Assembly: GCA_023134715.1 (NCBI GenBank)
Contig: JAGLUP010000005.1
Location: 1-64,000, forward strand
DNA length: 64,000 nt
DNA from: Candidatus Parcubacteria bacterium
GTDB lineage: Bacteria > Patescibacteriota > Minisyncoccia > Minisyncoccales > JAGLUP01
Direction of reading: 5' to 3'
Part shown: positions 1 through 64,000 of the stretch, piece by piece
Layout: each line of letters starts with the position of its first letter
Numbering within the stretch: position 1 is the stretch's first letter
Notes under the pieces: model-generated
What the model saw: only the letters and a program-made list of their open reading frames with translations
Databases searched by the model: none
Told to the model about the DNA's origin: nothing
Made by a program: the position numbers and the translations under genes

Positions 1-346
1 GCTCTTCAATGACAGGCTCTTCAATAGTTTCAATTCTAATTTCCTGAAAAGGATCTAAAAAGTGTTTTTGAGAGGCCTGTTTAAATTTTTCTTGACGATT
101 CTGCCATTCCTCTAAAATTCCCTGATATTTTTCTTTATCAAGGCAAAGAACTTTTTTACTAACAGGGACTCCTGCTTCTTGAGATAAAGCAATATATTGA
201 TAAAATGAAAAACTACCTAAAATTAAAGCTAATAAAAGAAAGCTTAAAAAACTTAAAAAAGTATGCTTTACTAAAATTTCCGGCAATTCCTTTAAAAACT
301 TTTTCAATTTTGTAATATTTATTTTTCTAAAGATTTTATTTGGCAT
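1..346 (-). CDS. Membrane-anchored protein of the pilus operon, 3' end cut by the window
   Basis: The reading frame starts at the ATG whose complement is 344-346 and runs off the window edge, giving 115 codons. A basic N-terminus (MPNKIFRKINITKLKKF) precedes one hydrophobic segment at about residues 31-52, followed by a charged, extracytoplasmic-looking region. It overlaps the pilO stop codon by 11 bp, so it is the next gene of the pilus operon after pilM, pilN and pilO. That is where pilP sits in many bacteria, but I see no PilP motif in the visible part. Function inferred from position only. Confidence 0.7.
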   Translation of the reverse strand, partial: MPNKIFRKINITKLKKFLKELPEILVKHTFLSFLSFLLLALILGSFSFYQYIALSQEAGVPVSKKVLCLDKEKYQGILEEWQNRQEKFKQASQKHFLDPFQEIRIETIEEPVIEE

Positions 347-854
347 AAACTTTTATTGAAAGATTGGCTTTAACTTTATTTTCTACTTTCCGAACACTCA
401 AATTAGTAATTTCAATTAGATAAGGAGAATTTTCTATCTTTTGAATATACCTCAAAAAATCAGAAGAAGAACCGTCTAAAGTCATTTGGAAAATAAGAGA
501 CGGCCAAAAATCTGCCTCATTTTCCATAGAGGATACTGAAGATATTTTGATTAAAAGCCCGGAATCCTCAGCATTTTTTTCTAAAAATCTAATAAACTCC
601 AATGGGGCGTCAAAATCAATAAATAATTTATTAATTTTATCTGAATCTGTTCGGAAACTCTGATAATCCTGTTTAATTTCTTCAATATTTTCTGTTTTAA
701 CTTCCAATAAGGCCAAATTGTTTTTTATTTCGCTAAATTGTTCAGAGCTTTCTCTAATCTCGTCCTTTAAGGGAAGAATTACCAAAAACATCAATCCTAA
801 AATTACTACACCTATAATTCCCAATAATACAATTATATCTTTATTAAACTTCAT
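336..854 (-). CDS. pilO: Type IV pilus inner-membrane assembly protein PilO-like
   Basis: 172 residues with one N-terminal transmembrane segment (about 8-28), a short coiled-coil stretch (about 30-75) and a ferredoxin-like C-terminal domain, the layout of PilO. In known systems PilO pairs with PilN and links PilM to the outer parts of the machine. Sequence identity to model PilO is low, as usual for the family, so the call rests on length, topology and position. It overlaps pilN by 4 bp upstream and the truncated membrane gene downstream, which suggests translational coupling. Confidence 0.8.
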   Translation of the reverse strand: MKFNKDIIVLLGIIGVVILGLMFLVILPLKDEIRESSEQFSEIKNNLALLEVKTENIEEIKQDYQSFRTDSDKINKLFIDFDAPLEFIRFLEKNAEDSGLLIKISSVSSMENEADFWPSLIFQMTLDGSSSDFLRYIQKIENSPYLIEITNLSVRKVENKVKANLSIKVYAK

Positions 855-1411
855 TTTATTTTAAAACTTAAAGAAAAATTAATATCAATTGACTTAACCC
901 AATTGGAAGAAGGAAAAACAATATCTTTAAAATCATTTTCTTGTTTAAAATTATTTCTAAATTCAGATAAACTCTCCCGAGTCGGAGCATAACCAGAAAT
1001 ACTAATCTGCCAGCCATAACTCTCTTTTTCATTATCTTTATTATCATCTTTTTTATAAGAAAAACTATTAAGATAAGCTCCTGAAGGCAAAATTTGAGCA
1101 ATTTTTTCTATAATCTTTATAATATCAGCTTGTTTTTGATAAAAAAATTCTAATTTTAAAATACCCTCGTTATACCCGGTGATTTCTTTTTGAATTTCCT
1201 GCGCCCGAGAATCTTTAAATTGTCTTTCCTTTGCTTCATAAAGAATTTTTTGATAATCCATCTGGCCTTGAGTATAAAGCTTAATTGAAACTAAAATTAA
1301 AATTAAACAAATTAAAAACATTAAAATTAAAATACCGAAAATCATAATCATCTTCTTGATTCTTTTTTTTGAAAACTCTTGTTTTATTTCTGGCGGTAAT
1401 AAATTTATCAT
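851..1411 (-). CDS. pilN: Type IV pilus assembly protein PilN-like
   Basis: 186 residues. The N-terminus MINLLPPEIK is the conserved cytoplasmic PilN motif that in known systems inserts into a groove of PilM. A transmembrane helix (about 21-45), a coiled-coil region and a C-terminal periplasmic-type domain follow. It overlaps pilM by 4 bp (ATGA type) upstream and pilO by 4 bp downstream. The product should be a bitopic membrane protein of the alignment complex joining the motor to the pilus. Confidence 0.88.
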   Translation of the reverse strand: MINLLPPEIKQEFSKKRIKKMIMIFGILILMFLICLILILVSIKLYTQGQMDYQKILYEAKERQFKDSRAQEIQKEITGYNEGILKLEFFYQKQADIIKIIEKIAQILPSGAYLNSFSYKKDDNKDNEKESYGWQISISGYAPTRESLSEFRNNFKQENDFKDIVFPSSNWVKSIDINFSLSFKIK

Positions 1412-2502
1412 ATTTCTTTAACAGCTCGGAGGGCCAGTCCCAAGGCGGTCGTATATTTGAGCGATTCTCCTAAAAAAACTTTTGGTATTTCTTTTGAAGA
1501 CTCTGAAAGAATATTTATCCATGGATTCCCTGTTTCTACTGGAATTTTTAATTGAGAAAAAAGCTCATCGCAAAGCCCAGGAAGATTAGCGCCGCCTCCG
1601 CAAAGCAAAATTTTCTCTACTTTCTTGCCATTAGGAGCGATGTGTTCAGGAGCGGCATGGGTGCGATAATAATCAAGATAAAGCTTAATTTGTTCCCCTA
1701 AATCAGTAAGAATCGGGACAAGGGCTTCAAAAACTTGTTTTCCCTTCTTTGTCTTTCTGTCTTTCAAGCCATATTTCCATTTCACTTTTTCCGCTTGTTC
1801 TGAATCTATTTTCATGGCTCGAGAAATAATGTCTGTAAATTTTTGAGAGGAAATTAGAACAGAGGAAGTGAGACGCAAAGAATGGCCGGAAAAAATAATA
1901 AAACTTGTTCTTGTCGCCCCAATGTCAATTAAAAACAATGGAATAACTGTTAGCTCATCTTTTATTAACGCGCGGGAAATAGCTGATGACTCTACTTCCA
2001 AAATCTTTGGCTGAAGCCCGGCTTTCTTTAAAACATAAACATAGGGATCAACTATTTTTTTAGGAGAAGCCGCAATTAAAACTTCCAAGCGATCAAGATG
2101 ATTATGTAATAATTGTACTATCTGAAAATCTAAATAAACCTCTGTCAAGGACAAGGGAATATAATTTTCTGCTTCAAATAAAACCGCTTTTTTGAGTTCA
2201 TCCTTAGACATCTTCGGCATTTGAATTACCTGTAAAAACGCTTTTTCTTCCGGTAAAGAAGCAACCACATATCTTGAATTCAGTTTTTCTCCTTTAACTT
2301 TATTTAAAGCTTTTTTAATAATTTCCACCAAGGCCTCTTTATCTTGAATCTCTCCGTCTTTAATTATTCCCGGCTTAATCTCTGTCTCCCCAAAACAAGC
2401 CAAGCTTAAAACTCCTCTTCTTTTTTTGAGTTTAACAATCTTCACAGATAAATCAGAAATATCCATCCCAAAACCATTTGTTTTTAAAGATAAAAATTCC
2501 AT
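1408..2502 (-). CDS. pilM: Actin-like type IV pilus assembly ATPase PilM
   Basis: 364 residues, usual PilM length. The N-terminal GMDISDLSVKIVKL is the first phosphate-binding strand of the actin/FtsA fold. DIGATRTSFI (about residue 193) is the second phosphate loop and LLCGGGANLPG (about 300) the adenosine loop. PilM is a cytoplasmic ring or platform protein that binds the PilN tail. Nineteen bases separate it from the upstream prepilin gene, and it overlaps pilN by 4 bp. No sign of truncation. Confidence 0.92.
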   Translation of the reverse strand: MEFLSLKTNGFGMDISDLSVKIVKLKKRRGVLSLACFGETEIKPGIIKDGEIQDKEALVEIIKKALNKVKGEKLNSRYVVASLPEEKAFLQVIQMPKMSKDELKKAVLFEAENYIPLSLTEVYLDFQIVQLLHNHLDRLEVLIAASPKKIVDPYVYVLKKAGLQPKILEVESSAISRALIKDELTVIPLFLIDIGATRTSFIIFSGHSLRLTSSVLISSQKFTDIISRAMKIDSEQAEKVKWKYGLKDRKTKKGKQVFEALVPILTDLGEQIKLYLDYYRTHAAPEHIAPNGKKVEKILLCGGGANLPGLCDELFSQLKIPVETGNPWINILSESSKEIPKVFLGESLKYTTALGLALRAVKEI

Positions 2503-2521
2503 ATTATTTAATTATAACATA

Positions 2522-4123
2522 TTATTGGATTTCTTCCCAAGAAATCAATTCCAGTTCTTCTGAAACATAAGGCAAAAGAGGGGGAGGGTCGCGAGATAAT
2601 TTAGCGTCAAAATGACAATTCCACTCTCTAAACCCAGAAAATATATCATCCGGATTCGGGCTTGTAAGGTAGGTGACCTCTCCTCTAATATAGCTAACTA
2701 TTGTGCCGTAAGTTAATAACTTGTCTCTTATTCTTCTTTCTTCGGAGCCAGCCCAGCTCCAATATCCCCGCCTGCCGACATAACCGTTTTGCGCGACAAA
2801 AACTCCTCTCATAACTATTTCATCAGAATGGCCGGAATCCCAATCGCAATCAAGCGTTACTAAAATATTTTCCTCAGCAATCATAGCTAAACTGTCTGAA
2901 CCATCTAATGTGGAATAATCAAGATCTCCGACTATAAAAATACAAGGATCTATGGGAGGGTTAGTAAGATTAGCTGCGGCAACTGTAAATTTTCCTTTTA
3001 CTATACCCTCTATCCAAAGATTATCTTCAACATAAATAAGACCGCACTCGCATGGCAGTTCAACGCTTTGGGCAAGATTTGTCTCTGCTGTTATTTTCTC
3101 GTAAGAAGTAATCCAGTCTCTTTCTTTCATGTCATAAGCAGGCCAAATCCCTGAAACCTCTGTAACTTTTCTTATATCAAAAGTGCCGTCTCCGTTAAAT
3201 ATAATATGATAGCCCTTTTCTCCCGAAGCGCCATAATAACCCTTGCCGTCTGTCTTGGTCTGAGCCAAAACCTCTATCCCGTCTAAATCATTTGTGATTC
3301 CAGTAAAATCAAAGGGCGCAGCTGGAAAATTCCAAAGATCTTTTGGCGAACCTGCCCCGCAAACCCCGTTACAACGGCAATTCACGCCCTCTGCGTGACA
3401 GCCGTCTGGACAAAACGCTGAAGAACAGCCAAAACTGCTGTCGCAAAGCCAACCCTCGCCGCTATCTTTGTCGCTTTTAGATGAACTCACTAAAGAATTA
3501 TTAACAGCGTCCATTTTAAGCCCTAAGTTAGTATGAAATTTTCCAGAAGTTTTTTCTTCTTCCGCGCGCCAGACAGCTTCATGAATAATAGAACCAAATT
3601 CAGCAATAGAAGTGGAAGCGAATTTTGCCTCTATTTTTCTTTTTAAGTCAGGATATTTTTCCGTAAATCCAGTAGAATTCACATAAACACCTAATATCTG
3701 ACCGCATATTTTTTTCGCTTTTATTTTCAGAACAAATTTCCCTACTAATTCTCCCTGTGGATTATAATGCTCATGCTCATAACAGGGCTCTCCGTCACAA
3801 ACCCCGCAAACAATAAAATCTTCATCTCTACATTCGGGAGCATCTTGACCATACTCTATTTCTCCTATTTTACAGCACCAAGTATTGCCGTCTTGAACGT
3901 CAGGATTTTCCGCTTCAATATATTGGTTTAAACGCCATCTATAATAATTTGTCCCGGCTTCGGCAATATGCAAAGCATCGTTCCAAGACGCTTTTCTTAA
4001 AGATTCTCTTTGCTGCAGTAAAATAAAACCCAAAAGCCCGCCTAAAAGCAGTAAAAAAATAAACCCAAAAACAAGAGTTAAAGTAATTATAATACCTTTT
4101 TGGTTTTCTTTGCGTTTATTCAT
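2522..4123 (-). CDS. Large PilX-like pilus-tip protein, cysteine-rich
   Basis: 533 residues. The N-terminus has a short basic leader ending in KG, then a hydrophobic segment (about 10-35) with ALHIAEAGTNYY, the signature seen in PilX and related minor pilins. The body is long and unusually rich in cysteine (CCKIGE, CGVCDGEPC, CSSAFCPDGC and more), suggesting a disulfide-bonded domain outside the membrane. Typical PilX proteins are under 200 residues, so this is a strongly enlarged form. It overlaps the next prepilin gene by 4 bp. A surface or tip role is inferred. Confidence 0.75.
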   Translation of the reverse strand: MNKRKENQKGIIITLTLVFGFIFLLLLGGLLGFILLQQRESLRKASWNDALHIAEAGTNYYRWRLNQYIEAENPDVQDGNTWCCKIGEIEYGQDAPECRDEDFIVCGVCDGEPCYEHEHYNPQGELVGKFVLKIKAKKICGQILGVYVNSTGFTEKYPDLKRKIEAKFASTSIAEFGSIIHEAVWRAEEEKTSGKFHTNLGLKMDAVNNSLVSSSKSDKDSGEGWLCDSSFGCSSAFCPDGCHAEGVNCRCNGVCGAGSPKDLWNFPAAPFDFTGITNDLDGIEVLAQTKTDGKGYYGASGEKGYHIIFNGDGTFDIRKVTEVSGIWPAYDMKERDWITSYEKITAETNLAQSVELPCECGLIYVEDNLWIEGIVKGKFTVAAANLTNPPIDPCIFIVGDLDYSTLDGSDSLAMIAEENILVTLDCDWDSGHSDEIVMRGVFVAQNGYVGRRGYWSWAGSEERRIRDKLLTYGTIVSYIRGEVTYLTSPNPDDIFSGFREWNCHFDAKLSRDPPPLLPYVSEELELISWEEIQ

Positions 4124-4698
4124 AAATTTCTTATTTCAACATCTGATTCTAACTCAAAATCAGAAGGGGGACGATTAGGGTCAACATTAATAAGTAAAAA
4201 AAACCTCATCACCCGAGTATCCCTTCGTCTTGCCGGCGAAGGCAATTCTTCGCCATTAATGTCAAAATATTTAAAAATAGACGGCCCGTTTCTCACATAT
4301 TGAGACAAAATTGAAACTGCTTCATCGTCTGTTGAGGTTGAATAAGTGGCAATTCCTTCCACAACAACCGGCTCTATTATTCCTTTTTTAAAATCGCTTC
4401 CGTCTAAAAAATACCTCACTTTTTCAATAGCCAAATCTTTGTCAATATCAGAAAAAAAGCAAAATTCATTATTTCCAGCATTGTAAACAACATACGAACC
4501 ATCTTCAGCAGTTCTAGCTTCCCTGATTTCTTTCACCATTATTTCTACTCCTCTTTTTGCTTCCTCAATTGCCTGGGACTGCTGAAAACTATAACTCTGA
4601 ACGCGATAACCTCTTGTAATAAAACCAGTCAAAGCTCCCATGGTTATAGCAAAGACAAAAATAACAACTAATGTTTCAATAAGAGTGAAAGCTTTCAT
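4120..4698 (-). CDS. Type IV prepilin-like protein (PilW/PulJ type)
   Basis: 192 residues. The leader is only MKA, then FTLIETLVVIFVFAITMGALTG, the prepilin cleavage and helix motif with the conserved Glu at position +5. The following helix (QSQAIEEAKRGVEIMVKEIREA) and the mixed C-terminal part match PilW/PulJ minor pseudopilins. It needs processing by a prepilin peptidase, which is not seen in this window. It overlaps both neighbouring prepilin genes by 4 bp, so the three are probably made in fixed ratio as an initiation or tip complex. Confidence 0.85.
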   Translation of the reverse strand: MKAFTLIETLVVIFVFAITMGALTGFITRGYRVQSYSFQQSQAIEEAKRGVEIMVKEIREARTAEDGSYVVYNAGNNEFCFFSDIDKDLAIEKVRYFLDGSDFKKGIIEPVVVEGIATYSTSTDDEAVSILSQYVRNGPSIFKYFDINGEELPSPARRRDTRVMRFFLLINVDPNRPPSDFELESDVEIRNL

Positions 4699-7412
4699 AA
4701 TTTATTTAAATTCACTGTTTTTTCCGCGTGGCCGTTTGTAAACACACTGGTTGTTGACGTGGCATAACCATCAGCGCTAACCTCTAAATTATACCAATCT
4801 TTTTCCAAAGGAATAAAATATGCCTGACCATCCGCATTAGTCACCTTTTTTGAATCATATCCAACTTTAAAAACCCGAACTTCAGCTGAAAATAATGGCT
4901 TGCTGTCGCCAGCGTCTTGAACAGTTGCCAATAAAGTATTTTTCGCTTTCAGCCCTAACTTCACTTCCTGAACAACATCAGGAGCAAGATAAATAGACAT
5001 TGGAGAAGGCCAAGAAATCATCAAATCCAAATCCTGACCAAAAGATTTAAAATCAGAAAAAATATAAGAACCAAATTCCGCGTCATCAATCTCTAAAAAT
5101 CCATTAACATCTGTTTCATGGTCTTCTGAGTATTTGTAGATATTATTTAAAAAAGAATCTGTTCCAACAATGGCCGGCACGCCTGCCTGTTCTTCAAGCA
5201 AAAGGTGAAATTCTGTATTTGAAATCTCCACCCCAAAAGGATCAGGAGAAGAAGGAAAAACAGGAGAAAATTCTAAAGAATAATGAAAACCCGTATCCAC
5301 TATTCCTGAATCTCCAATATTATCTGTGCGGGTGGTTTTATTATCCATCCCTAAATTTGAAGCTGTATCTGAACCAGTGTTTAAACAAGGACTATCTTGA
5401 AGCTGCCCGGCTGAAATCTGGGAAAGTTCGAAAGAATCATCAATACCATTACTTCCCCCCCAAACATCATCTGGACCATCTGAATCAATTATTAAAGGAT
5501 CTAAACAAATAGAAGTAGTGGCGGCAGAAATTCCATCATAATTTGGATTATTTTGCCAAACATTGTTATAGGAATTATCTATATTAGGCGAATCAGAAAC
5601 CTTAATCCCTGCTAAGACGTTATTGATTACAATATTGTTTTTAATTTCATTATTATTAGAACCAAGTTCAATTAAAATTCCGTTTTCAGAATTCTGGAAA
5701 AAAGTATTGTTTAAAATAGTATTATTTACACAACTATCCGAAAGCGCAATTCCAGATTTTTGATTCGCGTAAACCAAATTTGAACTTATATTGTTAGCAT
5801 TAGAAATACTTTTTTCAAAAACAATACCCGAACCTTGATTGGAATAAGATTTATTATTGTAAAAATTCATAGAAGAAGCATGGTCAAAAACCTTAATTCC
5901 ATCTCCAGCATTTAAATAAACTATATTGTTCTTTATCTGACAATGATTATTGTTTGAATAAACAAAAATACCTCTTTCTCCATTTGAAAACACCTCATTA
6001 AATTCTAAAACTACATTTCCTGAACCCTTAAGTTTAATACCGTCAAATCCATTTTGATAAAGAGTATTTTTTATTAGCGAGGAAGAATCTGAACTATTAA
6101 GAAAAATTCCGTTAAGATTAGAATATAAAACATTATGGCTCAAAACTACATCTGAAGCGCTTTCAACATAAATCCCATCTCCTAAATTAGAGTAAATGGT
6201 ATTGTTTATTAATTCAATATTGCCTGTACTGGCGCCTTTAATGAAAACGCCGGAACTAGTCGCGTTGGTAATTTTAAATCCATAGATTTTAATATATTTT
6301 TCGTTTTCAATATAAAATCCATTAGATTCAGCTATAATTTTTACCACTCCCGCGTCTCCGGTATAAACTCCAGTTGTGTCAGCAATATAAACAATTTGAG
6401 CCGCAGAGGTTCCGGAACTTTGAGGACTCACTTCTTCGTTATAATCTCCAGCCCCGACAAAAAGCATATCTCCGGCAATTAATGTTTCAGCCGCTTTTTG
6501 AATAGTGAAAAAAGCTGCGTCTGGAGACAATCCGTCATTATCATTATCTCCAGATTTTCGAACATAATAAACATTACCTGCTTTTGCCTCCAAAACTTTT
6601 ATTGAAAACTTGCTCAATTTATCAATTTTAAAACTAACAGGCCATATCTGGCCCTCTAAAACTGAAGCGTGGGGCTTGGTCGGATTAGCAATGACCTTTC
6701 CTTGATAAACTTCATCTTTGCCATATGTTTGGTCAGAACTATAACCTGTTTTAGAAACTTTTATTCTATAACTGTCAATTTCCGGCGGTAAAACAAAATA
6801 ACTGTCTCCATCAGCTGGAGTTGAATCCTTGTGCAGGCCGAAATAAGAACTGCTCGCGTTTATGTTGTCCACCTCAATATAAACAAATTCCACTGGATTT
6901 CCATTTTCATGAGCCGCTGAAACCTTAATAATCCCTCCTTTCTCTCCGCACTCCTGATAACAATCTCCAGGCGCGACAATGCTGTTAAAAAAAATCTCGC
7001 CGCCAAAATGACCAACCCAGGAAACTTTAAAATTCACCTTCTTATAATCATTAACGCAATGTTGATAATCTTCAGGACAGCCAGGAGCGTTATCGCTTAC
7101 GCCTAATCCATCTCTTGGATCATCTATATAATCAACTCGCGCGGTTATAGTATATTCAACATTGCCTCGGGTAGTGGTTGCGACCCCTTTAATTTTTCCG
7201 TCTGGATATCCGGATATTACGCCAACATCTTCATAGGGTATATTTCGAACCTGCTCTATCTGCTGATTGCCAATAGCAACAGCAGTCACTCTTGCTTTTG
7301 ACTGCATAATAACTTTCAAAGATAGTTGATACGCTCCAAAAATCCCTATAAATATAATAAGCATTAGGGCAATGCCTACTAAAACCTCAACTAATGTAAA
7401 ACTTTTGTTCAT
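4695..7412 (-). CDS. Giant prepilin with beta-helix adhesin-like body
   Basis: 905 residues. The N-terminus MNKSFTLVEVLVGIALMLI is a PilV/PulI-type prepilin signal. A carboxypeptidase-regulatory-like beta-sandwich lies at about 155-260. From about 290 (YYVRKSGDNDNDGLSPDAAF) to about 610 there is a right-handed parallel beta-helix with many NNTIYSN and NNIVYLN turns. A second sandwich domain closes the protein (about 810-905). Ordinary minor pilins have about 150-200 residues, so this looks like a pilus-tip adhesin or carbohydrate-binding or cleaving module. It ends 3 bp before pilC in the operon order. Confidence 0.82.
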   Translation of the reverse strand: MNKSFTLVEVLVGIALMLIIFIGIFGAYQLSLKVIMQSKARVTAVAIGNQQIEQVRNIPYEDVGVISGYPDGKIKGVATTTRGNVEYTITARVDYIDDPRDGLGVSDNAPGCPEDYQHCVNDYKKVNFKVSWVGHFGGEIFFNSIVAPGDCYQECGEKGGIIKVSAAHENGNPVEFVYIEVDNINASSSYFGLHKDSTPADGDSYFVLPPEIDSYRIKVSKTGYSSDQTYGKDEVYQGKVIANPTKPHASVLEGQIWPVSFKIDKLSKFSIKVLEAKAGNVYYVRKSGDNDNDGLSPDAAFFTIQKAAETLIAGDMLFVGAGDYNEEVSPQSSGTSAAQIVYIADTTGVYTGDAGVVKIIAESNGFYIENEKYIKIYGFKITNATSSGVFIKGASTGNIELINNTIYSNLGDGIYVESASDVVLSHNVLYSNLNGIFLNSSDSSSLIKNTLYQNGFDGIKLKGSGNVVLEFNEVFSNGERGIFVYSNNNHCQIKNNIVYLNAGDGIKVFDHASSMNFYNNKSYSNQGSGIVFEKSISNANNISSNLVYANQKSGIALSDSCVNNTILNNTFFQNSENGILIELGSNNNEIKNNIVINNVLAGIKVSDSPNIDNSYNNVWQNNPNYDGISAATTSICLDPLIIDSDGPDDVWGGSNGIDDSFELSQISAGQLQDSPCLNTGSDTASNLGMDNKTTRTDNIGDSGIVDTGFHYSLEFSPVFPSSPDPFGVEISNTEFHLLLEEQAGVPAIVGTDSFLNNIYKYSEDHETDVNGFLEIDDAEFGSYIFSDFKSFGQDLDLMISWPSPMSIYLAPDVVQEVKLGLKAKNTLLATVQDAGDSKPLFSAEVRVFKVGYDSKKVTNADGQAYFIPLEKDWYNLEVSADGYATSTTSVFTNGHAEKTVNLNKL

Positions 7413-7415
7413 AAG

Positions 7416-8633
7416 CTACATACTGCCAACCATTGAATACATTGGCTGAATCATTGAAATAGCGAAAAAACCAACTGCGGCTCCGATAAGAAGCATTAAG
7501 AGCGGTTCAATAATTGAAGATAAATTCTCCGTCGTCTGGGTTACTTCTGCTTCATAAAAATCAGCCAGCTTAGATAAAATGTCTGACGTCTGTCCGGTTT
7601 CTTCTCCTACTTCAATCATTTGAATAACAGTAAATGGATAAATATTTTCATACGGCTTTAAAGCGTCTGAAAGTTTTCCTCCCTTTCGAACCTTTTCAGC
7701 GGCTTGGCTTATTGCTTCTTTAAAATAAATATTGCCCAACACCTGAGAAACAATTTCTAAAGAACGGACAATAGGCACTCCACTGCTGATTAAAGAACCA
7801 AGTGTCCGCGTGGTATAAGCAGAATTAATTTTTTTAATAATAGGCGAAATAACAGGAAGTTTTAAGAATAAACCGTCAAAAATTCTTTTACCTGGAGTAG
7901 TTTTCCTAACAGCCCTTAAAAGAAAAAACAAAAATAACACAATTAAAATAACTAAATACCATTTTTGAGATAAAAAATTTCCCAAAGCTATTACAAAACG
8001 AGTAGTAGCCGGAAGCTCAATGTTTAATTCAACGAAGGTTTTAGACAATTGCGGCACAACAACCACTAACATTAACGCGCCGATTCCAAGCATAGCGGAA
8101 ACAATTACGGCTGGATACATCATTGCTCCCAAAATCTTTGACTTAAGCTCATGTTCTCTCTCCATTTGAAGGGCAAGATTTTCCAAAACATTATCCATGG
8201 TGCCGGCTTCTTCCCCAACTTTTATCATACTCACGAAAAGTTCAGAAAAAATACCAGGATGCTTAGATAAAGAATCAGAAAAACTTTCTCCCTTGGTTAT
8301 ATCTTCTTTAACTTCTGCCAAGGAGTTTTTGAATCTTTTGCTCTTGGTTTGATAAATTAAGGTATCTACTGCCCTGGGTAATGGAATTCCCGCTCCAATC
8401 ATAACCTGCAAGTTCTTGGTAAAAAACATTTTGTCTTTTAAGGAAACTCCGAATATTGAACCCATAATATCAGAAGTCCAGCTATCTTTCTTTTTTGCCT
8501 CTGAATCAGCTGAAATCAAAATATATCCTTGTCTTCGAAGAGCAATAGCTAAATTGTGTTTATCTGGCGCCTCCATTGTCCCAGATTTCATCTCGCCTCT
8601 AAAAGATTTTGCTGTGTAAGAATACTGTGGCAT
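7416..8633 (-). CDS. pilC: Type IV pilus inner-membrane platform protein PilC
   Basis: 405 residues, standard length. Two tandem T2SSF domains (about 70-190 and 270-395) each carry the typical VGEEAGTMD or VGEETGQTS motif, with three membrane helices (about 170-190, 220-242 and 375-395). PilC is the polytopic platform on which the PilB motor acts. Transcribed with pilB, but separated from it by a 139-bp repeat-rich spacer. Confidence 0.95.
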   Translation of the reverse strand: MPQYSYTAKSFRGEMKSGTMEAPDKHNLAIALRRQGYILISADSEAKKKDSWTSDIMGSIFGVSLKDKMFFTKNLQVMIGAGIPLPRAVDTLIYQTKSKRFKNSLAEVKEDITKGESFSDSLSKHPGIFSELFVSMIKVGEEAGTMDNVLENLALQMEREHELKSKILGAMMYPAVIVSAMLGIGALMLVVVVPQLSKTFVELNIELPATTRFVIALGNFLSQKWYLVILIVLFLFFLLRAVRKTTPGKRIFDGLFLKLPVISPIIKKINSAYTTRTLGSLISSGVPIVRSLEIVSQVLGNIYFKEAISQAAEKVRKGGKLSDALKPYENIYPFTVIQMIEVGEETGQTSDILSKLADFYEAEVTQTTENLSSIIEPLLMLLIGAAVGFFAISMIQPMYSMVGSM

Positions 8634-8636
8634 TAA

Positions 8637-8752
8637 ATCAATTTCTAATTTCTAATTTCTAATTTCTATTAAATTTCTAATTCTTTAATTCTTTAATTGA
8701 AAATTGGGTCATTGAAAATTTAATGAAAATTGAAAATTGAAAATTGAAAATT
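8637..8752. repeat. Heptanucleotide tandem repeats between pilC and pilB
   Basis: The spacer holds AATTTCT four times in a row (8640-8667), looser copies after it, and GAAAATT four times in a row (8725-8752). Both have a 7-nt period. I see no gene or clear terminator in it. Confidence 0.85.
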
Positions 8753-8772
8753 ATAATCTTGGATTTAGAGCT

Positions 8773-10521
8773 TCACTCGGCTATTACCCTAAGGACTTCT
8801 TCGATACTAGTTAAACCTTGCGCAGCTTTGATAAAGCCGTCTTCAATCATTGTGAGCATACCTTGTTGTTGGGCTTGCTTTTGAATTTCATCGGAACTTA
8901 CTCCTCTCATTATTAATTCTTTAATAGCTTCTGTAACATCTAAAACCTCATAGATGCCGCACCTGCCCTTATATCCCTCAGAACAATTTTTAGAAGGTTT
9001 GGGCCTGTAAAATTCTATATTGCTCCAATTTTGTTCTTGTTTAATAATCTTTTCTTGTTTTAAAATTTTTAAAATTTTATCTAAATCGCAATAGTTTTTT
9101 AAATCTTGCACTTCTGATTTCTTCAAAAAATACTTTTCCTTATTTGAACAAAGCCGCCTAACTAATCTCTGAGCTATAATAATATTTAAAGTAGAAGAAA
9201 TTAAGAATGGCTCGGCTTTCATATCTCTTAAACGAGAAACAGCTCCCGCGGCGCTGTTTGTGTGCAAAGTTGATAAGACCAAATGACCGGTTAAAGCGGC
9301 ATTAATAGCCAAGCTCACTGTCTCATTATCTCTAATTTCCCCAACCATAATAATATCCGGGTCCTGCCGCACCAAGGAGCGAAGTCCAGCAACAAAAGTT
9401 AGGCCGATTTTGGTATTAATCTGGGTCTGATTAATGCGAGGCATTCTATATTCAATAGGATCTTCAACAGTAGAAATATTTATTTCCGGAGTATTTAAAA
9501 TCTCCATAACAGCATATAGGGTGGTAGTTTTTCCTGAACCAGTAGGTCCGGTAACCAAAATCATTCCAACTGGTTTTCTCAAATTGCGCTGAATATCCTC
9601 TAATGCTTCGCCTCGAAATCCTAATTGTTCTAAAGTAAAGGCCTTAGCTGACTCAGCCAAAAGCCGCATTACAATCTTTTCTCCGTTAAATACCGGCAAA
9701 ATTGAAACTCGAACAGAATATTTATAATCCTCTGTTTCAACCTTAAAACGTCCATCTTGAGGAAGACGATGTTCGTCTAATTTTAACTTAGACGAAACTT
9801 TTATTCTCGCTACAATCCCTGATTTTGCCTGAATAGGCAGGGTCATCACATCGCGTAAAATTCCATCTATTCTATAACGAACTAAAACTTCTTTTTCCAT
9901 CGGCTCAATATGAATATCAGAAGCGCGTTGAAGTATTGCGTGTTTGAGAAGAGTGTCTACGATTTTGATAACCGGCAATTCTTTGGCTGCTTTTTCCAAT
10001 TCTTCTTTTTCATCTACTTTTTCCTCTTGTTTAATTGTTTTTATCGAACCTGCCTGTTTTTTAATAATTTCTCCAAATTCAACGTCAAGAGTTTCTTGAT
10101 ATTGTTTAAGAATATTTTTAATGCTTTCCGGCGTGGTAAGGCGAGGTAAAATTTTTAAATTCGCTTTTTTTTTAATAAACTCAATAGTTAATAAATCATT
10201 AGGGTCAAGCATGGCCACTTCTAAATTTCTCCCTTTCTTTCTAAAAGCAGCTATATTGTGAGAACGAGCAATCGGCTCTGGAATAATTTTTAAAATCTCT
10301 GGGGCAATATTCTCTTTTTCTAAATTAACAAAAGGAATGCCTAAAATATAGGCCTCTAATTTAATTAATTCTTCTTGCTTAATCAACCTTTCTGAAACCA
10401 AAACATTCTCTATTTTCTGCTTGGTTTTTTTAGCAATTTTTAAAGCTTTTTCAAATTGAGCTCTGCTAACTAAATTAGCGTCAAGTAAAAAAGCTTTTAA
10501 TTGTTGAGGTTCAACACGCAT
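8773..10521 (-). CDS. pilB: Type IV pilus extension ATPase PilB
   Basis: 582 residues. An N-terminal MshEN-like domain (about 1-150) is followed by the secretion-ATPase core: Walker A GPTGSGKTTT (about 326), Walker B region DPDIIMVGEIRD (about 387) and the His-box region STLHTNSAAGA. The usual four-cysteine zinc motif is degenerate: the first cysteine (RRLCSNKEKY) and a later NCSEGYKGRCGIYEV are present, but the paired CxxC spacing is lost. PilB powers pilus extension. The regulator gene lies 2 bp upstream. No PilT retraction ATPase is seen in the window. Confidence 0.93.
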   Translation of the reverse strand: MRVEPQQLKAFLLDANLVSRAQFEKALKIAKKTKQKIENVLVSERLIKQEELIKLEAYILGIPFVNLEKENIAPEILKIIPEPIARSHNIAAFRKKGRNLEVAMLDPNDLLTIEFIKKKANLKILPRLTTPESIKNILKQYQETLDVEFGEIIKKQAGSIKTIKQEEKVDEKEELEKAAKELPVIKIVDTLLKHAILQRASDIHIEPMEKEVLVRYRIDGILRDVMTLPIQAKSGIVARIKVSSKLKLDEHRLPQDGRFKVETEDYKYSVRVSILPVFNGEKIVMRLLAESAKAFTLEQLGFRGEALEDIQRNLRKPVGMILVTGPTGSGKTTTLYAVMEILNTPEINISTVEDPIEYRMPRINQTQINTKIGLTFVAGLRSLVRQDPDIIMVGEIRDNETVSLAINAALTGHLVLSTLHTNSAAGAVSRLRDMKAEPFLISSTLNIIIAQRLVRRLCSNKEKYFLKKSEVQDLKNYCDLDKILKILKQEKIIKQEQNWSNIEFYRPKPSKNCSEGYKGRCGIYEVLDVTEAIKELIMRGVSSDEIQKQAQQQGMLTMIEDGFIKAAQGLTSIEEVLRVIAE

Positions 10522-10523
10522 AA

Positions 10524-10892
10524 TTATTCTTTTAGGGTTTGTTTTACCTTTTCGAGCAGCTCCTTGAGATTATAATTTAATTTAACTAAATAAGTGGTCG
10601 CTCCCAATTCAATAGCTTTATTTATGTCTTCCATTGTCTCTAAATTGGTTAAAATAATAACTGGAATATCTTTAGTGGTCTCGTTATCTTTTAATTTTTT
10701 TAAAACATCAAAACCGCTAAGTTTGGGCAAAACAAGGTCAAGCAAAATCAAATCCGGCTTTTCTGCTTGGGCTAATTTCAAACCAATTTCCCCGTCAAGC
10801 GCGCCCATTGTTTTATATCCTTCAGCTTGAAAAATATTTTCAAGATTTTTTTGCAAAACTGGTTCGTCTTCAATGAATAAAATTTTCTTCAT
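10524..10892 (-). CDS. Single-domain response regulator
   Basis: 122 residues, a lone CheY-like receiver. Acidic residues lie in IEDE (8-10), the phosphoacceptor is Asp52 in LLDLVLP, the switch Thr is in IILTN (about 82) and the lysine is in YLVKLNY (about 104). The Pro that usually follows this Lys is missing. No output domain, so it should work by protein contact. It lies between the histidine kinase and pilB, which suggests control of the pilus motor, as in PilG/PilH or PatA-type systems. That link is inferred from position. Confidence 0.88.
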   Translation of the reverse strand: MKKILFIEDEPVLQKNLENIFQAEGYKTMGALDGEIGLKLAQAEKPDLILLDLVLPKLSGFDVLKKLKDNETTKDIPVIILTNLETMEDINKAIELGATTYLVKLNYNLKELLEKVKQTLKE

Positions 10893-10904
10893 ATGCGTTC
10901 ATGA

Positions 10905-10928
10905 AACATAAAACATGGAACATGGAAC
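10905..10928. repeat. Heptamer repeat (AACATGG type)
   Basis: Units AACATAA, AACATGG, AACATGG and a partial AAC follow each other with a 7-nt period in the 70-bp gap between the kinase and regulator genes. A looser TATG-rich tail follows to about 10960. Confidence 0.75.
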
Positions 10929-10962
10929 AATTTGCTTCATGCTATGTGTTATGATTTATGTA

Positions 10963-11910
10963 TTATGCGATTGGGAGGGTAAACCAAAAAGTTGTTCCTT
11001 GATTTTCTTCAGAATTAAATCCTATCTTCCCGCCTAATCGTTTTATAATTGACTTAGTAATGAACAATCCCAATCCGCTTCCGTGAGTTTGATGCCTTAA
11101 AGCGTTTTTAGAGCGGAAAAACTTTTGGAAAATATAGCGCTGGTCTTTTTTTGGAATGCCAACTCCGTTATCTTTAACTTCAAAATAAGCATCCTTGCCT
11201 CTTGCGCTCAAATAAACATTAATTTCGCCTTTCTTATGAATATAACGAATGGCATTGTCTAAAAAATTTTCAATAACTATCTTGAGTTGGTGAGGGTCGG
11301 TGTAAATTAAAAATGGTTTCTTCTCGCTTTTAAAAGTGAGCTTTATATTTGACGCCTTGACAAAAGAATCAAAGCCAGAAATCATTTCTTCCGTTAAACT
11401 ATCTAAAGAAATCTCTTTCTTTTTAAAAGGAAGTTGTCCTTGCTCCAACCTGGACACAGTTAATAAATCATTAATCAGGTCCTCCATTCTCTTGCTATTT
11501 TCTTTTAAAATCCCAAAATATTCTTCATGTTTTTCTTGAACATTGCCCAATTTTCCTGAAGTTAAAATTTCAGCGCTCCATTTTAAATTAGTAAGAGGCG
11601 CGCGCAATTGATGGGAAACAATATTTATAAATTCTGTCTTCATGCGAGAGGCCTCGGCTAATTTTTCAAAACTTTGAGTGATTATAAAAGAAAGAATAAA
11701 TAAAATTGCTGTTAATAAAAGAACAAGAAGCGACACCATTATTGGATTTTCTATATAACGAGTGCCTATAGCATAAGCGGAAATAGCTGAAACGATAATT
11801 ATCGCGCCCATTATCAAAAAAAGAAATTGAGGACACTGCCATAAAGAAACACCGTATTTTTTGCATTGGGCCACGATATTAAATTCAGCAAGAATTTCTT
11901 TAATATTCAT
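10963..11910 (-). CDS. Membrane sensor histidine kinase
   Basis: 315 residues. Two transmembrane helices (about 28-48 and 57-78) with almost no loop between them leave no extracellular sensor domain. The HisKA domain has the phosphorylatable His100 in NIVSHQLRAPLTN. The HATPase domain has the N box (NFLDNAIRYI), G1 (VKDNGVGIP) and G2 (GSGLGLFITKSI). It is probably the partner of the receiver encoded 70 bp downstream, and together they precede the pilus operon. The input may be a membrane property or another protein. Confidence 0.92.
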   Translation of the reverse strand: MNIKEILAEFNIVAQCKKYGVSLWQCPQFLFLIMGAIIIVSAISAYAIGTRYIENPIMVSLLVLLLTAILFILSFIITQSFEKLAEASRMKTEFINIVSHQLRAPLTNLKWSAEILTSGKLGNVQEKHEEYFGILKENSKRMEDLINDLLTVSRLEQGQLPFKKKEISLDSLTEEMISGFDSFVKASNIKLTFKSEKKPFLIYTDPHQLKIVIENFLDNAIRYIHKKGEINVYLSARGKDAYFEVKDNGVGIPKKDQRYIFQKFFRSKNALRHQTHGSGLGLFITKSIIKRLGGKIGFNSEENQGTTFWFTLPIA

Positions 11911-11967
11911 ATTGTTTTATTTTACCATAGTTTAATAGTTTTATTAAACTGATTTATCCCCAACTCA

Positions 11968-12002
11968 AACAAAAGAGCCATATATAAACAACATGGCTCT
12001 TC
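11968..12002 (-). terminator. Rho-independent terminator after the tRNA cluster
   Basis: On the minus strand AAGAGCCAT and ATGGCTCTT form a perfect 9-bp stem followed by TTTTG. It lies just after tRNA-Gly and would end the rluD-rplS-tRNA transcript before the kinase gene. Confidence 0.8.
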
Positions 12003-12009
12003 GGTTTGG

Positions 12010-12081
12010 AGCGGGTGAGCAGAGTCGAACTGCCGTTTTCTCGTTGGCAACGAGATATAATAACCACTATACGACACCCGC
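12010..12081 (-). tRNA. tRNA-Gly (anticodon GCC)
   Basis: Cloverleaf with acceptor GCGGGTG/CACCCGC, anticodon stem TCGTT/AACGA around GCC, and T-loop TTCGACT. U discriminator at 12010. The next three bases (12009-12007) read CCA, so here the CCA end is encoded. Last of four tRNAs behind rplS. Confidence 0.95.
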
Positions 12082-12098
12082 ACTTCGCCGCTTATTTG

Positions 12099-12171
12099 TG
12101 CCGCGGTTCGGAATCGAACCGAAATCTGATGTTTTTCAGACATCCGCCGTGACCACCTTGGCTACCGCGGC
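12099..12171 (-). tRNA. tRNA-Phe (anticodon GAA)
   Basis: Acceptor GCCGCGG/CCGCGGC, anticodon stem GATGT/ACATC around CTGAAAA with GAA at positions 34-36, T-loop TTCGATT. 73 nt, A discriminator, no encoded CCA. Confidence 0.95.
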
Positions 12172-12177
12172 ATTATG

Positions 12178-12251
12178 TGGGCGGTGGAGGATTCGAACCC
12201 CCGACCTTCTCGGTGTAAACGAGACGCGCTAACCAACTGTGCCAACCGCCC
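12178..12251 (-). tRNA. tRNA-Val (anticodon TAC)
   Basis: Acceptor GGGCGGT/ACCGCCC, anticodon stem TCTCG/CGAGA with loop TTTACAC, T-loop TTCGAAT. 74 nt, no encoded CCA. Confidence 0.95.
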
Positions 12252-12260
12252 TAAAACAAG

Positions 12261-12343
12261 TACCGAGGGCGGGATTTGAACCCGCACGACCTTGCGGTCA
12301 CGAGCCCCTCAAGCTCGCGAGTCTACCGTTCCTCCACCTCGGC
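12261..12343 (-). tRNA. tRNA-Leu (anticodon GAG)
   Basis: Class II tRNA of 83 nt with a long variable arm (TGACCGCAAGGTCGT region). Anticodon stem CGAGC/GCTCG around TTGAGGG. Its 5' base is directly next to the rplS stop codon (12344-12346), so it must be cut from an mRNA-tRNA precursor. No encoded CCA. Confidence 0.95.
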
Positions 12344-12829
12344 TCATTCCTTGTCCTTATTTTCTTCTTTCTTAATTTTCTTGATTTCTTGCTTTTCCTC
12401 TTTTATCTCCTCTTTTTCTACAACTTCTTTTTTCTCATCTTTCGGCTTTTCTTTCGCCTGTTCTTTAACCTCTGGCTGGACAAACTCTTTTCTTTTTAGC
12501 CGTGTTTTTTTCTTTTTAACTCCTCTTAAATAATAAAGTTTTGCTCTTCTCACTTTTCCGCGCTCTAAAATCTCAATCTTTTCTATCGTAGATAAATGAA
12601 GCGGGAAAATTTTCTCTACGCCAATTCCTCCGGTTATTCTTCTTACAGTAATTGTGGCTGAAATCCCTTTCCCATGTTTTCTGGCAATAACTCGTCCTTC
12701 AAACGCTTGAACCCTTTCCTTGTCTCCCTCTTTAATTTTTTGATAAACCTTAACCAAATCACCAGGCCTAATATCAGGCAGGTCTTTTTTTAAGTAAGGT
12801 TTAATAAATGCTTCAATCTTTGTTGTCAT
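12344..12829 (-). CDS. rplS: Ribosomal protein L19 with charged C-terminal tail
   Basis: 161 residues. Residues 1-115 are a normal L19 ([65 protein letters not shown]), a large-subunit protein at the 30S-50S interface. A Lys/Glu-rich tail of about 45 residues is added, a common low-complexity extension. It overlaps the upstream pseudouridine synthase by 17 bp. The TGA stop abuts tRNA-Leu. No trmD or rimM, the usual L19 partners, is adjacent. Confidence 0.97.
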
Positions 12830-13514
12830 AATAATTTAAGTTTTTTAATACTATTTTTAAATCCTCTGGTAATTTTGATTTAAACTCTTTTTCTTCTCCG
12901 CTTGGCAATGTTATTTTTAAACGACTCGCATGAAGAAATTGCCTTTCCAGTCCTTTTGGTTTTAATTGATTTTTAAAACCGTAAACCTTGTCTCCGACGA
13001 TAGGATGCAAAATACTGGCAAAATGAACGCGAATTTGATGTTTTCTCCCAGTTTCAATTTGCGCTTCAAGCAAGGTATAATTGTTAAATTTCTCTAAAAC
13101 TTTATACTTAGTCACTGCTTTCCTTTTTCCCTCTGAATCAGGATCGTGCGACAAATAAACTTTTTGCTTTTTTCCGTCTTTTCCAGAACGGCCAATCAAG
13201 GTCTCAATTATTCCTTGCTTTTCTTTAATTTCTCCTTTGACTAAAGCTAAATACTTTTTCTCCACTTTTCTTTGCTTAAACTGGCTCTGAAAAAAATCCA
13301 GGGCCTTATCATTTTTTGCTACAAGTAAAATTCCTGATGTATCCTTGTCTAATCTATGCACAATTCCATATCTTGGAGAATGTCCTGTATTTTTTAAATC
13401 AGGAAATTTTTTAAAAAGTTCTTTAATTAAATCTGGATAAACAATTATCCCTGCCGGTTTGTCTGCCACAACCAAATCTTTGTCTTGATAAATAATTTTT
13501 ATTTCTTTCATCAA
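12813..13514 (-). CDS. RluA/RluD-family rRNA or tRNA pseudouridine synthase
   Basis: 233 residues. The catalytic motif [16 protein letters not shown] carries the Asp that attacks uridine, preceded by [36 protein letters not shown] matches the family's second motif. It lacks the N-terminal S4 domain of full RluD, so it is a short RluA-type enzyme; the exact target uridine cannot be told from sequence. It leads the unit with rplS and four tRNAs. Confidence 0.92.
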
Positions 13515-13592
13515 TTATAGTTATACTATAATATAATCATACTATCTTAAAATAAAATTAAAATCAAGCTTTTTCCTCTAATCTTTAAGCAT

Positions 13593-13622
13593 AACAAATC
13601 TCGCCGATCGGCCTACTTTGTT
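13593..13622. promoter_or_regulatory. 30-bp palindromic site, CGATCG-centred (copy 1)
   Basis: AACAAA - 6 nt - CGATCG - 6 nt - TTTGTT. It matches the site at 32106-32135 at 23 of 30 positions with identical spacing. It lies in the divergent gap between the pseudouridine synthase and the plus-strand four-gene unit, upstream of a TATAAT at 13661-13666. A second small palindrome (ATTATCAA/TTGATAAT, about 13675-13691) lies between that -10 and the gene. Likely a dimeric regulator site. Confidence 0.6.
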
Positions 13623-13710
13623 ACGGCTATAAAAGGTTATATAAATTTTGAAAAGTTTGTTATAATAGATATAATTATCAAATTGATAATACTAATTTCT
13701 ATTTATAAAA

Positions 13711-14973
13711 ATGAAAAAGCTAAAAATCATTTTAATTATTATCGCATTAATTTTATTGATTTCAGTTATCGACTCTTCCGAAGAAAAAAATCCAAGAAAC
13801 CAACAATATCCAGATACGTCCACTATCCCTTCTTCGCCTAAGCCCTATGATATAAAAACCTGCCTTTATTATTACGGCGACGAACTTACTGATTTAAATA
13901 ATGGAAAAGCGTATAAAATGGCTTCTGGCTATGATCTTTTAATTCTCACAGAAACAGACAGTAAACCGGAAATCATAAATAAATTAAGAAAAATAAATCC
14001 AAACGCAAAAATTATAGTTTACACAAACGCAACTCAATTAGTAAATACTCACAATAAAATTATTAAAGAAAATAATATTTATCCCAGCATGCAGAAAATT
14101 TTTGAAATGGCTGAAAAAGAAAACAAAAATTGGTTTTTATTAGACAAGCAAAATAATTTTACTTACGCGGCGCACCCATATCTTGAAAGCGAATACTATA
14201 AAGAATTTATTCCTTACTTAGATATGTGGGTCTTTATGGACCCTTCCTCTGGCTGGGCAAATTATTATGCGAATTACTCAAAAAATATGATAGGAAATTT
14301 GTATGACGGAATCTATTCAGACGTTGCGGTTAATTACGAAGAATTGACGGAAACGATAAACACAAAAGAGTGGAAGCATCAATTAAGCGAAAATGAATGG
14401 GATAACGCAATGGTAAAAATGCTTAGCAATGTAAATAATGCCATAGGAAAAGATAAATTAACAATTCACAACAATGGCTATAATTATTGGATTTCATCTA
14501 ACGCGTACGACGGACGGCTTTTAGAATGGTGGATGCAATTAGATATGAAAGAGCCAGTTGATGAAAATCTATGGAAACTATATATGGATTCTGCTGAAGA
14601 AACAATAAATTCTAAAGGAATCCTCTGCGCCGCGCATTACGGAACCACAGCAGAGCATAGAATGTTTGGACTAACCTCTTTCCTGCTAATCGCGAATGAT
14701 GAAAGTTATTATTTTTTTGATGAAGGGGGAGTTGACGCAGAATCAAAATTAGCATGGTATTCAGAATATGAAGCAAAAATTGGAACACCTTTAAATAATT
14801 ATTATAAAAAAGACAATACTTATCAAAGAGATTTTTCCAAAGGAAAAATTTTAGTCAATCCAGGCGAGGAAAACATTGATATTAAATTCGATAAAGGCTA
14901 TAAAACATTAGCCGGAGAAATTACAAATGAAATTACCCTAAAATCTAAAACCGGAATAATGCTGTTAAAATAA
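13711..14973 (+). CDS. Secreted or lipid-anchored predicted glycoside hydrolase (GHL15-like)
   Basis: 420 residues. An N-terminal hydrophobic signal or anchor (about 4-20) is followed by a Ser/Pro-rich linker and a TIM-barrel-like domain (about 48-415). The motif YDGIYSDVAVN, WKHQLSENEWDNAM and the closing KGKILVNPGEENI fit the hypothetical glycosyl hydrolase family 15 group. Acidic residues in DGIYSD are the likely catalytic candidates. It starts a tightly packed plus-strand unit with a half-MFS protein, a Cache sensor and a LamG pseudopilin. Substrate unknown; family call moderate. Confidence 0.7.
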   Translation: MKKLKIILIIIALILLISVIDSSEEKNPRNQQYPDTSTIPSSPKPYDIKTCLYYYGDELTDLNNGKAYKMASGYDLLILTETDSKPEIINKLRKINPNAKIIVYTNATQLVNTHNKIIKENNIYPSMQKIFEMAEKENKNWFLLDKQNNFTYAAHPYLESEYYKEFIPYLDMWVFMDPSSGWANYYANYSKNMIGNLYDGIYSDVAVNYEELTETINTKEWKHQLSENEWDNAMVKMLSNVNNAIGKDKLTIHNNGYNYWISSNAYDGRLLEWWMQLDMKEPVDENLWKLYMDSAEETINSKGILCAAHYGTTAEHRMFGLTSFLLIANDESYYFFDEGGVDAESKLAWYSEYEAKIGTPLNNYYKKDNTYQRDFSKGKILVNPGEENIDIKFDKGYKTLAGEITNEITLKSKTGIMLLK

Positions 14974-14977
14974 AAAA

Positions 14978-15577
14978 ATGTTTAAATTTATAAAAACAAA
15001 CAAAATAATTAAAATTTTAATTCTTTCAGATGTGGCGCTAATTGGAGGACTTGGTTTTGTGGTTCCAATCTTTGCTATTTTTTTAACTAATAATATCCAA
15101 GGAGGGAATATTCAAGTCGCTGGATTTGCCGCTTCTATTTATTGGATTGTAAACTCATTGGTTTTAATTCCTTTTGGCAAATATTTAGACAAAAATCACG
15201 GAGAAGAAGACGATCTCTATTTCATAATCATCGGCAATATCTTAGCCGCTTTGGCTGTCTTTGGATATATTTTCTCCTACCTACCTTGGCATATCTACTG
15301 CCTGCAAGCAGTTTATGCTCTTGGTATGGGGATGAATATCCCAGGTTATACAGCTATTTTCACCCGGCACATTGACAAAGGTAAAGAAGCATTTGATTGG
15401 AGTGTAAGAGGAGCTTTAATTGGAATAGGCACTGGAATAAGCGGCGCATTAGGAGGAATGATTGCTCACAATTTTGGCTTTGAAACGCTTTTTATCGGGG
15501 TAACTATTTTTATCCTTATAAGTGCTCTTCTGCCCTTGTTAATTTTAAAAAATCTAAAATCTAAAATAATAATATGA
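14978..15577 (+). CDS. Half-size MFS-type membrane protein
   Basis: 199 residues with about six transmembrane helices: the N-terminal half of a major facilitator protein. VPIFAIFLTN, LVLIPFGKYLDKN (the loop 2-3 motif region) and the helix-4 like LQAVYALGMGMNIPGYTAIFTRHID are visible. Full MFS proteins have about 400 residues and 12 helices. No second half follows; the stop overlaps the next start by 4 bp, so this looks like a settled short form rather than a frameshift. It might work as a homodimer or not transport at all. Confidence 0.75.
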   Translation: MFKFIKTNKIIKILILSDVALIGGLGFVVPIFAIFLTNNIQGGNIQVAGFAASIYWIVNSLVLIPFGKYLDKNHGEEDDLYFIIIGNILAALAVFGYIFSYLPWHIYCLQAVYALGMGMNIPGYTAIFTRHIDKGKEAFDWSVRGALIGIGTGISGALGGMIAHNFGFETLFIGVTIFILISALLPLLILKNLKSKIII

Positions 15578-16827
15578 GTTTGTTCAAAAAAATAACAGCG
15601 AGCTTTTTAATAGTAAGCGTAATTCCAATAACTGTTTTTGGAATTTTTTTAGTGAACAAAATTTTTAATATCACTAAGGAAAATGTTGTTGAAAAAAATA
15701 TTTCTATAGCAAAACAAACAAGCTGGCAAATAGACACTTATTTTGACACTATTTTAAAATTATTAGAATCATCGGCTTCTCTCCCTGAAATAAAAGATTT
15801 TGATAAAGAAAAAATAGATAGAATTTTAGATTCTTATTACACAAGCTATACTATTTATTATGGAGAACAAACTGTTTTTGAGGCCAGCCCGTTTGAGTCA
15901 TTTACTATTTTAGACAATCAGGGAGCGGTAAGAACGGTCTGCCCTCTCGACGAAAGTTATATAGGATTAGATTATTCTGAACAATCCTTTTTTCAAGAAG
16001 TCATTCAAAAAAAAGAACCATGGCTTTCTTCAGATATTTCAATTTCTAAAATCACAGGAGAGCCAATAGTTAAAATCGCTGTGCCGGTATTTGGAGAAAA
16101 TAAAAAAATCTCCTCTATTATTGAGGCGGATATAAAATTAGAAACCCTGATTCAGCTAACAGACCAAGTCAAAAAAGAAAAAACAGGTCATATTTTTACT
16201 ATTAACAAAAAAGGCGTTTTTATTACTCATCCAAACAAACAATTGATTTTAAAGCAGGAAAATATTGAAAAAGAAATTCCCGGGCTGTCTCCTAATCTTT
16301 TCAAAAAAGAATTATTTGAAAAAGTTATCTTTTTTCCTCAAGAAAAACCAAACACAATTATTGCTTATTCTTTTCCTAAAACAGTGGATTGGACAGTAGC
16401 GTTCAGTCAATCCTTGCCTGAAGCGTTTGCTGTTCCATTGGACATAAGAGATCAATTTATTTTAATTTTCTGCTCAATTATTATTTTTGTAAGCTTGTCT
16501 GCTTTTTATCTGTCCCGGGAAATTACCGCTCCCTTAAAAAAACTAACTAAAAATGTAGAGGACATAGGAATTAAGCAAGATCTAAAAGCTGAAATTAATA
16601 TTAAAACTGGAGATGAAATAGAAGAATTAGCTTCATCTTTTAATCAAATGCTCAAAAGATTAAGGATAAAAACACACAAGCTTGAAGAAAAGACCAAAGA
16701 ACTTCAAGAAAGAGTGGAGGAATTAAATAAGTGGTATAAGATGACAATAGGAAGAGAAGTAAGAATGGTAGAATTGAAAAAAGAAATAAAGGACTTAAAA
16801 GAAAAGTTATCCACAAACAAATTTTGA
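15574..16827 (+). CDS. Cache-HAMP membrane sensor lacking an output domain
   Basis: 417 residues. TM1 (about 9-31), an extracellular double-Cache ligand-binding domain (about 35-275; FTILDNQGAVRTV, SISKITGEPIVKIAVPVFGE, GHIFTINKKGVFITHP), TM2 (about 289-311), HAMP (about 312-364), then a coiled coil to the end (KLEEKTKELQERVEELNKWY). No kinase, GGDEF or chemoreceptor signalling tip is present, so it must signal by contact. It overlaps the MFS gene by 4 bp and lies next to the pseudopilin gene. The ligand could be a sugar or small acid; inferred. Confidence 0.85.
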   Translation: MSLFKKITASFLIVSVIPITVFGIFLVNKIFNITKENVVEKNISIAKQTSWQIDTYFDTILKLLESSASLPEIKDFDKEKIDRILDSYYTSYTIYYGEQTVFEASPFESFTILDNQGAVRTVCPLDESYIGLDYSEQSFFQEVIQKKEPWLSSDISISKITGEPIVKIAVPVFGENKKISSIIEADIKLETLIQLTDQVKKEKTGHIFTINKKGVFITHPNKQLILKQENIEKEIPGLSPNLFKKELFEKVIFFPQEKPNTIIAYSFPKTVDWTVAFSQSLPEAFAVPLDIRDQFILIFCSIIIFVSLSAFYLSREITAPLKKLTKNVEDIGIKQDLKAEINIKTGDEIEELASSFNQMLKRLRIKTHKLEEKTKELQERVEELNKWYKMTIGREVRMVELKKEIKDLKEKLSTNKF

Positions 16828-16832
16828 AAAAA

Positions 16833-18536
16833 ATGTTAAAATTAAATAATATGTTTCTAAAATCAAAAAAAGGATTCACGCTCATAGAGCTTTTAGTAGC
16901 AATAGCTATTTTAGGATTATTATCTTCTATGGTTCTTGTTCATCTGAAAAACGCTAAGGCGTCAGCCAGAGACGGTGAAAGAAAAGGAGAAGTGGATTCT
17001 ATTCGTAAAGCATTGGCTTTTTACTACACAGAGCATGGTGAATATCCTGAATCTGAGGAATGGATATCTCTTGAAAAAGACGCAAAAGATAATGGCCTCA
17101 TATCTCAAGCGTTAGCAGAATGGCTTCCTGATATGCCTGAAGATCCTCTTTGGGAAAAAACCAAAGATAATGGAGAACCTTTTTCCTACCAATACTCTAC
17201 AGAAGGCACTGAGGGTCAGGGATATAAAATTCACAGTGAAATGGAAGGTGAGTCCTATTCTTCTCACGAAACTTATTCTAACGGTGGAGGAGGGATAGTT
17301 TATACTACTATGCCTGTGGCCAATTTCACTGCAACGCCCACCAGTGGAAATATACCGTTAGTAGTAAGCTTTACAGATACTTCAGTTTCAGGTGAAGAAA
17401 TTATTAAATGGGAATGGGACTTTGATAACGATAGTATAATTGACAGCATGGCGCAAAATCCAATGCATATATATGCTGAAGCAGGAGAATATACTGTAAA
17501 TTTAACAATTTATGAAACAGATGGAGATAGTGATACAGAAATAAAAACGGATTATATCACAGTTGAAGGAGAAGAAATAAACCACCCCCCATTTACACCT
17601 GCCAATCCATCGCCTTCTAATAGCGCAATAGATGTATCAATAGATACGGTTTTGAGCTGGACAGGCGGCGATCCGGACACTGAAGATACAGTGACCTACG
17701 ATGTCTACTTTGGCACTAGCGCATTTCCGCCATTGATTTCAGAAAATCAATTGGAAACTTCTTATAATCCAGGCACGTTGAATTACAACACAAAATATTA
17801 TTGGCAGATAACAGCAATTGACAATCACGGTTCTTTTACTGAAGGTGATATCTGGAATTTCACTACTGGAGAAGAGATAGTAGTTAGCTGCGCTGGAGAA
17901 TGGCATTTTGATGAAGGATGGGGAGATACTACTTATGACGTTTCTGGAAATGATAATCACGGAAATTTAATTAATAATCCTGCATGGATTGAAGGCAAAC
18001 TTGGAATGGCTTTAGATTTTAACGGTGAAAATAATTATGTTGACTGCGGCAGTAACGAAAGCTTAGATATTAGTGATGCAATTACAATTGAAGCGTGGAT
18101 AAAAAGAAATACTCATTCGCAAATCATGTATTTTATTGGCAATGCTAATAATGATGGAACACGATCGCAATACAATCTAGGCGTAGCAGCTGACCATAAA
18201 TTATATTTTCATTGCGCTGGCAGCTCAGGATCCATAACTCTTAAGGGAGACATTATTATTCCAGAAACAGAATGGACACATGTTGCTATGGTTAGAGAAT
18301 CCTCTTCTGGAACAATTAAACTTTACGTAAATGGAACAAAAGAGGACCAAGAAGGGATTTCTGACCCTACTAAAATTGCTATCTTTTCAGAATGCGGAAA
18401 CACAACAATAGGCAAATTTGGCGAATATGCATTTATCGGCGGCTATCCTTTTGATGGCGTGATTGATGAAGTAAAAATTTGGAATGGCGCATTATCTCCA
18501 GAAGAAATCAACGCTTCCTACCAAGCAGGATTGTAA
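16833..18536 (+). CDS. Pseudopilin with PKD, FN3-like and LamG domains
   Basis: About 568 residues. Prepilin motif SKKGFTLIELLVAIAILGLLSSM. Starts are possible at 16824 (TTG), 16833 and 16851; the last gives the shortest leader (MFLKSKKG). A type II secretion G-like pilin core (to about 150) is followed by a PKD domain (about 165-250), an FN3-like domain (about 255-350) and a concanavalin/LamG domain (about 355-568; WHFDEGWGDTTYDVSGND, ALDFNGENNYVDCG). Probably a surface-displayed glycan binder assembled by the pilus machinery. It ends the four-gene unit. Confidence 0.85.
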   Translation: MLKLNNMFLKSKKGFTLIELLVAIAILGLLSSMVLVHLKNAKASARDGERKGEVDSIRKALAFYYTEHGEYPESEEWISLEKDAKDNGLISQALAEWLPDMPEDPLWEKTKDNGEPFSYQYSTEGTEGQGYKIHSEMEGESYSSHETYSNGGGGIVYTTMPVANFTATPTSGNIPLVVSFTDTSVSGEEIIKWEWDFDNDSIIDSMAQNPMHIYAEAGEYTVNLTIYETDGDSDTEIKTDYITVEGEEINHPPFTPANPSPSNSAIDVSIDTVLSWTGGDPDTEDTVTYDVYFGTSAFPPLISENQLETSYNPGTLNYNTKYYWQITAIDNHGSFTEGDIWNFTTGEEIVVSCAGEWHFDEGWGDTTYDVSGNDNHGNLINNPAWIEGKLGMALDFNGENNYVDCGSNESLDISDAITIEAWIKRNTHSQIMYFIGNANNDGTRSQYNLGVAADHKLYFHCAGSSGSITLKGDIIIPETEWTHVAMVRESSSGTIKLYVNGTKEDQEGISDPTKIAIFSECGNTTIGKFGEYAFIGGYPFDGVIDEVKIWNGALSPEEINASYQAGL

Positions 18537-18558
18537 AATATTATTTATCAAATTATCT

Positions 18559-18588
18559 ACTAAAAAACCGCATTAACGCGGTTTTTAG
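18559..18588. terminator. Bidirectional terminator between convergent units
   Basis: CTAAAAAACCGC and GCGGTTTTTAG pair around a short loop, giving a GC core with A- and T-rich ends. It lies between the plus-strand pseudopilin gene and the minus-strand rplT. Confidence 0.8.
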
Positions 18589-18614
18589 TTTAAGGTTTAA
18601 GGTTTAAGGTTTAG
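18588..18614. repeat. Heptamer repeat (GTTTAAG) running into the rplT stop
   Basis: GTTTAAG three times in a row (18588-18608) plus GTTTAGA. The repeat includes the rplT stop codon (18604-18606), so the last codons of L20 are made of repeat sequence. Confidence 0.8.
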
Positions 18615-18963
18615 AGTTGACTTTGGTTTTTTCTACGATTTTCTGAAAAATTTCCGGCTTATTCTTGGCTAAATCAGATAAAATTTTTCTATCCAGTTCA
18701 ATTTTATTTTTCTTTAATCCAGCGATAAATTTGCTGTAAGTCGTCCCAAGTTTGCGGCATCCAGCATTTATTTGAATCTGCCAAAGCCGGCGAAAATCTC
18801 TTTTCTTTGTTCTCCTGTCTCTATAAGCGTAAGATAAAGCATGCGCTAAAGCGTCTTTCGCTAAACGAAATTTTGATTTTCTTCCCCAGCGAAAACCTTT
18901 TGTCTGCTTTAAAACTTTTTTCCGCCGTTTACTGGCGGTTGTTCCTCGTTTAACTCTAACCAT
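18604..18963 (-). CDS. rplT: Ribosomal protein L20
   Basis: 119 residues, standard length. MVRVKRGTTASKRRKKVLKQTKGFRW and ALAHALSYAYRDRRTKKRDFRRLWQIQINA are diagnostic. L20 binds 23S rRNA early in 50S assembly and in some bacteria represses its own operon. It follows rpmI by 2 bp in the conserved infC-rpmI-rplT order. The last residues are formed by a heptamer repeat. Confidence 0.98.
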   Translation of the reverse strand: MVRVKRGTTASKRRKKVLKQTKGFRWGRKSKFRLAKDALAHALSYAYRDRRTKKRDFRRLWQIQINAGCRKLGTTYSKFIAGLKKNKIELDRKILSDLAKNKPEIFQKIVEKTKVNSKP

Positions 18964-18965
18964 AT

Positions 18966-19151
18966 TTAAAATTTAAGATATTGTTTAACCTTTTTAGCTA
19001 AAGGCCCGGAAACTTTAACCCACTTCCGAGCTTCTCTTATTTTCTTACCGCTTTTTTTTGACAAAAAATGGTTTTGCCCAATAGCTCTGCGGAGAATTTT
19101 TCCGGTCTTAGTAATTTTAAACCTTTTTGTAATTGATTTGCGTGTCTTCAT
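18966..19151 (-). CDS. rpmI: Ribosomal protein L35
   Basis: 61 residues, basic throughout. RKSITKRFKITKTGKILRR and NHFLSKKSGKKIR match L35. Large-subunit protein encoded between infC (5 bp away) and rplT (2 bp away), the usual gene order. Confidence 0.97.
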   Translation of the reverse strand: MKTRKSITKRFKITKTGKILRRAIGQNHFLSKKSGKKIREARKWVKVSGPLAKKVKQYLKF

Positions 19152-19156
19152 TGTAA

Positions 19157-19663
19157 TTATTCTTTAGATATAATCATTGTGAATCCTCTTGCTTCTCGTT
19201 TAAGCTCTCGTTCAATTTTGAGCGGAGTTGATTTTTCTAATATCTCTAAAAATTGCTTTATTTTCTCTTTAGCAAAATCAGGAAGCGCCTTTTCTCTGCC
19301 TCTCAGAACCATATCTATTCTAACCTTATCTCCTTTTTTTAAAAACTTTTCCGCTTGCCTCGCTCTTGTTTCCATATCGTGCGTAGAAATATTAAACCTT
19401 AGTCGTATTCCTTTTAATTCACCGCCTTTTTTTATTTGTGTTGTTTTCTTTTTCTTTCCCTGCTGATAAAGATATTTCCCTTGGTCAATTATCTTGCATA
19501 CTGGGGGAGTAACCTTGTCAGTAACCTGAACTAAATCTAAATTGCGCTCCCTGCTGATTTGGAGCGCTTTTGTTAAATCCATAACTCCCAACTGCTTTCC
19601 AGTTTCGTCAACTACTCTTACAGGAGAAACTCTTATGTAATTGTTGATATATGTTCTTTTCAC
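19157..19663 (-). CDS. infC: Translation initiation factor IF-3
   Basis: 168 residues from the GTG at 19661-19663 (VKRTYINNYIRVSPVRVVDETGKQLGVM). N-domain with LDLVQVTDKVTPPVCKIIDQGKY, a lysine-rich linker, then the C-domain (GIRLRFNISTHDMETRARQAEKFLKKGDKVRI). The frame stays open to 19696, but that part is the 3' arm of tmRNA and is not IF-3-like. The start lies 3 bases past the tmRNA end and has no ribosome binding site of its own. IF-3 genes often have rare start codons, so a later non-ATG start is possible. Confidence 0.93.
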   Translation of the reverse strand: MKRTYINNYIRVSPVRVVDETGKQLGVMDLTKALQISRERNLDLVQVTDKVTPPVCKIIDQGKYLYQQGKKKKTTQIKKGGELKGIRLRFNISTHDMETRARQAEKFLKKGDKVRIDMVLRGREKALPDFAKEKIKQFLEILEKSTPLKIERELKREARGFTMIISKE

Positions 19664-19665
19664 TG

Positions 19666-20060
19666 TGGAGACGAAGGGAATTGCACCCATGTCCAAAAAT
19701 TGTTTTAAAATAATTCTACAAGCTTAGTTTGTTTAAATTTTTCAAAATGCTGAATAGAAACAAACAAAATTTCAGCATTCTTAGCCCCTAAATTTTTAAT
19801 AATTATCTGGAGCAAAATAATTATCTATCTCGCTAATATAACACCTAATTTTACCTAGCGAGAATCAGTAAATTAGATGGCTTACGCTCTTTAGGCGTAA
19901 ACTGGAACTAAGCCACCCCGACCACCGAAAACGGCAGCAACAGCGGTTTTAGCTTTTTCAAATAAGTTTACACTTATATGATTTGCCAGCAGTTTTATAA
20001 GGAGCTGACACCTTAGCCTGCTTATTTTAAGTTAAATTCCTGTCAAAGCTATGCGTCCCC
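19666..20060 (-). ncRNA. ssrA: tmRNA (ssrA), one-piece, 395 nt
   Basis: The 5' end GGGGACG pairs over 7 bp (one G-U) with CGTCTCC at the 3' end. The 5' side continues GCATAGCTTTGACAGG, close to the tmRNA consensus. The T-arm has loop TGCAATT, with G where pseudouridine-55 normally is. The tag frame begins at the GCA resume codon (complement 19984-19986) and stops at TAA (complement 19891-19893): 31 residues starting ANHISVNLFE and ending LVPVYA. CCA is not encoded. smpB ends 12 bp upstream, and infC starts 3 bp downstream. Confidence 0.93.
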
Positions 20061-20072
20061 GAAACTTTGGAT

Positions 20073-20519
20073 TTAATCCTTTAGGATTCTACTTTTTTCT
20101 CTTTCAAAATCTCTTTTTTTAATTGTTTCTCTCTTGTCAACTTTCTTTTTTCCCTTAGCAATCGCAAATTCTATCTTTATATTTCCTTTTTCAGTATAAA
20201 CCATTAAGGGCGCTAATGTCAAGCCCTTTTGCTTTGATTTTCCGATTAAATACTGAATTTCCGATTTTTTTAAAAGAAGTTTACGGGAACGGGAAGAAAT
20301 ATAATCTTTAGGCGCGTTCCTTGGCTGATAAGCGGGAATTTCAGCACCGATTAACCAAACTTCCTGGCTTTTATCAATTACAACATAAGAGCCCTTCAGC
20401 GATATATGCCCTGTTTTTATTGATTTTACCTCTGTCCCGATCAAAACTATTCCAGCTTTAAATTTTTCCAGAATTTCGTAATCAAAATACGCTTTTTTAT
20501 TTTTAGCAATAATTTTCAT
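20073..20519 (-). CDS. smpB: SsrA-binding protein SmpB
   Basis: 148 residues. KKAYFDYEILEKFKAGIVLIGTEVKSIKTGHISLKGSYV is the SmpB oligonucleotide-binding barrel. The C-terminus (KGKKKVDKRETIKKRDFEREKSRILK) is the basic tail that mimics the mRNA-tRNA pairing in the A site. Partner of tmRNA in freeing stalled ribosomes. It is 12 bp upstream of the tmRNA gene on the same strand, so protein and RNA partner are probably transcribed together. Confidence 0.98.
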   Translation of the reverse strand: MKIIAKNKKAYFDYEILEKFKAGIVLIGTEVKSIKTGHISLKGSYVVIDKSQEVWLIGAEIPAYQPRNAPKDYISSRSRKLLLKKSEIQYLIGKSKQKGLTLAPLMVYTEKGNIKIEFAIAKGKKKVDKRETIKKRDFEREKSRILKD

Positions 20520-20528
20520 TGATTTAAT

Positions 20529-21395
20529 TTAACATATCTTTTGAAAAAATTCTATTGCGGCGTAGCCGACTACTTTCTGTTTTTCGCCAGCAGTATCGCC
20601 CGAATGAGCGTATTTTAAAACACGGGCTTGGGCGCCTAAATTTTTCATAACATAAAGCAATGTTTTTACTGAATCCTCGGCGCAAAGAAAAGTTTCAATA
20701 TTAGAAATATTTTCTTTTTCTAATTTTCTTAAAACTTGAGATAATTTTTGAGGATCGCAGGATAAAATCCCCTCAATCGTTTTTTTGTCTGCTTTTTCAG
20801 CGTCTTTTTTGTAGGGATAATGAGACAAGTCAGACGAAGCAATAATTAAAATTCTTTTTGCCTGGCAATGTTTTAAAATTGCTTTTCCTAATTCTTCCCA
20901 ATCTTTATTTTCGCTTCCGATAATAATTGGAATAATTTTAAAATCTTTTAAGACCCTTTGCAAAAAGGGGAGCTGAACCTCAATTGAATGCTCTTGAAGA
21001 TGAGCTGAGCTTTTAAAGAAAAATCTGTCTGATTCAGAGTTTATCTTTTGAGCTAAATCTTTATTAATTTTTACTTTTCCCAAAGGAGTAAGCCATTCTC
21101 CTCTGTCATAAATAGAAACACTATCAAAATATTCATAATGGCTGTCTCCTATTATAATCACAGTATCAATTTTTTCTTTGCTTAATTTTTTAAACCCGAA
21201 ACAAGCGACTGAACCAGAATATGCATAATCAGCATGAGGCAGAACTAATCCTAAAATCCTGGCTTTTGTTTCTGACACCGAGGTCTTTTTTAAAAAATTA
21301 TCAATCATTTTTTCTAATTCCTGTTTTTCTTCAGGATAAAAAAACCCGGCAAGAGCAGGCGGCCTAACTTTTTCAGAATTTTCGTAATTTAACAT
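20529..21395 (-). CDS. MEMO1-family protein (AmmeMemoRadiSam system protein B type)
   Basis: 288 residues. RPPALAGFFYPEEKQELEKMIDNFL, LVLPHADYAYSGSVA, IIGDSHYEYFD and IASSDLSHYPYKKDAEKAD match the MEMO family. In family members related to iron dioxygenases, His and Asp residues in such positions bind metal. Usual neighbours, an AMMECR1 protein and a radical SAM enzyme, are not adjacent here. It overlaps the DUF2330-like gene by 1 bp. Its reaction is unknown. Confidence 0.88.
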   Translation of the reverse strand: MLNYENSEKVRPPALAGFFYPEEKQELEKMIDNFLKKTSVSETKARILGLVLPHADYAYSGSVACFGFKKLSKEKIDTVIIIGDSHYEYFDSVSIYDRGEWLTPLGKVKINKDLAQKINSESDRFFFKSSAHLQEHSIEVQLPFLQRVLKDFKIIPIIIGSENKDWEELGKAILKHCQAKRILIIASSDLSHYPYKKDAEKADKKTIEGILSCDPQKLSQVLRKLEKENISNIETFLCAEDSVKTLLYVMKNLGAQARVLKYAHSGDTAGEKQKVVGYAAIEFFQKIC

Positions 21396-22948
21396 TATTT
21401 ATTTAAATAAGAACGAGTTGAAGCTCCGACAAAACCGGTTCCTTTTTTAAGCCCTACAGATTCAAGGATTTCTGAAGAATGTTTTTCTTGAAATTTAATT
21501 ACTGCTTGATTAGTAATTAAACCAAAGTAACCGGTTGCCTCAACATCAGGTCTTTGCCATACTTTTTCAGCAATCAAAACTCTCTGCAGCTCTTCAACAT
21601 CTTCTCCTCTCATTCCTAATGATAAATTTCGAGACCAAACTAAAATTTGTTTTTTAGCAACTACTGATAGCAAAGAAGCTTTTTCAAAAAATTCTTTTGT
21701 TTCTTTGCCAAAATAACCGGTTCCTTTTTCTAAGCCCATTGGTTTCAAAATTTGGTATTTGTATTTTTCTTGAAATTGAGACAAAGCTTTTTGAGTAATT
21801 ATTCCAAAATACCCAGTAGCTTCAACTTCTGAATCCCAGACCCCTTCATTAATTAAAACTTTCTGAAGCGTCTTCACGTCTTCGCCACGTGACCCCAGTC
21901 CTAAATTTCTTTGCCATAAAGAAGCAGGGAATAAAACTAAATCTTTTTTAGCATTTTTAAGCAATCCATAATAATCAAATGTTCTAACTTCAACGTCTTG
22001 GCTAAACAAATTAGCTATATCTTCATTTATCTCTTCTAATTCTTGCTTTGTTAAACTTACCGGATAACCAAAATGTCCTCCAAATTTCCAATAACTGCCA
22101 TCTGCTTCTGAAAAACTATCAGCAATGAGAAAAACTCTAATTTTTGCTCTACTTTCGCTAATTTCAGACGCGCCGCTAATTGAAATCGGATAATAAAGAG
22201 AATCAGAATTAAATCTATAAATTAACGGCTTAATGCTTTCTTCTCCTTGTTTACTGCTAATAACATCAAAAACAAAATATCTTATGTCCCGTTTTAAGTA
22301 ACTATCAACTCCTGCCCTAAACTCTGAAGAAATTTTATGTTTTGTAATCTTGCCGCCAGAGCAACTTCCCGGACCACCGCAGTCCTCGCATGTCAGACAA
22401 CTTGGTATACACTTTCTCACGCATCCTTCAGGACATGTGCTATAATGATATTTCCCGCATTCTGATTCATATGTTAAAGAAAATCCTTTATCTTTGGCAA
22501 AACCTTTAACCCAATTCAAAAAATAATCTAAATTATTTATTTTTACCACAGTAACATCATGAGCTCCAATGATTTTATGAAAAGTAATTTCTATTCCCGG
22601 AGCAGGGACATTTTTATGTCCTTCTCCTGTGGTCTGCCAACTATCTCTTACTTCTTCTATCTTCTTATTCATAATCTCCACTATTTTTTCAAAGGACTCA
22701 AAGCTTCCCTGTTTTATTTCTGTTGGATTAGATGGCAATGGCACCATTCTTAAAGCAGTAGACGAGGCAGATCCCTTTATGTCATTAGAAAGAATTATTA
22801 TTTCCTCTTCTCCATTCCACGCTACAATCGCATTTTGAGCTGATTGGTCTAAATAAACATCAGGAGGCCAAATCATCATTCCTCCATCAGCAAAAACAAA
22901 ACATGGAATTATCAAAAAAGAAAAAAGTAAAATTATTTTTAGCTTCAT
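21395..22948 (-). CDS. Secreted DUF2330-like protein with two peptidoglycan-binding repeats
   Basis: 517 residues. Signal peptide (about 1-20, ending CFVFADGG). The N-terminal region (about 21-330; MMIWPPDVYLDQSAQNAIVAWNGEEE) resembles DUF2330. A cysteine-rich stretch (CPEGCVRKCIPSCLTCEDCGG, about 172-192) lies inside it. Two PG-binding-type repeats close the protein (about 350-425 and 440-517), each with LGxRGEDVxxLQ and ATGYFGxxT. Probably sits in or on the cell wall; enzymatic role unknown. Confidence 0.75.
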   Translation of the reverse strand: MKLKIILLFSFLIIPCFVFADGGMMIWPPDVYLDQSAQNAIVAWNGEEEIIILSNDIKGSASSTALRMVPLPSNPTEIKQGSFESFEKIVEIMNKKIEEVRDSWQTTGEGHKNVPAPGIEITFHKIIGAHDVTVVKINNLDYFLNWVKGFAKDKGFSLTYESECGKYHYSTCPEGCVRKCIPSCLTCEDCGGPGSCSGGKITKHKISSEFRAGVDSYLKRDIRYFVFDVISSKQGEESIKPLIYRFNSDSLYYPISISGASEISESRAKIRVFLIADSFSEADGSYWKFGGHFGYPVSLTKQELEEINEDIANLFSQDVEVRTFDYYGLLKNAKKDLVLFPASLWQRNLGLGSRGEDVKTLQKVLINEGVWDSEVEATGYFGIITQKALSQFQEKYKYQILKPMGLEKGTGYFGKETKEFFEKASLLSVVAKKQILVWSRNLSLGMRGEDVEELQRVLIAEKVWQRPDVEATGYFGLITNQAVIKFQEKHSSEILESVGLKKGTGFVGASTRSYLNK

Positions 22949-23013
22949 ATTTTATTATTTTAACATATCATCTTTGAATTACAAAATAGAAAACAAAAAA
23001 AATAAATTTTTGA

Positions 23014-23121
23014 ATGCGAGAATTCTGGATTTTCTGAGACGCGTAGGGTTCCCCCGTCCCGATAGTTTTCGCCTATCGGGACGGAGGGATAAAGCGCGAA
23101 GAAAATCCAGATTCGAGCAAT
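23014..23121. repeat. REP/MITE-like imperfect inverted repeat
   Basis: In the 232-bp gap between the DUF2330-like and EndoQ genes. Outer arms (about 23016-23040 and 23093-23119) are an imperfect inverted repeat sharing TCTGGATTTTCT and its complement. The middle holds a perfect 12-bp stem, CCGTCCCGATAG/CTATCGGGACGG. The left arm (25 bp) recurs exactly at 35323-35347. No coding potential seen. Confidence 0.75.
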
Positions 23122-23180
23122 GAAAAAATAAATAATTTCCAAAATTTGGTTTTCGGAGTTTTCTATAGCTTAAGTATTTA

Positions 23181-24425
23181 TTAAAATAAAGTATTTTGTG
23201 TTGCAAAATTTTTCTTTTCTGCTTTGGAAAAAATCCTGACTTTGCCAAATACTCCGTCATAGCCCGGCTCAATATTAACTTTTCCCTGTCTTACTCTTAT
23301 AATCGCTTCAGCAATTTCTGGCAAAGCAGCGCTTTTTAATTCGTCATTAGAAGCATCAAGCAAAATTTCAAATTCGTTTCCTAAATTTTTAATCAAATTA
23401 TTATACTCTTTGCCAACTGTTTTCGTCCCCACACCTTTTCCCAAACATTCAGCAATAATCTCTGTTAAAGGAATCAAACTCTTAAAAGGAATTACACCTT
23501 TGGGCTTAAATCCTTCTGGTCTGTCAGCTAATTGAGCAACTCTGTTTAAAACTCCTACGGTCAATGGCCTGCCGCAGCGAGGACAGATATTATTATATTT
23601 TTTTGATTCCTGAGGATTAAGGCAGATATCACAGCTTCTATGTCCGTCATAATGATACTTGCCTTCTTGAGGAAAAAATTCAATTGTATAAAGAAATTTC
23701 TGAGTATCTTTTAATTTTATCGCATTGATAATCGCTGAATAACTAAGCTCTGTGTTAAAAACATTTACCTCTCTACCCATTTTAGCCAAACTATGCGCGT
23801 CGCTGTTTGATATTAAAGTAACTTTATCTAAACCTGATAAGCGCCAATTCATTGAAGGGTCAGAGCTTAAACCGGTCTCAACAGCATAAATATATTTTGA
23901 ATACTCTTCAAAGCACTCTTCAATAGAGTCAAAACCGGACTTAGAGCCGAGCAGACCAAACCATGGAGTCCAAAGATGCGCCGGAACAACCAAGCAATTT
24001 TCTGAAATGTTTAATACAATCTTAGCTAATTCTTTAGCGTCTAACCCTAAAATTGGCCGACCATCGGCTTTTAAATTTCCAATCTTGCCAAGTTCAGTAT
24101 TTATTTTTTCAACTATTTCCAAGCTGGGAGCAAAAACCACAATGTGGATTTTCCGAACCTTTCCTGCTTTAGAATAAATACAACTAATCTCTGTAGTTAA
24201 AATAAAACGCGTTCCATTGTCAGTTTTTAATTTAAATAAACCTGTCTCAGCAGATATTAATTTTTCTTTTAATTCTTTAAACCATTCTGGATGAGTAAAA
24301 TCGCCAGTGGTTAAAACTTTAATTCCCTTAATTTTCGCCCATTGAGCCATACTTTCTAAATCCATTTTAGGAGAAGTAGCTCGTGAATATTTTGAATGAA
24401 GATGAAAATCAGCTATAAACTTCAT
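23181..24425 (-). CDS. Endonuclease Q-like PHP-domain nuclease
   Basis: 414 residues. The N-terminal PHP metal site begins FHLHSKYSRA (His8, His10), with further ligands in TTGDFTHPEWF, VPAHLWTPWFG and NSDAHS (about 208-211). A four-cysteine zinc finger follows (Cys265, Cys268, Cys281, Cys284), then a helix-hairpin-like C-terminal part. This layout matches archaeal EndoQ, which nicks DNA 5' of deaminated bases and abasic sites; some databases label it a UvrD-like helicase, but there is no Walker motif. The start lies only a few bases from a TATAAT, so the mRNA may be leaderless. Confidence 0.85.
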   Translation of the reverse strand: MKFIADFHLHSKYSRATSPKMDLESMAQWAKIKGIKVLTTGDFTHPEWFKELKEKLISAETGLFKLKTDNGTRFILTTEISCIYSKAGKVRKIHIVVFAPSLEIVEKINTELGKIGNLKADGRPILGLDAKELAKIVLNISENCLVVPAHLWTPWFGLLGSKSGFDSIEECFEEYSKYIYAVETGLSSDPSMNWRLSGLDKVTLISNSDAHSLAKMGREVNVFNTELSYSAIINAIKLKDTQKFLYTIEFFPQEGKYHYDGHRSCDICLNPQESKKYNNICPRCGRPLTVGVLNRVAQLADRPEGFKPKGVIPFKSLIPLTEIIAECLGKGVGTKTVGKEYNNLIKNLGNEFEILLDASNDELKSAALPEIAEAIIRVRQGKVNIEPGYDGVFGKVRIFSKAEKKNFATQNTLF

Positions 24426-24526
24426 GGCAATTATAGTATAGCAGTCCTTGCAAAATTTTTAAATATCATTTAGAATGAGAATGGTTGTTTAAAAACTAAA
24501 TTAGTAAAAATAATAGGTGGAATAAA

Positions 24527-25108
24527 ATGAAAATGCCAGAAATTCTTAAAAAAATAATTGCCAAATTTTCCAAAAAAGAAGAAAATATCGGAGAAGAAGA
24601 AAAGAAAAAAATAACAATATTTGTTGACGGGGATAATTTTAATTCATCAAGAAGAAATTTAGAAATCGGGCTAATTGATTTTGAGAAGCTGGAAGAAATA
24701 TTAGAAAATTTTACAGCAAAATCTTTGAATATAGAAATAGAAAATTTAAAAATAGTTGAAAAAAAATATTATATTTTTGAAAAAAAACTTTCAAGAGCGC
24801 AAAATTTTTTAAACTATTTAAAAAATTTAAAATACGAAATAATAGCCAAACTTCCAGAAAATATTAATATTTACCATGATATTATTCGTCATGGCGACTG
24901 TCTAAAATTTGACGTTCTAATCCTTGTTTCTATAAATAATAATGTCCTTAAGAAAATAAAATTTATAAAAAAAAGAAGGGGAAGAAAAACAAGGATAATA
25001 ATCGTTAATTCTAAAGAAAGATTAAGCGAAGAATTAAAAGAGATAAGCGACGCCTATTTTTATTTGAATGATATAAAAAATGAAATTAAACGTTCTATGC
25101 CAGAATAA
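24527..25108 (+). CDS. Diverged NYN/PIN-like domain protein
   Basis: 193 residues. A charged N-terminal part, then KITIFVDGDNFNSSRRN, the first motif of NYN (LabA/DUF88) nucleases. GDCLKFDVLILVS fits the second conserved strand. The usual acidic SGDSDF motif is replaced by SINNNVLKKI, so a catalytic acidic residue seems lost and nuclease activity is doubtful. A good ribosome binding site (AGGTGG) precedes the ATG. A bidirectional terminator follows. Confidence 0.65.
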   Translation: MKMPEILKKIIAKFSKKEENIGEEEKKKITIFVDGDNFNSSRRNLEIGLIDFEKLEEILENFTAKSLNIEIENLKIVEKKYYIFEKKLSRAQNFLNYLKNLKYEIIAKLPENINIYHDIIRHGDCLKFDVLILVSINNNVLKKIKFIKKRRGRKTRIIIVNSKERLSEELKEISDAYFYLNDIKNEIKRSMPE

Positions 25109-25145
25109 AAAAAACAACTCACCAATCACTTAGTGAGTTTTTTCT
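25107..25145. terminator. Bidirectional terminator
   Basis: AACTCAC and GTGAGTT form a 7-bp stem with an A-tract on the left and a T-tract on the right. It ends both the plus-strand NYN-like gene and the minus-strand 83-residue gene; the latter's stop codon lies inside. Confidence 0.8.
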
Positions 25146-25377
25146 TTGCCTTCATATTTTCAATTCTTATTCGTTCCTTAATTGACTCCTCTCTTATTTC
25201 TCTCAATGGCTTAAGAATTAAAGTGGTCTTGTCTCTTATTTCTTCCAATCTTTTTATGTTCTCCTCGTTTTCTCCTGAATTTGTCTTAAAATCAAGATCT
25301 TTCAATAAAGATTTCTGGTCTTCAAAAGCGCCCTCAACAGTCCCTAATAATATTTCTGTTCTTGTTAAATTATCCAT
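25126..25377 (-). CDS. Small predicted coiled-coil protein
   Basis: 83 residues, highly charged and probably helical throughout (ENIKRLEEIRDKTTLILKPLREIREE), no cysteine, no signal. I do not recognise the family. The ATG is preceded by AGAGGTGATAAA, a good ribosome binding site, which supports this strand over the overlapping open frame on the plus strand. Function unknown. Confidence 0.65.
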   Translation of the reverse strand: MDNLTRTEILLGTVEGAFEDQKSLLKDLDFKTNSGENEENIKRLEEIRDKTTLILKPLREIREESIKERIRIENMKAKKKLTK

Positions 25378-25412
25378 TTTATCACCTCTTATTCTATTGG
25401 ATTATTCGATTT

Positions 25413-25997
25413 TTAAAAAACTATTCTTATTCTAACCACATCTTCTTGATGAGAATAAGAAATTAAAACATCAAGTTTTTTACCGTATGTTTCGTTAATT
25501 TTTTTAGCCAATCTTACGGCTAATTGATTTTCTGTAGTTAAAATTCGGATATCTTTTAAATTTTTAAATTCTTTTCTTGAGCTTGCTCCTCTTTTTCTTT
25601 CCGCGCTGGGACGAGAAACTTTTTTTTCTTTAATGGAAATAACTCTATCCATTGGGTCTTTTCCAGAAGCTCTTTTCCCAAAATTCTCAACTAAAATTCT
25701 AATGCTTTTTTTATAAATCTCCGGTACATTTTCTAAAATTATTTCTCCTTCATATTTTTTATCTTTAATCATCTGACAAGCCGGGCAGATAACAAATTTT
25801 ATGTTTTCTTTTGATTTTTGATTTAAATTATGATGCCAGGATTTATGCCAATAAACTGCTTCGCATTTTTTGCAAACCATTACATTAATTTTTCCAGAAC
25901 CAAATTCTTGTTCCTCTTTTTTTGACTTTGGATAGCGAGGTTTAAATTTTCCTTTAATTTGGTCTTGTTGTTTTTTAAAAGGTTTATATTGCTTCAT
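25413..25997 (-). CDS. BCAM0308-like zinc-binding protein
   Basis: 194 residues. A basic N-terminus, then a four-cysteine cluster in VCKKCEAVYWHKSW and VICPACQMIKDKKYEGE, followed by DPMDRVISI and a C-terminal alpha-beta domain (ILTTENQLAVRLAKKINETYG). This pattern matches the BCAM0308 family; the zinc part also recalls the NMD3 ribosome-export factor. Possibly RNA- or ribosome-linked, but there is no direct evidence. It overlaps the upstream permease gene by 4 bp. Confidence 0.7.
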   Translation of the reverse strand: MKQYKPFKKQQDQIKGKFKPRYPKSKKEEQEFGSGKINVMVCKKCEAVYWHKSWHHNLNQKSKENIKFVICPACQMIKDKKYEGEIILENVPEIYKKSIRILVENFGKRASGKDPMDRVISIKEKKVSRPSAERKRGASSRKEFKNLKDIRILTTENQLAVRLAKKINETYGKKLDVLISYSHQEDVVRIRIVF

Positions 25998-27130
25998 AAA
26001 ATTATAATTTGAGAAAGCGCTCCTAAAATAAAGATTCCTATTAAAAAGTATAGCACAATTGAAGGAACTTTTAAACTATATTCTGGCTTTCTATCTCCCA
26101 AGATTTTTGCTTTTTTAAATATCAAAATAATTATTACTCCTTCAATCGCGCCAATCAATGTGCCGACAAATCCAATGACTTCAATAAACTGGCGAAAACC
26201 GGCCAGAAAAAGAACTATTGGCAGGCCGCAGGAAATAAAAACAGCCAAATTTTTAGAACGTTTGTGGTCATAAATCAAAGCATTTTTTAAATAATTGCCT
26301 AAAATCAAAAAAGAAGCAGCAATAGAAATCACACCGAATAAAGCTCCTAAAATAATAATCTTTTCACCCAAGAAAGGAGTCAATCCCTGAAGAGCTTCTT
26401 GAGAAGTATTTGCGCCGCTTACTCCAATTATGAGCAAGGCAAAAACAAGATATAAAACAGTGGCAATTATTGCTGAATAAATTATTATCCTCTTATAATC
26501 TCTTCCCTCTTGATGATTTTTTAAAATTTCCCTAATCTCGGGAATGGCTGCCCAGCCAGCTAAAGCAAACAAAATCACTCCGTAAGGTAAAAATATATGT
26601 TCTGGATTAAATAAAGTAAAATTTTGAAAATTAAATTTAGGAATGGCAAAACAAAAAATAATAAATATTATAGAAAAGAAAAGAATATTCATCAAAAATT
26701 CAGTTTTAGCAATTAGTTTTATGCCTCGAAAGATAAAAAAAGACAAAATTGCCCAAAAAATCAAACTAAAATAAAAAGAAGACAGTCCTGAAAACGAAAA
26801 TATAATTTTTAAAAAATCGCCGCTAATAATAAGATAAGCCAAAAGAGAGCCAGTTATTCCTAAAATTGTGGAAGCAGTAACCAAAATTTCCTCTCTTCTT
26901 CCTAAATATTTCTGGGCATAGCCAATAAGCCGGTGCTTGTCTTTAGTCCGCAAAACAATCTCTGCAAAAAACAAATGAAGCAAAAGAATAGCTCCTCCTA
27001 AAATTAAAAAATAAAAAAGCCCGGGTATAAGCCCGCTTTTGAAAATAACATAAGGAATTGCAAAAATTCCCGCTCCCACTGTTGTTCCAACTAAAACAGC
27101 TAAAGCAAAAACAAAATTTCTACTAAACAT
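25994..27130 (-). CDS. Amino acid permease (HAAAP/APC superfamily)
   Basis: 378 residues with about 11 transmembrane helices. The first helix has VGTTVGAGIFAIPYVIFKSGL, the unwound-helix motif of aromatic and other amino acid permeases. The substrate cannot be assigned. Important for an organism likely to import amino acids. It overlaps the BCAM0308-like gene by 4 bp and follows the MgtC-like gene by 10 bp. Confidence 0.88.
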   Translation of the reverse strand: MFSRNFVFALAVLVGTTVGAGIFAIPYVIFKSGLIPGLFYFLILGGAILLLHLFFAEIVLRTKDKHRLIGYAQKYLGRREEILVTASTILGITGSLLAYLIISGDFLKIIFSFSGLSSFYFSLIFWAILSFFIFRGIKLIAKTEFLMNILFFSIIFIIFCFAIPKFNFQNFTLFNPEHIFLPYGVILFALAGWAAIPEIREILKNHQEGRDYKRIIIYSAIIATVLYLVFALLIIGVSGANTSQEALQGLTPFLGEKIIILGALFGVISIAASFLILGNYLKNALIYDHKRSKNLAVFISCGLPIVLFLAGFRQFIEVIGFVGTLIGAIEGVIIILIFKKAKILGDRKPEYSLKVPSIVLYFLIGIFILGALSQIIIL

Positions 27131-27140
27131 AACAATAATG

Positions 27141-27575
27141 CTATTTTTTAAAAATTTTCTTCTCTAATAAGCCAAAACCAGTCAATACTCCGAAAGCCAA
27201 AAGGGCCGTAAAAATAGCCAAGAAATAAAGATTAGCTCCAACTGCTATTCCAATAGCAGCTACTACCCATAAACCAGCCGCTGTAGTTAATCCTTCAATA
27301 GAACGTCCTTCTCGGAAAATCACTCCTGCTCCAAGAAATCCGATTCCTATGCCAACTGCTTGAATTACCCGAGAAAGATCAAAACTGCTTCCCAATCTTC
27401 CGGCAAAAGAATTAAATAATTCAAAAGCAATAATAGTAAAAAGACAAGAGCCTAAAGCAACCAAGCTATATGTCTGAAGACCGGCCTCTTTTTTTTTATA
27501 TTCTCTTTCAAATCCAATGAATCCTCCTAAGAGCACAGCTAAAATAAGCTGAAAAATAAACTGAAGTTCATCCAT
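27141..27575 (-). CDS. MgtC/SapB-family membrane protein
   Basis: 144 residues, four transmembrane helices. LLGGFIGFEREYKKKEAGLQTYSLVALG and GIGFLGAGVIFREGRSIEGLTTAAGLWVVAAIG are family signatures. It lacks the cytosolic C-terminal domain of MgtC itself. Family members are linked to magnesium limitation and membrane ATPase control, but the role here is not known. Two bases separate it from the next gene upstream. Confidence 0.9.
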   Translation of the reverse strand: MDELQFIFQLILAVLLGGFIGFEREYKKKEAGLQTYSLVALGSCLFTIIAFELFNSFAGRLGSSFDLSRVIQAVGIGIGFLGAGVIFREGRSIEGLTTAAGLWVVAAIGIAVGANLYFLAIFTALLAFGVLTGFGLLEKKIFKK

Positions 27576-27577
27576 AT

Positions 27578-27838
27578 TTATATTTTATAAACCTTATATC
27601 CTTCTCGAACTTTTTCTTTCACTTTAAGCCCAACTGAATCGCCTTTTTTTGCTTTGTCAATTTTCTTATGTTCTGTTTCCATTGACTTTACTTTCTGCTC
27701 AAAATCAGTGTCCTCGCCTCCAACGATACGAATAGTATCTCCCACTTTCAAACCAGCAGTAAGCTCAATAACAGCTACCTCAATATGGCCAAAATAATGA
27801 GTAATTTTTCCAATTAATTTTCCTTGTTCATCAGCCAT
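27578..27838 (-). CDS. Elongation-factor-like beta-barrel protein
   Basis: 86 residues resembling domain 2 of EF-Tu-type factors standing alone: GKITHYFGHIEVAVIELTAGLKVGDTIRIVGG and KKGDSVGLKVKEKVREGYKVYKI. No GTPase domain. Such stand-alone proteins are common in archaea and CPR bacteria; function unknown. Confidence 0.75.
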   Translation of the reverse strand: MADEQGKLIGKITHYFGHIEVAVIELTAGLKVGDTIRIVGGEDTDFEQKVKSMETEHKKIDKAKKGDSVGLKVKEKVREGYKVYKI

Positions 27839-27890
27839 AAGTTATAATGATATTATTATTGTTAAATCTTTCGACCTTTTTCTTATTTTA

Positions 27891-29282
27891 TTACGAAAGC
27901 TGGTCTGAAATCCCCATTATTGAAAAAATAAAATTAGAAGAAACATTTCTGCCAATTTTGTAAAATCCTTGTTCTCCAGAGGCAGTAATTCCAAATATGG
28001 GAATATCTTGACCCAAGGTTTTCTTTATCGCTTCTGCTTCCTTCAAATATTGAGTTCCTAAAACATAATATCTGGCTCCGCAGGAAAAAAAGAAAGCAAA
28101 ATGAAACTTTTTTTCTTCAATATCTTTAAGTATTTTTTTTGTCGCGGTTTGTGTAGCTTTTTGAGTTGTTTCTTTTGTAAGCTTTGCCAGATTAAGGCCC
28201 ATTCCCGTCTTTATTGTTTGTCCAACTATAACTTTTTTATCTTTAACTCCTAAAACTACCAATGGCCAATAAAAATCAGTATCTGTATCAGAAAATGACA
28301 AAGTCCAGCCCTTCATCCATGTTTTAAAACCAAACTTCTCAAATTCTTCTTTGCTTATATCGGTATATTTTTTAAATAATTCAGACAAAACATCAAAAGC
28401 AGGTTTTTTATTTATTTCCTCAATTGTCCAGTTTTCTCCTTTAGTAATTATTCCTATTGGCTCTATATTTTCTATTCCAGTGTCTACTCCATAACCAATT
28501 TTCAAATCTGAATCAAATACAATAGAAATTACTGCGTTTTGCTCAACTTTATTATTGAAAAATACAAAGGGTTTTTCTACTATTCCCGGTCCCTTCCCTT
28601 GTCCCGCTAACCCTCCACCTATTATCTTTGTCATCTTTTTTGTATATAAATCAATGCCTTCTAAAATTTGGGCATGATGAAATCCTCTTTGTTCTGAAAC
28701 ATCCCAATCACCGGAAGTTAATAATAATGTATCTAAATACCTTATGTTCTCAAACCCTTTTTCACTTCTTTTAAGTAAAGACATATAAGCTAAGGAAGGA
28801 TTCCATTCTAATTCATCTAAAGCCATTTTAATTGAATCAAAGCCTGCTTTTTTCGGGTCTTTATCAGTGTTTAATCCTATTCCTGTTCCTATTTTTATCA
28901 AAGGACTCTCAAGGGCTAAAACACATACTCCATTGAATTTTAATGACTTTATGATTTTAGATAAGGGTTTTAACAAAACGCCTGTAGTTTTACTGGCCAG
29001 TTCTATATTAAAATAATATTTACCTTTGGCGAAAAAACCGACTACTGTTCCTCCGACTAAAGGAGTGTCTTTATCTGGAAAAACTTCTCTTATTACTGCT
29101 AATGCTTGCTCATGGTTATTTTTCTCTGGATAACGAACTACATAAGAAAGCTCAACAAAAAACATTAAAAGCTTTGGCTTTTTACTGCCAATCTCCTGCT
29201 TAGCTTTTCCAGCGGCTTCCTTGGCTGCTTCTATTAAATTGTCTTTTTGGGATATGCCAATCCCAATATTTACTGCCGCCAT
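27891..29282 (-). CDS. FIST-domain sensor protein
   Basis: 463 residues. FIST N domain (about 5-220; LVGGTVVGFFAKGKYYF, GGGLAGQG) and FIST C domain (about 225-455; FAFFFSCGARYYVLG, IFGITASGEQGFYKIGRN). The family is thought to bind small ligands such as amino acids and is often fused to or near signalling proteins; here it stands alone. No signal peptide, so cytoplasmic. The PP-loop gene lies 21 bp upstream on the same strand. Confidence 0.88.
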   Translation of the reverse strand: MAAVNIGIGISQKDNLIEAAKEAAGKAKQEIGSKKPKLLMFFVELSYVVRYPEKNNHEQALAVIREVFPDKDTPLVGGTVVGFFAKGKYYFNIELASKTTGVLLKPLSKIIKSLKFNGVCVLALESPLIKIGTGIGLNTDKDPKKAGFDSIKMALDELEWNPSLAYMSLLKRSEKGFENIRYLDTLLLTSGDWDVSEQRGFHHAQILEGIDLYTKKMTKIIGGGLAGQGKGPGIVEKPFVFFNNKVEQNAVISIVFDSDLKIGYGVDTGIENIEPIGIITKGENWTIEEINKKPAFDVLSELFKKYTDISKEEFEKFGFKTWMKGWTLSFSDTDTDFYWPLVVLGVKDKKVIVGQTIKTGMGLNLAKLTKETTQKATQTATKKILKDIEEKKFHFAFFFSCGARYYVLGTQYLKEAEAIKKTLGQDIPIFGITASGEQGFYKIGRNVSSNFIFSIMGISDQLS

Positions 29283-29303
29283 AATTTAAATTTATCTTTT
29301 TTA

Positions 29304-29906
29304 TTATACCAAATTTATAACAGATTTGACATATGAATGCGTGTGGTCTTGAGGAAATATTTCCCGCGCTTTTTTAATGCCATATTTTTTTTGAACTATT
29401 TCTCTTAATTCAAATTCATATTCCGCGCCGATAAAAGAATCGCTGGCAGTATATTCTTTAATTAGAAAATATTTTTTTACCAAAAGATTAACTGTTTTTC
29501 TACTATAACCCATCAATGGCTGGAGATAATGAATATCAAATTTATCTTCAAGCTGCATAATCTCTGCTGAAGAAAGAACCGGGACTCTATCATTTCTTCT
29601 AACACCATCAGCAATTATTTTCTTTTTTTTACCAACTTCTTCCAATGCTTTTAAATGAATATATTTTATTCCGTTATTAGGAAAGCCGTCCTCAAATGTC
29701 TGCTCTGCGGCTCGTTCAAGAATTTTTTTGTCTAAATTAAAAACTTCAAAAGCAAACTTTAATTTTTGAGCCGCTTTTTCGGCTTCTTTCCAATTTGAGA
29801 GCGTTCCGAAACTACAAGTAATTAATTTCACATCAAAAAACTTTGACAGCATAATCGCGGCTAAAGCAGAATCTTTGCCGCCGCTAAAAAGAATAGAAAC
29901 TTTCAT
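29304..29906 (-). CDS. PP-loop ATP pyrophosphatase
   Basis: 200 residues. N-terminal FSGGKDSALAA is the PP-loop (residues 8-13) of N-type ATP pyrophosphatases, which adenylate a substrate before amide or thiol transfer. ADGVRRNDRVPVL and the C-terminal QDHTHSYVKS resemble an archaeal stand-alone group, not clearly TilS, ThiI, GuaA or QueC. Divergent from elp3 with only 24 bp between start codons, which hints at joint regulation and perhaps tRNA modification. Confidence 0.75.
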   Translation of the reverse strand: MKVSILFSGGKDSALAAIMLSKFFDVKLITCSFGTLSNWKEAEKAAQKLKFAFEVFNLDKKILERAAEQTFEDGFPNNGIKYIHLKALEEVGKKKKIIADGVRRNDRVPVLSSAEIMQLEDKFDIHYLQPLMGYSRKTVNLLVKKYFLIKEYTASDSFIGAEYEFELREIVQKKYGIKKAREIFPQDHTHSYVKSVINLV

Positions 29907-29930
29907 AAAATTAAGTTATAGTGATTATAT

Positions 29931-31484
29931 ATGAGCCCGAGTGAAACAATAATCAAACAACTAATTAAAAACAGAATTAAAACTCCTGACGGCTTGTCTT
30001 TGATTAAAAGAAAAATAGCAAAAAAATATAATACTTCTCTTGCTTCAAATATAGCTCTACTTAAAGCATATCATAAATTATTAAACAAAAAAAGAATTAA
30101 AAAAAGCAAAATTTTGGAAAAACTTCTTCAAAAACATCCTATTAGAAGCTTGTCTGGAGTGGTGGTGGTTTCTGTTTTAACAAAGCCATATCCCTGCCCT
30201 GGCAAGTGTATTTTTTGCCCCTCTGAAAAAGGAATCCCTAAGAGCTATTTATCAGGCGAGCCGGCAGTAGAAAGAGCAAAAATGTTAAACTTTGACCCTT
30301 ATGTTCAAGTTCAAAAACGTTTGGAAATGCTAAAAGACCAAGGGCATCCCACTGATAAAGTTGAACTTCGAATAATAGGAGCAACTTTTACTTATTACCC
30401 TAAACAATACCAATCCTGGTTTATTAAAAAATGTTTTGATGGTGCTAATCAAAAAAAATCTAAAAATCTTGAACAAGCTCAAAAGAAAAATGAAAAAGCA
30501 AAAAATAGAATAGTGGGGATGAGCATAGAAACAAGGCCTGACCTTATCACGAAAAAAGAAATTTTAAATCTAAGGAAATTAGGAATAACAATGGTAGAGC
30601 TCGGAGCGCAGACTGTATTTGATGACATCTTAAAGAAAAACAAAAGAGGTCATTCAGTTAAAGAGACCATAAATGCTACAAAACTTTTAAAAGACGCGGG
30701 ATTTAAGATTATGTATCAGATGATGCCTAATTTACTTGGCTCTAATCTAAAAAAGGATTTGGAATGCTTTAAAATAATTTTTAACAATCCTGTTTTCAAA
30801 CCTGACTGGCTTAAAATTTATCCTTGTATGGTCTGCCGAAGCTCAAAACTTTATCAAATCTGGAAGCAGGGAAAATTCAAACCTTATTCCGACAAACAAT
30901 TAATTGAACTTTTAATTAAAATTAAAAAAATCCTGCCTTATTGGGTAAGAGTGGGACGGCTCTTTCGCGATATTCCTTCGCAAAAAATTGAAGCTGGTTC
31001 TAAAATCTCCAATCTCAGACAAGTAGTCCAAAAACAAATGGCAGAAAAAAATATTTTTTGCAAATGTATAAGATGCAGAGAGGTAAGAGAAAAATATGAC
31101 TCAAAAGAAAAAATTTATCTTTTTAGAGAAGATTACAATGCTTCAAGCGGAAAAGAAATATTTTTAAGCTTTGAGAATAAAAACAGGACAAAACTTTTTG
31201 GTTTTCTCCGCCTCCGCCTCCCAATTGAAACAAAGGAGACCCGACCTCCTTCATCTATTATTAGAGAACTTCATATTTTTGGACGAGCTGTCCCTGTTTC
31301 AGAAAAAAAATCAAGCCCCCAGCATAGGGGATTAGGCAAAAAATTAATAAAACAAGCGGAAAAAATTACCAAAAAAGAATTCAATGTCTCTAAAATCGCT
31401 ATTATCTCCGGAATCGGAGTCCGCGGATACTACCGCAAACTCGGCTATCGCCTAAAAAACACTTATATGATAAAAAAACTATAA
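29931..31484 (+). CDS. elp3: Elp3-like radical SAM / GNAT tRNA uridine-34 modifying enzyme
   Basis: 517 residues. Radical SAM domain with the iron-sulfur motif Cys89, Cys93, Cys96 (CPGKCIFC) and ERAKMLNFDPYVQVQKRLEML. The C-terminal acetyltransferase domain has RELHIFGRAVPV and HRGLGKKLIKQAE. Elp3 builds carboxymethyl groups on U34 of tRNA in archaea and eukaryotes and is found in some CPR bacteria. An in-frame palindromic insert (31233-31251, protein KETRPPS, about residues 435-440) lies between the last GNAT strands. Confidence 0.93.
   Translation: MSPSETIIKQLIKNRIKTPDGLSLIKRKIAKKYNTSLASNIALLKAYHKLLNKKRIKKSKILEKLLQKHPIRSLSGVVVVSVLTKPYPCPGKCIFCPSEKGIPKSYLSGEPAVERAKMLNFDPYVQVQKRLEMLKDQGHPTDKVELRIIGATFTYYPKQYQSWFIKKCFDGANQKKSKNLEQAQKKNEKAKNRIVGMSIETRPDLITKKEILNLRKLGITMVELGAQTVFDDILKKNKRGHSVKETINATKLLKDAGFKIMYQMMPNLLGSNLKKDLECFKIIFNNPVFKPDWLKIYPCMVCRSSKLYQIWKQGKFKPYSDKQLIELLIKIKKILPYWVRVGRLFRDIPSQKIEAGSKISNLRQVVQKQMAEKNIFCKCIRCREVREKYDSKEKIYLFREDYNASSGKEIFLSFENKNRTKLFGFLRLRLPIETKETRPPSSIIRELHIFGRAVPVSEKKSSPQHRGLGKKLIKQAEKITKKEFNVSKIAIISGIGVRGYYRKLGYRLKNTYMIKKL
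31233..31251 (+). repeat. Palindromic insert inside elp3
   Basis: AAGGAG and CTCCTT arms around ACCCGAC. The 17-mer GGAGACCCGACCTCCTT is identical to 57205-57221 in an intergenic hairpin. In frame, it encodes part of KETRPPS, a stretch not expected in Elp3. Confidence 0.7.
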
Positions 31485-31511
31485 AAAAAGAAGGAGTTTT
31501 TTACTCCTTCT
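31482..31511 (-). terminator. Terminator of the NUDIX gene
   Basis: AGAAGGAGT/ACTCCTTCT 9-bp stem with a 5-nt loop. Read on the minus strand it is followed by seven T. The NUDIX stop codon lies inside the loop. Confidence 0.8.
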
Positions 31512-32031
31512 GTTGCTCAAACACTTTTTCCAAGGCTCTTAGTTGATCTGGAAACATCACTATTTCTTCATCTGGATTAAATCCTGTCTCTTTAACTTCT
31601 GCTTTTGTCTTAATCTTGCTCATGTCTTCAGCTCCAATAATTATTATCTTATCATGCTCTTCTGAAAGCTCGATCAAGTCAACTTGCTTTTTTTGTATCT
31701 CTAGCATTCGGCAACAAGCGTCTACCTCTGCGTGTTTTCCATCAATGTCGTTATATTCATAACATTCCTCATGTATCTCCTTAGAATTATAAACATTCAC
31801 TGTTTGAACAAACTTATCTCCTAATTCTTCTCTTGTTTCTCTTTCAAGACAGCCAAACACATTTTCTCTATCTTCTATTATTCCGTTAGCCGAGCATTGA
31901 TATACTCCAGGAAATGTCTGCTTGCCATTATTGGCTCTTCGCGTCAAAACAACCTTCTTTTTTTCTTTCCCGTCTGCTATTGTCACATAATAATAGAATA
32001 TTCCTGCGCTTCTTTTATTTAATCCTTTCAA
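31501..32031 (-). CDS. NUDIX hydrolase
   Basis: 176 residues from the TTG at 32029-32031, preceded by GGGGTGATAAGA; a GTG at 32040 is the alternative. The Nudix box is complete: G-x5-E-x7-RE-x2-EE-x-G (GIIEDRENVFGCLERETREELGD, split here as GIIEDRE and RETREELG). The overall shape resembles isopentenyl-diphosphate isomerase-like NUDIX proteins, but the substrate is unknown. It has its own promoter (32068-32095) and an upstream palindromic site. Confidence 0.85.
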   Translation of the reverse strand: MKGLNKRSAGIFYYYVTIADGKEKKKVVLTRRANNGKQTFPGVYQCSANGIIEDRENVFGCLERETREELGDKFVQTVNVYNSKEIHEECYEYNDIDGKHAEVDACCRMLEIQKKQVDLIELSEEHDKIIIIGAEDMSKIKTKAEVKETGFNPDEEIVMFPDQLRALEKVFEQQKE

Positions 32032-32067
32032 TCTTATCACCCCATTTTTAATTTTAAAAGATATTTT

Positions 32068-32095
32068 ATCTTAACACTTAAAATAAATCTGTCAA
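32068..32095 (-). promoter_or_regulatory. Promoter of the NUDIX gene
   Basis: TTGACA (complement of 32090-32095), 16-nt spacer, TAAGAT (complement of 32068-32073). It lies 11 bp downstream of the 30-bp palindromic site, in the direction of the NUDIX gene. Confidence 0.7.
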
Positions 32096-32105
32096 ATTTT
32101 TCAAT

Positions 32106-32135
32106 AACAAACTAGGCCGATCGTCCTGATTTGTT
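32106..32135. promoter_or_regulatory. 30-bp palindromic site, CGATCG-centred (copy 2)
   Basis: AACAAA - 6 nt - CGATCG - 6 nt - TTTGTT, 23 of 30 positions identical to 13593-13622. It sits just upstream of the -35 box of the NUDIX promoter, the place of a class I activator site. Confidence 0.65.
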
Positions 32136-32218
32136 GTGGTTAAAAATTGACAAAAAGAATAGAGTTTTTCTTCCCAGAAAAATTAAAGGAATAGAACCCT
32201 TTTTTATTTTTGAAAAAT

Positions 32219-33070
32219 CTAAAAAAGTAATGTTATTAAAAATCCGATTATTGAGAATAAAGCGATTGGAGGCAAAGCAGGAATTGGTTTACGGATTTTT
32301 TGGTTAATAAAAAAATAGAAACTTGCAAAAAGGCCAATCAAAGCAAAAACAGCGACAATTAAAGAATTCAAAATTCCTTGTGAAAGCAAAGAAACAGCCA
32401 GTAGAAGAGGAAAGACAACATCTCCGCCGCCTAAAATTAAAAATCTCCCACCCGTCTTAATTTCTTTTAATGATTCCTTAAAGCCAGAAATTTCCTGCGG
32501 AACAACAAATCCTAAAATTGCTTGATGCGCGAGCATTTCTTTTGCCATTTTTACCATATGCTTGGTTTTATAAACAGCGATAAAATCATAAACAGAAAGA
32601 ATTATTAAAAGAGAGACTACTAACCAAGGACTCATTCTTAACCCTAAATTAGCGCCGGCCCCGGCTAATCCTAAAATTACAATAAAATTATGCGAAAGAA
32701 CTGAAGGTTTTTTCAACCATGTAAAAATTAAAATCCATATTAAAATCAAGGCAAAAATATTTGGCATTAATAAACTTAAAGAAATAAATCCTCCTCCAAA
32801 AACAGCTAAAACAAAAATAAGTTTAAATATTGCTCCTTTTCTTTTTCTAAATTTTGCAAAAAAACAAATGGCTAAAATAAAAAATGTGCCGAAAAGAAAA
32901 TAAAAAAGAAATTGAGAAAAAGAAATTTGCGACAAAAAAATCTTTTGAACCTCTAATAATCTGTTTAATTTTAAGGCAGTAATAATTCCCAAACCTAAAC
33001 ACAAAGAAAACAAAACCGCCTCCCAAAAGAAAACCCTCCACGGATGTGCAATTAATTTTTCTTTTATCAT
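32219..33070 (-). CDS. Presenilin-like intramembrane aspartyl protease
   Basis: 283 residues, about nine transmembrane helices. All three catalytic motifs are present: YD at 161-162 (SVYDFIAVYK), GGGD with Asp217 (LGGGDVVFP) and PAL at 264-266. This is the presenilin/signal peptide peptidase-homologue family, best known from archaea. It should cut transmembrane segments, for example remnant signal peptides. It overlaps a 37-residue basic protein gene by 4 bp. Confidence 0.92.
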   Translation of the reverse strand: MIKEKLIAHPWRVFFWEAVLFSLCLGLGIITALKLNRLLEVQKIFLSQISFSQFLFYFLFGTFFILAICFFAKFRKRKGAIFKLIFVLAVFGGGFISLSLLMPNIFALILIWILIFTWLKKPSVLSHNFIVILGLAGAGANLGLRMSPWLVVSLLIILSVYDFIAVYKTKHMVKMAKEMLAHQAILGFVVPQEISGFKESLKEIKTGGRFLILGGGDVVFPLLLAVSLLSQGILNSLIVAVFALIGLFASFYFFINQKIRKPIPALPPIALFSIIGFLITLLF

Positions 33071-33180
33071 TTTTTCTTTTTTTGAAATTTATCTCTTAAA
33101 ACCAATTTATACTTAATGGTGCTAGGCGTCCTATAGGCCGTCTTTCCCTTTTTCGCTTTTTTAGACGAATACTTTTTCAT
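33067..33180 (-). CDS. Small basic protein (37 residues)
   Basis: MKKYSSKKAKKGKTAYRTP start, ending in a run of lysines; nearly one third Lys/Arg. No known family recognised. It overlaps the presenilin-like gene by 4 bp (ATGA), which supports translation. Could be a nucleic-acid or ribosome-associated peptide; inferred only. Confidence 0.55.
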   Translation of the reverse strand: MKKYSSKKAKKGKTAYRTPSTIKYKLVLRDKFQKKKK

Positions 33181-33287
33181 AAATTTATTCTATTCTATCA
33201 AAAAACTGATAATAAAAAAATAGGCGACAGCAGGTCGTTTATAGTAATTTTTAAAATTATCCTATTTCATCCACGGCCGTAAACGAT

Positions 33288-33434
33288 TTAGGATAAATTC
33301 TTTGAAAATTTTTTGTAAAGTTCATTAATCTGTTTTTTCTGTTCCTCTAAATCAAAAATTTCTCGGCGAATCCGAGATTTTTCTTTGCGAATAAATTTGC
33401 GCAAACCTTTAGAAAATTTCTTTTTCTTTTTCAT
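33288..33434 (-). CDS. Small basic helical protein (48 residues)
   Basis: Starts MKKKKKFSKGLRKFIRKEK, then a helical amphipathic part (EIFDLEEQKKQINELYKKF). The ATG is preceded by AAAGGTAAAAT. It resembles short lysine-rich proteins such as S21 only in composition. It lies just downstream of the 38-bp perfect palindrome. Function unknown. Confidence 0.55.
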   Translation of the reverse strand: MKKKKKFSKGLRKFIRKEKSRIRREIFDLEEQKKQINELYKKFSKNLS

Positions 33435-33451
33435 ATTTTACCTTTTACAAA

Positions 33452-33489
33452 TATAACACATATACAACGATCGTTGTATATGTGTTATA
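33452..33489. repeat. 38-bp perfect palindrome
   Basis: Two 19-nt arms, no spacer, centre ACGATCGT; the left arm is TATAACACATATACAACGA. It includes the stop codon of the MurE-like gene (33485-33487) and lies upstream of the 48-residue gene. There is no U-tract on either side, so it is not a normal terminator. Confidence 0.9.
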
Positions 33490-34699
33490 CTTTATTTTTT
33501 AATTCTTGCATTTCTTCTTTGACTATTTGGCGGTCGTCCCAAGGTATTTTTTTGCCACCAGCTACGCACATCCATGGTTCGCATCCCTTGCCGGTAATAA
33601 TTATTGTATCGCCCGGCCTGGCCAAGCTCAAAGCTTTTTTAATCGCCTTTCTTCTATCTAAAATTTTCTGAAAACTCTTTTTAATGCCTTGCTCTATCTC
33701 AGATAAAATTTGATTTGGGTTCTCGTCATAAGGGTCTTCATTTGTAAGAATAATCTCATCGCAATATTGGTTAGCGATTTTTCCAAACTCTGGCCTCTTC
33801 CATTTATCTCGTCCTCCACCAGCAGCACCTAGAACACAAATCAATTTTGTATCCTGTATTGTTTTATATACTTTTTCAAGTTCATCGGGAGTGTGGGCAT
33901 AGTCAACAATAACTGAAAAAGGTTCTTTTATAATGACTTCCATTCTTCCGGAAATTGCTTTTATCTTTTCCAGCGCTTTTTTACAAACTTCCAAATCAAT
34001 TCCTTGAGATAATGCAACGCAAACCGCAGCCAAAGAATTATAGACATTAAATTCACCTAAAAGTTTTAAATTAAATTCAACCTCAAAACTTTCTCCTGTT
34101 GTTAAATTTTTTATTATAGATTTAGGGCTTATGGAATATCCATATTTCTTGTCTGCCTGAAATTTTAAAAAATAATCAGTATTTTTATCATCTAAATTTA
34201 CAATATGAATTTTTTTAGCAATTTGAAAAAGATTGCCTTTTGCTTCTTTATATTTTTCAAATGTGCCATGCCTCTCAATATGCTCTGGCGATAAATTAGT
34301 AAAAACCGCTGTATTAAAATCAATAAAACAATGACGATTCTGAAGAATTCCCTCAGATGTTACTTCTATTACCACATATTTACAACCAGCATTCTTTGCT
34401 TTTCTTAAAAATTTCTGGATATAACCGCGGCCGGGCATTGTCATCTTAAAAAGATTTATTTCTTCTTTGTCCTGTATTTTAAATCCTATTGAAGACAAAG
34501 AAGCAATAGGAAGTCCTGCCTCTCTAAAAATTTGGTGGAGCATTTCAACAACCGTTGATTTGCCGGCAGTACCCGTTACCCCAATAATAATTAATTTTTG
34601 GGAAGGAAATCTATAAAAAACAGCGCTTAAAAAAGCTAAGAGCAAATGATAATAGCTAATTAAAAAACCAGGAATAAATTTTCTTAAAACACTAATCAT
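33485..34699 (-). CDS. murE: MurE-like Mur ligase lacking the normal N-terminal domain
   Basis: 404 residues. ATP loop GVTGTAGKSTVVEML (about 40-54), the MurE-type GYIQKFL/EVTSEG region, TNLSPEHIERHG, VDYAHTPDELEKVY and TNEDPYDENPNQI near the C-terminus. MurE normally has about 490 residues with an N-terminal UDP-MurNAc-binding domain; here that is replaced by a short hydrophobic segment (about 11-30, FLISYYHLLLAFLSAVFY), which may anchor it to the membrane. It adds the third amino acid of the peptidoglycan stem or a related substrate. Confidence 0.83.
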   Translation of the reverse strand: MISVLRKFIPGFLISYYHLLLAFLSAVFYRFPSQKLIIIGVTGTAGKSTVVEMLHQIFREAGLPIASLSSIGFKIQDKEEINLFKMTMPGRGYIQKFLRKAKNAGCKYVVIEVTSEGILQNRHCFIDFNTAVFTNLSPEHIERHGTFEKYKEAKGNLFQIAKKIHIVNLDDKNTDYFLKFQADKKYGYSISPKSIIKNLTTGESFEVEFNLKLLGEFNVYNSLAAVCVALSQGIDLEVCKKALEKIKAISGRMEVIIKEPFSVIVDYAHTPDELEKVYKTIQDTKLICVLGAAGGGRDKWKRPEFGKIANQYCDEIILTNEDPYDENPNQILSEIEQGIKKSFQKILDRRKAIKKALSLARPGDTIIITGKGCEPWMCVAGGKKIPWDDRQIVKEEMQELKNKV

Positions 34700-34708
34700 T
34701 GAAAAAAT

Positions 34709-35272
34709 TTATTTGCCTAAAATTTTGAGCGCTTGTTTAATTCTTTTTTCAGGAGCTTTGATTTCTTCTGGAACTTGAGACAGGGCTTCTTTCGCTTTTT
34801 GACGAGAAAAACCAAGATTAGCCAAAGCATTTTCAGCTTCATCTATTTTTTTGATTTTTTCTTTTGAAATCTCTTTTAATTTTCCTGAAAGCTCTAAAAT
34901 AATTGTGCGCGCTTTCTTTTTACCAATTCCTAAAACTCCGGAGAATATATCTTCGTGCTGATACTCAATTTCTTTCCTTAATTTTTCTAATGGACCTAAA
35001 GAAGAAATTTCCAAAGCCATTTTTGGACCTACGCCTGAAATGCCAATCAAGAGCTCAAAGAATTCAAGTTCTTTAAAATCTAAAAATCCATATAAATCTA
35101 AAGCATTTTCGCGAACACAAAGATAGCAAAAAATTTCAAACGATTTATCGTTTTCTGATATTTTTTCCAAAGTTTTTTTAGATAAAAAAATCTTATAACC
35201 AACACCTCCCACATCTAAAACAATAAACTTTTCTTTTTTTAAAACAATTTTTCCTGAAAGATAAGAAATCAT
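34709..35272 (-). CDS. ruvA: Holliday junction branch migration protein RuvA
   Basis: 187 residues. An N-terminal OB domain (MISYLSGKIVLKKEKFIVLDVGGVGYKIF), a helix-hairpin-helix (LIGISGVGPKMALEISSLG, GVLGIGKKKARTIILELSGKL) and a C-terminal RuvB-contact domain (ANLGFSRQKAKEALSQV). It binds four-way junctions as a tetramer and recruits RuvB. The rsmI gene lies upstream, separated by a copy of the REP-like 25-bp arm. RuvB and RuvC are not in the window. Confidence 0.96.
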   Translation of the reverse strand: MISYLSGKIVLKKEKFIVLDVGGVGYKIFLSKKTLEKISENDKSFEIFCYLCVRENALDLYGFLDFKELEFFELLIGISGVGPKMALEISSLGPLEKLRKEIEYQHEDIFSGVLGIGKKKARTIILELSGKLKEISKEKIKKIDEAENALANLGFSRQKAKEALSQVPEEIKAPEKRIKQALKILGK

Positions 35273-35322
35273 ATATTTTTATTATAACATAGCAAAAAAC
35301 GAAAGAAACTGAATTTTTCAAA

Positions 35323-35347
35323 GCGAGAATTCTGGATTTTCTGAGAC
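35323..35347. repeat. Half copy of the REP-like element
   Basis: 25 bp identical to 23016-23040, in the same plus-strand orientation, ending exactly at the rsmI stop codon. The rest of the element is absent. Confidence 0.75.
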
Positions 35348-36030
35348 TATCTCCGCGAATTAATAACCACAACAAATTCTCCCTTTACCTTGTCTTCCTC
35401 TATTTGTTTAATCACCTCATTGATTGTTCCGCGATAAATCGTTTCAAATTTCTTAGTGAGCTCCCGACAAACCACAATATTTCGCGTATGTTCCGCGTCT
35501 GTTTCGCGTAAATCACGGAGTGATTTTAATATACGATAACGGGATTCATAAAAAATAACTGGATATTCTGATTGTAAAACCTTTTCAAAAAACTTTTTTC
35601 TTTTTCTTTTTGTAGGAGGAAAACCCATAAATAAAAACCTATCCATGGGAAAACCAGAAATTGAAGCGGCTGCAATCAGCGCCGAAGGACCGGGAATAGG
35701 AATAATCTGAATTTCATCGCCTAATTGTTCAAAAACTTGGCTAATCAATAAATTTCCCGGATCAGAAACTCCCGGGGTTCCAGCGTCAGAGACCAAAGCC
35801 AAATTTTTGCGAGCTTTTAAAAGCTCAATAATATATTCAACTTTTTTAAGCTTTGAATGCTGATGATAGCTTAAAGCTGGGGTTTTTATATCGTAACGCT
35901 CTAATAATTTTCTCGTTATCCGAGTATCTTCGCATAAAATAAAATCAGCCCCTTTTAAAACTTCTAAAGCGCGAGGGCTGACATCCTTAAGGTTTCCTAT
36001 CGGAGTGGCAACAATATAAAAAATTGCCAT
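35347..36030 (-). CDS. rsmI: 16S rRNA (cytidine-1402 2'-O) methyltransferase RsmI
   Basis: 227 residues. FYIVATPIGNLKDVSPRALEVL, CEDTRITRKLL, LVSDAGTPGVSDPG and PGPSALIAAASISGFP are the tetrapyrrole-methylase fold motifs of RsmI. It methylates the ribose of C1402 in the decoding centre. It is slightly short at the C-terminus compared with E. coli (about 286). Sixteen bases separate it from clpP upstream. Confidence 0.96.
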   Translation of the reverse strand: MAIFYIVATPIGNLKDVSPRALEVLKGADFILCEDTRITRKLLERYDIKTPALSYHQHSKLKKVEYIIELLKARKNLALVSDAGTPGVSDPGNLLISQVFEQLGDEIQIIPIPGPSALIAAASISGFPMDRFLFMGFPPTKRKRKKFFEKVLQSEYPVIFYESRYRILKSLRDLRETDAEHTRNIVVCRELTKKFETIYRGTINEVIKQIEEDKVKGEFVVVINSRR

Positions 36031-36046
36031 AGTAATTTATAACTTA

Positions 36047-36631
36047 TTATTTCTCGGTTCTTATTACTTTATCAATAATTCCATATTCCTTGGCTTCGTC
36101 AGCTGAAAGATAAAAATCCCTATCAGTGTCTTTTTCTATTTTTTCTAATGGCCGTCCTGTGTGTTCAGCTAAAATTTTATTAAGTTTGCTCTTAATTTTA
36201 ATAATTTGCCTGGCAGTAATCTCAATTTCTACTGCCTGTCCTGTAACTCCGCCGGCAACCTGATGAAGTAAAACCTCAGAATTGGGCAAAGCAAATCTCT
36301 TGCCTTTGGCTCCAGCCGCTAATATAGTAGCGCCCATTGAAGCTGCTAATCCAATGCAAACTGTGGATATATCGCATTTTACATACTGCATCGTGTCATA
36401 AACAGCCATTCCGGCTGTTACGGAACCGCCGGGAGTATTAATATAAAGCTGAATATCTTTTTTATGGTCTTGCGAAGCTAAAAAAAGCATCTGCGCGATA
36501 ATTGAATTTGCCACCGGGTCAACTATCGGACCAACCAAAAAAATTATTCTCTCTTTTAAGAGCCGTGAATAAATATCATAAGCTCGCTCGCCAAATTTAG
36601 ATTTTTCAACAACAGTTGGAATTAAGTTCAT
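36047..36631 (-). CDS. clpP: ATP-dependent Clp protease proteolytic subunit
   Basis: 194 residues, normal length. Catalytic Ser98 in [10 protein letters not shown], His123 in [10 protein letters not shown], and the Asp in the [17 protein letters not shown] region. Start [11 protein letters not shown] is typical. It forms a 14-mer chamber with a ClpX or ClpC partner, not in this window. It lies 8 bp after trigger factor, as in many bacteria (tig-clpP). Confidence 0.98.
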
Positions 36632-36639
36632 AAATTTTA

Positions 36640-37920
36640 TTATAAATTTTGCTCTAATAATTGAAAAATTTTCTCTGTGTGAATAACGTCTTTATAATAC
36701 ATCTTTAATTTATTATGGTCAATCTCTTTTTTAGCTGCTTCAATATCAGGATAATTTTTAAAAACTTTATTTATTTCTTGCTCTATTTCTGCATCAGAGA
36801 CCTTAATGTCTTCTTTTTTTCCGATTTCTCTCAAAATTAAAAAATTTCTCACTTTTTTTTCTGCTTCAGAAGAAAAAGATTTTTTTAGCTCCTCCTCTGA
36901 CTTACTAATTTCAGACAAATATTTTTCAAAACTGATTTTAAAATCCTGAGAAATTTTTTGTTTCAAATTTTCAATCATCTGGTCTTTTTCTCTTTGTATT
37001 AAAATTTCAGGGATTCCAAAATCTAATGAATCATTTATTTTATCTAAAATTTCCTGGCGAACTTTTTGTTTTTCTTTCATTTTTTTCTCCTGCTCTAATC
37101 CTTGTCTTATATTTTTTTTCAAATCATCTAAGTTTTCAAACTTGCCTAAATTTTTAGCAAACTCATCATTAAGTTCCGCTAATTCCATTTTCTGGACTGA
37201 TTCTACTTTTACCCAAAAATCTGCTTTTTTACCAGCATATTCTTTTTTGATATAATCCTCGGGAAATATTAAGGAAAACTCTTTTTCCTCATTAGCTGAC
37301 ATTTTTTGTAATTTTTCTTCAAAACCGGGAATAAATCCTCCTTGTCCAAGCAAAAAAGCGTCTTTCCTCTCTGGCTCATCAAACCCTATTTCTTTATTGC
37401 TTGCCCTAAATTTTATTTCTACCCAATCACCTTTTTGCGCGGATTGATTTTTTAAGGTAAGCTTTGCCCTTGATTTCTGAAGCCACTTCAAACCATCTTC
37501 AATTTCTTTTTCTTCTACAGAAATTTGTCTTTTTCTAACCTGAGAAGCAATCTTTTTATAATCAGACAAATCAATCTCCGGCAAAACAGGAACCATTGCC
37601 TTAAATTCAAAAGGATTGCCTAACGCTAATTTTAAAATCTCTATATTCGGTTGGTCAATTGCCTCTATCTTTTTTTCTGAAATTGCTTGAATATAATTTT
37701 CTTTTATAGCTATTTCAGCCGCCTCGTTTAAAATTTTACCTTGACCAATTTGTTTTTCAGCAATTTCCTGGGGAACTTTGCCCTGCCGAAAACCATCTGC
37801 TTTTAAATTTTTAGAAAGCTCGGCAAGAGCTTTCTGATAATAATTATTAAATTTTTGCTCTGAAATCTCAAATAAAATTTCTATTTGGGATTTAGGCAGT
37901 TTTTTAATTGTTGTTTTCAT
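36640..37920 (-). CDS. tig: Trigger factor chaperone
   Basis: 426 residues. N-terminal ribosome-binding domain with the signature [17 protein letters not shown], the FKBP-like prolyl isomerase domain (about 150-235; [26 protein letters not shown]) and the helical C-terminal arms. It binds nascent chains at the tunnel exit. Its start overlaps the end of the pyrophosphatase gene by 17 bp, and clpP follows by 8 bp. Confidence 0.97.
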
Positions 37921-38449
37921 TCTTGTATTTTTCTACGGCTTTTTTAATAACTTTTTTCGCTTCTTCAATGCCTTTCCACCCTCCAATTTTTACATGTTCA
38001 TACTTTCCTTCTTCCAATTTTTTATAATCAGCAAAAAAAAGCTCTATTTCTTTTTTAAAATGTTTTCCAAGATCATCAATGCTTTCCACCTCTTCAAATC
38101 TGGGATCTACTTTTTTCAATGGAACAGTTATAATTTTATTATCAATTCCTGCTTCATCTTCCATTAAAAGCATTCCAATCGGCCGAGCTTCAACTAAACA
38201 TCCGGGGAAAGTTGGAAAAGTAGTTAAAAGAACAACATCTAAGCAATCGCCATCATCATAAAGTGTCTGCGGGATAAACCCATACTCAAAAGGAAAAAAT
38301 AGTGGCGAATGAAGAACTCTGTCTAATTTAAAATAACCCTCTTCTTTATACTCATATTTATTGCTTCCGCCTTTGGCAACGTCAATTACTACATTAATCT
38401 GTTCTGGGGGATTACTTCCGGGTGAAAGAATTTTCAAAAGATTTGGCAT
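37904..38449 (-). CDS. ppa: Inorganic pyrophosphatase (family I)
   Basis: 181 residues. NVVIDVAKGGSNKYEYKEEGYFKLDRVL, FEYGFIPQTLYDDGDCLDVVLL (the D-x-D-x-x-D metal motif) and the Asp-rich DEAGIDNKIITVP are present. Soluble enzyme hydrolysing pyrophosphate from biosynthesis. It sits between nusA and tig with overlaps, all on the minus strand. Confidence 0.97.
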   Translation of the reverse strand: MPNLLKILSPGSNPPEQINVVIDVAKGGSNKYEYKEEGYFKLDRVLHSPLFFPFEYGFIPQTLYDDGDCLDVVLLTTFPTFPGCLVEARPIGMLLMEDEAGIDNKIITVPLKKVDPRFEEVESIDDLGKHFKKEIELFFADYKKLEEGKYEHVKIGGWKGIEEAKKVIKKAVEKYKNENNN

Positions 38450-38476
38450 ATTTTTGAAAATCCAAAATTCAAAAGC

Positions 38477-39724
38477 CTAAACTGTTTTAGATTTAGCGCT
38501 TTGCGCTTTGGATTTCTTATTAGTTTTTACTTCTTTTTTGACTTTTTCTTTTTTATCCTGTTTTTTATCTTGTTTTTTTATTTCTTTTTCATCTTCTTTA
38601 TCTTTCTCAGACTCTGGGCTTCTTACATCTATTTTCCAACCAGTTAATTTTGCGGCCAGACGAACATTCTGACCGTCTTTGCCAATAGCTAAAGAAAGCT
38701 GGTCTTCAGGCACAATCACCAATGCCTTATTTTTTTCTTCAATGCTTACTTCTAAAACATTTGCTGGAGAAAGAGCATTAGCAATAAATTTTTCCGGCTC
38801 CTCCTCCCATTCAATAATATCAATCTTTTCACCTTCTAATTCATTAGTTATCACCAAAACCCGAGTCCCTTTTTGACCCACAGCCGCGCCTATAGGATCA
38901 ATTCCTTCTTCTGTTGAGGCAACAGCAATCTTGGAACGAGAACCTGGCTCTCTGGCAATTGCTTTAATCACAACCTGGCCAGAAGAAATTTCAGGAACCT
39001 CTAATTCAAAAAGCTTGGAAATTAATTTAGGAAAAGCTCTGGACAAAAAAATTATCGGGCCCCTTGAGGTCTCCTCAATTTTTAAAATATAAACTTTTAA
39101 ACGCTGTCCCGGCTTATAAAATTCTCTTGGAATTTGCTCTTCTCTTGGTAAAATACCTAATGTTTTCCCTATATTTAAAAAGACATTACTTCCTTCAATA
39201 CGTTGAACAACTCCAGAGATAACTTCTCCTTCTTTTGATTTATATTCATCTAAAATCGCTTCTCTTTCCGCTTCTCTAATTTTTTGCAAAATTACTTGTT
39301 TTGCGGTTTGAGCCGCAATCCTGCCATAATCTTCTTTTGATTCTAATGGCAAATTAAGCTCTTCTTCTAATTTAATGTCTGATTTTATTTTTTTAGCATC
39401 TTCTAATATAATATGCCTTTCTGGATTAAAGCGAATCTTTTTTTCTTCCTCTGGTCCTTCTTCTTTGGTTTTTTTCTCTTTTAACTTTTCTAATTCTTCA
39501 TCTGAATAAATCATTTTTTTATCCACCACTAACTTCACCTGCCAAAACTCTGCTTTGCCGGTTTTAGAATTAAGCTTAGCTTTAATTATTTGCCCTCTTT
39601 CTCCATATTCTTTTTTATAAGCCGCAGCAAGAGCTGTTTCGATTGTCTCGAGAACTTTTTTAGAAGAAATGCCTTTTTCTTCGGCAATTTGAGCAATAGT
39701 TGATGTAAAAATTTTTAAATCCAT
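38477..39724 (-). CDS. nusA: Transcription termination/antitermination factor NusA
   Basis: 415 residues. N-terminal RNA polymerase-binding domain (1-125), S1 domain (about 150-220; GEVISGVVQRIEGSNVFLNIG), two KH domains (about 220-360; REPGSRSKIAVAS, GAAVGQKGTRVLVI, LAIGKDGQNVRLAAKLTGWKID), then a Lys-rich tail. The tail's last codons include two AAAGCGC heptamers (about 38493-38509). The E. coli AR repeats are absent, as in most bacteria. A terminator-like hairpin precedes the gene. Confidence 0.97.
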   Translation of the reverse strand: MDLKIFTSTIAQIAEEKGISSKKVLETIETALAAAYKKEYGERGQIIKAKLNSKTGKAEFWQVKLVVDKKMIYSDEELEKLKEKKTKEEGPEEEKKIRFNPERHIILEDAKKIKSDIKLEEELNLPLESKEDYGRIAAQTAKQVILQKIREAEREAILDEYKSKEGEVISGVVQRIEGSNVFLNIGKTLGILPREEQIPREFYKPGQRLKVYILKIEETSRGPIIFLSRAFPKLISKLFELEVPEISSGQVVIKAIAREPGSRSKIAVASTEEGIDPIGAAVGQKGTRVLVITNELEGEKIDIIEWEEEPEKFIANALSPANVLEVSIEEKNKALVIVPEDQLSLAIGKDGQNVRLAAKLTGWKIDVRSPESEKDKEDEKEIKKQDKKQDKKEKVKKEVKTNKKSKAQSAKSKTV

Positions 39725-39740
39725 ATTTTTATATTTTTAT

Positions 39741-39765
39741 TAAAAATGTCCGTTTCCAACGGACA
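39741..39765 (-). terminator. Terminator between the cupin gene and nusA
   Basis: TGTCCGT/ACGGACA stem, 5-nt loop, followed on the minus strand by TTTTT. It ends only 16 bp before the nusA start, so it could also act as a leader attenuator for nusA. Confidence 0.7.
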
Positions 39766-39858
39766 ATTAAATCTTTCTAATCACAATTTCATCCTACCAA
39801 AACCAAATTAATTGTCAAGCTGTGGGGAAATTTTGAGCAATTCATTGACAAAATAATT

Positions 39859-40893
39859 TTATAATTCCGATGCACAGTAAAGTTTTGCAAAAATATTTTT
39901 TGAAGTATTATGAAGTGAATAATTCTGTTTTTTTAAAAAAACCATGTAATCTTTTTTTCCCCGACGAGTCGGGGAAGCTTTTTTTCTCTTATCTTTTGTT
40001 TTTATCTCAATACAACCATTAATGATGTAAATTGCCGTATCTTTTTTCACAGTAAATTTTATATTTTGGCTTGGCTTAATAATTAAAATGAATATTTTAT
40101 ATTTATATCCAAGAGAATTAATAACTTTATATATTAATGTTCCCCATCTTTCTGCGCGGCTTATCGGCTTAATTATTTTTATATATCCCTTATGTTTTTT
40201 AGGTAATTTATCAACACCAATTCTGTCTTGAAATCCTAATGGAAGCTTAACTGTTGCGTTTAACGCGCTCTTTTTTTGCCTATTGACAAGTGTATGCACA
40301 GTCCCTTTCTTTACCAAAATTATTTTTCCCGGCTCAACACTAAAAGATTTTATCTTATTATTCACTATCGCTTCAACATCAATTTTGCCTGACAATACCA
40401 TGGTGTATTCATCCATGTCAGAATGTAAATGATAATTTTGGATGAGATTTGGCGTTGTTACAGCCATTGAAACGCATAATCCATTATCATAGTAAATATT
40501 TTGATGCAAGCCAAAATATTTCCTTACTTCATATATGCCATTTTTACTTTTTTCTTTGAAGATACACAATTGATTTGGTTTTAATATGCCAAAAGAGCCA
40601 GAAATTTGAAGCAAACAATTCTCCCTCTTAAGATGATTTGCTCTTTTTATTATTTGAGTTATTTTATTTCTATCTTTAACAGAAAAATTATGTTTTACTG
40701 ACACCTGTTTTAATATTTGTTTGCCTTTATCTCTTATACGCAATAATGCTTTTACTCTTTGGTCTCTTTCTCTAAATTTCACTGGCGGTATAAGCGACTG
40801 CTGCATTTTTGCAATTTCGTTTAATTTTTTTGAGCTGTTATTAATATATGTGTTAATCATTTTTTTGGATTTGATAATGACAAATAAAACCAC
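39859..40893 (-). CDS. Bicupin-like protein with an in-frame palindromic insert
   Basis: 344 residues from a GTG; an ATG at 40858-40860 is a possible later start. A basic helical N-terminal part (to about 100), a cupin domain (about 145-215; YHLHSDMDEYTMVLSGKIDVEA, KGTVHTLVN) with His and Glu metal-ligand candidates, and a degenerate second cupin (about 275-340). A CCCCGAC-type palindrome (39958-39975) is inserted in the second cupin and adds ASPTRRGK. Substrate unknown; could be a sugar-phosphate or nucleotide-sugar enzyme or a ligand binder. Confidence 0.65.
   Translation of the reverse strand: MVLFVIIKSKKMINTYINNSSKKLNEIAKMQQSLIPPVKFRERDQRVKALLRIRDKGKQILKQVSVKHNFSVKDRNKITQIIKRANHLKRENCLLQISGSFGILKPNQLCIFKEKSKNGIYEVRKYFGLHQNIYYDNGLCVSMAVTTPNLIQNYHLHSDMDEYTMVLSGKIDVEAIVNNKIKSFSVEPGKIILVKKGTVHTLVNRQKKSALNATVKLPLGFQDRIGVDKLPKKHKGYIKIIKPISRAERWGTLIYKVINSLGYKYKIFILIIKPSQNIKFTVKKDTAIYIINGCIEIKTKDKRKKASPTRRGKKDYMVFLKKQNYSLHNTSKNIFAKLYCASEL
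39958..39975. repeat. Palindromic insert inside the cupin gene
   Basis: TCCCCGAC GA GTCGGGGA: a perfect 8-bp stem with a 2-nt loop, GC-rich against very AT-rich surroundings. In frame; encodes SPTRRG on the minus strand. Confidence 0.75.
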
Positions 40894-40934
40894 TCCATAA
40901 TAATTTTGATTAAAAGCCGAAGTTAAATTTATTT

Positions 40935-41180
40935 TTACTTCGGATGAGATTTTATTTCAAGAAAAATATAAGCATCTTTTTCAACCAAAAAGAAAAACCG
41001 GTAATTCCGGTCTACTCTTGCCTGCCAAATTTCCTGCTTTTCATCATATTTCTTGATTTTCAAAGAAGGATGATGAAAATTTTTTAATAAAAAATCAACT
41101 TGCTTTTTGAATTTTTTCTTTATTTCTTTTGGTAAAGATTTAAAATTTCTTTTAAAATGAGGAGTATAAAAAACCTTCAT
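40935..41180 (-). CDS. RelE/ParE-superfamily toxin
   Basis: 81 residues. KVFYTPHFKRNFKSLPKEIKKKFKKQ, IWQARVDRNYRFFFLVEKDAYIFLEIKSHPK matches RelE-like mRNA interferases. Catalytic basic residues are likely among the Arg and Lys of the central strands. The ATG overlaps the last base of the antitoxin stop codon, typical of toxin-antitoxin pairs. Confidence 0.85.
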   Translation of the reverse strand: MKVFYTPHFKRNFKSLPKEIKKKFKKQVDFLLKNFHHPSLKIKKYDEKQEIWQARVDRNYRFFFLVEKDAYIFLEIKSHPK

Positions 41181-41398
41181 TATTTTTCTAAGCTTTTAAT
41201 TAAATCTCTGCTTTTATTAAAAGGCCCGATTATTTCTCCTTCTTCAATTTCTTTTAATGCCTGTTGCAACCCCTTTTCTGTTTCTATTTGAGAAACTTTA
41301 TTTTTTGCCAATTTCAAAAGCTCTTCCCAGTCTTGTCTTGAAACGACTATCAGCTCTTCTCCCTGAGTAATTTTTTTAGGAATAGTTATCACAGCCAT
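41180..41398 (-). CDS. Antitoxin of the RelE/ParE-like pair
   Basis: 72 residues. The N-terminus MAVITIPKKITQGEELIVVSRQDWEELLKLAK combines a beta-strand DNA-binding-like start with a helix; the charged C-terminal part would wrap the toxin. The exact class (AbrB-like or Phd-like) is not certain. It precedes the toxin gene, the usual order, and probably represses the pair. Confidence 0.75.
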   Translation of the reverse strand: MAVITIPKKITQGEELIVVSRQDWEELLKLAKNKVSQIETEKGLQQALKEIEEGEIIGPFNKSRDLIKSLEK

Positions 41399-41452
41399 AT
41401 TTTTATTTTACTCTCTTTTTCTTTTACGTCAACAACAAATTGATAAACATAC

Positions 41453-42187
41453 TTATATTAAAAATCCGATTAGGGCGCCGAGGAAGCAAAGTAAGCTGAA
41501 AATTAGGGTAAAGCGATAAAAATTTATTCCCTGCGCAATTTTCATTAAAAAATTCAAGCTTAAAAAACCAGCTAAAAAACTAAATATCAAAGACGGCCAG
41601 GCATTAAGCAAAATTGAATTTTCTAAAATCAAATAAGTGGTTGAGACCAAAATCACTGGAGCTGACATCATATAAGAGAGTTTTAAAATCTGAGCAGGGG
41701 ATAGATTTCCTAAAGACAAACCAAAAATAGTAGAGCCAGACCGTGAAAGCCCTGGAATTACCGCTAACCCCTGCAAGCATCCGGCAATCACCGCCAGTTT
41801 ATTCAAATCTAATCCTAAAGTTTTTTTTGTCTTATGAAAATAAGATGTTAAAAGCAAACCAAAACCCATAATCAATAAAAGAACATTTCCCACAGCCATA
41901 TTCCTAACCAGCTTATAAAAAGGAAATCCAACGATTAAAGATATAAAAGTAGAAATTATTAAAAATTGAATTAGTTTGGAATTTTTTAAAATAAAAACCT
42001 GCTTCCAATCGTTTCTAAAATAAATTAAAACTGCAAAAAAAGTTCCTAAATGCAAAAACAAAGCCATATCAACAGGATTGGCTTGTATTTTTAAAAACTG
42101 GCTTGCAAAAGCAACCACTCCCTCGCTGGAAATCGGAATCCACTCAAAAATCCCTTGTAAAACTCCTAAAATAATATAATCCCACAT
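41453..42187 (-). CDS. uppP: Undecaprenyl-diphosphatase UppP (BacA)
   Basis: 244 residues, about eight membrane helices. ILGVLQGIFEWIPISSEGVVAF and VIPGLSRSGSTIFGLSLGNLSP are the two active-site motifs. It recycles undecaprenyl pyrophosphate for cell-wall synthesis. It is shorter than E. coli UppP (273), with the catalytic parts kept. Supports a peptidoglycan wall together with the MurE-like ligase. Confidence 0.95.
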   Translation of the reverse strand: MWDYIILGVLQGIFEWIPISSEGVVAFASQFLKIQANPVDMALFLHLGTFFAVLIYFRNDWKQVFILKNSKLIQFLIISTFISLIVGFPFYKLVRNMAVGNVLLLIMGFGLLLTSYFHKTKKTLGLDLNKLAVIAGCLQGLAVIPGLSRSGSTIFGLSLGNLSPAQILKLSYMMSAPVILVSTTYLILENSILLNAWPSLIFSFLAGFLSLNFLMKIAQGINFYRFTLIFSLLCFLGALIGFLI

Positions 42188-42193
42188 AATTTT

Positions 42194-43126
42194 TTACAAA
42201 TATTTTAATCTACCTCTTATATCAGAAATAGAAGAATAACCTTTCTTTTCTAAAATTTCTTCTAATTCTTTATTTATTCTTTGAAAACAATTAACCCCTT
42301 CTCTTTCAAAAGTAGTCCCAACTTGAACAGCATCTGCTCCAGCTAAAAGAAATTCAAATGCATCTTGGCCAGTTTTTATTCCACCCACTCCCATAATAGA
42401 AACTTTATCTTTTAATAATTCGTAAAATCTTCTAACATTGCCCAAAGCAATCGGTTTAATATAGCCTCCGGAAAGCCCGCCAAACCCTTTTTGAGGTTTG
42501 ATTAAGGTTGTTTCTTTTCCGGGGTCTATGATTAAGGCATTCCCAACACTGTTTATAGAAGCGATAAAAGGAACATTATATTGCTTTATTAAATCAGCCA
42601 TTTTTTCTTGCAAAACATAACAAAGATAAGCAGGAAGTTTTAAACCAATCGGCTTTTCTCCCAAATTAGAAATTTTATCTAAAAGTTCTTTTATTTTTTC
42701 AAAATTATAAACAATCGGCAGTCCTTCTTCTACAATATTTGGACAAGATAAATTTACTTCAATTAAATCCACTTCGCTTTCCTGAAATGTTTTAACTAAA
42801 ACTCTATATTCTTCTAAAGAAAACCCAACCACACTGGCAATAATTGGTTTTTTATATTGTTTTAGTTTAGGGATAAATTCAAGATACTTTCTGTATCCTA
42901 AATTTGGCAGTCCTTCAGATTGAAAATAACCGAACGGCAAATTAATCTCTCTTGGTTTCTCATTGCCTTTTCTTGGCTCTATGGTGCAGGATTTTAACAT
43001 TATTGCCGAAGATTCTGATTTCCCGATTTCTTCCAATTCTTCTAAAGTACCATCTTTTATTCCAGAAGCATTAAAAATATAGGAGTCAAATTCTATTCCG
43101 GCTATTTTTGTTTTGGCAGTTATCAT
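42194..43126 (-). CDS. Dihydroorotate dehydrogenase-like protein (class 1)
   Basis: 310 residues. FNASGIKDGTLEEL, IIASVVGFSLEEY, VNLSCPNI (the catalytic Cys of class 1A/1B enzymes), GGLSGGYIKPIAL and MGVGGIKTGQDAFEFLLAGADAVQVGT (FMN phosphate site). It would oxidise dihydroorotate with FMN. No other pyrimidine gene is near, so it may serve salvage or another substrate. It follows the AAA_28-like gene and is followed 6 bp later by uppP. Confidence 0.87.
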   Translation of the reverse strand: MITAKTKIAGIEFDSYIFNASGIKDGTLEELEEIGKSESSAIMLKSCTIEPRKGNEKPREINLPFGYFQSEGLPNLGYRKYLEFIPKLKQYKKPIIASVVGFSLEEYRVLVKTFQESEVDLIEVNLSCPNIVEEGLPIVYNFEKIKELLDKISNLGEKPIGLKLPAYLCYVLQEKMADLIKQYNVPFIASINSVGNALIIDPGKETTLIKPQKGFGGLSGGYIKPIALGNVRRFYELLKDKVSIMGVGGIKTGQDAFEFLLAGADAVQVGTTFEREGVNCFQRINKELEEILEKKGYSSISDIRGRLKYL

Positions 43127-43183
43127 AAAAATGTTTATTTTCTTTTTTAAATAAATTTCCGTATGAGGAAAATGGGACAGTTA

Positions 43184-43711
43184 TTATTTTAACCTACTCA
43201 CAATAAATTGCGCTCGTTCATCAACTGGCATAACGGGCACGCGTAAAACCTTATAATCCAATTCTATATATGAATCATAGAGCAATTGATCTAATCGGCG
43301 CGCGGTTTCTTTGTCTTCAGCTCTTGCGTAATCCTGCTCAAAGGGTAAAGAATCCAATAGAAATACACTGCGATATTTTCTCTTCTGAGACGCCTCTTGA
43401 GCTGGGCTAATATCTTTACCACAAATTTGATAATAAGCAATGCTATCTGGAATCCCGCGCTCAAAAAAAGTAGGCCTATCGGGCTCAATTCTATTCTCAA
43501 CATCTATCTTCATTTGTAAAACTCTTTTTTGAAATTCTGCTTCATCTGCTCTAATTTCATCAATTGCTCTTCCTCGGCTCATTTCATTGTCAATCAAAAT
43601 TCTGGCGGCTTCAGGAACCACAAAATATCCAAGAAATGCGAGATAATCAATGGTTTTTGTCTTCCCTGAGGAAGGACCACCTGTAATAACATACCAATTA
43701 GTTTTAATCAT
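43184..43711 (-). CDS. P-loop NTPase (AAA_28 type, thymidylate-kinase-like)
   Basis: 175 residues. Walker A GGPSSGKTKTI (about 11-20), PEAARILIDNEM, FFERGIPDSIAYY (Walker B-like region) and DSLPFEQDYARAEDKETARR. It matches the AAA_28 group of predicted nucleoside or nucleotide kinases. Substrate unknown. It has a clear promoter at 43753-43781 that is duplicated at 46965-46993. Confidence 0.8.
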   Translation of the reverse strand: MIKTNWYVITGGPSSGKTKTIDYLAFLGYFVVPEAARILIDNEMSRGRAIDEIRADEAEFQKRVLQMKIDVENRIEPDRPTFFERGIPDSIAYYQICGKDISPAQEASQKRKYRSVFLLDSLPFEQDYARAEDKETARRLDQLLYDSYIELDYKVLRVPVMPVDERAQFIVSRLK

Positions 43712-43752
43712 ATAAAATAAATAAAATTGGCTTTAATCTTTCTTTATTAGTT

Positions 43753-43781
43753 ATTTTAATATAAAATTAAGGTGATAGCAA
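43753..43781 (-). promoter_or_regulatory. Promoter of the AAA_28-like gene
   Basis: TTGCTA (complement 43776-43781), 17-nt spacer, TAAAAT (complement 43753-43758). Twenty-six bases (43747-43772) are identical to 46959-46984, which forms the equivalent promoter of the AEC carrier gene. Confidence 0.7.
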
Positions 43782-43792
43782 ATAATAGCAAT

Positions 43793-46045
43793 ATGATAAC
43801 ATTATCCACATCAATTGATAAAATTCCCAAAATTGGACCGGTTTATGTGAAAAAACTTCATAAAATGGGGATTAAAACAGTCCAAGATATTTTATATCAT
43901 TTTCCTCATCGGTATGATGATTTTTCTAATCTTGTCCCTATTTCCAAAGTTAAGCTCAACCAAACTTGTTGTATTCAAGGAAAAATTTTAGAAATAAAAA
44001 ACAGTAGAACATGGAAAAAAAGAATGGCAATAACCCAAGCAATAGTTGAAGATAAAACCGGCGCCATTAGAATAGTTTGGTTTAATCAGCCATATTTAAC
44101 AAAAAGCTTAAAAATAGGCGACAATGTATGCTTGGCCGGAAAAGTTGCTTTAGATAAACAAGGAGCATATTTATCAAACCCTGCCTATGAAAAACTATCA
44201 CCCAAGGAGCTTAGCTCCAGGAGTTTAGCTCCTTACAATTTGACACATGTTGGCAGATTAGTACCGGTTTATCCTGAAACTGAAAAGCTCTCTTCCCGCT
44301 GGCTCCGTTATATTTTAAAACCCCTGCTCTTAGAATTTAGAAATAAAATTGCCGACCCGTTGCCAGAAAAAATTATAAAACAGGAAAATCTTTTGCCTCT
44401 AAATAATGCTCTTTGGCAGATTCATTTTCCTGATTCAATGGCTTTAGCGAAAAAAGCTCAAAACCGTTTTGCTTTTGAAGAGCTTTTTTTTATTGAACTT
44501 GCTGTTTTAAAAGAACGCCTGAAATTAAACCAAAAAGCCGCAGCTGCCGCTCCTATGAATATAAAAGTTTTGAAAAAATTCACTAAATCTCTGCCGTTCA
44601 AACTAACTGATGACCAAAAAAAATCCGCATGGCAGATTTTAAAAGATTTGGGAAAATCAATGCCAATGAACCGGCTTTTAGAAGGAGATGTTGGGTCGGG
44701 AAAAACAGTAGTAGCGGTAATGGCCGCTTTAAATACAGTTAAAGCTGGCTTGCAGGCAACTATTATGGCCCCAACTGAAATCCTGACAAAACAGCATTTC
44801 AAAGAAATCTCTCACTTGCTTTATCCTTTTAAAATCTCTGTCGCGCTTCTTACTGGCAAAGAAGACAAGCTCGCTTCAAAAAAACTAAAAAACGAAACAA
44901 TTGAAATCTCCCGTAAAAAATTGCTGGAAAATGTAAAAAACGGAAAGATTGATATTTTAATAGGAACCCACGCTTTAATTTCTCCTTCCAGTTCCAGGGT
45001 CTCCAGTTTCTTTTATAAAGACCTTGAAGAATTTGGATTTAAACCCAAAAAAATAAAAAAGAATAGAGTGAAATTTAAAAATTTAGGATTAGTAATAATT
45101 GACGAACAGCATCGCTTTGGCATAGAACAACGCGCGCGGCTTTGTGAAAGCTATAGCGAAGATACAAAATTTAGCGATTATGAAAACAGCAAAGGAGTTT
45201 TAATTCCTCATTTATTATCTATGACTGCCACGCCTATTCCTCGCACACTAGCTTTAACAATTTACGGTGACTTAGATTTATCTTTAATTAATGAATTGCC
45301 GAAAGGAAGAAAAAAAATCATTACTGAGATAGTGGCTCCTGCGGACAGGCAAAAAACATATAACTTTATTAAGAAAGAAGTTAAAAAAGGAAGAAGGGTT
45401 TTTGTTGTCTGTCCAAGAATAGAAAAAAACGAAAAAAAAGATGGTTTGCCATGGACTGATGTTAAAGCGGTAAAAGAAGAATATGAAAAATTATCAAAAA
45501 AAATCTTTCCAAATTTAAAAGTAGGAATGCTTCACGGAAAACTTAAATCAAAAGAAAAAGAAAAAATAATGAGGGATTTTAAGATTGGCAAAATTGAAAT
45601 TTTGGTCTCTACTTCGGTAATTGAAGTAGGGATTGATATTCCAGAAGCAACCGTAATGATGATTGAGGGCGCGGATAGGTTTGGATTAGCTCAGCTTCAC
45701 CAATTCAGAGGACGAGTCGGCAGAAGCAAACATCAGTCATATTGCTTTCTTTTTACTGACTCTCCGTCTAAAAAAACAAGGCAGCGGTTAAAAGCTCTTG
45801 TAAAATGTGAAAGCGGTTTTGATTTATCAGAACAAGATTTAAAAATCCGGGGTCCAGGGGAAATCTACGGAGTAAGACAATGGGGGATTCCTGATTTAGC
45901 TATGGACGCATTAAAAAATCTGCCTTTGGTTGAAAAAACCCGTGAATCTGTTAAACAATTATTAGAGCAGGACCCGGAATTAAAAAAATTCCCGCTTCTG
46001 CGAGAACGCCTCAAAGGATTCCGCGCAAAAATCCACCTTGAGTGA
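43793..46045 (+). CDS. recG: ATP-dependent DNA helicase RecG
   Basis: 750 residues from the ATG; an upstream GTG at 43772 is possible. Wedge OB domain (to about 170), helicase core with Walker A LLEGDVGSGKTVVA, DEQH box (VIIDEQHRFG), SMTATPIPRTLAL, and motif VI QFRGRVGRSKHQSYC. It reverses stalled forks and processes junctions. Two unusual inserts: a palindrome-encoded KELSSRSLAP (44204-44234), and about 30 extra residues between HALI and KFKNLGLVIIDEQ. Confidence 0.96.
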   Translation: MITLSTSIDKIPKIGPVYVKKLHKMGIKTVQDILYHFPHRYDDFSNLVPISKVKLNQTCCIQGKILEIKNSRTWKKRMAITQAIVEDKTGAIRIVWFNQPYLTKSLKIGDNVCLAGKVALDKQGAYLSNPAYEKLSPKELSSRSLAPYNLTHVGRLVPVYPETEKLSSRWLRYILKPLLLEFRNKIADPLPEKIIKQENLLPLNNALWQIHFPDSMALAKKAQNRFAFEELFFIELAVLKERLKLNQKAAAAAPMNIKVLKKFTKSLPFKLTDDQKKSAWQILKDLGKSMPMNRLLEGDVGSGKTVVAVMAALNTVKAGLQATIMAPTEILTKQHFKEISHLLYPFKISVALLTGKEDKLASKKLKNETIEISRKKLLENVKNGKIDILIGTHALISPSSSRVSSFFYKDLEEFGFKPKKIKKNRVKFKNLGLVIIDEQHRFGIEQRARLCESYSEDTKFSDYENSKGVLIPHLLSMTATPIPRTLALTIYGDLDLSLINELPKGRKKIITEIVAPADRQKTYNFIKKEVKKGRRVFVVCPRIEKNEKKDGLPWTDVKAVKEEYEKLSKKIFPNLKVGMLHGKLKSKEKEKIMRDFKIGKIEILVSTSVIEVGIDIPEATVMMIEGADRFGLAQLHQFRGRVGRSKHQSYCFLFTDSPSKKTRQRLKALVKCESGFDLSEQDLKIRGPGEIYGVRQWGIPDLAMDALKNLPLVEKTRESVKQLLEQDPELKKFPLLRERLKGFRAKIHLE
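44204..44234 (+). repeat. Palindromic insert inside recG
   Basis: AAGGAGCTTAGCTCC and GGAGTTTAGCTCCTT pair at 13 of 15 positions around one base. The left 15-mer also occurs in cca (60016-60038, minus strand). Both copies are read as KELSS. Confidence 0.8.
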
Positions 46046-46049
46046 AACT

Positions 46050-46955
46050 TCACAAGAATCCCAAAAGCACGGCCAAAAATATAATGCCAAAAGGAAGCGC
46101 GATAGAAAGAAGGTTTGCGTTATATTGTACATCAAGTTTATTTTCCTGCGAAAATATAAGGGTTACAAAACTTGGCGGAAGTGACGCGCCAACTATTACC
46201 GCAACCTTCTCAACACCAGTTAAATTAAATAAAGAAGTTAATAAAAACCCAAGCGCAAGACCTATGGAAGTTTTAAGTAAAATCTCAATCGCAGGCAATT
46301 TAAAAGAAGATATAATCGGACGAAACTCAAGCCCCAACATAAGCATAACTAAAACCAAAACACTTCCTCCAACAATATCCAAAAAATTGGACAAAAAAGC
46401 GTTTTGAAATCCAATAAGATTAAAAGCCAGACCAATAAAAATCGCCCATATTATCGGCGATTTTAACAATTTTACAACCGCATCTTTTGTCCGAGCGCTA
46501 TCATTTCCGAAACGGCAAGAGATAAAGTAGACAACAGTAAATAAAAAAATAGCATTTGCAAGATCAAACAAAACTATCCGAGAAAGACCCAGTTCTCCAA
46601 AAGCAGACAGCATAAACGCATATCCCAATGTTCCTCCCTCAAGCGTCGGGAATGTCGTCACAAAAACGCCCTTTGTTTTATGTTCTAATTTCAAAAAGCG
46701 CGCGAATATAAATCCAGCGACAGCAAGGGTTAAAACAACAATCAACCCAGATATAGGAAGATAAATCAAACTTGACTCTATTGTCATTTTAGAAAAAGAG
46801 CCAATTATAACAGCGGGAATTACAAGATTTATAAGCAACTTGCCAAAAATCTCAGAATCCTGTTTTTTTAGTATATTTTTCTTTTTGAAAAAATATCCAA
46901 TTAGAAAAATGATTATTAGAGGTAATGTTTTTTCAAGAATCATATAATGTATCAC
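46050..46955 (-). CDS. AEC-family carrier (auxin efflux carrier-like)
   Basis: 301 residues, about 9-10 transmembrane helices in two halves. LINLVIPAVIIGSFS and VGASLPPSFVTLIFSQENKLD correspond to the family's conserved helix breaks. Family members export or import organic acids and other small molecules; substrate unknown. It ends 4 bp from the recG stop (convergent) without an obvious terminator between. The promoter at 46965-46993 is so near the ATG that the mRNA may be leaderless; Met5 is a possible start. Confidence 0.87.
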   Translation of the reverse strand: MIHYMILEKTLPLIIIFLIGYFFKKKNILKKQDSEIFGKLLINLVIPAVIIGSFSKMTIESSLIYLPISGLIVVLTLAVAGFIFARFLKLEHKTKGVFVTTFPTLEGGTLGYAFMLSAFGELGLSRIVLFDLANAIFLFTVVYFISCRFGNDSARTKDAVVKLLKSPIIWAIFIGLAFNLIGFQNAFLSNFLDIVGGSVLVLVMLMLGLEFRPIISSFKLPAIEILLKTSIGLALGFLLTSLFNLTGVEKVAVIVGASLPPSFVTLIFSQENKLDVQYNANLLSIALPFGIIFLAVLLGFL

Positions 46956-46964
46956 TATTTAGTT

Positions 46965-46993
46965 ATTTTAATATAAAATTAAGGCTATAACAA
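46965..46993 (-). promoter_or_regulatory. Promoter of the AEC carrier gene
   Basis: TTGTTA (complement 46988-46993), 17-nt spacer, TAAAAT (complement 46965-46970). The expected start is within a few bases of the ATG at 46955. A 26-bp block is identical to the promoter of the AAA_28-like gene. Confidence 0.7.
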
Positions 46994-46998
46994 CTTTG

Positions 46999-48540
46999 TC
47001 AATCCGATTTCCTCACCTTATCTGTAACCCAGAAGCCCATATACTTTCCTAAAGCCAAGCGAACTTGCGCGTCTATAGCTGGAAAAGCGCCAAAAAATAT
47101 TAAAGCAATAGGCAAAAGAAACCACTGGAAAATTAAAGAAAAATTTTTCCATCTGCTATAGTGAGAAGGTCGAGAGGGTAAAAGAGAAAAACTTAAAACA
47201 GCGGAAACAATTATTCCAACCATAGATATGGTCATAATAACGCCTGTTAAACGAGGTAAGTTATAAGAAAGCAAACTTATATTAAATTTTTCTCCCCCTA
47301 TAATTATAGGCAGCCATCCTAAAAAAAAGATTAAAAGAGAGGCAACGGCCCAGCCCCAAAATCCCTCAATAATATTGAAACTGCGGCAAAGCTTATCTCT
47401 AACGCAAATTTTTTTATTTTTCAAAAATCCGTAAATAACATAAGGAATTTCTAAACAGCCCCAAGCCCAGCGCAATTGCTGCTTATATTGATTGATTGCT
47501 GTTCTTGATAATGTTTTTGCCATTAAAGCGTCCATTGAAACAGGATAATATAAGGGAATTACTCGATAATCTCCATTATAATAAAAATAAGATTTCCAAA
47601 AAATATGAGAATCGTCAGGAACTAAATTTGAAGGATAGCCAACATCAATAAATACTTGAAAAGGCCATGAATGAGAAGAAAAAGTCGCTAATTTTTCCTG
47701 CCGCTCCTGAAGCACCATCTGCCAAAAAGTGCCGGAAAGAGAAATTAAACGAGAAAGAATAGAAGCGTCCCAAATATTATTGTTATAGATTGGAATCGGC
47801 TGATAACTGCTTTTTAAAGGTTTTTCAGCAGAAAGATAGTTCCACACAAGACATGCGAAATATTGAGGAAAAACATGAGTATCAATATCAAAACTAGAAA
47901 TAATAACATTTTGATAAGGAATATTTTCCTTATCAATTATTTTTTCTTTGGCCTGTTCCAGCGCCCAAGCAGTATTAGAGCCCTTTCCAGCTATTTCCCC
48001 TGTTATATTTTGCGGATGAAAAGTAATTAAAAACCGATAAAATTTATCTCCAAATTCCTGTTTAATAATTTGAGCTGTTTCTTGGGCTGACTCTCTGACT
48101 TTCTCTTCACAAGCCAGCACAACAATCATTTTATCTTTTGGATAATTTGAATTTTCTAATGCTCTGAAAGTGGTCCTTATAATGTCTGCATCTTCTTTAT
48201 AAAAAGGCAGAACTATCAAATGATAAATATCTTTCCAATTTTTAGTTTTCGGCTCTTTATTTAACTTTTCAAGCCAATTAATTTTAAGATGTTTTTTCAT
48301 TTTTTTCCATGTAGATATCTGATAGAAAGAAAAATAACAAACTCTGCAGAGCCAATAAAGATCAAATAGAATTATAAAAATAGCTACCCAAACTGGCTTA
48401 TACCAAGAAAGAAAAAAAGCCCCAGTCAATGTTGTCAAACTGAGGAATAAAGGCAACATCTCTAAACATCTGAAAATAATTCTCTCCTTCGGACTCTCTA
48501 AATCCGATGCCTTGCTAATTTCTAAATAGCTTTTGTCCAT
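46999..48540 (-). CDS. Membrane glycosyltransferase (GT2 family)
   Basis: 513 residues. Two N-terminal membrane helices (about 30-75), a GT-A domain (about 105-370) with IVLPFYKEDADII, the metal motif SFDIDTHVFP, DDSHIFWKSYF and QQLRWAWG (the QxxRW-like motif of processive enzymes), then four or so C-terminal helices. It probably builds or extends a surface polysaccharide or lipid-linked sugar. Product unknown. It has no gene partners on its own strand except the AEC gene downstream. Confidence 0.85.
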   Translation of the reverse strand: MDKSYLEISKASDLESPKERIIFRCLEMLPLFLSLTTLTGAFFLSWYKPVWVAIFIILFDLYWLCRVCYFSFYQISTWKKMKKHLKINWLEKLNKEPKTKNWKDIYHLIVLPFYKEDADIIRTTFRALENSNYPKDKMIVVLACEEKVRESAQETAQIIKQEFGDKFYRFLITFHPQNITGEIAGKGSNTAWALEQAKEKIIDKENIPYQNVIISSFDIDTHVFPQYFACLVWNYLSAEKPLKSSYQPIPIYNNNIWDASILSRLISLSGTFWQMVLQERQEKLATFSSHSWPFQVFIDVGYPSNLVPDDSHIFWKSYFYYNGDYRVIPLYYPVSMDALMAKTLSRTAINQYKQQLRWAWGCLEIPYVIYGFLKNKKICVRDKLCRSFNIIEGFWGWAVASLLIFFLGWLPIIIGGEKFNISLLSYNLPRLTGVIMTISMVGIIVSAVLSFSLLPSRPSHYSRWKNFSLIFQWFLLPIALIFFGAFPAIDAQVRLALGKYMGFWVTDKVRKSD

Positions 48541-48618
48541 TTAGATAAAATACCAAAATTTACCCAAAATAACAAGCTTTTACTATCAATAAATTTCAAG
48601 AGTGATTTGTAATTCGTG

Positions 48619-48692
48619 TGGGCGTATCCCGACTCGAACGGGAGGCCTTTTCGATGTCACCGAAACGCTCTAACCAACTGAGCTATACGCCC
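48619..48692 (-). tRNA. tRNA-Val (anticodon GAC)
   Basis: Acceptor GGGCGTA/TACGCCC, anticodon stem TTTCG/CGAAA with loop GTGACAT, T-loop TTCGAGT. 74 nt, no encoded CCA. G at position 32 is uncommon. Second Val isoacceptor in the window. Confidence 0.93.
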
Positions 48693-48704
48693 GAAGTGTG
48701 CGCG

Positions 48705-48766
48705 TGGATGGATTCGCCCCGTCATCCGACAGGGCACCCAGTTGAATAACTGGGCGAACCATTCCA
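48705..48766. other. Structured three-way-junction element between two tRNAs
   Basis: About 62 bp with an outer imperfect stem (TGGATGGATTCG with CGAACCATTCCA) and two inner hairpins: CCCCGTC/GACAGGG (one C-A mismatch, loop ATCC) and CCCAGTT/AACTGGG (loop GAAT). It resembles a worn tRNA, but the putative anticodon loop has 6 or 8 bases and the T-loop is broken, so it is not a normal tRNA. Strand unknown. Confidence 0.6.
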
Positions 48767-48768
48767 TG

Positions 48769-48840
48769 TGGGCATACCAGGATTCGAACCTGGAACCACT
48801 GACTTATAAGATCAGCGCTCTGCCCTTGAGCTATATGCCC
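48769..48840 (-). tRNA. tRNA-Ile (anticodon TAT)
   Basis: 72 nt. Acceptor GGGCATA/TATGCCC, D-stem GCTC/GAGC, anticodon stem CTGAT/GTCAG with loop CTTATAA so positions 34-36 are TAT, T-stem CCAGG/CCTGG with TTCGAAT. No encoded CCA. A direct AUA reader, in place of the usual CAU tRNA modified to lysidine. Confidence 0.9.
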
Positions 48841-48845
48841 TAATC

Positions 48846-50771
48846 CTATTCTATTTGCTTCACCTTCAAAGAACCAATTTTAGGAGTTTTTTTCGTCTTT
48901 TCGACGATTTTAGAACTGGAATTAATCTCTTGTTTTTTCGCGCTAAAATTCTTCCCGTTAATCAAACTCTCAAATTCAGCTCTTTCAATTATTTCTTTTT
49001 CTATCAAAACCTTGGCAATTTTATGAAGCAAGGCCTTTTTTTGAGTAAGAATTTTTTTAGCTTGATTTTCAGCGTTTTTAATAAACTTGGCCACTTCTTC
49101 GTCAATCTGAACTGCTATTTTTTCGGAATAATTTCTCTGTTCAGAAATCTCTTTTCCTAAGAAGACCAATTCTTCTTTTTCTCCAAAAGAAACCGGGCCC
49201 AAAGATGACATTCCATATTCCTTGACTAACCTACGGGCTAATTCTGAAGCATTTTCTAAATCATTAGACGCGCCAGTGGTAATTTCGTTAAAAACTAATT
49301 TTTCAGCTGTATAACCGCCAAGCAAGGTCGCAATTTCCGCTAAAAATTGGGTTTTAGTTTTAATCCTTGTATCTTCCTTGGGCATCTTTAATGTATAACC
49401 AGCCGCGCGTCCTCTGGCAATAATTGAAATTTTTCTTATTGGCTCTGTGCCTGGCAAAGAAGCAGAAACTAAAGCATGGCCGGCCTCATGATAAGCAGTG
49501 ATCTCTTTTTCTTTTTTAGATAAAATATGCGATTTTCTTTCTGGTCCCAATAAAACTTTTTCAATTGATTCTAAAAACTCTTCTTGAAAAACCTGTTCTT
49601 TGCTGCGTCGGGCCGCTAAAATTGCGGCTTCATTAGCTACATTAGCTAAATCAGCCCCGGAAAATCCAGGAGTTCTCTCGGCTACTTCCCTTAAATTAAC
49701 ATCCAGGGCAATCGGCTTTCCTATGCAGTGAATTTTTAAAATTTCTTCTCTATCATTAATATCCGGCAGATCTAAAACAACTTTTCTGTCAAACCTGCCT
49801 GGCCGAAGAAGAGCAGGATCCAAAACATCCGGACGATTGGTCGCTGCGAGAACAATGACTTTGCTGTCTTTTTCAAAACCATCCATTTCCACTAAAATCT
49901 GATTTAATGTCTGTTCTCTTTCATCATGCCCTCCGCCAATTCCTGAACCTCGCGCTCTTCCAATAGCGTCCAACTCGTCAATAAAAATAATAGATCTCCC
50001 ATATTTTTTCGCTTCCTGGAAAAGAGACCTCACTCTCCCGCTTCCAACTCCAACAAACATTTCCACAAATTCTGAACCAGAAATTGAAAGAAATGGCACA
50101 TTGCTTTCTCCTGCAACCGCGCGAGCCAGCAATGTTTTCCCTACACCGGCTGGACCTAAAAGCAAAACTCCTTTGGGAATTTTTGCCCCCATTTTTAAAT
50201 ATTTCTTGGGATTTTTTAAAAAATCAACAATTTCTTTTAATTCTTCTTTTGCTTCTTTTAGACCTGCCACGTCTTTAAAAGTAATTTTTTCTTTTGCCTG
50301 ACCATCAGCTCCGAATAAACGAGCTTTGGCTTTAGAAAAATTAAACGCCTGCATTGCTCCGCCCTTCGCCTGTCTAAAAATCATCCAAAAAAATACTCCA
50401 AAAAGCAAAAGAGGAAGCAGTGATATGGCGCCAAGAATTAAAAGAGAAGAAAATTCTTTTTTTTCTTTTGGCGCTATTCCGGCTTTCTCAATCTTATCCG
50501 CGCTCACTCCATAATTTATTAAAGATTCAGACAAAGCTAATTCTGGCTCTTTTCGGGAAACTGCTTCTTTATCATCAGTATAAATAATAGAAAGCTCGTC
50601 TCCTGAAACAATAATTTTCTTAATCTTTTCCTGGTTAACATCAGCGACCAATTCGCTAAAAGATATTTGTTTTGGTTCTTCTCCCGCTTGCGAGCCGAAT
50701 AAAGCAAAAATACTTGAGATAACTAAAAAAATTATGATTATAAAAATAAAATTTTTTAACGGTTTACTCAT
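48846..50771 (-). CDS. ftsH: ATP-dependent membrane zinc protease FtsH
   Basis: 641 residues. Two membrane helices (about 7-27 and 110-132) enclose a small outer domain. AAA domain with Walker A GPAGVGKTLLARAVAGE, Walker B IIFIDELDAIG and the second region of homology (ATNRPDVLDPALLRPGRFD). Zinc site HEAGH (about 428-432). It degrades membrane and unfolded proteins. It starts 1 bp after the S1 protein gene. Confidence 0.97.
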   Translation of the reverse strand: MSKPLKNFIFIIIIFLVISSIFALFGSQAGEEPKQISFSELVADVNQEKIKKIIVSGDELSIIYTDDKEAVSRKEPELALSESLINYGVSADKIEKAGIAPKEKKEFSSLLILGAISLLPLLLFGVFFWMIFRQAKGGAMQAFNFSKAKARLFGADGQAKEKITFKDVAGLKEAKEELKEIVDFLKNPKKYLKMGAKIPKGVLLLGPAGVGKTLLARAVAGESNVPFLSISGSEFVEMFVGVGSGRVRSLFQEAKKYGRSIIFIDELDAIGRARGSGIGGGHDEREQTLNQILVEMDGFEKDSKVIVLAATNRPDVLDPALLRPGRFDRKVVLDLPDINDREEILKIHCIGKPIALDVNLREVAERTPGFSGADLANVANEAAILAARRSKEQVFQEEFLESIEKVLLGPERKSHILSKKEKEITAYHEAGHALVSASLPGTEPIRKISIIARGRAAGYTLKMPKEDTRIKTKTQFLAEIATLLGGYTAEKLVFNEITTGASNDLENASELARRLVKEYGMSSLGPVSFGEKEELVFLGKEISEQRNYSEKIAVQIDEEVAKFIKNAENQAKKILTQKKALLHKIAKVLIEKEIIERAEFESLINGKNFSAKKQEINSSSKIVEKTKKTPKIGSLKVKQIE

Positions 50772-50772
50772 G

Positions 50773-51840
50773 CTATTTTTTTAAACTTAATATCATTGAA
50801 TGCTTGGCCGGGTCAAGAGATAAAAGTTGAAACTTATATTCCTTGCCGATTTCCAAAACCTCAGCCATTTTTTTCTGAGACCCAAATTCAGAAATATGAA
50901 TTAATCCCTGGATTTTTGGGGCAACTTGGATAAATGCTCCAAAAGGATTAAATTTTGTTACCTCGCCTTTTAAAATATCATTTTTTTTAAATTTTTTTTC
51001 AATGCCATCCCATGGATTTTCTTTTAAGGCCTTTAATGATAAAGAAACTTTATTGTCCTTGATTTCAATAATTTTCGCTTTAACCTCTTGCCCTGATTCC
51101 ACTATTTTAGAAGGGTCTTCAATTAACTGCCAATCTAATTCAGAAAGATGGCAAAGCCCTTCCAGCTCTCCCTCGCCCTTGCCAAATTTTATAAAAACTC
51201 CAAAGTCAACAATGCCTGTTACTTTCCCTTCAACCATGTCTCCAACCTTATAATCCTGCAAAATCTCTTTTATTTTATTTATCTCTTTGGCTTTTTCTGA
51301 TAAAATCAATTTATTCTCTTTTAAAGATAAATCTAAAATTTTCACTTTGAGCGCCTTGCCAATAAATTTTTGCAGCTCTATTAAAATTTTTTGCTGGTCG
51401 CCCTTCTCTACCCTAGGATAATGCTCCGAACAAAGCTGAGAAACTGGCAAAAAAGCAGAAACTCCTGAAACCTGAGCAAGCAGCCCCCCTTTATTAGCTC
51501 CGGAAATTTTTACCTCAAAAATCTCTTCTTTTTCTTTTTTTCGCCTTAATTCTTCCCAAACAAGTTCTTGACTTGCTTCTTTTAAGGAAAGCTCTCTATA
51601 ACCATCTTCATTCTCTGGCTCAATTATCTTGGCAGAAACTTGAGCGCCAATTTCTAAATTTTTCAAATCATCTTTTGCTATATAATATTCCCTGCCATAG
51701 ATTATTCCATTTCCCATAATTCCAAGGTCTAAAAAAAGAGCGGAACGGGCTTTGCCAACAACCCGGCCTTCTACAACCTCCCCAACTTTAGGCATATTTA
51801 TCAAATCATCTTTAGTATCTAAAACTTTTTTATTTTTCAT
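50773..51840 (-). CDS. rpsA: S1-domain RNA-binding protein (ribosomal protein S1-like)
   Basis: 355 residues with four S1 OB repeats (about 17-85, 105-170, 195-265 and 285-355), e.g. GDMVEGKVTGIVDFGVFIKFG, GLCHLSELDW and GLIHISEFG. E. coli S1 has six repeats; four is common elsewhere. It probably binds mRNA for initiation on the 30S subunit. Transcribed with ftsH. Confidence 0.9.
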   Translation of the reverse strand: MKNKKVLDTKDDLINMPKVGEVVEGRVVGKARSALFLDLGIMGNGIIYGREYYIAKDDLKNLEIGAQVSAKIIEPENEDGYRELSLKEASQELVWEELRRKKEKEEIFEVKISGANKGGLLAQVSGVSAFLPVSQLCSEHYPRVEKGDQQKILIELQKFIGKALKVKILDLSLKENKLILSEKAKEINKIKEILQDYKVGDMVEGKVTGIVDFGVFIKFGKGEGELEGLCHLSELDWQLIEDPSKIVESGQEVKAKIIEIKDNKVSLSLKALKENPWDGIEKKFKKNDILKGEVTKFNPFGAFIQVAPKIQGLIHISEFGSQKKMAEVLEIGKEYKFQLLSLDPAKHSMILSLKK

Positions 51841-51894
51841 ATATTAATAGTATACATTATTTTATTTATTTTTCAACAGTTGAGTAGAAAATCA

Positions 51895-52060
51895 ATATAT
51901 GATATGCTAAAAATGGCATAAATGAAAAACTGAAAACTAAAAATGAAAAACGACAAAGAAAAATTAAAAAAGATTTTAAAAATAATAAATAATAAATAAT
52001 AAATTAAAAATTTTAGATTTTAGATTGTGATTTTTCATTTTTCATTTTCTATTTTTAATT
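51895..52060. repeat. AT-rich spacer with heptamer repeats
   Basis: The divergent gap between the S1 and MBL genes has AATAATA three times (51981-52001), TTTTAGA twice and TTTTTCA twice, all with 7-nt period, plus looser TGAAAAC copies near its start. No gene seen. Confidence 0.8.
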
Positions 52061-52073
52061 TAGCGAAGCGAAT

Positions 52074-52730
52074 ATGAATATTATTTGGCGCGGGCATTCT
52101 TGTTTTCAAATTACTGTTCAAAATAAAAAACAAGGACAAATAAATATTGTTATTGATCCGTTTGATGAAAAACTCGGTATTCGAGTTCCTAAATTGGAAG
52201 CTGATGTTTTATTGATTACTCATCAACACTATGACCACAATAATATTAAAGCGGTTAAAGGAAATCCGTTTTTAATTCAAGGACCAGGAGAATATGAAAT
52301 AAAAAAAATTTCCATTCATGGAATTTCATCTTTTCACGACGATAATCAAGGAAAAGAACGAGGCGAAAATACTATTTACACAATCAAAAATAACGGAATT
52401 CAACTTTGTCACCTTGGAGATTTAGGTCAAAAAGAATTAACTGAAGAACAGGTTGAAAAAATTGGTCAAATAGATATACTTTTTATTCCTGTCGGAGGAA
52501 CCTATACTATTGGATCCCAGGAGGCATTAAAAGTAATTAACCAAATTGAACCCAAAATTGTTATTCCAATGCATTATCACTTGCCGAATATTAAAATAAA
52601 ATTGGATAATCTTAATAACTTTTTAAAGGCAATTGGCGAAAAATCAATTGAACCCTTGGACAAGCTTTCTATTAAAAGCAAAGACCTGGAAGAGCAGGAA
52701 AAAATGAAAGTAATCGTGCTGAAACCGTGA
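52074..52730 (+). CDS. MBL-fold metallo-hydrolase
   Basis: 218 residues. LITHQHYDHNN is the metal motif HxHxDH variant (H-Q-H-Y-D-H), with His in CHLGDLG and PMHYH as further ligands. It resembles the UlaG/RomA-like group of cytosolic MBL proteins. Substrate unknown; could be a nuclease or lactonase-like enzyme. It overlaps the next small gene by 4 bp, in one unit with gyrA. Confidence 0.88.
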   Translation: MNIIWRGHSCFQITVQNKKQGQINIVIDPFDEKLGIRVPKLEADVLLITHQHYDHNNIKAVKGNPFLIQGPGEYEIKKISIHGISSFHDDNQGKERGENTIYTIKNNGIQLCHLGDLGQKELTEEQVEKIGQIDILFIPVGGTYTIGSQEALKVINQIEPKIVIPMHYHLPNIKIKLDNLNNFLKAIGEKSIEPLDKLSIKSKDLEEQEKMKVIVLKP

Positions 52731-52993
52731 AACATTTTTTAGAAAAACTCCAAAATAAATCTGAACGTGTAAGAAAAACTATACTTTGGTCAATAATAAT
52801 TATATTAAGTTTGTTTTTATTATTTTTCTGGTTTAAAAGTTTTAACCAAAAAATAAAAGATTTTCAAAAAAAAGACATTAATCAAGAACTGAAACTGCCT
52901 GACTTTAAAGAAGAACTCAAAACAATTCCCAAATTTCCGGAACAAGAATTAAAAGAATTAGAAAAAATAATCGAAGAAAACAATGGACAATAA
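52727..52993 (+). CDS. Small single-pass membrane protein
   Basis: 88 residues. One transmembrane helix (about 19-38; [19 protein letters not shown]) and a charged C-terminal tail ([22 protein letters not shown]). Family not recognised. Overlaps of 4 bp with the MBL gene and 11 bp with gyrA argue that it is translated. Function unknown. Confidence 0.65.
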
Positions 52994-55466
52994 TTCTCAA
53001 AAATCAAATAAAGAAATCGGCTATATTAAACCGCGGGAAATAGTTGAAGAAATGAAAGAATCATATATTGATTACGCAATGTCAGTTATTATCGCGCGCG
53101 CATTGCCTGATGTTCGCGACGGCTTAAAGCCGGTCCACCGCAGAATTTTATACGCAATGCTCGAAGACGGATTAAGAGCAAACGCAAAATTTAGAAAATC
53201 AGCAACTGTTGTCGGGTCTGTATTAGGACGTTATCATCCTCACGGCGATATTGCTGTTTATGACGCAATGGCAAGAATGGCCCAGGATTTTTCGTTAAGA
53301 TACCCTCTAATCAACGGGCAGGGAAACTGGGGCAGTATTGACGGAGATAATCAGGCCGCTATGCGTTATACCGAAGCAAAACTCTCAAAAATTGGCGAAG
53401 AAACGCTAAAAGATATTGAAAAAAATACTGTTAATTTCAGAGACAATTATGACGGCACAAGAAAAGAACCGTGCGTTCTGCCATCGCCGCTTCCTCAACT
53501 TCTTTTAAACGGCTCTCTGGGAATCGCTGTTGGAATGGCGACAAATATTCCTCCTCATAATCTCTCTGAAGTGGTAGAAGCGGTAATACACCTAATTGAC
53601 AATCCAAAAACAACAACTGAAGATCTTTTCCAATTCATTAAAGGACCTGATTTTCCCTTAGGAGGAATAATTTTTGACAAAAAAGAAATAATATCCGCTT
53701 ATTCTCAAGGCAAGGGACCTATTTTAACCAGAGGTAAAGCAGAAATTATAGAAAATAAAACTCATCAACAGCAAATTATTATTACTGAGATTCCCTATCA
53801 AACCCAAAAATCAAACTTAGTCACTCAAATAGCAAAATTAGTAGAAACGAAAAAACTGGAAGGAATTAAAGATGTCCGAGACGAGTCAGATAGAGATGGA
53901 ATGAGAATTGTTATTGAGCTTAAAACCGGAGCTTATCCTCAAAAAATCTTAAATCGTTTATATAAATTCAGCGACCTTCAAAAAACTTTTCACCTTAATA
54001 TGCTTGCCATAGTAGACGGAATCCAGCCAAAAATTCTTTCCCTTGCTGAAATTCTTAATTATTATATTTTACACAGAAAAGAAGTAATAGTAAGAAGAAC
54101 TAAATATGAATTAGCAAAAGCAGAAGAAAGAGCGCATATTTTGCAAGGATTAGTTATGGCGCTTGGAAAAATTGACGCGATTATCAAAACAATCAAGCAG
54201 TCAAAAAACAGAGAAGACGCTCAGAAGAATTTAATCGAAAAATTTAAATTTACCACTATCCAGGCAAACGCTATTCTGGAAATCAAGCTTCACTCCTTGG
54301 CTAAATTAGAACGTGAAAAACTGGAACAAGAACTTGAAGAGCTTTTGACTAAAATTAAAAAACTCAAGGCGATTCTGAAAGACCCTAAAAAAATAAGAAA
54401 ACTAATGAAAGATGAACTGCAGGAGGTTAAAGAAAGATACGGAGACCAGAGAAGAACTAAAGTGGTTGCTCAAAAAATTGGAGAAATCGCTGAAGAGGAT
54501 TTAATTCCTCAAGAAGAAACAATTATTGTTTTAACGCAGGGCGGTTATATTAAAAGAATAAATCCATCTGTTTATAAAATTCAGAAAAGAGGAGGAAAGG
54601 GAATTTTAGGAATGAAAACGCTTCAGGAAGATATTATTGAACATTTTATTTCAGCCAATACTCATGACTCGCTTCTTTTCTTTACTGACTCAGGAAAAGT
54701 TTTCCGAACCTTTGCCTATGAAATTCCTGAAGGCAGTAGAGTGGCAAGAGGAAGAGGGCTTTTAAACTTTTTAGAAATTTCTCAAGAAGAAAAAGTTCTT
54801 TCCTTGATTACTTTAAAAAAAGATGATAAAGAGTTATCAACAAGATATTTAGTAATGCTTACAGAAAATGGTATAATAAAAAAGACATCTTTGAAAGAAT
54901 TTGAGAATGTGCGAAGAAACGGGCTTATTGCCATAAAACTAAATAAAGGAGACGCTCTGAAATCTGTAAGGAAAAGCAGTGGAGAAGATGAGATAATTTT
55001 AGCCACAAAAAAAGGACAATCTATCAGATTTAAAGAAAAAGAAATTCGCGCTATGGGACGTCCAACTGCAGGCGTAAAAGCAATCCGATTAAAAAAAGAA
55101 GATAAAGTTGTGGGAATGGACACCATAGAAAGCCCCCGCCAAGAGCGGGGCAAGCAAAACTTAGATAAGAATTATTTATTGGTGGTTAGTGAAAACGGAT
55201 ATGGAAAGAAAACAGATATTAAAGAATATCGAAAACAAGGCAGAGGAGGTTCGGGAATAAAAACAGCTAACATAACTAAGAAAACCGGCGAAATTGTCTT
55301 TTCTAAAATCATTACGGAAGAAGAAGATTTAATCGTAATCTCCCAACAAGGACAAGTAATAAAAACAAATATTGCGTCTATCCCGATTTTAAGCCGCGCC
55401 ACTCAAGGCGTTAGAATAATGAAGCTTAATGAAAACGATAAAGTCGCATCCGCAACTTGTATTTAA
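52983..55466 (+). CDS. gyrA: DNA gyrase subunit A
   Basis: 827 residues. Catalytic Tyr129 in [20 protein letters not shown] in the quinolone region with Ile90 where E. coli has Ser83, and the six-bladed C-terminal beta-pinwheel. The GyrA box variant KRGGKG near residue 530 supports gyrase over topoisomerase IV. It introduces negative supercoils with GyrB, not in the window. A palindrome-encoded loop (PRQERGKQ) is inserted in a late blade. Confidence 0.96.
55132..55151 (+). repeat. Palindromic insert inside gyrA
   Basis: GCCCCCGC and GCGGGGC arms around a 5-nt loop, GC-rich inside an AT-rich gene. In frame; encodes SPRQERG (about residues 717-723) between conserved VVGMDT and [10 protein letters not shown]. 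Confidence 0.75.
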
Positions 55467-55470
55467 AACT

Positions 55471-55995
55471 ATGGATAATTTTTTAAACCCAAGTAAAATA
55501 TTAAAAAATTTGGACTTACGCGATAATATGGTTGCTGTGGATTTTGGCTGCGGCACTGGCGGATGGGCGATTCCTTTAGCAAAAAGATTAGAAGAGGGCA
55601 AGGTCTACGCTTTAGATATTCAAGAAGAAATGCTTTCGGCCTTAAAAAGCCATGCTCAATTAGAAAAAATATATAATATTGAAACAAGGATTTGCGATTT
55701 AGAAAGAGAAAACGGCTCTGGCCTGCCGGAAAATTCATTAGATCTGGCCCTGTTAACCAATATCTTATTTCAATTGGAAGACAAAAAAATCGTGCTGCAG
55801 GAAATTAAAAGAATTTTAAAAAAACAAGGAAAACTTTTGATTGTTGATTGGAACGCTGACGCTTCTTTCGGACCAAAAGAGGGAAGAATTTCTGCTGAAG
55901 AGATAAGTAGAATAGCGAAAGAAATCGATTTTAAATTAGAAAAAGAATTTGACGCCAGCGCCCATCACTACGGCTTAATTTTTACCAAAGAATAA
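55471..55995 (+). CDS. Class I SAM-dependent methyltransferase
   Basis: 174 residues from the ATG 4 bp after the gyrA stop. AVDFGCGTGGWAIPLAKRL is motif I, YALDIQEEML motif II and LDLALLTNILFQLEDKKIVLQEIKRILKKQGKLLIVDWN motifs IV-VI, as in UbiE/methyltransferase-11 proteins. Substrate unknown. An open frame extends upstream into gyrA but lacks methyltransferase features. Confidence 0.87.
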   Translation: MDNFLNPSKILKNLDLRDNMVAVDFGCGTGGWAIPLAKRLEEGKVYALDIQEEMLSALKSHAQLEKIYNIETRICDLERENGSGLPENSLDLALLTNILFQLEDKKIVLQEIKRILKKQGKLLIVDWNADASFGPKEGRISAEEISRIAKEIDFKLEKEFDASAHHYGLIFTKE

Positions 55996-56036
55996 TTTTT
56001 ATTACTTCTTGCTTTCTGCTTTCCACACCCTAACTA

Positions 56037-56065
56037 TTGTTAATTTTAAAAAATTCAGTTAAAAT
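56037..56065 (+). promoter_or_regulatory. Promoter of the first VirB2-like gene
   Basis: TTGTTA (56037-56042), 17-nt spacer, TAAAAT (56060-56065). The expected start site falls at the ATG (56073), so the transcript would be leaderless. Confidence 0.7.
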
Positions 56066-56072
56066 ATAAATA

Positions 56073-56501
56073 ATGAAAATAAATAAAAAAATTTTAATAA
56101 TATTTTTATTTTCTTTTGTTTTCTTAAATGCAGGAACAAGTTCTGTTTTTGCAGTAGAGGAGGCATCAACTTGCAAAGAATACTGCAGTGATCCGTATAA
56201 CGCGGACACTGATGAGGGCACATACACTGAGCCGGCAGGAAAGGTTTGTATATGCAATCCTTTGCAGGCTACCAGCACTGAAGCGATAATTAATTCAATT
56301 GTCAACTTTATTTTCTGGTTTGGAATGGCGTTAGCGCCTTTAATGATAATTATTGCCGGATTTTTCTTCTTAACTGCTGGCGGAGATCCAGATAACATAA
56401 AAAAAGCGAAAAATATAATTACATGGACATTTGTCGGACTACTTATTATTCTAATGGGTAAAGGACTGATTTCAGCGTTGAAAAGCGTATTAGGAGGATA
56501 G
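56073..56501 (+). CDS. VirB2/TrbC-like small pilin (copy 1)
   Basis: 142 residues. Signal peptide (about 1-27, ending SVFAVEE), a short cysteine-containing segment, then two membrane helices (about 73-98 and 108-132) joined by AGGDPDNIKKAKNIITW. This two-helix hairpin with GGDP-type loop fits VirB2/TrbC conjugation-type pilins found in many CPR genomes. No VirB4 or other type IV secretion gene is in the window. Two related genes lie at 56674 and 62832. Confidence 0.75.
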   Translation: MKINKKILIIFLFSFVFLNAGTSSVFAVEEASTCKEYCSDPYNADTDEGTYTEPAGKVCICNPLQATSTEAIINSIVNFIFWFGMALAPLMIIIAGFFFLTAGGDPDNIKKAKNIITWTFVGLLIILMGKGLISALKSVLGG

Positions 56502-56507
56502 TTGAAG

Positions 56508-56548
56508 AAAATCCAAAATCCAAAATCCAAATTGTTCCAAATTGTTCC
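56508..56548. repeat. Heptamer repeat (AAAATCC) and decamer repeat
   Basis: AAAATCC three times (56508-56528), then AAATTGTTCC twice (56529-56548), in the 172-bp gap between the first two VirB2-like genes. Confidence 0.8.
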
Positions 56549-56610
56549 AAATCAAATCCAAATTTTAAATTTCCAATTTTAAAAACAAGAAAAGGTCGAA
56601 GATATTAACA

Positions 56611-56664
56611 TTACTAATCTATGAATTCTATTTGTATTATTAGTATGAATTCGTATATTAGTAT
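56611..56664. promoter_or_regulatory. Inverted repeat over the promoter of the second VirB2-like gene
   Basis: Arms TTACTAATCTATGAATTC (56611-56628) and GAATTCGTATATTAGTAT (56647-56664) pair imperfectly. A promoter TTGTAT (56632-56637), 16-nt spacer, TATATT (56654-56659) lies inside, its -10 in the right arm. Likely a repressor-operator arrangement. Confidence 0.55.
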
Positions 56665-56673
56665 CGCATTTTT

Positions 56674-57111
56674 ATGAAAAAGATTTTATCTGTATTAATT
56701 TTAGCCGTAGTTTTAACAACATTAGTAGCACCAGCAATGGTTTCCGCCGAAGGCCCAACAGAATGCTGTGAATTAAAAAGGGATTTTACATTAAATGGAG
56801 TAACTTATGACAAAACTGATGTTGTGGGTCCGACAGGCGGAAATTGCGACGTAGCAATAACTGAGACAACAGATGACTGGGGACTACTTTGTCTTCTTAA
56901 CACAATTTACGGTATAACTAATCTGATATTTATTATCCTAATGGCTATTTCAGTAATAATGATATTAGCCGGAGGATTTACTATTTTAACCGCTGGAGGC
57001 AACGCAGAGCAAGTGGGCACAGGAAAAAACTATATAACTTACGCTGTTGTAGGAATAGCAGTCGCGCTTTTAGCAAGAGTAATCCCATCTATTGTAGTAT
57101 ACGTCCTGTAG
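56674..57111 (+). CDS. VirB2/TrbC-like small pilin (copy 2)
   Basis: 145 residues. Signal peptide ending MVSAEG (about 1-27), ECCELKRDF segment, then two membrane helices (about 84-110 and 120-144) with the loop TAGGNAEQVGTGKNYI. Same design as the gene at 56073 but diverged. Probably a pilin-like subunit or part of a secretion channel. Followed by a strong hairpin. Confidence 0.75.
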   Translation: MKKILSVLILAVVLTTLVAPAMVSAEGPTECCELKRDFTLNGVTYDKTDVVGPTGGNCDVAITETTDDWGLLCLLNTIYGITNLIFIILMAISVIMILAGGFTILTAGGNAEQVGTGKNYITYAVVGIAVALLARVIPSIVVYVL

Positions 57112-57133
57112 AATAGAAAATTCAGTGTTTAAT

Positions 57134-57167
57134 CCCCTTCTTTTGCCAGCAGTGAAAAGGAGGGGGT
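57134..57167 (+). terminator. Terminator of the second VirB2-like gene
   Basis: CCCCTTCTTTT pairs with AAAAGGAGGGG (with G-U pairs) around a GCCAGCAGTG loop, followed by a weak TTTGCTT tract. Confidence 0.65.
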
Positions 57168-57175
57168 TTGCTTAA

Positions 57176-57204
57176 GCCGAGGTGATAAAATCACAGTAGA
57201 CACA
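57176..57204 (+). pseudogene. 5' fragment of a leucine tRNA
   Basis: GCCGAGGTGATAAAAT followed by CACAGTAGACAC matches the acceptor and D-arm of tRNA-Leu and is nearly identical over 16 bases to the intact tRNA-Leu at 57258. The rest is missing and replaced by a 42-bp palindrome. Confidence 0.65.
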
Positions 57205-57246
57205 GGAGACCCGACCTCCTTTGCCAGTGAAGGAGGTCGGGTCTCC
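57205..57246. repeat. Perfect 17-bp-arm hairpin (GACCCGACC family)
   Basis: GGAGACCCGACCTCCTT and its exact complement flank an 8-nt loop TGCCAGTG. The arm is identical to the elp3 insert at 31235-31251. Downstream GTTATTTTC is only weakly terminator-like. Confidence 0.85.
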
Positions 57247-57257
57247 GTTATTTTCTT

Positions 57258-57341
57258 GCCGAGGTGATGAAATTGGCAAACATGCGAGATTTAGGATCTC
57301 GTGCTCGTAAGAGCTTGTGGGTTCGAGTCCCACCCTCGGCA
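57258..57341 (+). tRNA. tRNA-Leu (anticodon TAG)
   Basis: 84 nt class II tRNA. Acceptor GCCGAGG/CCTCGGC, anticodon stem CGAGA/TCTCG with loop TTTAGGA, long variable arm, T-loop TTCGAGT. A discriminator; no CCA. Confidence 0.96.
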
Positions 57342-57351
57342 CAAACAAAAA

Positions 57352-57382
57352 GCAGTCTAGACCCGACCTAGACTACTTTTTT
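57352..57382 (+). terminator. Terminator of tRNA-Leu
   Basis: AGTCTAG/CTAGACT stem around the loop ACCCGAC, then ACTTTTTT. The loop repeats the GACCCGACC motif of the nearby hairpins. Confidence 0.8.
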
Positions 57383-57392
57383 ACATATTTAA

Positions 57393-57427
57393 AAAGACCC
57401 GACCTTTGGATTTAAGGTCGGGTCTTT
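57393..57427 (-). terminator. Terminator of the Hsp20 gene
   Basis: Perfect 14-bp stem (AAAGACCCGACCTT with its complement), 7-nt loop, followed on the minus strand by TTTTT. It ends 3 bp from the Hsp20 stop codon. Confidence 0.85.
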
Positions 57428-57430
57428 AAT

Positions 57431-57880
57431 TTACTGCTTAACTGATATTTTTCTCTCTTTTTCTCGATGAATTATCGGCAATTTAATAGTTAGGATGCCT
57501 TTTTTCATAGAAGCGCTGATTTCTTCAGGATTTACTTCTTCAGGTAAAACTATTTTTCTGGAAAATGCTCCCCACCAGCATTCTTGATAAAGATATTTCG
57601 GCCCGCCCGCGTCGCTCCCGCCGGGTTTTTTTCTCTCGCCCCTTATGGTTATTATATCGTTCTCAATTGAAATATCTAAATCCTCTGGCTTAACGCCGGC
57701 AACAGGGGACTGAATAACAATTTCTGAATCTGTTTGGAAAACATCAACAACCAGCTGCCCTTCTTTTTTAAACCATTTTTCCTCGCTTTCCTTCTCTTTC
57801 TCTTCTTCCAAATCTAAATCCAATTCTTTTATAGAAATCTCTTTTCCCTTATTTTTTTTTGATTTTTTTAAAAACCCCAT
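57431..57880 (-). CDS. Small heat-shock protein Hsp20
   Basis: 149 residues. An acidic N-terminal region (DLDLEEEKEKESEEKW), then the alpha-crystallin domain (about 48-140; VDVFQTDSEIVIQSPVAGVKPEDLDISIENDIITIRGER, AFSRKIVLPEEVNPEEISASMKKGILTIKLP). An ATP-independent holdase. A GC-rich palindromic insert (57601-57625) adds PGGSDAGGP inside the domain (about residues 85-93), where relatives have a short acidic loop. Confidence 0.95.
   Translation of the reverse strand: MGFLKKSKKNKGKEISIKELDLDLEEEKEKESEEKWFKKEGQLVVDVFQTDSEIVIQSPVAGVKPEDLDISIENDIITIRGERKKPGGSDAGGPKYLYQECWWGAFSRKIVLPEEVNPEEISASMKKGILTIKLPIIHREKERKISVKQ
57601..57625. repeat. GC-rich palindromic insert inside hsp20
   Basis: GCCCGCCCGCGTCGCT then CCCGCCGGG. 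The first 16 bases match the tsaD insert (59283-59298) at all but one position. Read on the minus strand both give SDAGG. Confidence 0.8.
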
Positions 57881-57901
57881 AATTTAATAATTAAAAATTA
57901 T

Positions 57902-58624
57902 CTACTCACTAATCTCACAGACGCTCTCCATTTTATTCGCTTTTTTAAACGCAAAGAAAACAAACACGGAAAGAAAAATTAAAATAATTAAAGGCAAATT
58001 AAATTTTAAACTTCCCTCTATTGCTATTATAGAAAAATTATAAAGTCCGTGCAAGAACACGGCTATCCCCAGCCCTAATTTTCTAATCAAATATTTAAAC
58101 GTGTTTTTTGGCTCACAAAAAGACAAAGCCAAAAAATAGCCAATCATTCCAGAACATAAAGCGTGCAAAAAAGTGGCTCCCACAAATCGAAGAGCGGTAA
58201 CTCCTAAAACTCCTGCCAACGGCTGAAAAAACATTTCAGGGGAAAATAAAATTAAAATATTCTCTACTGTCGCAAATCCCAAGGCCGCGATAATCATATA
58301 AAGCATAGCGTCCACCGGCTCATCAAATTCTGAATTATTCAACACCTTTTTCTTGACTACTAAATATTTTAAGCCCTCTTCAACTAAAGCCACACCTATA
58401 AAAAAATTTAAAATTAAAGTTGATGTTGAGGAAAAATTTAATACCTTAGTAATTTCAAAAAATCCTTTTTCTAATAAAACAGCGGGGAAAGTAATCAACA
58501 TTCCGTAAAAGAAAATTCTTAAAATCATCCTGTTTGATTCTGGATGAACATCTTTTCGCAAAAAATACAAAAGCCAGATTATACCGGGAGCCAGGGCGCA
58601 AATTAAAAGAGAAAAACCATTCAT
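57902..58624 (-). CDS. PrsW-family intramembrane metalloprotease
   Basis: 240 residues, about seven membrane helices. Motifs FIGVALVEEGLKYLVVKK (EExxK), FVGATFLHALCSGMIGY and GIAVFLHGLYNF carry the Glu and His residues proposed to bind zinc. PrsW in Bacillus cuts an anti-sigma factor. The target here is unknown; no anti-sigma gene is near. It overlaps tsaD by 4 bp. Confidence 0.9.
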   Translation of the reverse strand: MNGFSLLICALAPGIIWLLYFLRKDVHPESNRMILRIFFYGMLITFPAVLLEKGFFEITKVLNFSSTSTLILNFFIGVALVEEGLKYLVVKKKVLNNSEFDEPVDAMLYMIIAALGFATVENILILFSPEMFFQPLAGVLGVTALRFVGATFLHALCSGMIGYFLALSFCEPKNTFKYLIRKLGLGIAVFLHGLYNFSIIAIEGSLKFNLPLIILIFLSVFVFFAFKKANKMESVCEISE

Positions 58625-59718
58625 ACCTTTAAGTTAGCATTTACTTTAATATTTTTCCAATTTTTTGTTTTTTGGTTTTTATGATAATACGCTGTTATGG
58701 CTATCATCGCCGCATTGTCAGTGCAGAAAATTTTTGGGGGAACCAAAAATTTTAGTTTGTAGTTTATAGTTTGTAGTTTATGGTTAAATTGCCTTCTTAA
58801 CTCTTTGTTTGCTGTAACGCCACCGCCAAGAATTATAGATTTTGCCTTATATTGTTTAGCGGCTTTAATAGTTTTAAAAATTAAAACATCAATTATCGCC
58901 TGTTGAATCTCCCGGCACATCTCTTGAATATATTTTTTTGACCTTGCTGTTTTTTCAGGCCGTTTTTTAAAATCATATAAGACCGCTGTTTTCAACCCAG
59001 AAAAACTAAAATCATAATCCTTGCTATGAAGCATCGGTCTTGGCAACTTAGTTTGTAGTTTATAGTTTATAGTTTGTAGTTTCGCGGCTTCAGCGGAAAT
59101 GGCAGGACCACCAGGATAATCTAACCCTAAAATTCTCGCTGTCTTGTCAAAACACTCCCCGGCCGCATCATCCCTTGTTTCTCCTAAAATTTTATACTTT
59201 CCAATTCCCTTCATTAAAATCAACTGCGTATGCCCGCCGCTTACCACTAAACATATCGCAGGGAATAAGTATTTTGTATTTTGCCCGCCCGCATCGCTAC
59301 GCGAAGCGTTGCGGGCGGGGATTTTGATATCTGGTGGCAACCAATTAGCAAGTATGTGCGCTTCTATATGGTTAACTGGAATAATCGGCAAATCCCATAA
59401 ACAAGAAAGCTCTTTAGCAAAATTCACTCCCACCCATAAACACGGCTCTAATCCTGGACCTATCGTCACCGCAACCGCGTCAATATTTGGTTTTCTGAAC
59501 TTTGATAATTTGGCTTTTCCTAATGCTTTTTTCAAAACTGGCTCTAAATTTTTCTGGTGTTCTCTTATCGCCATAGTCGGGTAAATTCCGCCATATTTCT
59601 TATGGATTTCAGCTTGAGAAGAAACAATATTGCTTAAAATTTTTACTTTTTGCTTATTAATCTCTAATACGGCAACGCAGGTATCATCGCAGGATGTTTC
59701 AATAGCTAAAATTTTCAT
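58621..59718 (-). CDS. tsaD: tRNA threonylcarbamoyladenosine synthase subunit TsaD
   Basis: 365 residues from ATG at 59718 (MKILAIETSCDDTCVAVLE). An in-frame upstream extension exists but is not family-like. Metal motif HIEAHILANWL, VSGGHTQLILMKG, FSFSGLKTAVLYDF, ILGGGVTANKELR and CTDNAAMIAI. It makes t6A37 on ANN-reading tRNAs with TsaB/C/E. Three repeats have invaded it: a GC-rich palindrome (PARNASRSDAGGQN, about 133-145) and two heptamer-repeat runs encoding KLQTINYKLQT-type peptides (about 212-222 and 312-322). Confidence 0.96.
   Translation of the reverse strand: MKILAIETSCDDTCVAVLEINKQKVKILSNIVSSQAEIHKKYGGIYPTMAIREHQKNLEPVLKKALGKAKLSKFRKPNIDAVAVTIGPGLEPCLWVGVNFAKELSCLWDLPIIPVNHIEAHILANWLPPDIKIPARNASRSDAGGQNTKYLFPAICLVVSGGHTQLILMKGIGKYKILGETRDDAAGECFDKTARILGLDYPGGPAISAEAAKLQTINYKLQTKLPRPMLHSKDYDFSFSGLKTAVLYDFKKRPEKTARSKKYIQEMCREIQQAIIDVLIFKTIKAAKQYKAKSIILGGGVTANKELRRQFNHKLQTINYKLKFLVPPKIFCTDNAAMIAITAYYHKNQKTKNWKNIKVNANLKV
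58751..58783. repeat. Heptamer repeat inside tsaD (distal copy)
   Basis: Units AAACTAC/AAACTAT (minus strand) with 7-nt period; three units make 21 nt, so the protein repeats every 7 residues (KLQTINY KLK). Confidence 0.8.
59050..59082. repeat. Heptamer repeat inside tsaD (proximal copy)
   Basis: About four and a half 7-nt units of the same AAACTAC/AAACTAT type, encoding KLQTINYKLQT. Frame kept. Confidence 0.8.
59283..59320. repeat. GC-rich palindromic insert inside tsaD
   Basis: CCCGCCCGCA/TGCGGGCGGG outer stem with an inner CGCT/AGCG stem and one T-T mismatch. In frame; encodes PARNASRSDAGG. It shares 15 of 16 bases with the hsp20 insert. Confidence 0.85.
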
Positions 59719-59740
59719 TGCTCTTATTTTATCATTTGAC

Positions 59741-59768
59741 TTGATTTTTTTCAATTTTTAGTTATAAT
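59741..59768 (+). promoter_or_regulatory. Promoter of tRNA-Glu
   Basis: TTGATT (59741-59746), 16-nt spacer, TATAAT (59763-59768), 14 bp before the tRNA 5' end. It lies in the short gap upstream of the divergent tsaD. Confidence 0.75.
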
Positions 59769-59782
59769 GATTATGTTATTTT

Positions 59783-59855
59783 GACCCCATCGTCTAGAGG
59801 CCTAGGACTCCAGGTTTTCATCCTGGCAACAGGGATTCGACTTCCCTTGGGGTCG
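59783..59855 (+). tRNA. tRNA-Glu (anticodon TTC)
   Basis: Acceptor GACCCCA/TGGGGTC, anticodon stem CCAGG/CCTGG with TTTTCAT, T-loop TTCGACT, G discriminator. CCA is encoded at 59856-59858. Convergent with tRNA-Ala, only 5 bp apart. Confidence 0.96.
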
Positions 59856-59863
59856 CCAATTTG

Positions 59864-59934
59864 TGGACCTAGCGAGAATCGAACTCACATTTCCGCAATG
59901 CGAATGCGGTGTATTACCATTATACTATAGGCCC
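59864..59934 (-). tRNA. tRNA-Ala (anticodon CGC)
   Basis: 71 nt. Acceptor GGGCCTA/TAGGTCC has the G3-U70 pair that marks alanine tRNAs. Anticodon stem CCGCA/TGCGG with TTCGCAT. No encoded CCA; the CCA-adding enzyme gene ends 2 bp upstream on the same strand. Confidence 0.95.
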
Positions 59935-59936
59935 GG

Positions 59937-61499
59937 TTAAGTGACCCAATATTTTTTCTTGGTCATTTCGTCTTTTTTTATTTCAATTTTCTGACGCTCT
60001 TCTATGGCTTTTTTAGACAAGGAGCTAAGCTCCTTGTCAGATAATTTGCTTAATTTTTTAATTTCTTTCTGTAAAAATGTTTTTTTGTTCTTTTTTGGGT
60101 CAGCAAGAACATAACCCAATAGGACATCTAAAATTTGTCCTATCTTTGGTCCCGGTCTAATGTTTAAAATTTTTATTATATCATTGCCTGAAACCTTGAG
60201 TTTTTTAACTGAAATCACATCTTTGGATAATTTTTCAATAAGATATTTTAAATGTCTTAACTTATATGGCTCGGCTTTGGGACATCCAGAGCCAATTCTA
60301 TCGCACATTCTAAGCTGTAATAACTCCTCTATGTTTTCAGGACCCACGCTCCTGACTAATTTTCTTACTGACGCCTCGCCGACTTCGTCAACATTATAGT
60401 AAAAAAGATGATAACGAACCAATTTAACAATCTTTTCAATGTCTTTTTTAGAAAATTTCAAACGATTTAAAGCTTGAATTGTCATTCTCGCTCCCACAAC
60501 TTCATGATTATAAAAAGTAGCGTTTTCTCCCTTGCCTCTCTTTGTTCTTGGCTTGCCAATATCGTGAAGCAAAGCGGCTATACGGACATATTTATTAAAA
60601 TCCCGCTTAACAGCGTATTTTAAAGATAAAAGATTATGCTCATAAACCCCGTAAATATGATGTTTGTTTTGGGAAATATCCAATCCTTCTAATAATTCTG
60701 GAATAATATACTTTAAAAGCCCTAATTTTCGCAAAAGCTCTGTCCCTTCATACGCCCTGTCTGACATAATAATTTTTAAAAACTCATCTCTTATTCTTTC
60801 TTTTGAAATCGCCTGAAGCCAAAGGCTGTTTTTTTTAATCGCTTCAGCTGTTTTTGGTTCAATCGCAAACCCCAATGTAGCGGCAAATCTTACCGCCCTT
60901 AACATGCGCAAGGCGTCTTCATCAAATCTTTTTTCCGGCTCGCCTACAGCCCGAATAATTTTATTTTCCAAATCCTTCTGCCCCTCAAATAAATCAATAA
61001 TTCTGACCTTTAATTTTTTTCCAGGATAAACTCCTCCTGCCGATTGCCCATAAATTTGGCCTAAAGGGGTTGGCTTAATCGAAAGTATTGTTTGAACTTC
61101 TATTGCCATTGCGTTTACCGTGAAATCCCTTCTTTTTAAATCATCTTTCAATGTCTTAGCAAATTTTATCTCGTCTGGATGGCGCTTATCTGTATATTTT
61201 GCCTCGGTCCGATAAGTTGTAATCTCAATTTCTTTTAATTTAGAATTTTTGCTTCCTGTTTGAACAGTTACTGTAAGAAATTTGTTCTCGTAAAAATTCT
61301 TTGGGAATACTTTTTGAATTTCTTCTGGCTTGGCGTTTGTAGTAATATCCCAATCCTCTGGCTCAACGCCTCTCCCTCCTTCGCTCTCGCTTCGGCGGGC
61401 AAGTAAAAAATCACGCACACAGCCGCCGACAATATATGCCTCAAATCCTTGTTTTTCCAATTCTTTAATAATAGATTTTACTTCTTTTGGAATTTCCAT
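59937..61499 (-). CDS. cca: CCA-adding tRNA nucleotidyltransferase with HD domain
   Basis: 520 residues. Poly(A) polymerase head (EAYIVGGCVRDFLL, EDWDITTNAKPEEI, RRDFTVNAMAIE, EDALRMLRAVRFAATLGF) and an HD phosphohydrolase domain (about 280-390; HNLLSLKYAV, ALLHDIGKP). It adds CCA to tRNAs, needed because most tRNAs here lack it. Two palindromic inserts: RRSESEGGRGVE (about 33-43) between VRDFLL and DWDITT, and DKELSS near the C-terminus. tRNA-Ala follows within the same transcript. Confidence 0.96.
   Translation of the reverse strand: MEIPKEVKSIIKELEKQGFEAYIVGGCVRDFLLARRSESEGGRGVEPEDWDITTNAKPEEIQKVFPKNFYENKFLTVTVQTGSKNSKLKEIEITTYRTEAKYTDKRHPDEIKFAKTLKDDLKRRDFTVNAMAIEVQTILSIKPTPLGQIYGQSAGGVYPGKKLKVRIIDLFEGQKDLENKIIRAVGEPEKRFDEDALRMLRAVRFAATLGFAIEPKTAEAIKKNSLWLQAISKERIRDEFLKIIMSDRAYEGTELLRKLGLLKYIIPELLEGLDISQNKHHIYGVYEHNLLSLKYAVKRDFNKYVRIAALLHDIGKPRTKRGKGENATFYNHEVVGARMTIQALNRLKFSKKDIEKIVKLVRYHLFYYNVDEVGEASVRKLVRSVGPENIEELLQLRMCDRIGSGCPKAEPYKLRHLKYLIEKLSKDVISVKKLKVSGNDIIKILNIRPGPKIGQILDVLLGYVLADPKKNKKTFLQKEIKKLSKLSDKELSSLSKKAIEERQKIEIKKDEMTKKKYWVT
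60016..60038. repeat. Perfect palindromic insert near the cca 3' end
   Basis: GACAAGGAGCT and AGCTCCTTGTC around one base: 11-bp arms. Shares AAGGAGCTTAGCTCC with the recG insert; read on the minus strand it gives DKELSSL. Confidence 0.85.
61372..61400. repeat. GC-rich insert near the cca 5' end
   Basis: CTCCCTCCTTCGCT then CTCGCTTCGGCGGGC, an imperfect palindrome. In frame; encodes ARRSESEGGRG inside the nucleotidyltransferase active-site loop region, where relatives have 3-4 residues. Confidence 0.7.
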
Positions 61500-61511
61500 A
61501 TCAATTTCATT

Positions 61512-62351
61512 CTAAAATAAAAAAACCTGCTTGGCAACGCCAACTAATAAAAAAACCGAAGAATTGCTCCGGCTTATTTTTTTATTTAATTCATGATTTC
61601 CCCATGGAACTGTTAAGTCAACTTCATCAATCATCCCATGATCGTACTCAAACTGCTTTCTAACAGCAGAGGTTGCTACCGACCCTTTATTGACCCATTT
61701 TTCATTTATTTGATCTTCTTTAGTAAGCTCGTAAAACACATAGACATAAGGGTGGTAATAACACTTTTTGTTGCTTGAATAACTAACATCTACTATTTCT
61801 CCATTTTCTCTCTCAAGCCAGGCATGATTTACGCTCAATAATCCTCTTGTCCAGTTCCAGCTATAATTCTCTTCAGGGCAATAGAGATAGCCAACTACTA
61901 ACTTAATCTCTTCGTCGGGATAAAGAGATTTTAAAAACCAATAAGCTATCGGCGCTCTATTTCGACAACAACCAAAATTTTCTCTGTTTAAAAATTCAGA
62001 AATGTCATCAATGTCAGAAAATTTCTCTGTCTTCAGTATTGCTCTGGCGCAAAAATAGGACTGCTCCATTCTTGCTAAAAAAATATGGCCATACAATAAA
62101 GTCTCCGCAAAATATCTATCTATCCCTGACTTGTCTATCGCAAATGCAGACCTATGGGTAATTTCTTTCTCTAATATATTGCCCTCAATGCTTCCATTCA
62201 AAACAACGTTTGCTGAAGAACTTTCTTCAAATGTTGTCATTCCGGCTGCTATCATCAAGGCAAACATCAAAAAAATTATTTTCAAAAAAAATTTACTTTT
62301 GCCCTGACATTTATTTTCCTCCCAATTCTCTTTTCGTATTATCAAATCCAT
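61512..62351 (-). CDS. Membrane-anchored transglutaminase-like cysteine protein
   Basis: 279 residues. One N-terminal membrane helix (about 23-41). A Cys-His-Asp pattern is visible: GCCRNRAPIAYWFLKSLYPD (about 134-153), NHAWLERENGEIVDVSY (about 174-190), as in transglutaminase-like or papain-like folds. It would act outside the membrane as a peptidase or amide-forming enzyme; inferred. The last 25 residues are encoded by two terminator hairpins, one identical to the repeat at 62438. Confidence 0.65.
   Translation of the reverse strand: MDLIIRKENWEENKCQGKSKFFLKIIFLMFALMIAAGMTTFEESSSANVVLNGSIEGNILEKEITHRSAFAIDKSGIDRYFAETLLYGHIFLARMEQSYFCARAILKTEKFSDIDDISEFLNRENFGCCRNRAPIAYWFLKSLYPDEEIKLVVGYLYCPEENYSWNWTRGLLSVNHAWLERENGEIVDVSYSSNKKCYYHPYVYVFYELTKEDQINEKWVNKGSVATSAVRKQFEYDHGMIDEVDLTVPWGNHELNKKISRSNSSVFLLVGVAKQVFLF
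61516..61572 (-). terminator. Two terminator hairpins inside the gene's 3' end
   Basis: CCGGAG/CTTCGG (one G-U, loop CAATT) followed by seven T, and downstream TTGGC/GCCAA followed after a few bases by T7. Both lie before the stop codon at 61512 and are translated. Confidence 0.65.
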
Positions 62352-62437
62352 TCTAACCGCCTTAAATCAAATCTATATTTTCAAATTACTGTTCTCAACT
62401 TAACAAATTAATTTTCTTTTGTCAATTTAATCAAAAT

Positions 62438-62460
62438 AAAAAACCGAAGAATTGCTCCGG
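62438..62460 (-). terminator. Terminator of the 45-residue gene (duplicate copy)
   Basis: Same CCGGAG/CTTCGG hairpin followed by six T. Thirty bases (62438-62467) are identical to 61550-61579. Confidence 0.8.
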
Positions 62461-62481
62461 CTTATTTGTTTTGTCTTTTCT

Positions 62482-62619
62482 TTACTGCTCTGCGAGCTCG
62501 CGGCGCTCGTACTCTTCCTGTATTGTCCGCAAATTTACCTTTTTCCCATTCTTTTTTTGTTCTTCTTCTTTCCCAAATTCTCCTTGCGCATATTTTTTCT
62601 GAATTTCCATCAAACCCAT
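62482..62619 (-). CDS. Small charged protein (45 residues)
   Basis: Starts MGLMEIQKKYAQGEFGKEEEQ and ends in a helical acidic/basic stretch (IQEEYERRELAEQ). The ATG is preceded by GAGGTGGCAAA, a strong ribosome binding site, and the gene is followed by a clear terminator, so it is probably real. Family unknown. It lies upstream of the transglutaminase-like gene on the same strand. Confidence 0.6.
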   Translation of the reverse strand: MGLMEIQKKYAQGEFGKEEEQKKNGKKVNLRTIQEEYERRELAEQ

Positions 62620-62694
62620 TTTGCCACCTCGTTATCCATTATTTTTTTATTAATGTGCGTCAACACATCTTTTGAGAAAAGATTACCATAGTTA

Positions 62695-62723
62695 TTGATT
62701 TTTTGCAATGATTAGGTTAAAAT
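62695..62723 (+). promoter_or_regulatory. Promoter of tRNA-Arg
   Basis: TTGATT (62695-62700), 17-nt spacer, TAAAAT (62718-62723), 15 bp before the tRNA. It may drive the whole tRNA-Arg to pnp stretch. Confidence 0.7.
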
Positions 62724-62738
62724 TAAAATAACCAAATT

Positions 62739-62811
62739 GCCCCTGTAGCTTAATGGATAGAGTACTGGGCTTCGGACCCAGTGGTGCGAGTTCGACTCTT
62801 GCCAGGGGCAC
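62739..62811 (+). tRNA. tRNA-Arg (anticodon TCG)
   Basis: Acceptor GCCCCTG/CAGGGGC, anticodon stem CTGGG/CCCAG with CTTCGGA, T-loop TTCGACT. 73 nt, no encoded CCA. Confidence 0.96.
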
Positions 62812-62831
62812 AAAAAACTGTTATCATAAAA

Positions 62832-63464
62832 ATGATTATGGCAAAAAAAATTAAAATCTTTTTTTTAATCCTGATTTTTGGGAGTTTTGTTTTCAGTCCT
62901 TTAATATCTTTGGCAGCTAATCAATATTCAGTTGAAGGAGGCACAGTAAGCTATGAAGGAATAGTGCCCTGCGGCAAGCCGATAGAACTCAACGGAACTT
63001 GCTGTATTCTTCCCTGCACTCTCTGCCATTTTTTTGTAATGTTTGAGCAGATAATAAACTTTTTTATGCTTACCCTTGTACCGGCGATTGCGGTTCTAAT
63101 GATAGTAATTGGCGGACTTATATTTCTTTTATCCGGACAAAATCCAAGCGGAATAGACCAGGGAAAAAGAATTATGACTTCAACAGCAAAAGGATTAGTA
63201 ATAATTTTCGCGTCCTGGCTGATTATTAACACTTTTTTCGTATATATTAAAGCGGCCAGCTGGACAGGACTATCAAGTGGCTGGTTTCAAATTAAATGCG
63301 GGATAACAACTAATGATTGTGACCCAAGAAGAAAATGCAATCCTCCAATTATTACTACCGATTGTTGTTTGGGCAGCTGCTGTAAAGACCTGCCAAGCGG
63401 CACGACACCATGCGCCACTTTTCACTCAAATGGCGACCAAGTATCAGACGCTGAATGCCAATAA
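62832..63464 (+). CDS. VirB2/TrbC-like membrane protein with cysteine-rich tail (copy 3)
   Basis: 210 residues from the ATG at 62832; the frame is open upstream only through tRNA-Arg. Signal segment (about 8-30), a short CCILPCTLCHF stretch, two membrane helices (about 72-102 and 112-140) with the loop SGQNPSGIDQGKRIM, then a Cys-rich tail (CDPRRKCNPP, DCCLGSCCKDL). Same core as the pilin-like genes at 56073 and 56674, with an added outer tail. It sits between two tRNA genes. Confidence 0.72.
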   Translation: MIMAKKIKIFFLILIFGSFVFSPLISLAANQYSVEGGTVSYEGIVPCGKPIELNGTCCILPCTLCHFFVMFEQIINFFMLTLVPAIAVLMIVIGGLIFLLSGQNPSGIDQGKRIMTSTAKGLVIIFASWLIINTFFVYIKAASWTGLSSGWFQIKCGITTNDCDPRRKCNPPIITTDCCLGSCCKDLPSGTTPCATFHSNGDQVSDAECQ

Positions 63465-63467
63465 CCT

Positions 63468-63540
63468 GCCTCGCTAGCTCAACCGGCAGAGCAGGGGCCT
63501 CTTAAGCCCAAGGTTATAGGTTCGATTCCTATGCGAGGCA
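63468..63540 (+). tRNA. tRNA-Lys (anticodon CTT)
   Basis: Acceptor GCCTCGC/GCGAGGC, loop CTCTTAA with CTT, T-stem ATAGG/CCTAT with TTCGATT. One G-A mismatch at the top of the anticodon stem. 73 nt, no encoded CCA. Confidence 0.94.
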
Positions 63541-63579
63541 CAAAATTTATTTTTAATATTTAATTTTAGTAAAACGCTT

Positions 63580-63846
63580 ATGCTTACATTAAAACAAAAA
63601 GAAAAAATTATAGCTAAACACAATCTTCATAAAACAGACACTGGTTCTCCAGATGTTCAAATTGCCATTCTTTCTGAAAAAATCAAACAATTAACCTCTC
63701 ATCTGAAAAAACATCCTAAAGATCTTCACTCTAAAAGAGGCCTTTTAAAAATGGTTTCTCAAAGAAGAAAACTTTTGAAATACTTAGAAAAAGAAGACAC
63801 GAAGAGATATAATACCATTGTGAAAAAAATAGGACTAAAGAAATAA
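63580..63846 (+). CDS. rpsO: Ribosomal protein S15
   Basis: 88 residues, standard length. [50 protein letters not shown] is diagnostic. Small-subunit protein binding the 16S central domain. It is followed by pnp after 6 bp, the classic rpsO-pnp pair. Confidence 0.98.
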
Positions 63847-63852
63847 AATTTT

Positions 63853-64000
63853 ATGACTGAAAAAACTTATAAACTAAAACTTAACGGAAAAGAGCTTAAA
63901 GTTGAGCTCAAAAACTTGGCCGAGCAGGCAAATGGCGAGGTTTTGGTGCAATACGGAGATACTTTGGTTCTGGCAACTTGCGTAATGGCGCAAGAAAGAC
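63853..64000 (+). CDS. pnp: Polynucleotide phosphorylase, 5' part
   Basis: 49 complete codons before the window ends. MTEKTYKLKLNGKELKVEL then LAEQANGEVLVQYGDTLVLATCVMAQE is the start of the first RNase PH domain of PNPase. The position right after rpsO supports the call. It degrades RNA 3' to 5' with phosphate. Confidence 0.92.
   Translation, partial: MTEKTYKLKLNGKELKVELKNLAEQANGEVLVQYGDTLVLATCVMAQER

Follow-up and report, generated by a model that had tools for sequence, protein, structure and literature searches.

Why do tsaD, hsp20 and cca, three genes in a window (the whole stretch of 64,000 nucleotides that was analysed) with a GC content of only 34%, carry short GC-rich palindromes that are translated with the host protein? 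A sequence-only reading had taken the three segments for one family of small palindromes, mobile or recombinogenic, that is tolerated in protein loops. That idea has held up well, since relatives have empty sites and the repeats are dispersed with unrelated flanks, but there are two families rather than one. We consider it probable that two distinct mobile palindromic elements, both short and dispersed among Paceibacteria-type CPR bacteria, are present here: the tsaD segment would be a copy of one (A), the cca segment a copy of the other (B), and hsp20 would hold a worn A copy. The argument draws on the following features of the window:

43760..46042, plus strand: ORF of recG, with GGAGCTTAGCTCC, the RAYT-linked core, in frame at 44206..44218 (no strand assigned; pattern matches)
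57431..57880, minus strand: hsp20, host gene of the probable worn element A copy (Pfam HSP20, E = 1e-20)
57601..57625, minus strand: segment of hsp20 (peptide GGSDAGG), probably a partial and worn copy of element A (15/16 bases as in the tsaD copy)
58621..59718, minus strand: tsaD, host gene of the element A insert (Pfam TsaD, E = 9e-85)
59283..59320, minus strand: element A copy in tsaD, an inverted repeat whose gene strand encodes PARNASRSDAGG, without counterpart in 29 relatives
59937..61499, minus strand: cca, host gene of the element B insert (Pfam PolyA_pol, PolyA_pol_RNAbd and HD)
60016..60038, no strand assigned: perfect 23-bp palindrome GACAAGGAGCTAAGCTCCTTGTC in cca, core of a third, RAYT-linked family
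61374..61403, minus strand: element B copy in cca, a 30-nt in-frame insertion (LARRSESEGG) missing in 25 relatives

Insertions in TsaD and Cca and the hsp20 segment

The tsaD segment was correctly recognised from the start as a GC-rich palindrome: its arms measure 18 nt each, are 89% complementary and have no spacer between them. Five hairpins as strong as this one occur in the 64-kb window, against 0.05 expected from 20 dinucleotide-preserving resamples. None of the 29 aligned relatives has, in its TsaD, the 12 residues that it encodes, and a solved TsaD (6nak) likewise contributes no residue at the insert site. In named collections, the relatives of the source genome are Staskawiczbacteria, Nealsonbacteria and other CPR genomes of the Paceibacteria type. 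In the predicted structure (mean pLDDT 90), the sole internal stretch below 50 spans residues 133-142; the insert, residues 134-145, lies between a helix ending at 126 and a strand starting at 154, in agreement with the proposed placement in a loop.

The cca product, a class-II CCA-adding enzyme by its Pfam domains, has exactly ten extra residues, LARRSESEGG, with VRDFL before and RGVEPEDWD after them, so that the exact insert is 61374-61403 and not 61372-61400, as had been thought. On one side of this site is the GGCVRD motif, on the other the catalytic Asp strand (DWD). All 25 relatives covering the site lack the ten residues and run VRDFL-RGxEPxDWD without a gap and with conserved flanks; a solved CCA-adding enzyme (1miv) likewise shows an alignment gap there. 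It had been said that the same segments at the same positions in all relatives would mark them as ancient protein parts. This is not what the alignments show for tsaD and cca, and a further copy, in the LeuRS gene of one genome (G154), is missing in three other species of the same genus.

Comparison with relatives thus bears out an insertion in TsaD (0/29) and Cca (0/25), but is less telling for Hsp20, which is just some 2-4 residues longer than most of its relatives and falls short of proving a worn copy. As had been noticed, 57601-57616 and 59283-59298 are identical at 15 of 16 bases, and a pattern search of the 762-kb genome finds CCCGCCCGCRTCGCT exactly nowhere but at these two sites. Judged by this similarity, the hsp20 segment is probably a partial copy of element A, and probably a worn one, since the few additional residues fall in a loop that varies among relatives anyway. 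Close by, two strong hairpins with GACCCGACCT and AGGTCGGGTC in common flank a tRNA-like sequence (window 57205-57246 and 57393-57427); they may be terminator-like or belong to another palindrome family.

Two families of dispersed repeats in coding sequence

Element A has the consensus CCCGCCCGCATCGCTACGCGAAGCGTTGCGGGCGGG and a length of about 36 bp, while element B, of 26 bp, reads CCCGCCGAAGCNNNAGCGAAGGNGGG. A single family for tsaD, hsp20 and cca is ruled out, because the cca segment, first thought to be related to the other two, belongs to B (pattern match at 61374-61399). In genome-wide pattern searches (the source genome comprising 762 kb in 12 contigs, with the window in contig C8), the left 15-mer of A was found in 15 of 247 genomes of the order, with up to five copies in each, and a reversed-pattern control gave one match overall. 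The central 22-mer of A, at up to two mismatches, occurs in 40 of 383 genomes of the class (control 0), and B occurs in 67 of 243 genomes (control 0), including the source genome with cca and one other site. Copy numbers of both are low, at 1-8 per genome. The copies of A have unrelated flanks, and the identical 36-mer is found across genera and families. The motif ATTTTG stands on either side of the tsaD copy; inspected by eye, the other A copies have no consistent duplication. A variant of A in the source genome, LPARNASHSDAGG, lies in an 849-residue repeat-rich protein (L394; G000:C7:2800-5900) that also has duplicated segments, AGGEPALPDDSILETDTPAQNEIIIIE.

Element A is not confined to CPR genomes, since two GC-rich IMG/VR contigs carry two copies each (L224 at 793 and 2804; L225 at 2309 and 5934), one of them in frame in a ParB-like ORF. 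Only matches to the 22-mer were used here, because the 15-mer gave 98 matches in IMG/VR, which by our estimate is about the number expected by chance for a GC-rich 15-mer in such a large collection. Plasmid and phage records yielded no element A match by BLAST, which is weak for a 36-nt query.

The sites used to ask how often copies lie in genes were fetched without regard to genes, and about 31 of 57 distinct A sites and 20 of 30 B sites fall in long ORFs, that is, with at least 40 codons on each side. Most of these are conserved genes: a Pfam match at E ≤ 1e-5 was obtained for 29 of 30 scanned A-bearing ORFs (one below the family cut-off) and for all 10 B-bearing ORFs. The host families include PNPase, FtsZ, SecA, UvrA, UvrB, SMC, QueA, RNase HII, SecD, formyltransferase and several class I aminoacyl-tRNA synthetases, among others, and element B is in frame in the TsaD of another family. 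Element A is open in five of its six frames and element B in four. Different genes read different open frames of A, and no simple copy in a closed frame was seen among those examined. It is not the peptide that is conserved, since host genes differ in the frame and in the strand of the element that they translate.

Hairpins, RAYT genes and the movement of the elements

As far as base pairing can be deduced from aligned copies, covariation shows that what is conserved in element A is a pair of imperfect, REP-like hairpins that overlap with an offset of 4 bp. In 37 distinct copies (36 columns), which are related to one another and from which the structure itself was derived, 97.1% of the cells of the left hairpin (columns 1-32) are paired, with 6 pairs changed on both sides and 18 double-changed cells, and for the right hairpin (columns 5-36) the corresponding values are 92.4%, 4 and 11. 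In neither case did any of 500 shuffles reach as many double-changed cells, and the three column pairs with the highest mutual information (3-30, 12-20 and 7-34) all lie within the two hairpins. A simple palindrome was rejected as the conserved unit: its pairing varies uncompensated, with only one pair changed on both sides, fewer than in its own shuffles. Each hairpin consists of an outer stem of 5 bp, an internal loop, an inner stem of 4 bp and an apex of 3 nt; the predicted minimum-energy fold is a simple hairpin for the free 36-mer and the left hairpin for the 32-mer. Several A copies contain another palindrome exactly at the apex: a 14-nt palindrome recurs at several sites, A sits within A in two families (G080, G111), and other apex inserts measure 31-86 nt. 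The tsaD of one relative holds three HPVKSFASSKRKSEILFNR-like inserts with a common outer stem and differing inner hairpins.

RAYT/Y1 genes are present in 130 of 243 genomes of the order, among them all 15 that carry element A, and this co-occurrence (Fisher P = 6e-5) persists in a within-family permutation (P = 0.0014). Element B is weakly linked to RAYT genes: the within-family P is 0.036, and no RAYT was detected in 17 of the 67 genomes that carry B. Element A flanks none of the 31 RAYT loci examined, and the flanking sequence fetched with the A copies (about 1.5 kb) contains no RAYT gene, which rules out, for these loci and flanks, that A is a RAYT-flanking REP. It is for this reason that we can only infer a RAYT as the mover of A.

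The single RAYT/Y1 transposase found in the source genome has palindromes built on GGAGCTWAGCTCC on both sides. At this locus (L003, G000:C6, 1279-1944; C6:74980-75645 in the genome), perfect palindromes on GGAGCTTAGCTCC lie at 1189-1235 and 1944-1986. The RAYT-linked core occurs 26 times in the source genome, including both sides of the RAYT gene, and is in frame in recG, pgk, a release factor gene (prfB-like) and cca, so that RAYT-linked palindromes do reach coding DNA there, but for A and B no direct link with a RAYT gene was seen. In three of these genes, cca, pgk and that of the release factor (window 60016-60038; L159 1525; L158 1466), the RAYT-linked palindrome is translated as KELSSL. 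According to alignments with homologues, it causes no change in length in these three genes; indeed, an insertion at 60016-60038 of cca is ruled out by a gapless alignment and a length equal to that of relatives. From the alignments it appears as if native sequence had been overwritten. Since the length does not change, replacement would fit better than insertion, and a recombination route stays open.

How might A and B have come to lie in so many genes? The likeliest scenario is that copies of both circulate among Paceibacteria-type CPR genomes, and that single-stranded hairpins are cut and pasted in trans by a RAYT-like Y1 HUH transposase, probably on the lagging-strand template, which would also account for the extra palindromes at the hairpin apex. 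As the elements have few stop codons, a copy whose net length is a multiple of three would, on landing in a surface loop, merely add a short peptide and survive selection, while other landings in genes would be lost. We regard transposition as quite likely to be the copying step, and give slightly less than an even chance to RAYT being the enzyme. A bolder version, that mini-hairpin elements moved in trans by HUH enzymes and nesting at the apex are a major continuing source of peptide insertions in CPR core proteins and spread between genera, possibly phyla, through viruses, is speculative and on the whole doubtful.

It is conceivable, at perhaps one chance in four, that the copies spread by recombination, that is, by template switching or ectopic gene conversion between hairpins, with DNA supplied by neighbours whose elements are identical across genera. 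The RAYT-linked core in cca, pgk and prfB, which leaves the length unchanged, would suit such a process, as would nesting at the apex, where replication forks could stall, and the finding of no mover beside element A. However, conversion requires matching sequence at the target, whereas A copies in unrelated genes have just the element in common and not the flanks, and the 30-nt insertion in cca is clean with conserved flanks. Less probable still is that A and B are MITE-like remnants of another DNA transposon or IS, mobilised in trans. A short inverted-repeat structure with no coding capacity of its own and the 17 B genomes without a detected RAYT are what one would expect of such remnants, but in the fetched loci no copy has a gene between its arms, as an autonomous element would (the longest insert there is 86 nt), and no consistent target-site duplication was seen by eye.

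Two further explanations can be given very little weight. That the segments are ancient or functional parts of TsaD, Hsp20 and Cca would agree with their being in frame in intact host genes; however, the alignments refute it for both tsaD and cca (the refutation does not extend to hsp20), the use of the same DNA in several frames and both orientations speaks against it, and the TsaD insert has no confident model. An equally slight chance falls to an artefact of sequencing or assembling GC-rich hairpins, a concern because nearly all carriers are metagenome-assembled genomes. Yet the same families recur in many independent assemblies, one of them a single contig (G218, element B), essential genes stay in frame and the copies show compensatory changes.

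Relation to known palindromic elements

A and B have features in common with several known systems. The Rickettsia palindromic elements (RPEs), of 105-146 bp, and their Wolbachia equivalents are palindromic repeats that occupy intergenic sites as well as in-frame sites within conserved protein genes, and their peptides are tolerated (PMC2229807). The likeness to them that had been suspected stands for behaviour, A and B being likewise in frame inside conserved protein genes, but not for sequence, length or lineage: A has about 36 bp and B 26 bp, both are GC-rich in AT-rich genomes, and both belong to another phylum, where they are identical across genera and families. Element A, unlike the RPEs with their restriction to the Rickettsia and Wolbachia lineages, extends across CPR families and the two IMG/VR contigs. 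REPs, or REPINs, are imperfect hairpins of 20-40 bp with compensatory changes, inverted pairs and RAYT genes in the genome, are mostly extragenic and often exceed 100 copies (PMC2817692, PMC3116915). Element A resembles them as a short imperfect palindrome whose pairing is kept through compensatory changes. However, A and B are often intragenic and reach at most 8 copies per genome, A lacks the conserved GTAG/CGTC end tag (in the 36-column alignment GTAG occurs only internally and on one strand), and inverted copies flanking a cognate RAYT are seen only for the separate GGAGCTWAGCTCC family. Among MITEs, ERIC and Correia/NEMIS measure roughly 100-200 bp. They are non-autonomous and small, and can be fused in frame into genes, Correia/NEMIS in a 107-bp form (PMC2229807). 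A and B are also non-autonomous small repeats fused in frame into genes, but they are shorter, and in the fetched loci no inverted-repeat ends in common with an IS were seen.

The closest known kind are thus the Rickettsia palindromic elements, and A and B are best filed as a shorter, cross-family variant of protein-coding palindromic elements. To our knowledge, in-frame mobile palindromes have hitherto been regarded as something peculiar to Rickettsia and Wolbachia, and in the literature searched, mostly outside subscription journals, we found no report of them in CPR bacteria. A and B have the appearance of minute mobile DNAs from which core proteins continue to acquire peptides. With at least two such families in essential genes across a class with reduced genomes, the gain of protein loops in this way would be a more widespread process. 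They also make it possible to test whether hairpins are moved into coding DNA by HUH (RAYT-like) proteins. Odd peptides of CPR proteins, such as PARNASRSDAGG, ARRSLGEGG and PAFAKASAG, are accounted for by inserts, and annotators and structural biologists should be careful not to take insert peptides for functional motifs.

TsaD contains still other repeats. The AT-rich TTTGTAGTTTATAGTTTG occurs twice in the tsaD of the window (58752-58785 and 59048-59081) as a second kind of in-frame repeat there, and in many CPR relatives (L010, L005, L022, L021, L014, L032, L076, L063) hairpins of other kinds are inserted in frame in loops of TsaD, for example SAQGGPASGG, present twice, and VIPGLTRNP..LDSRFRGNDK.
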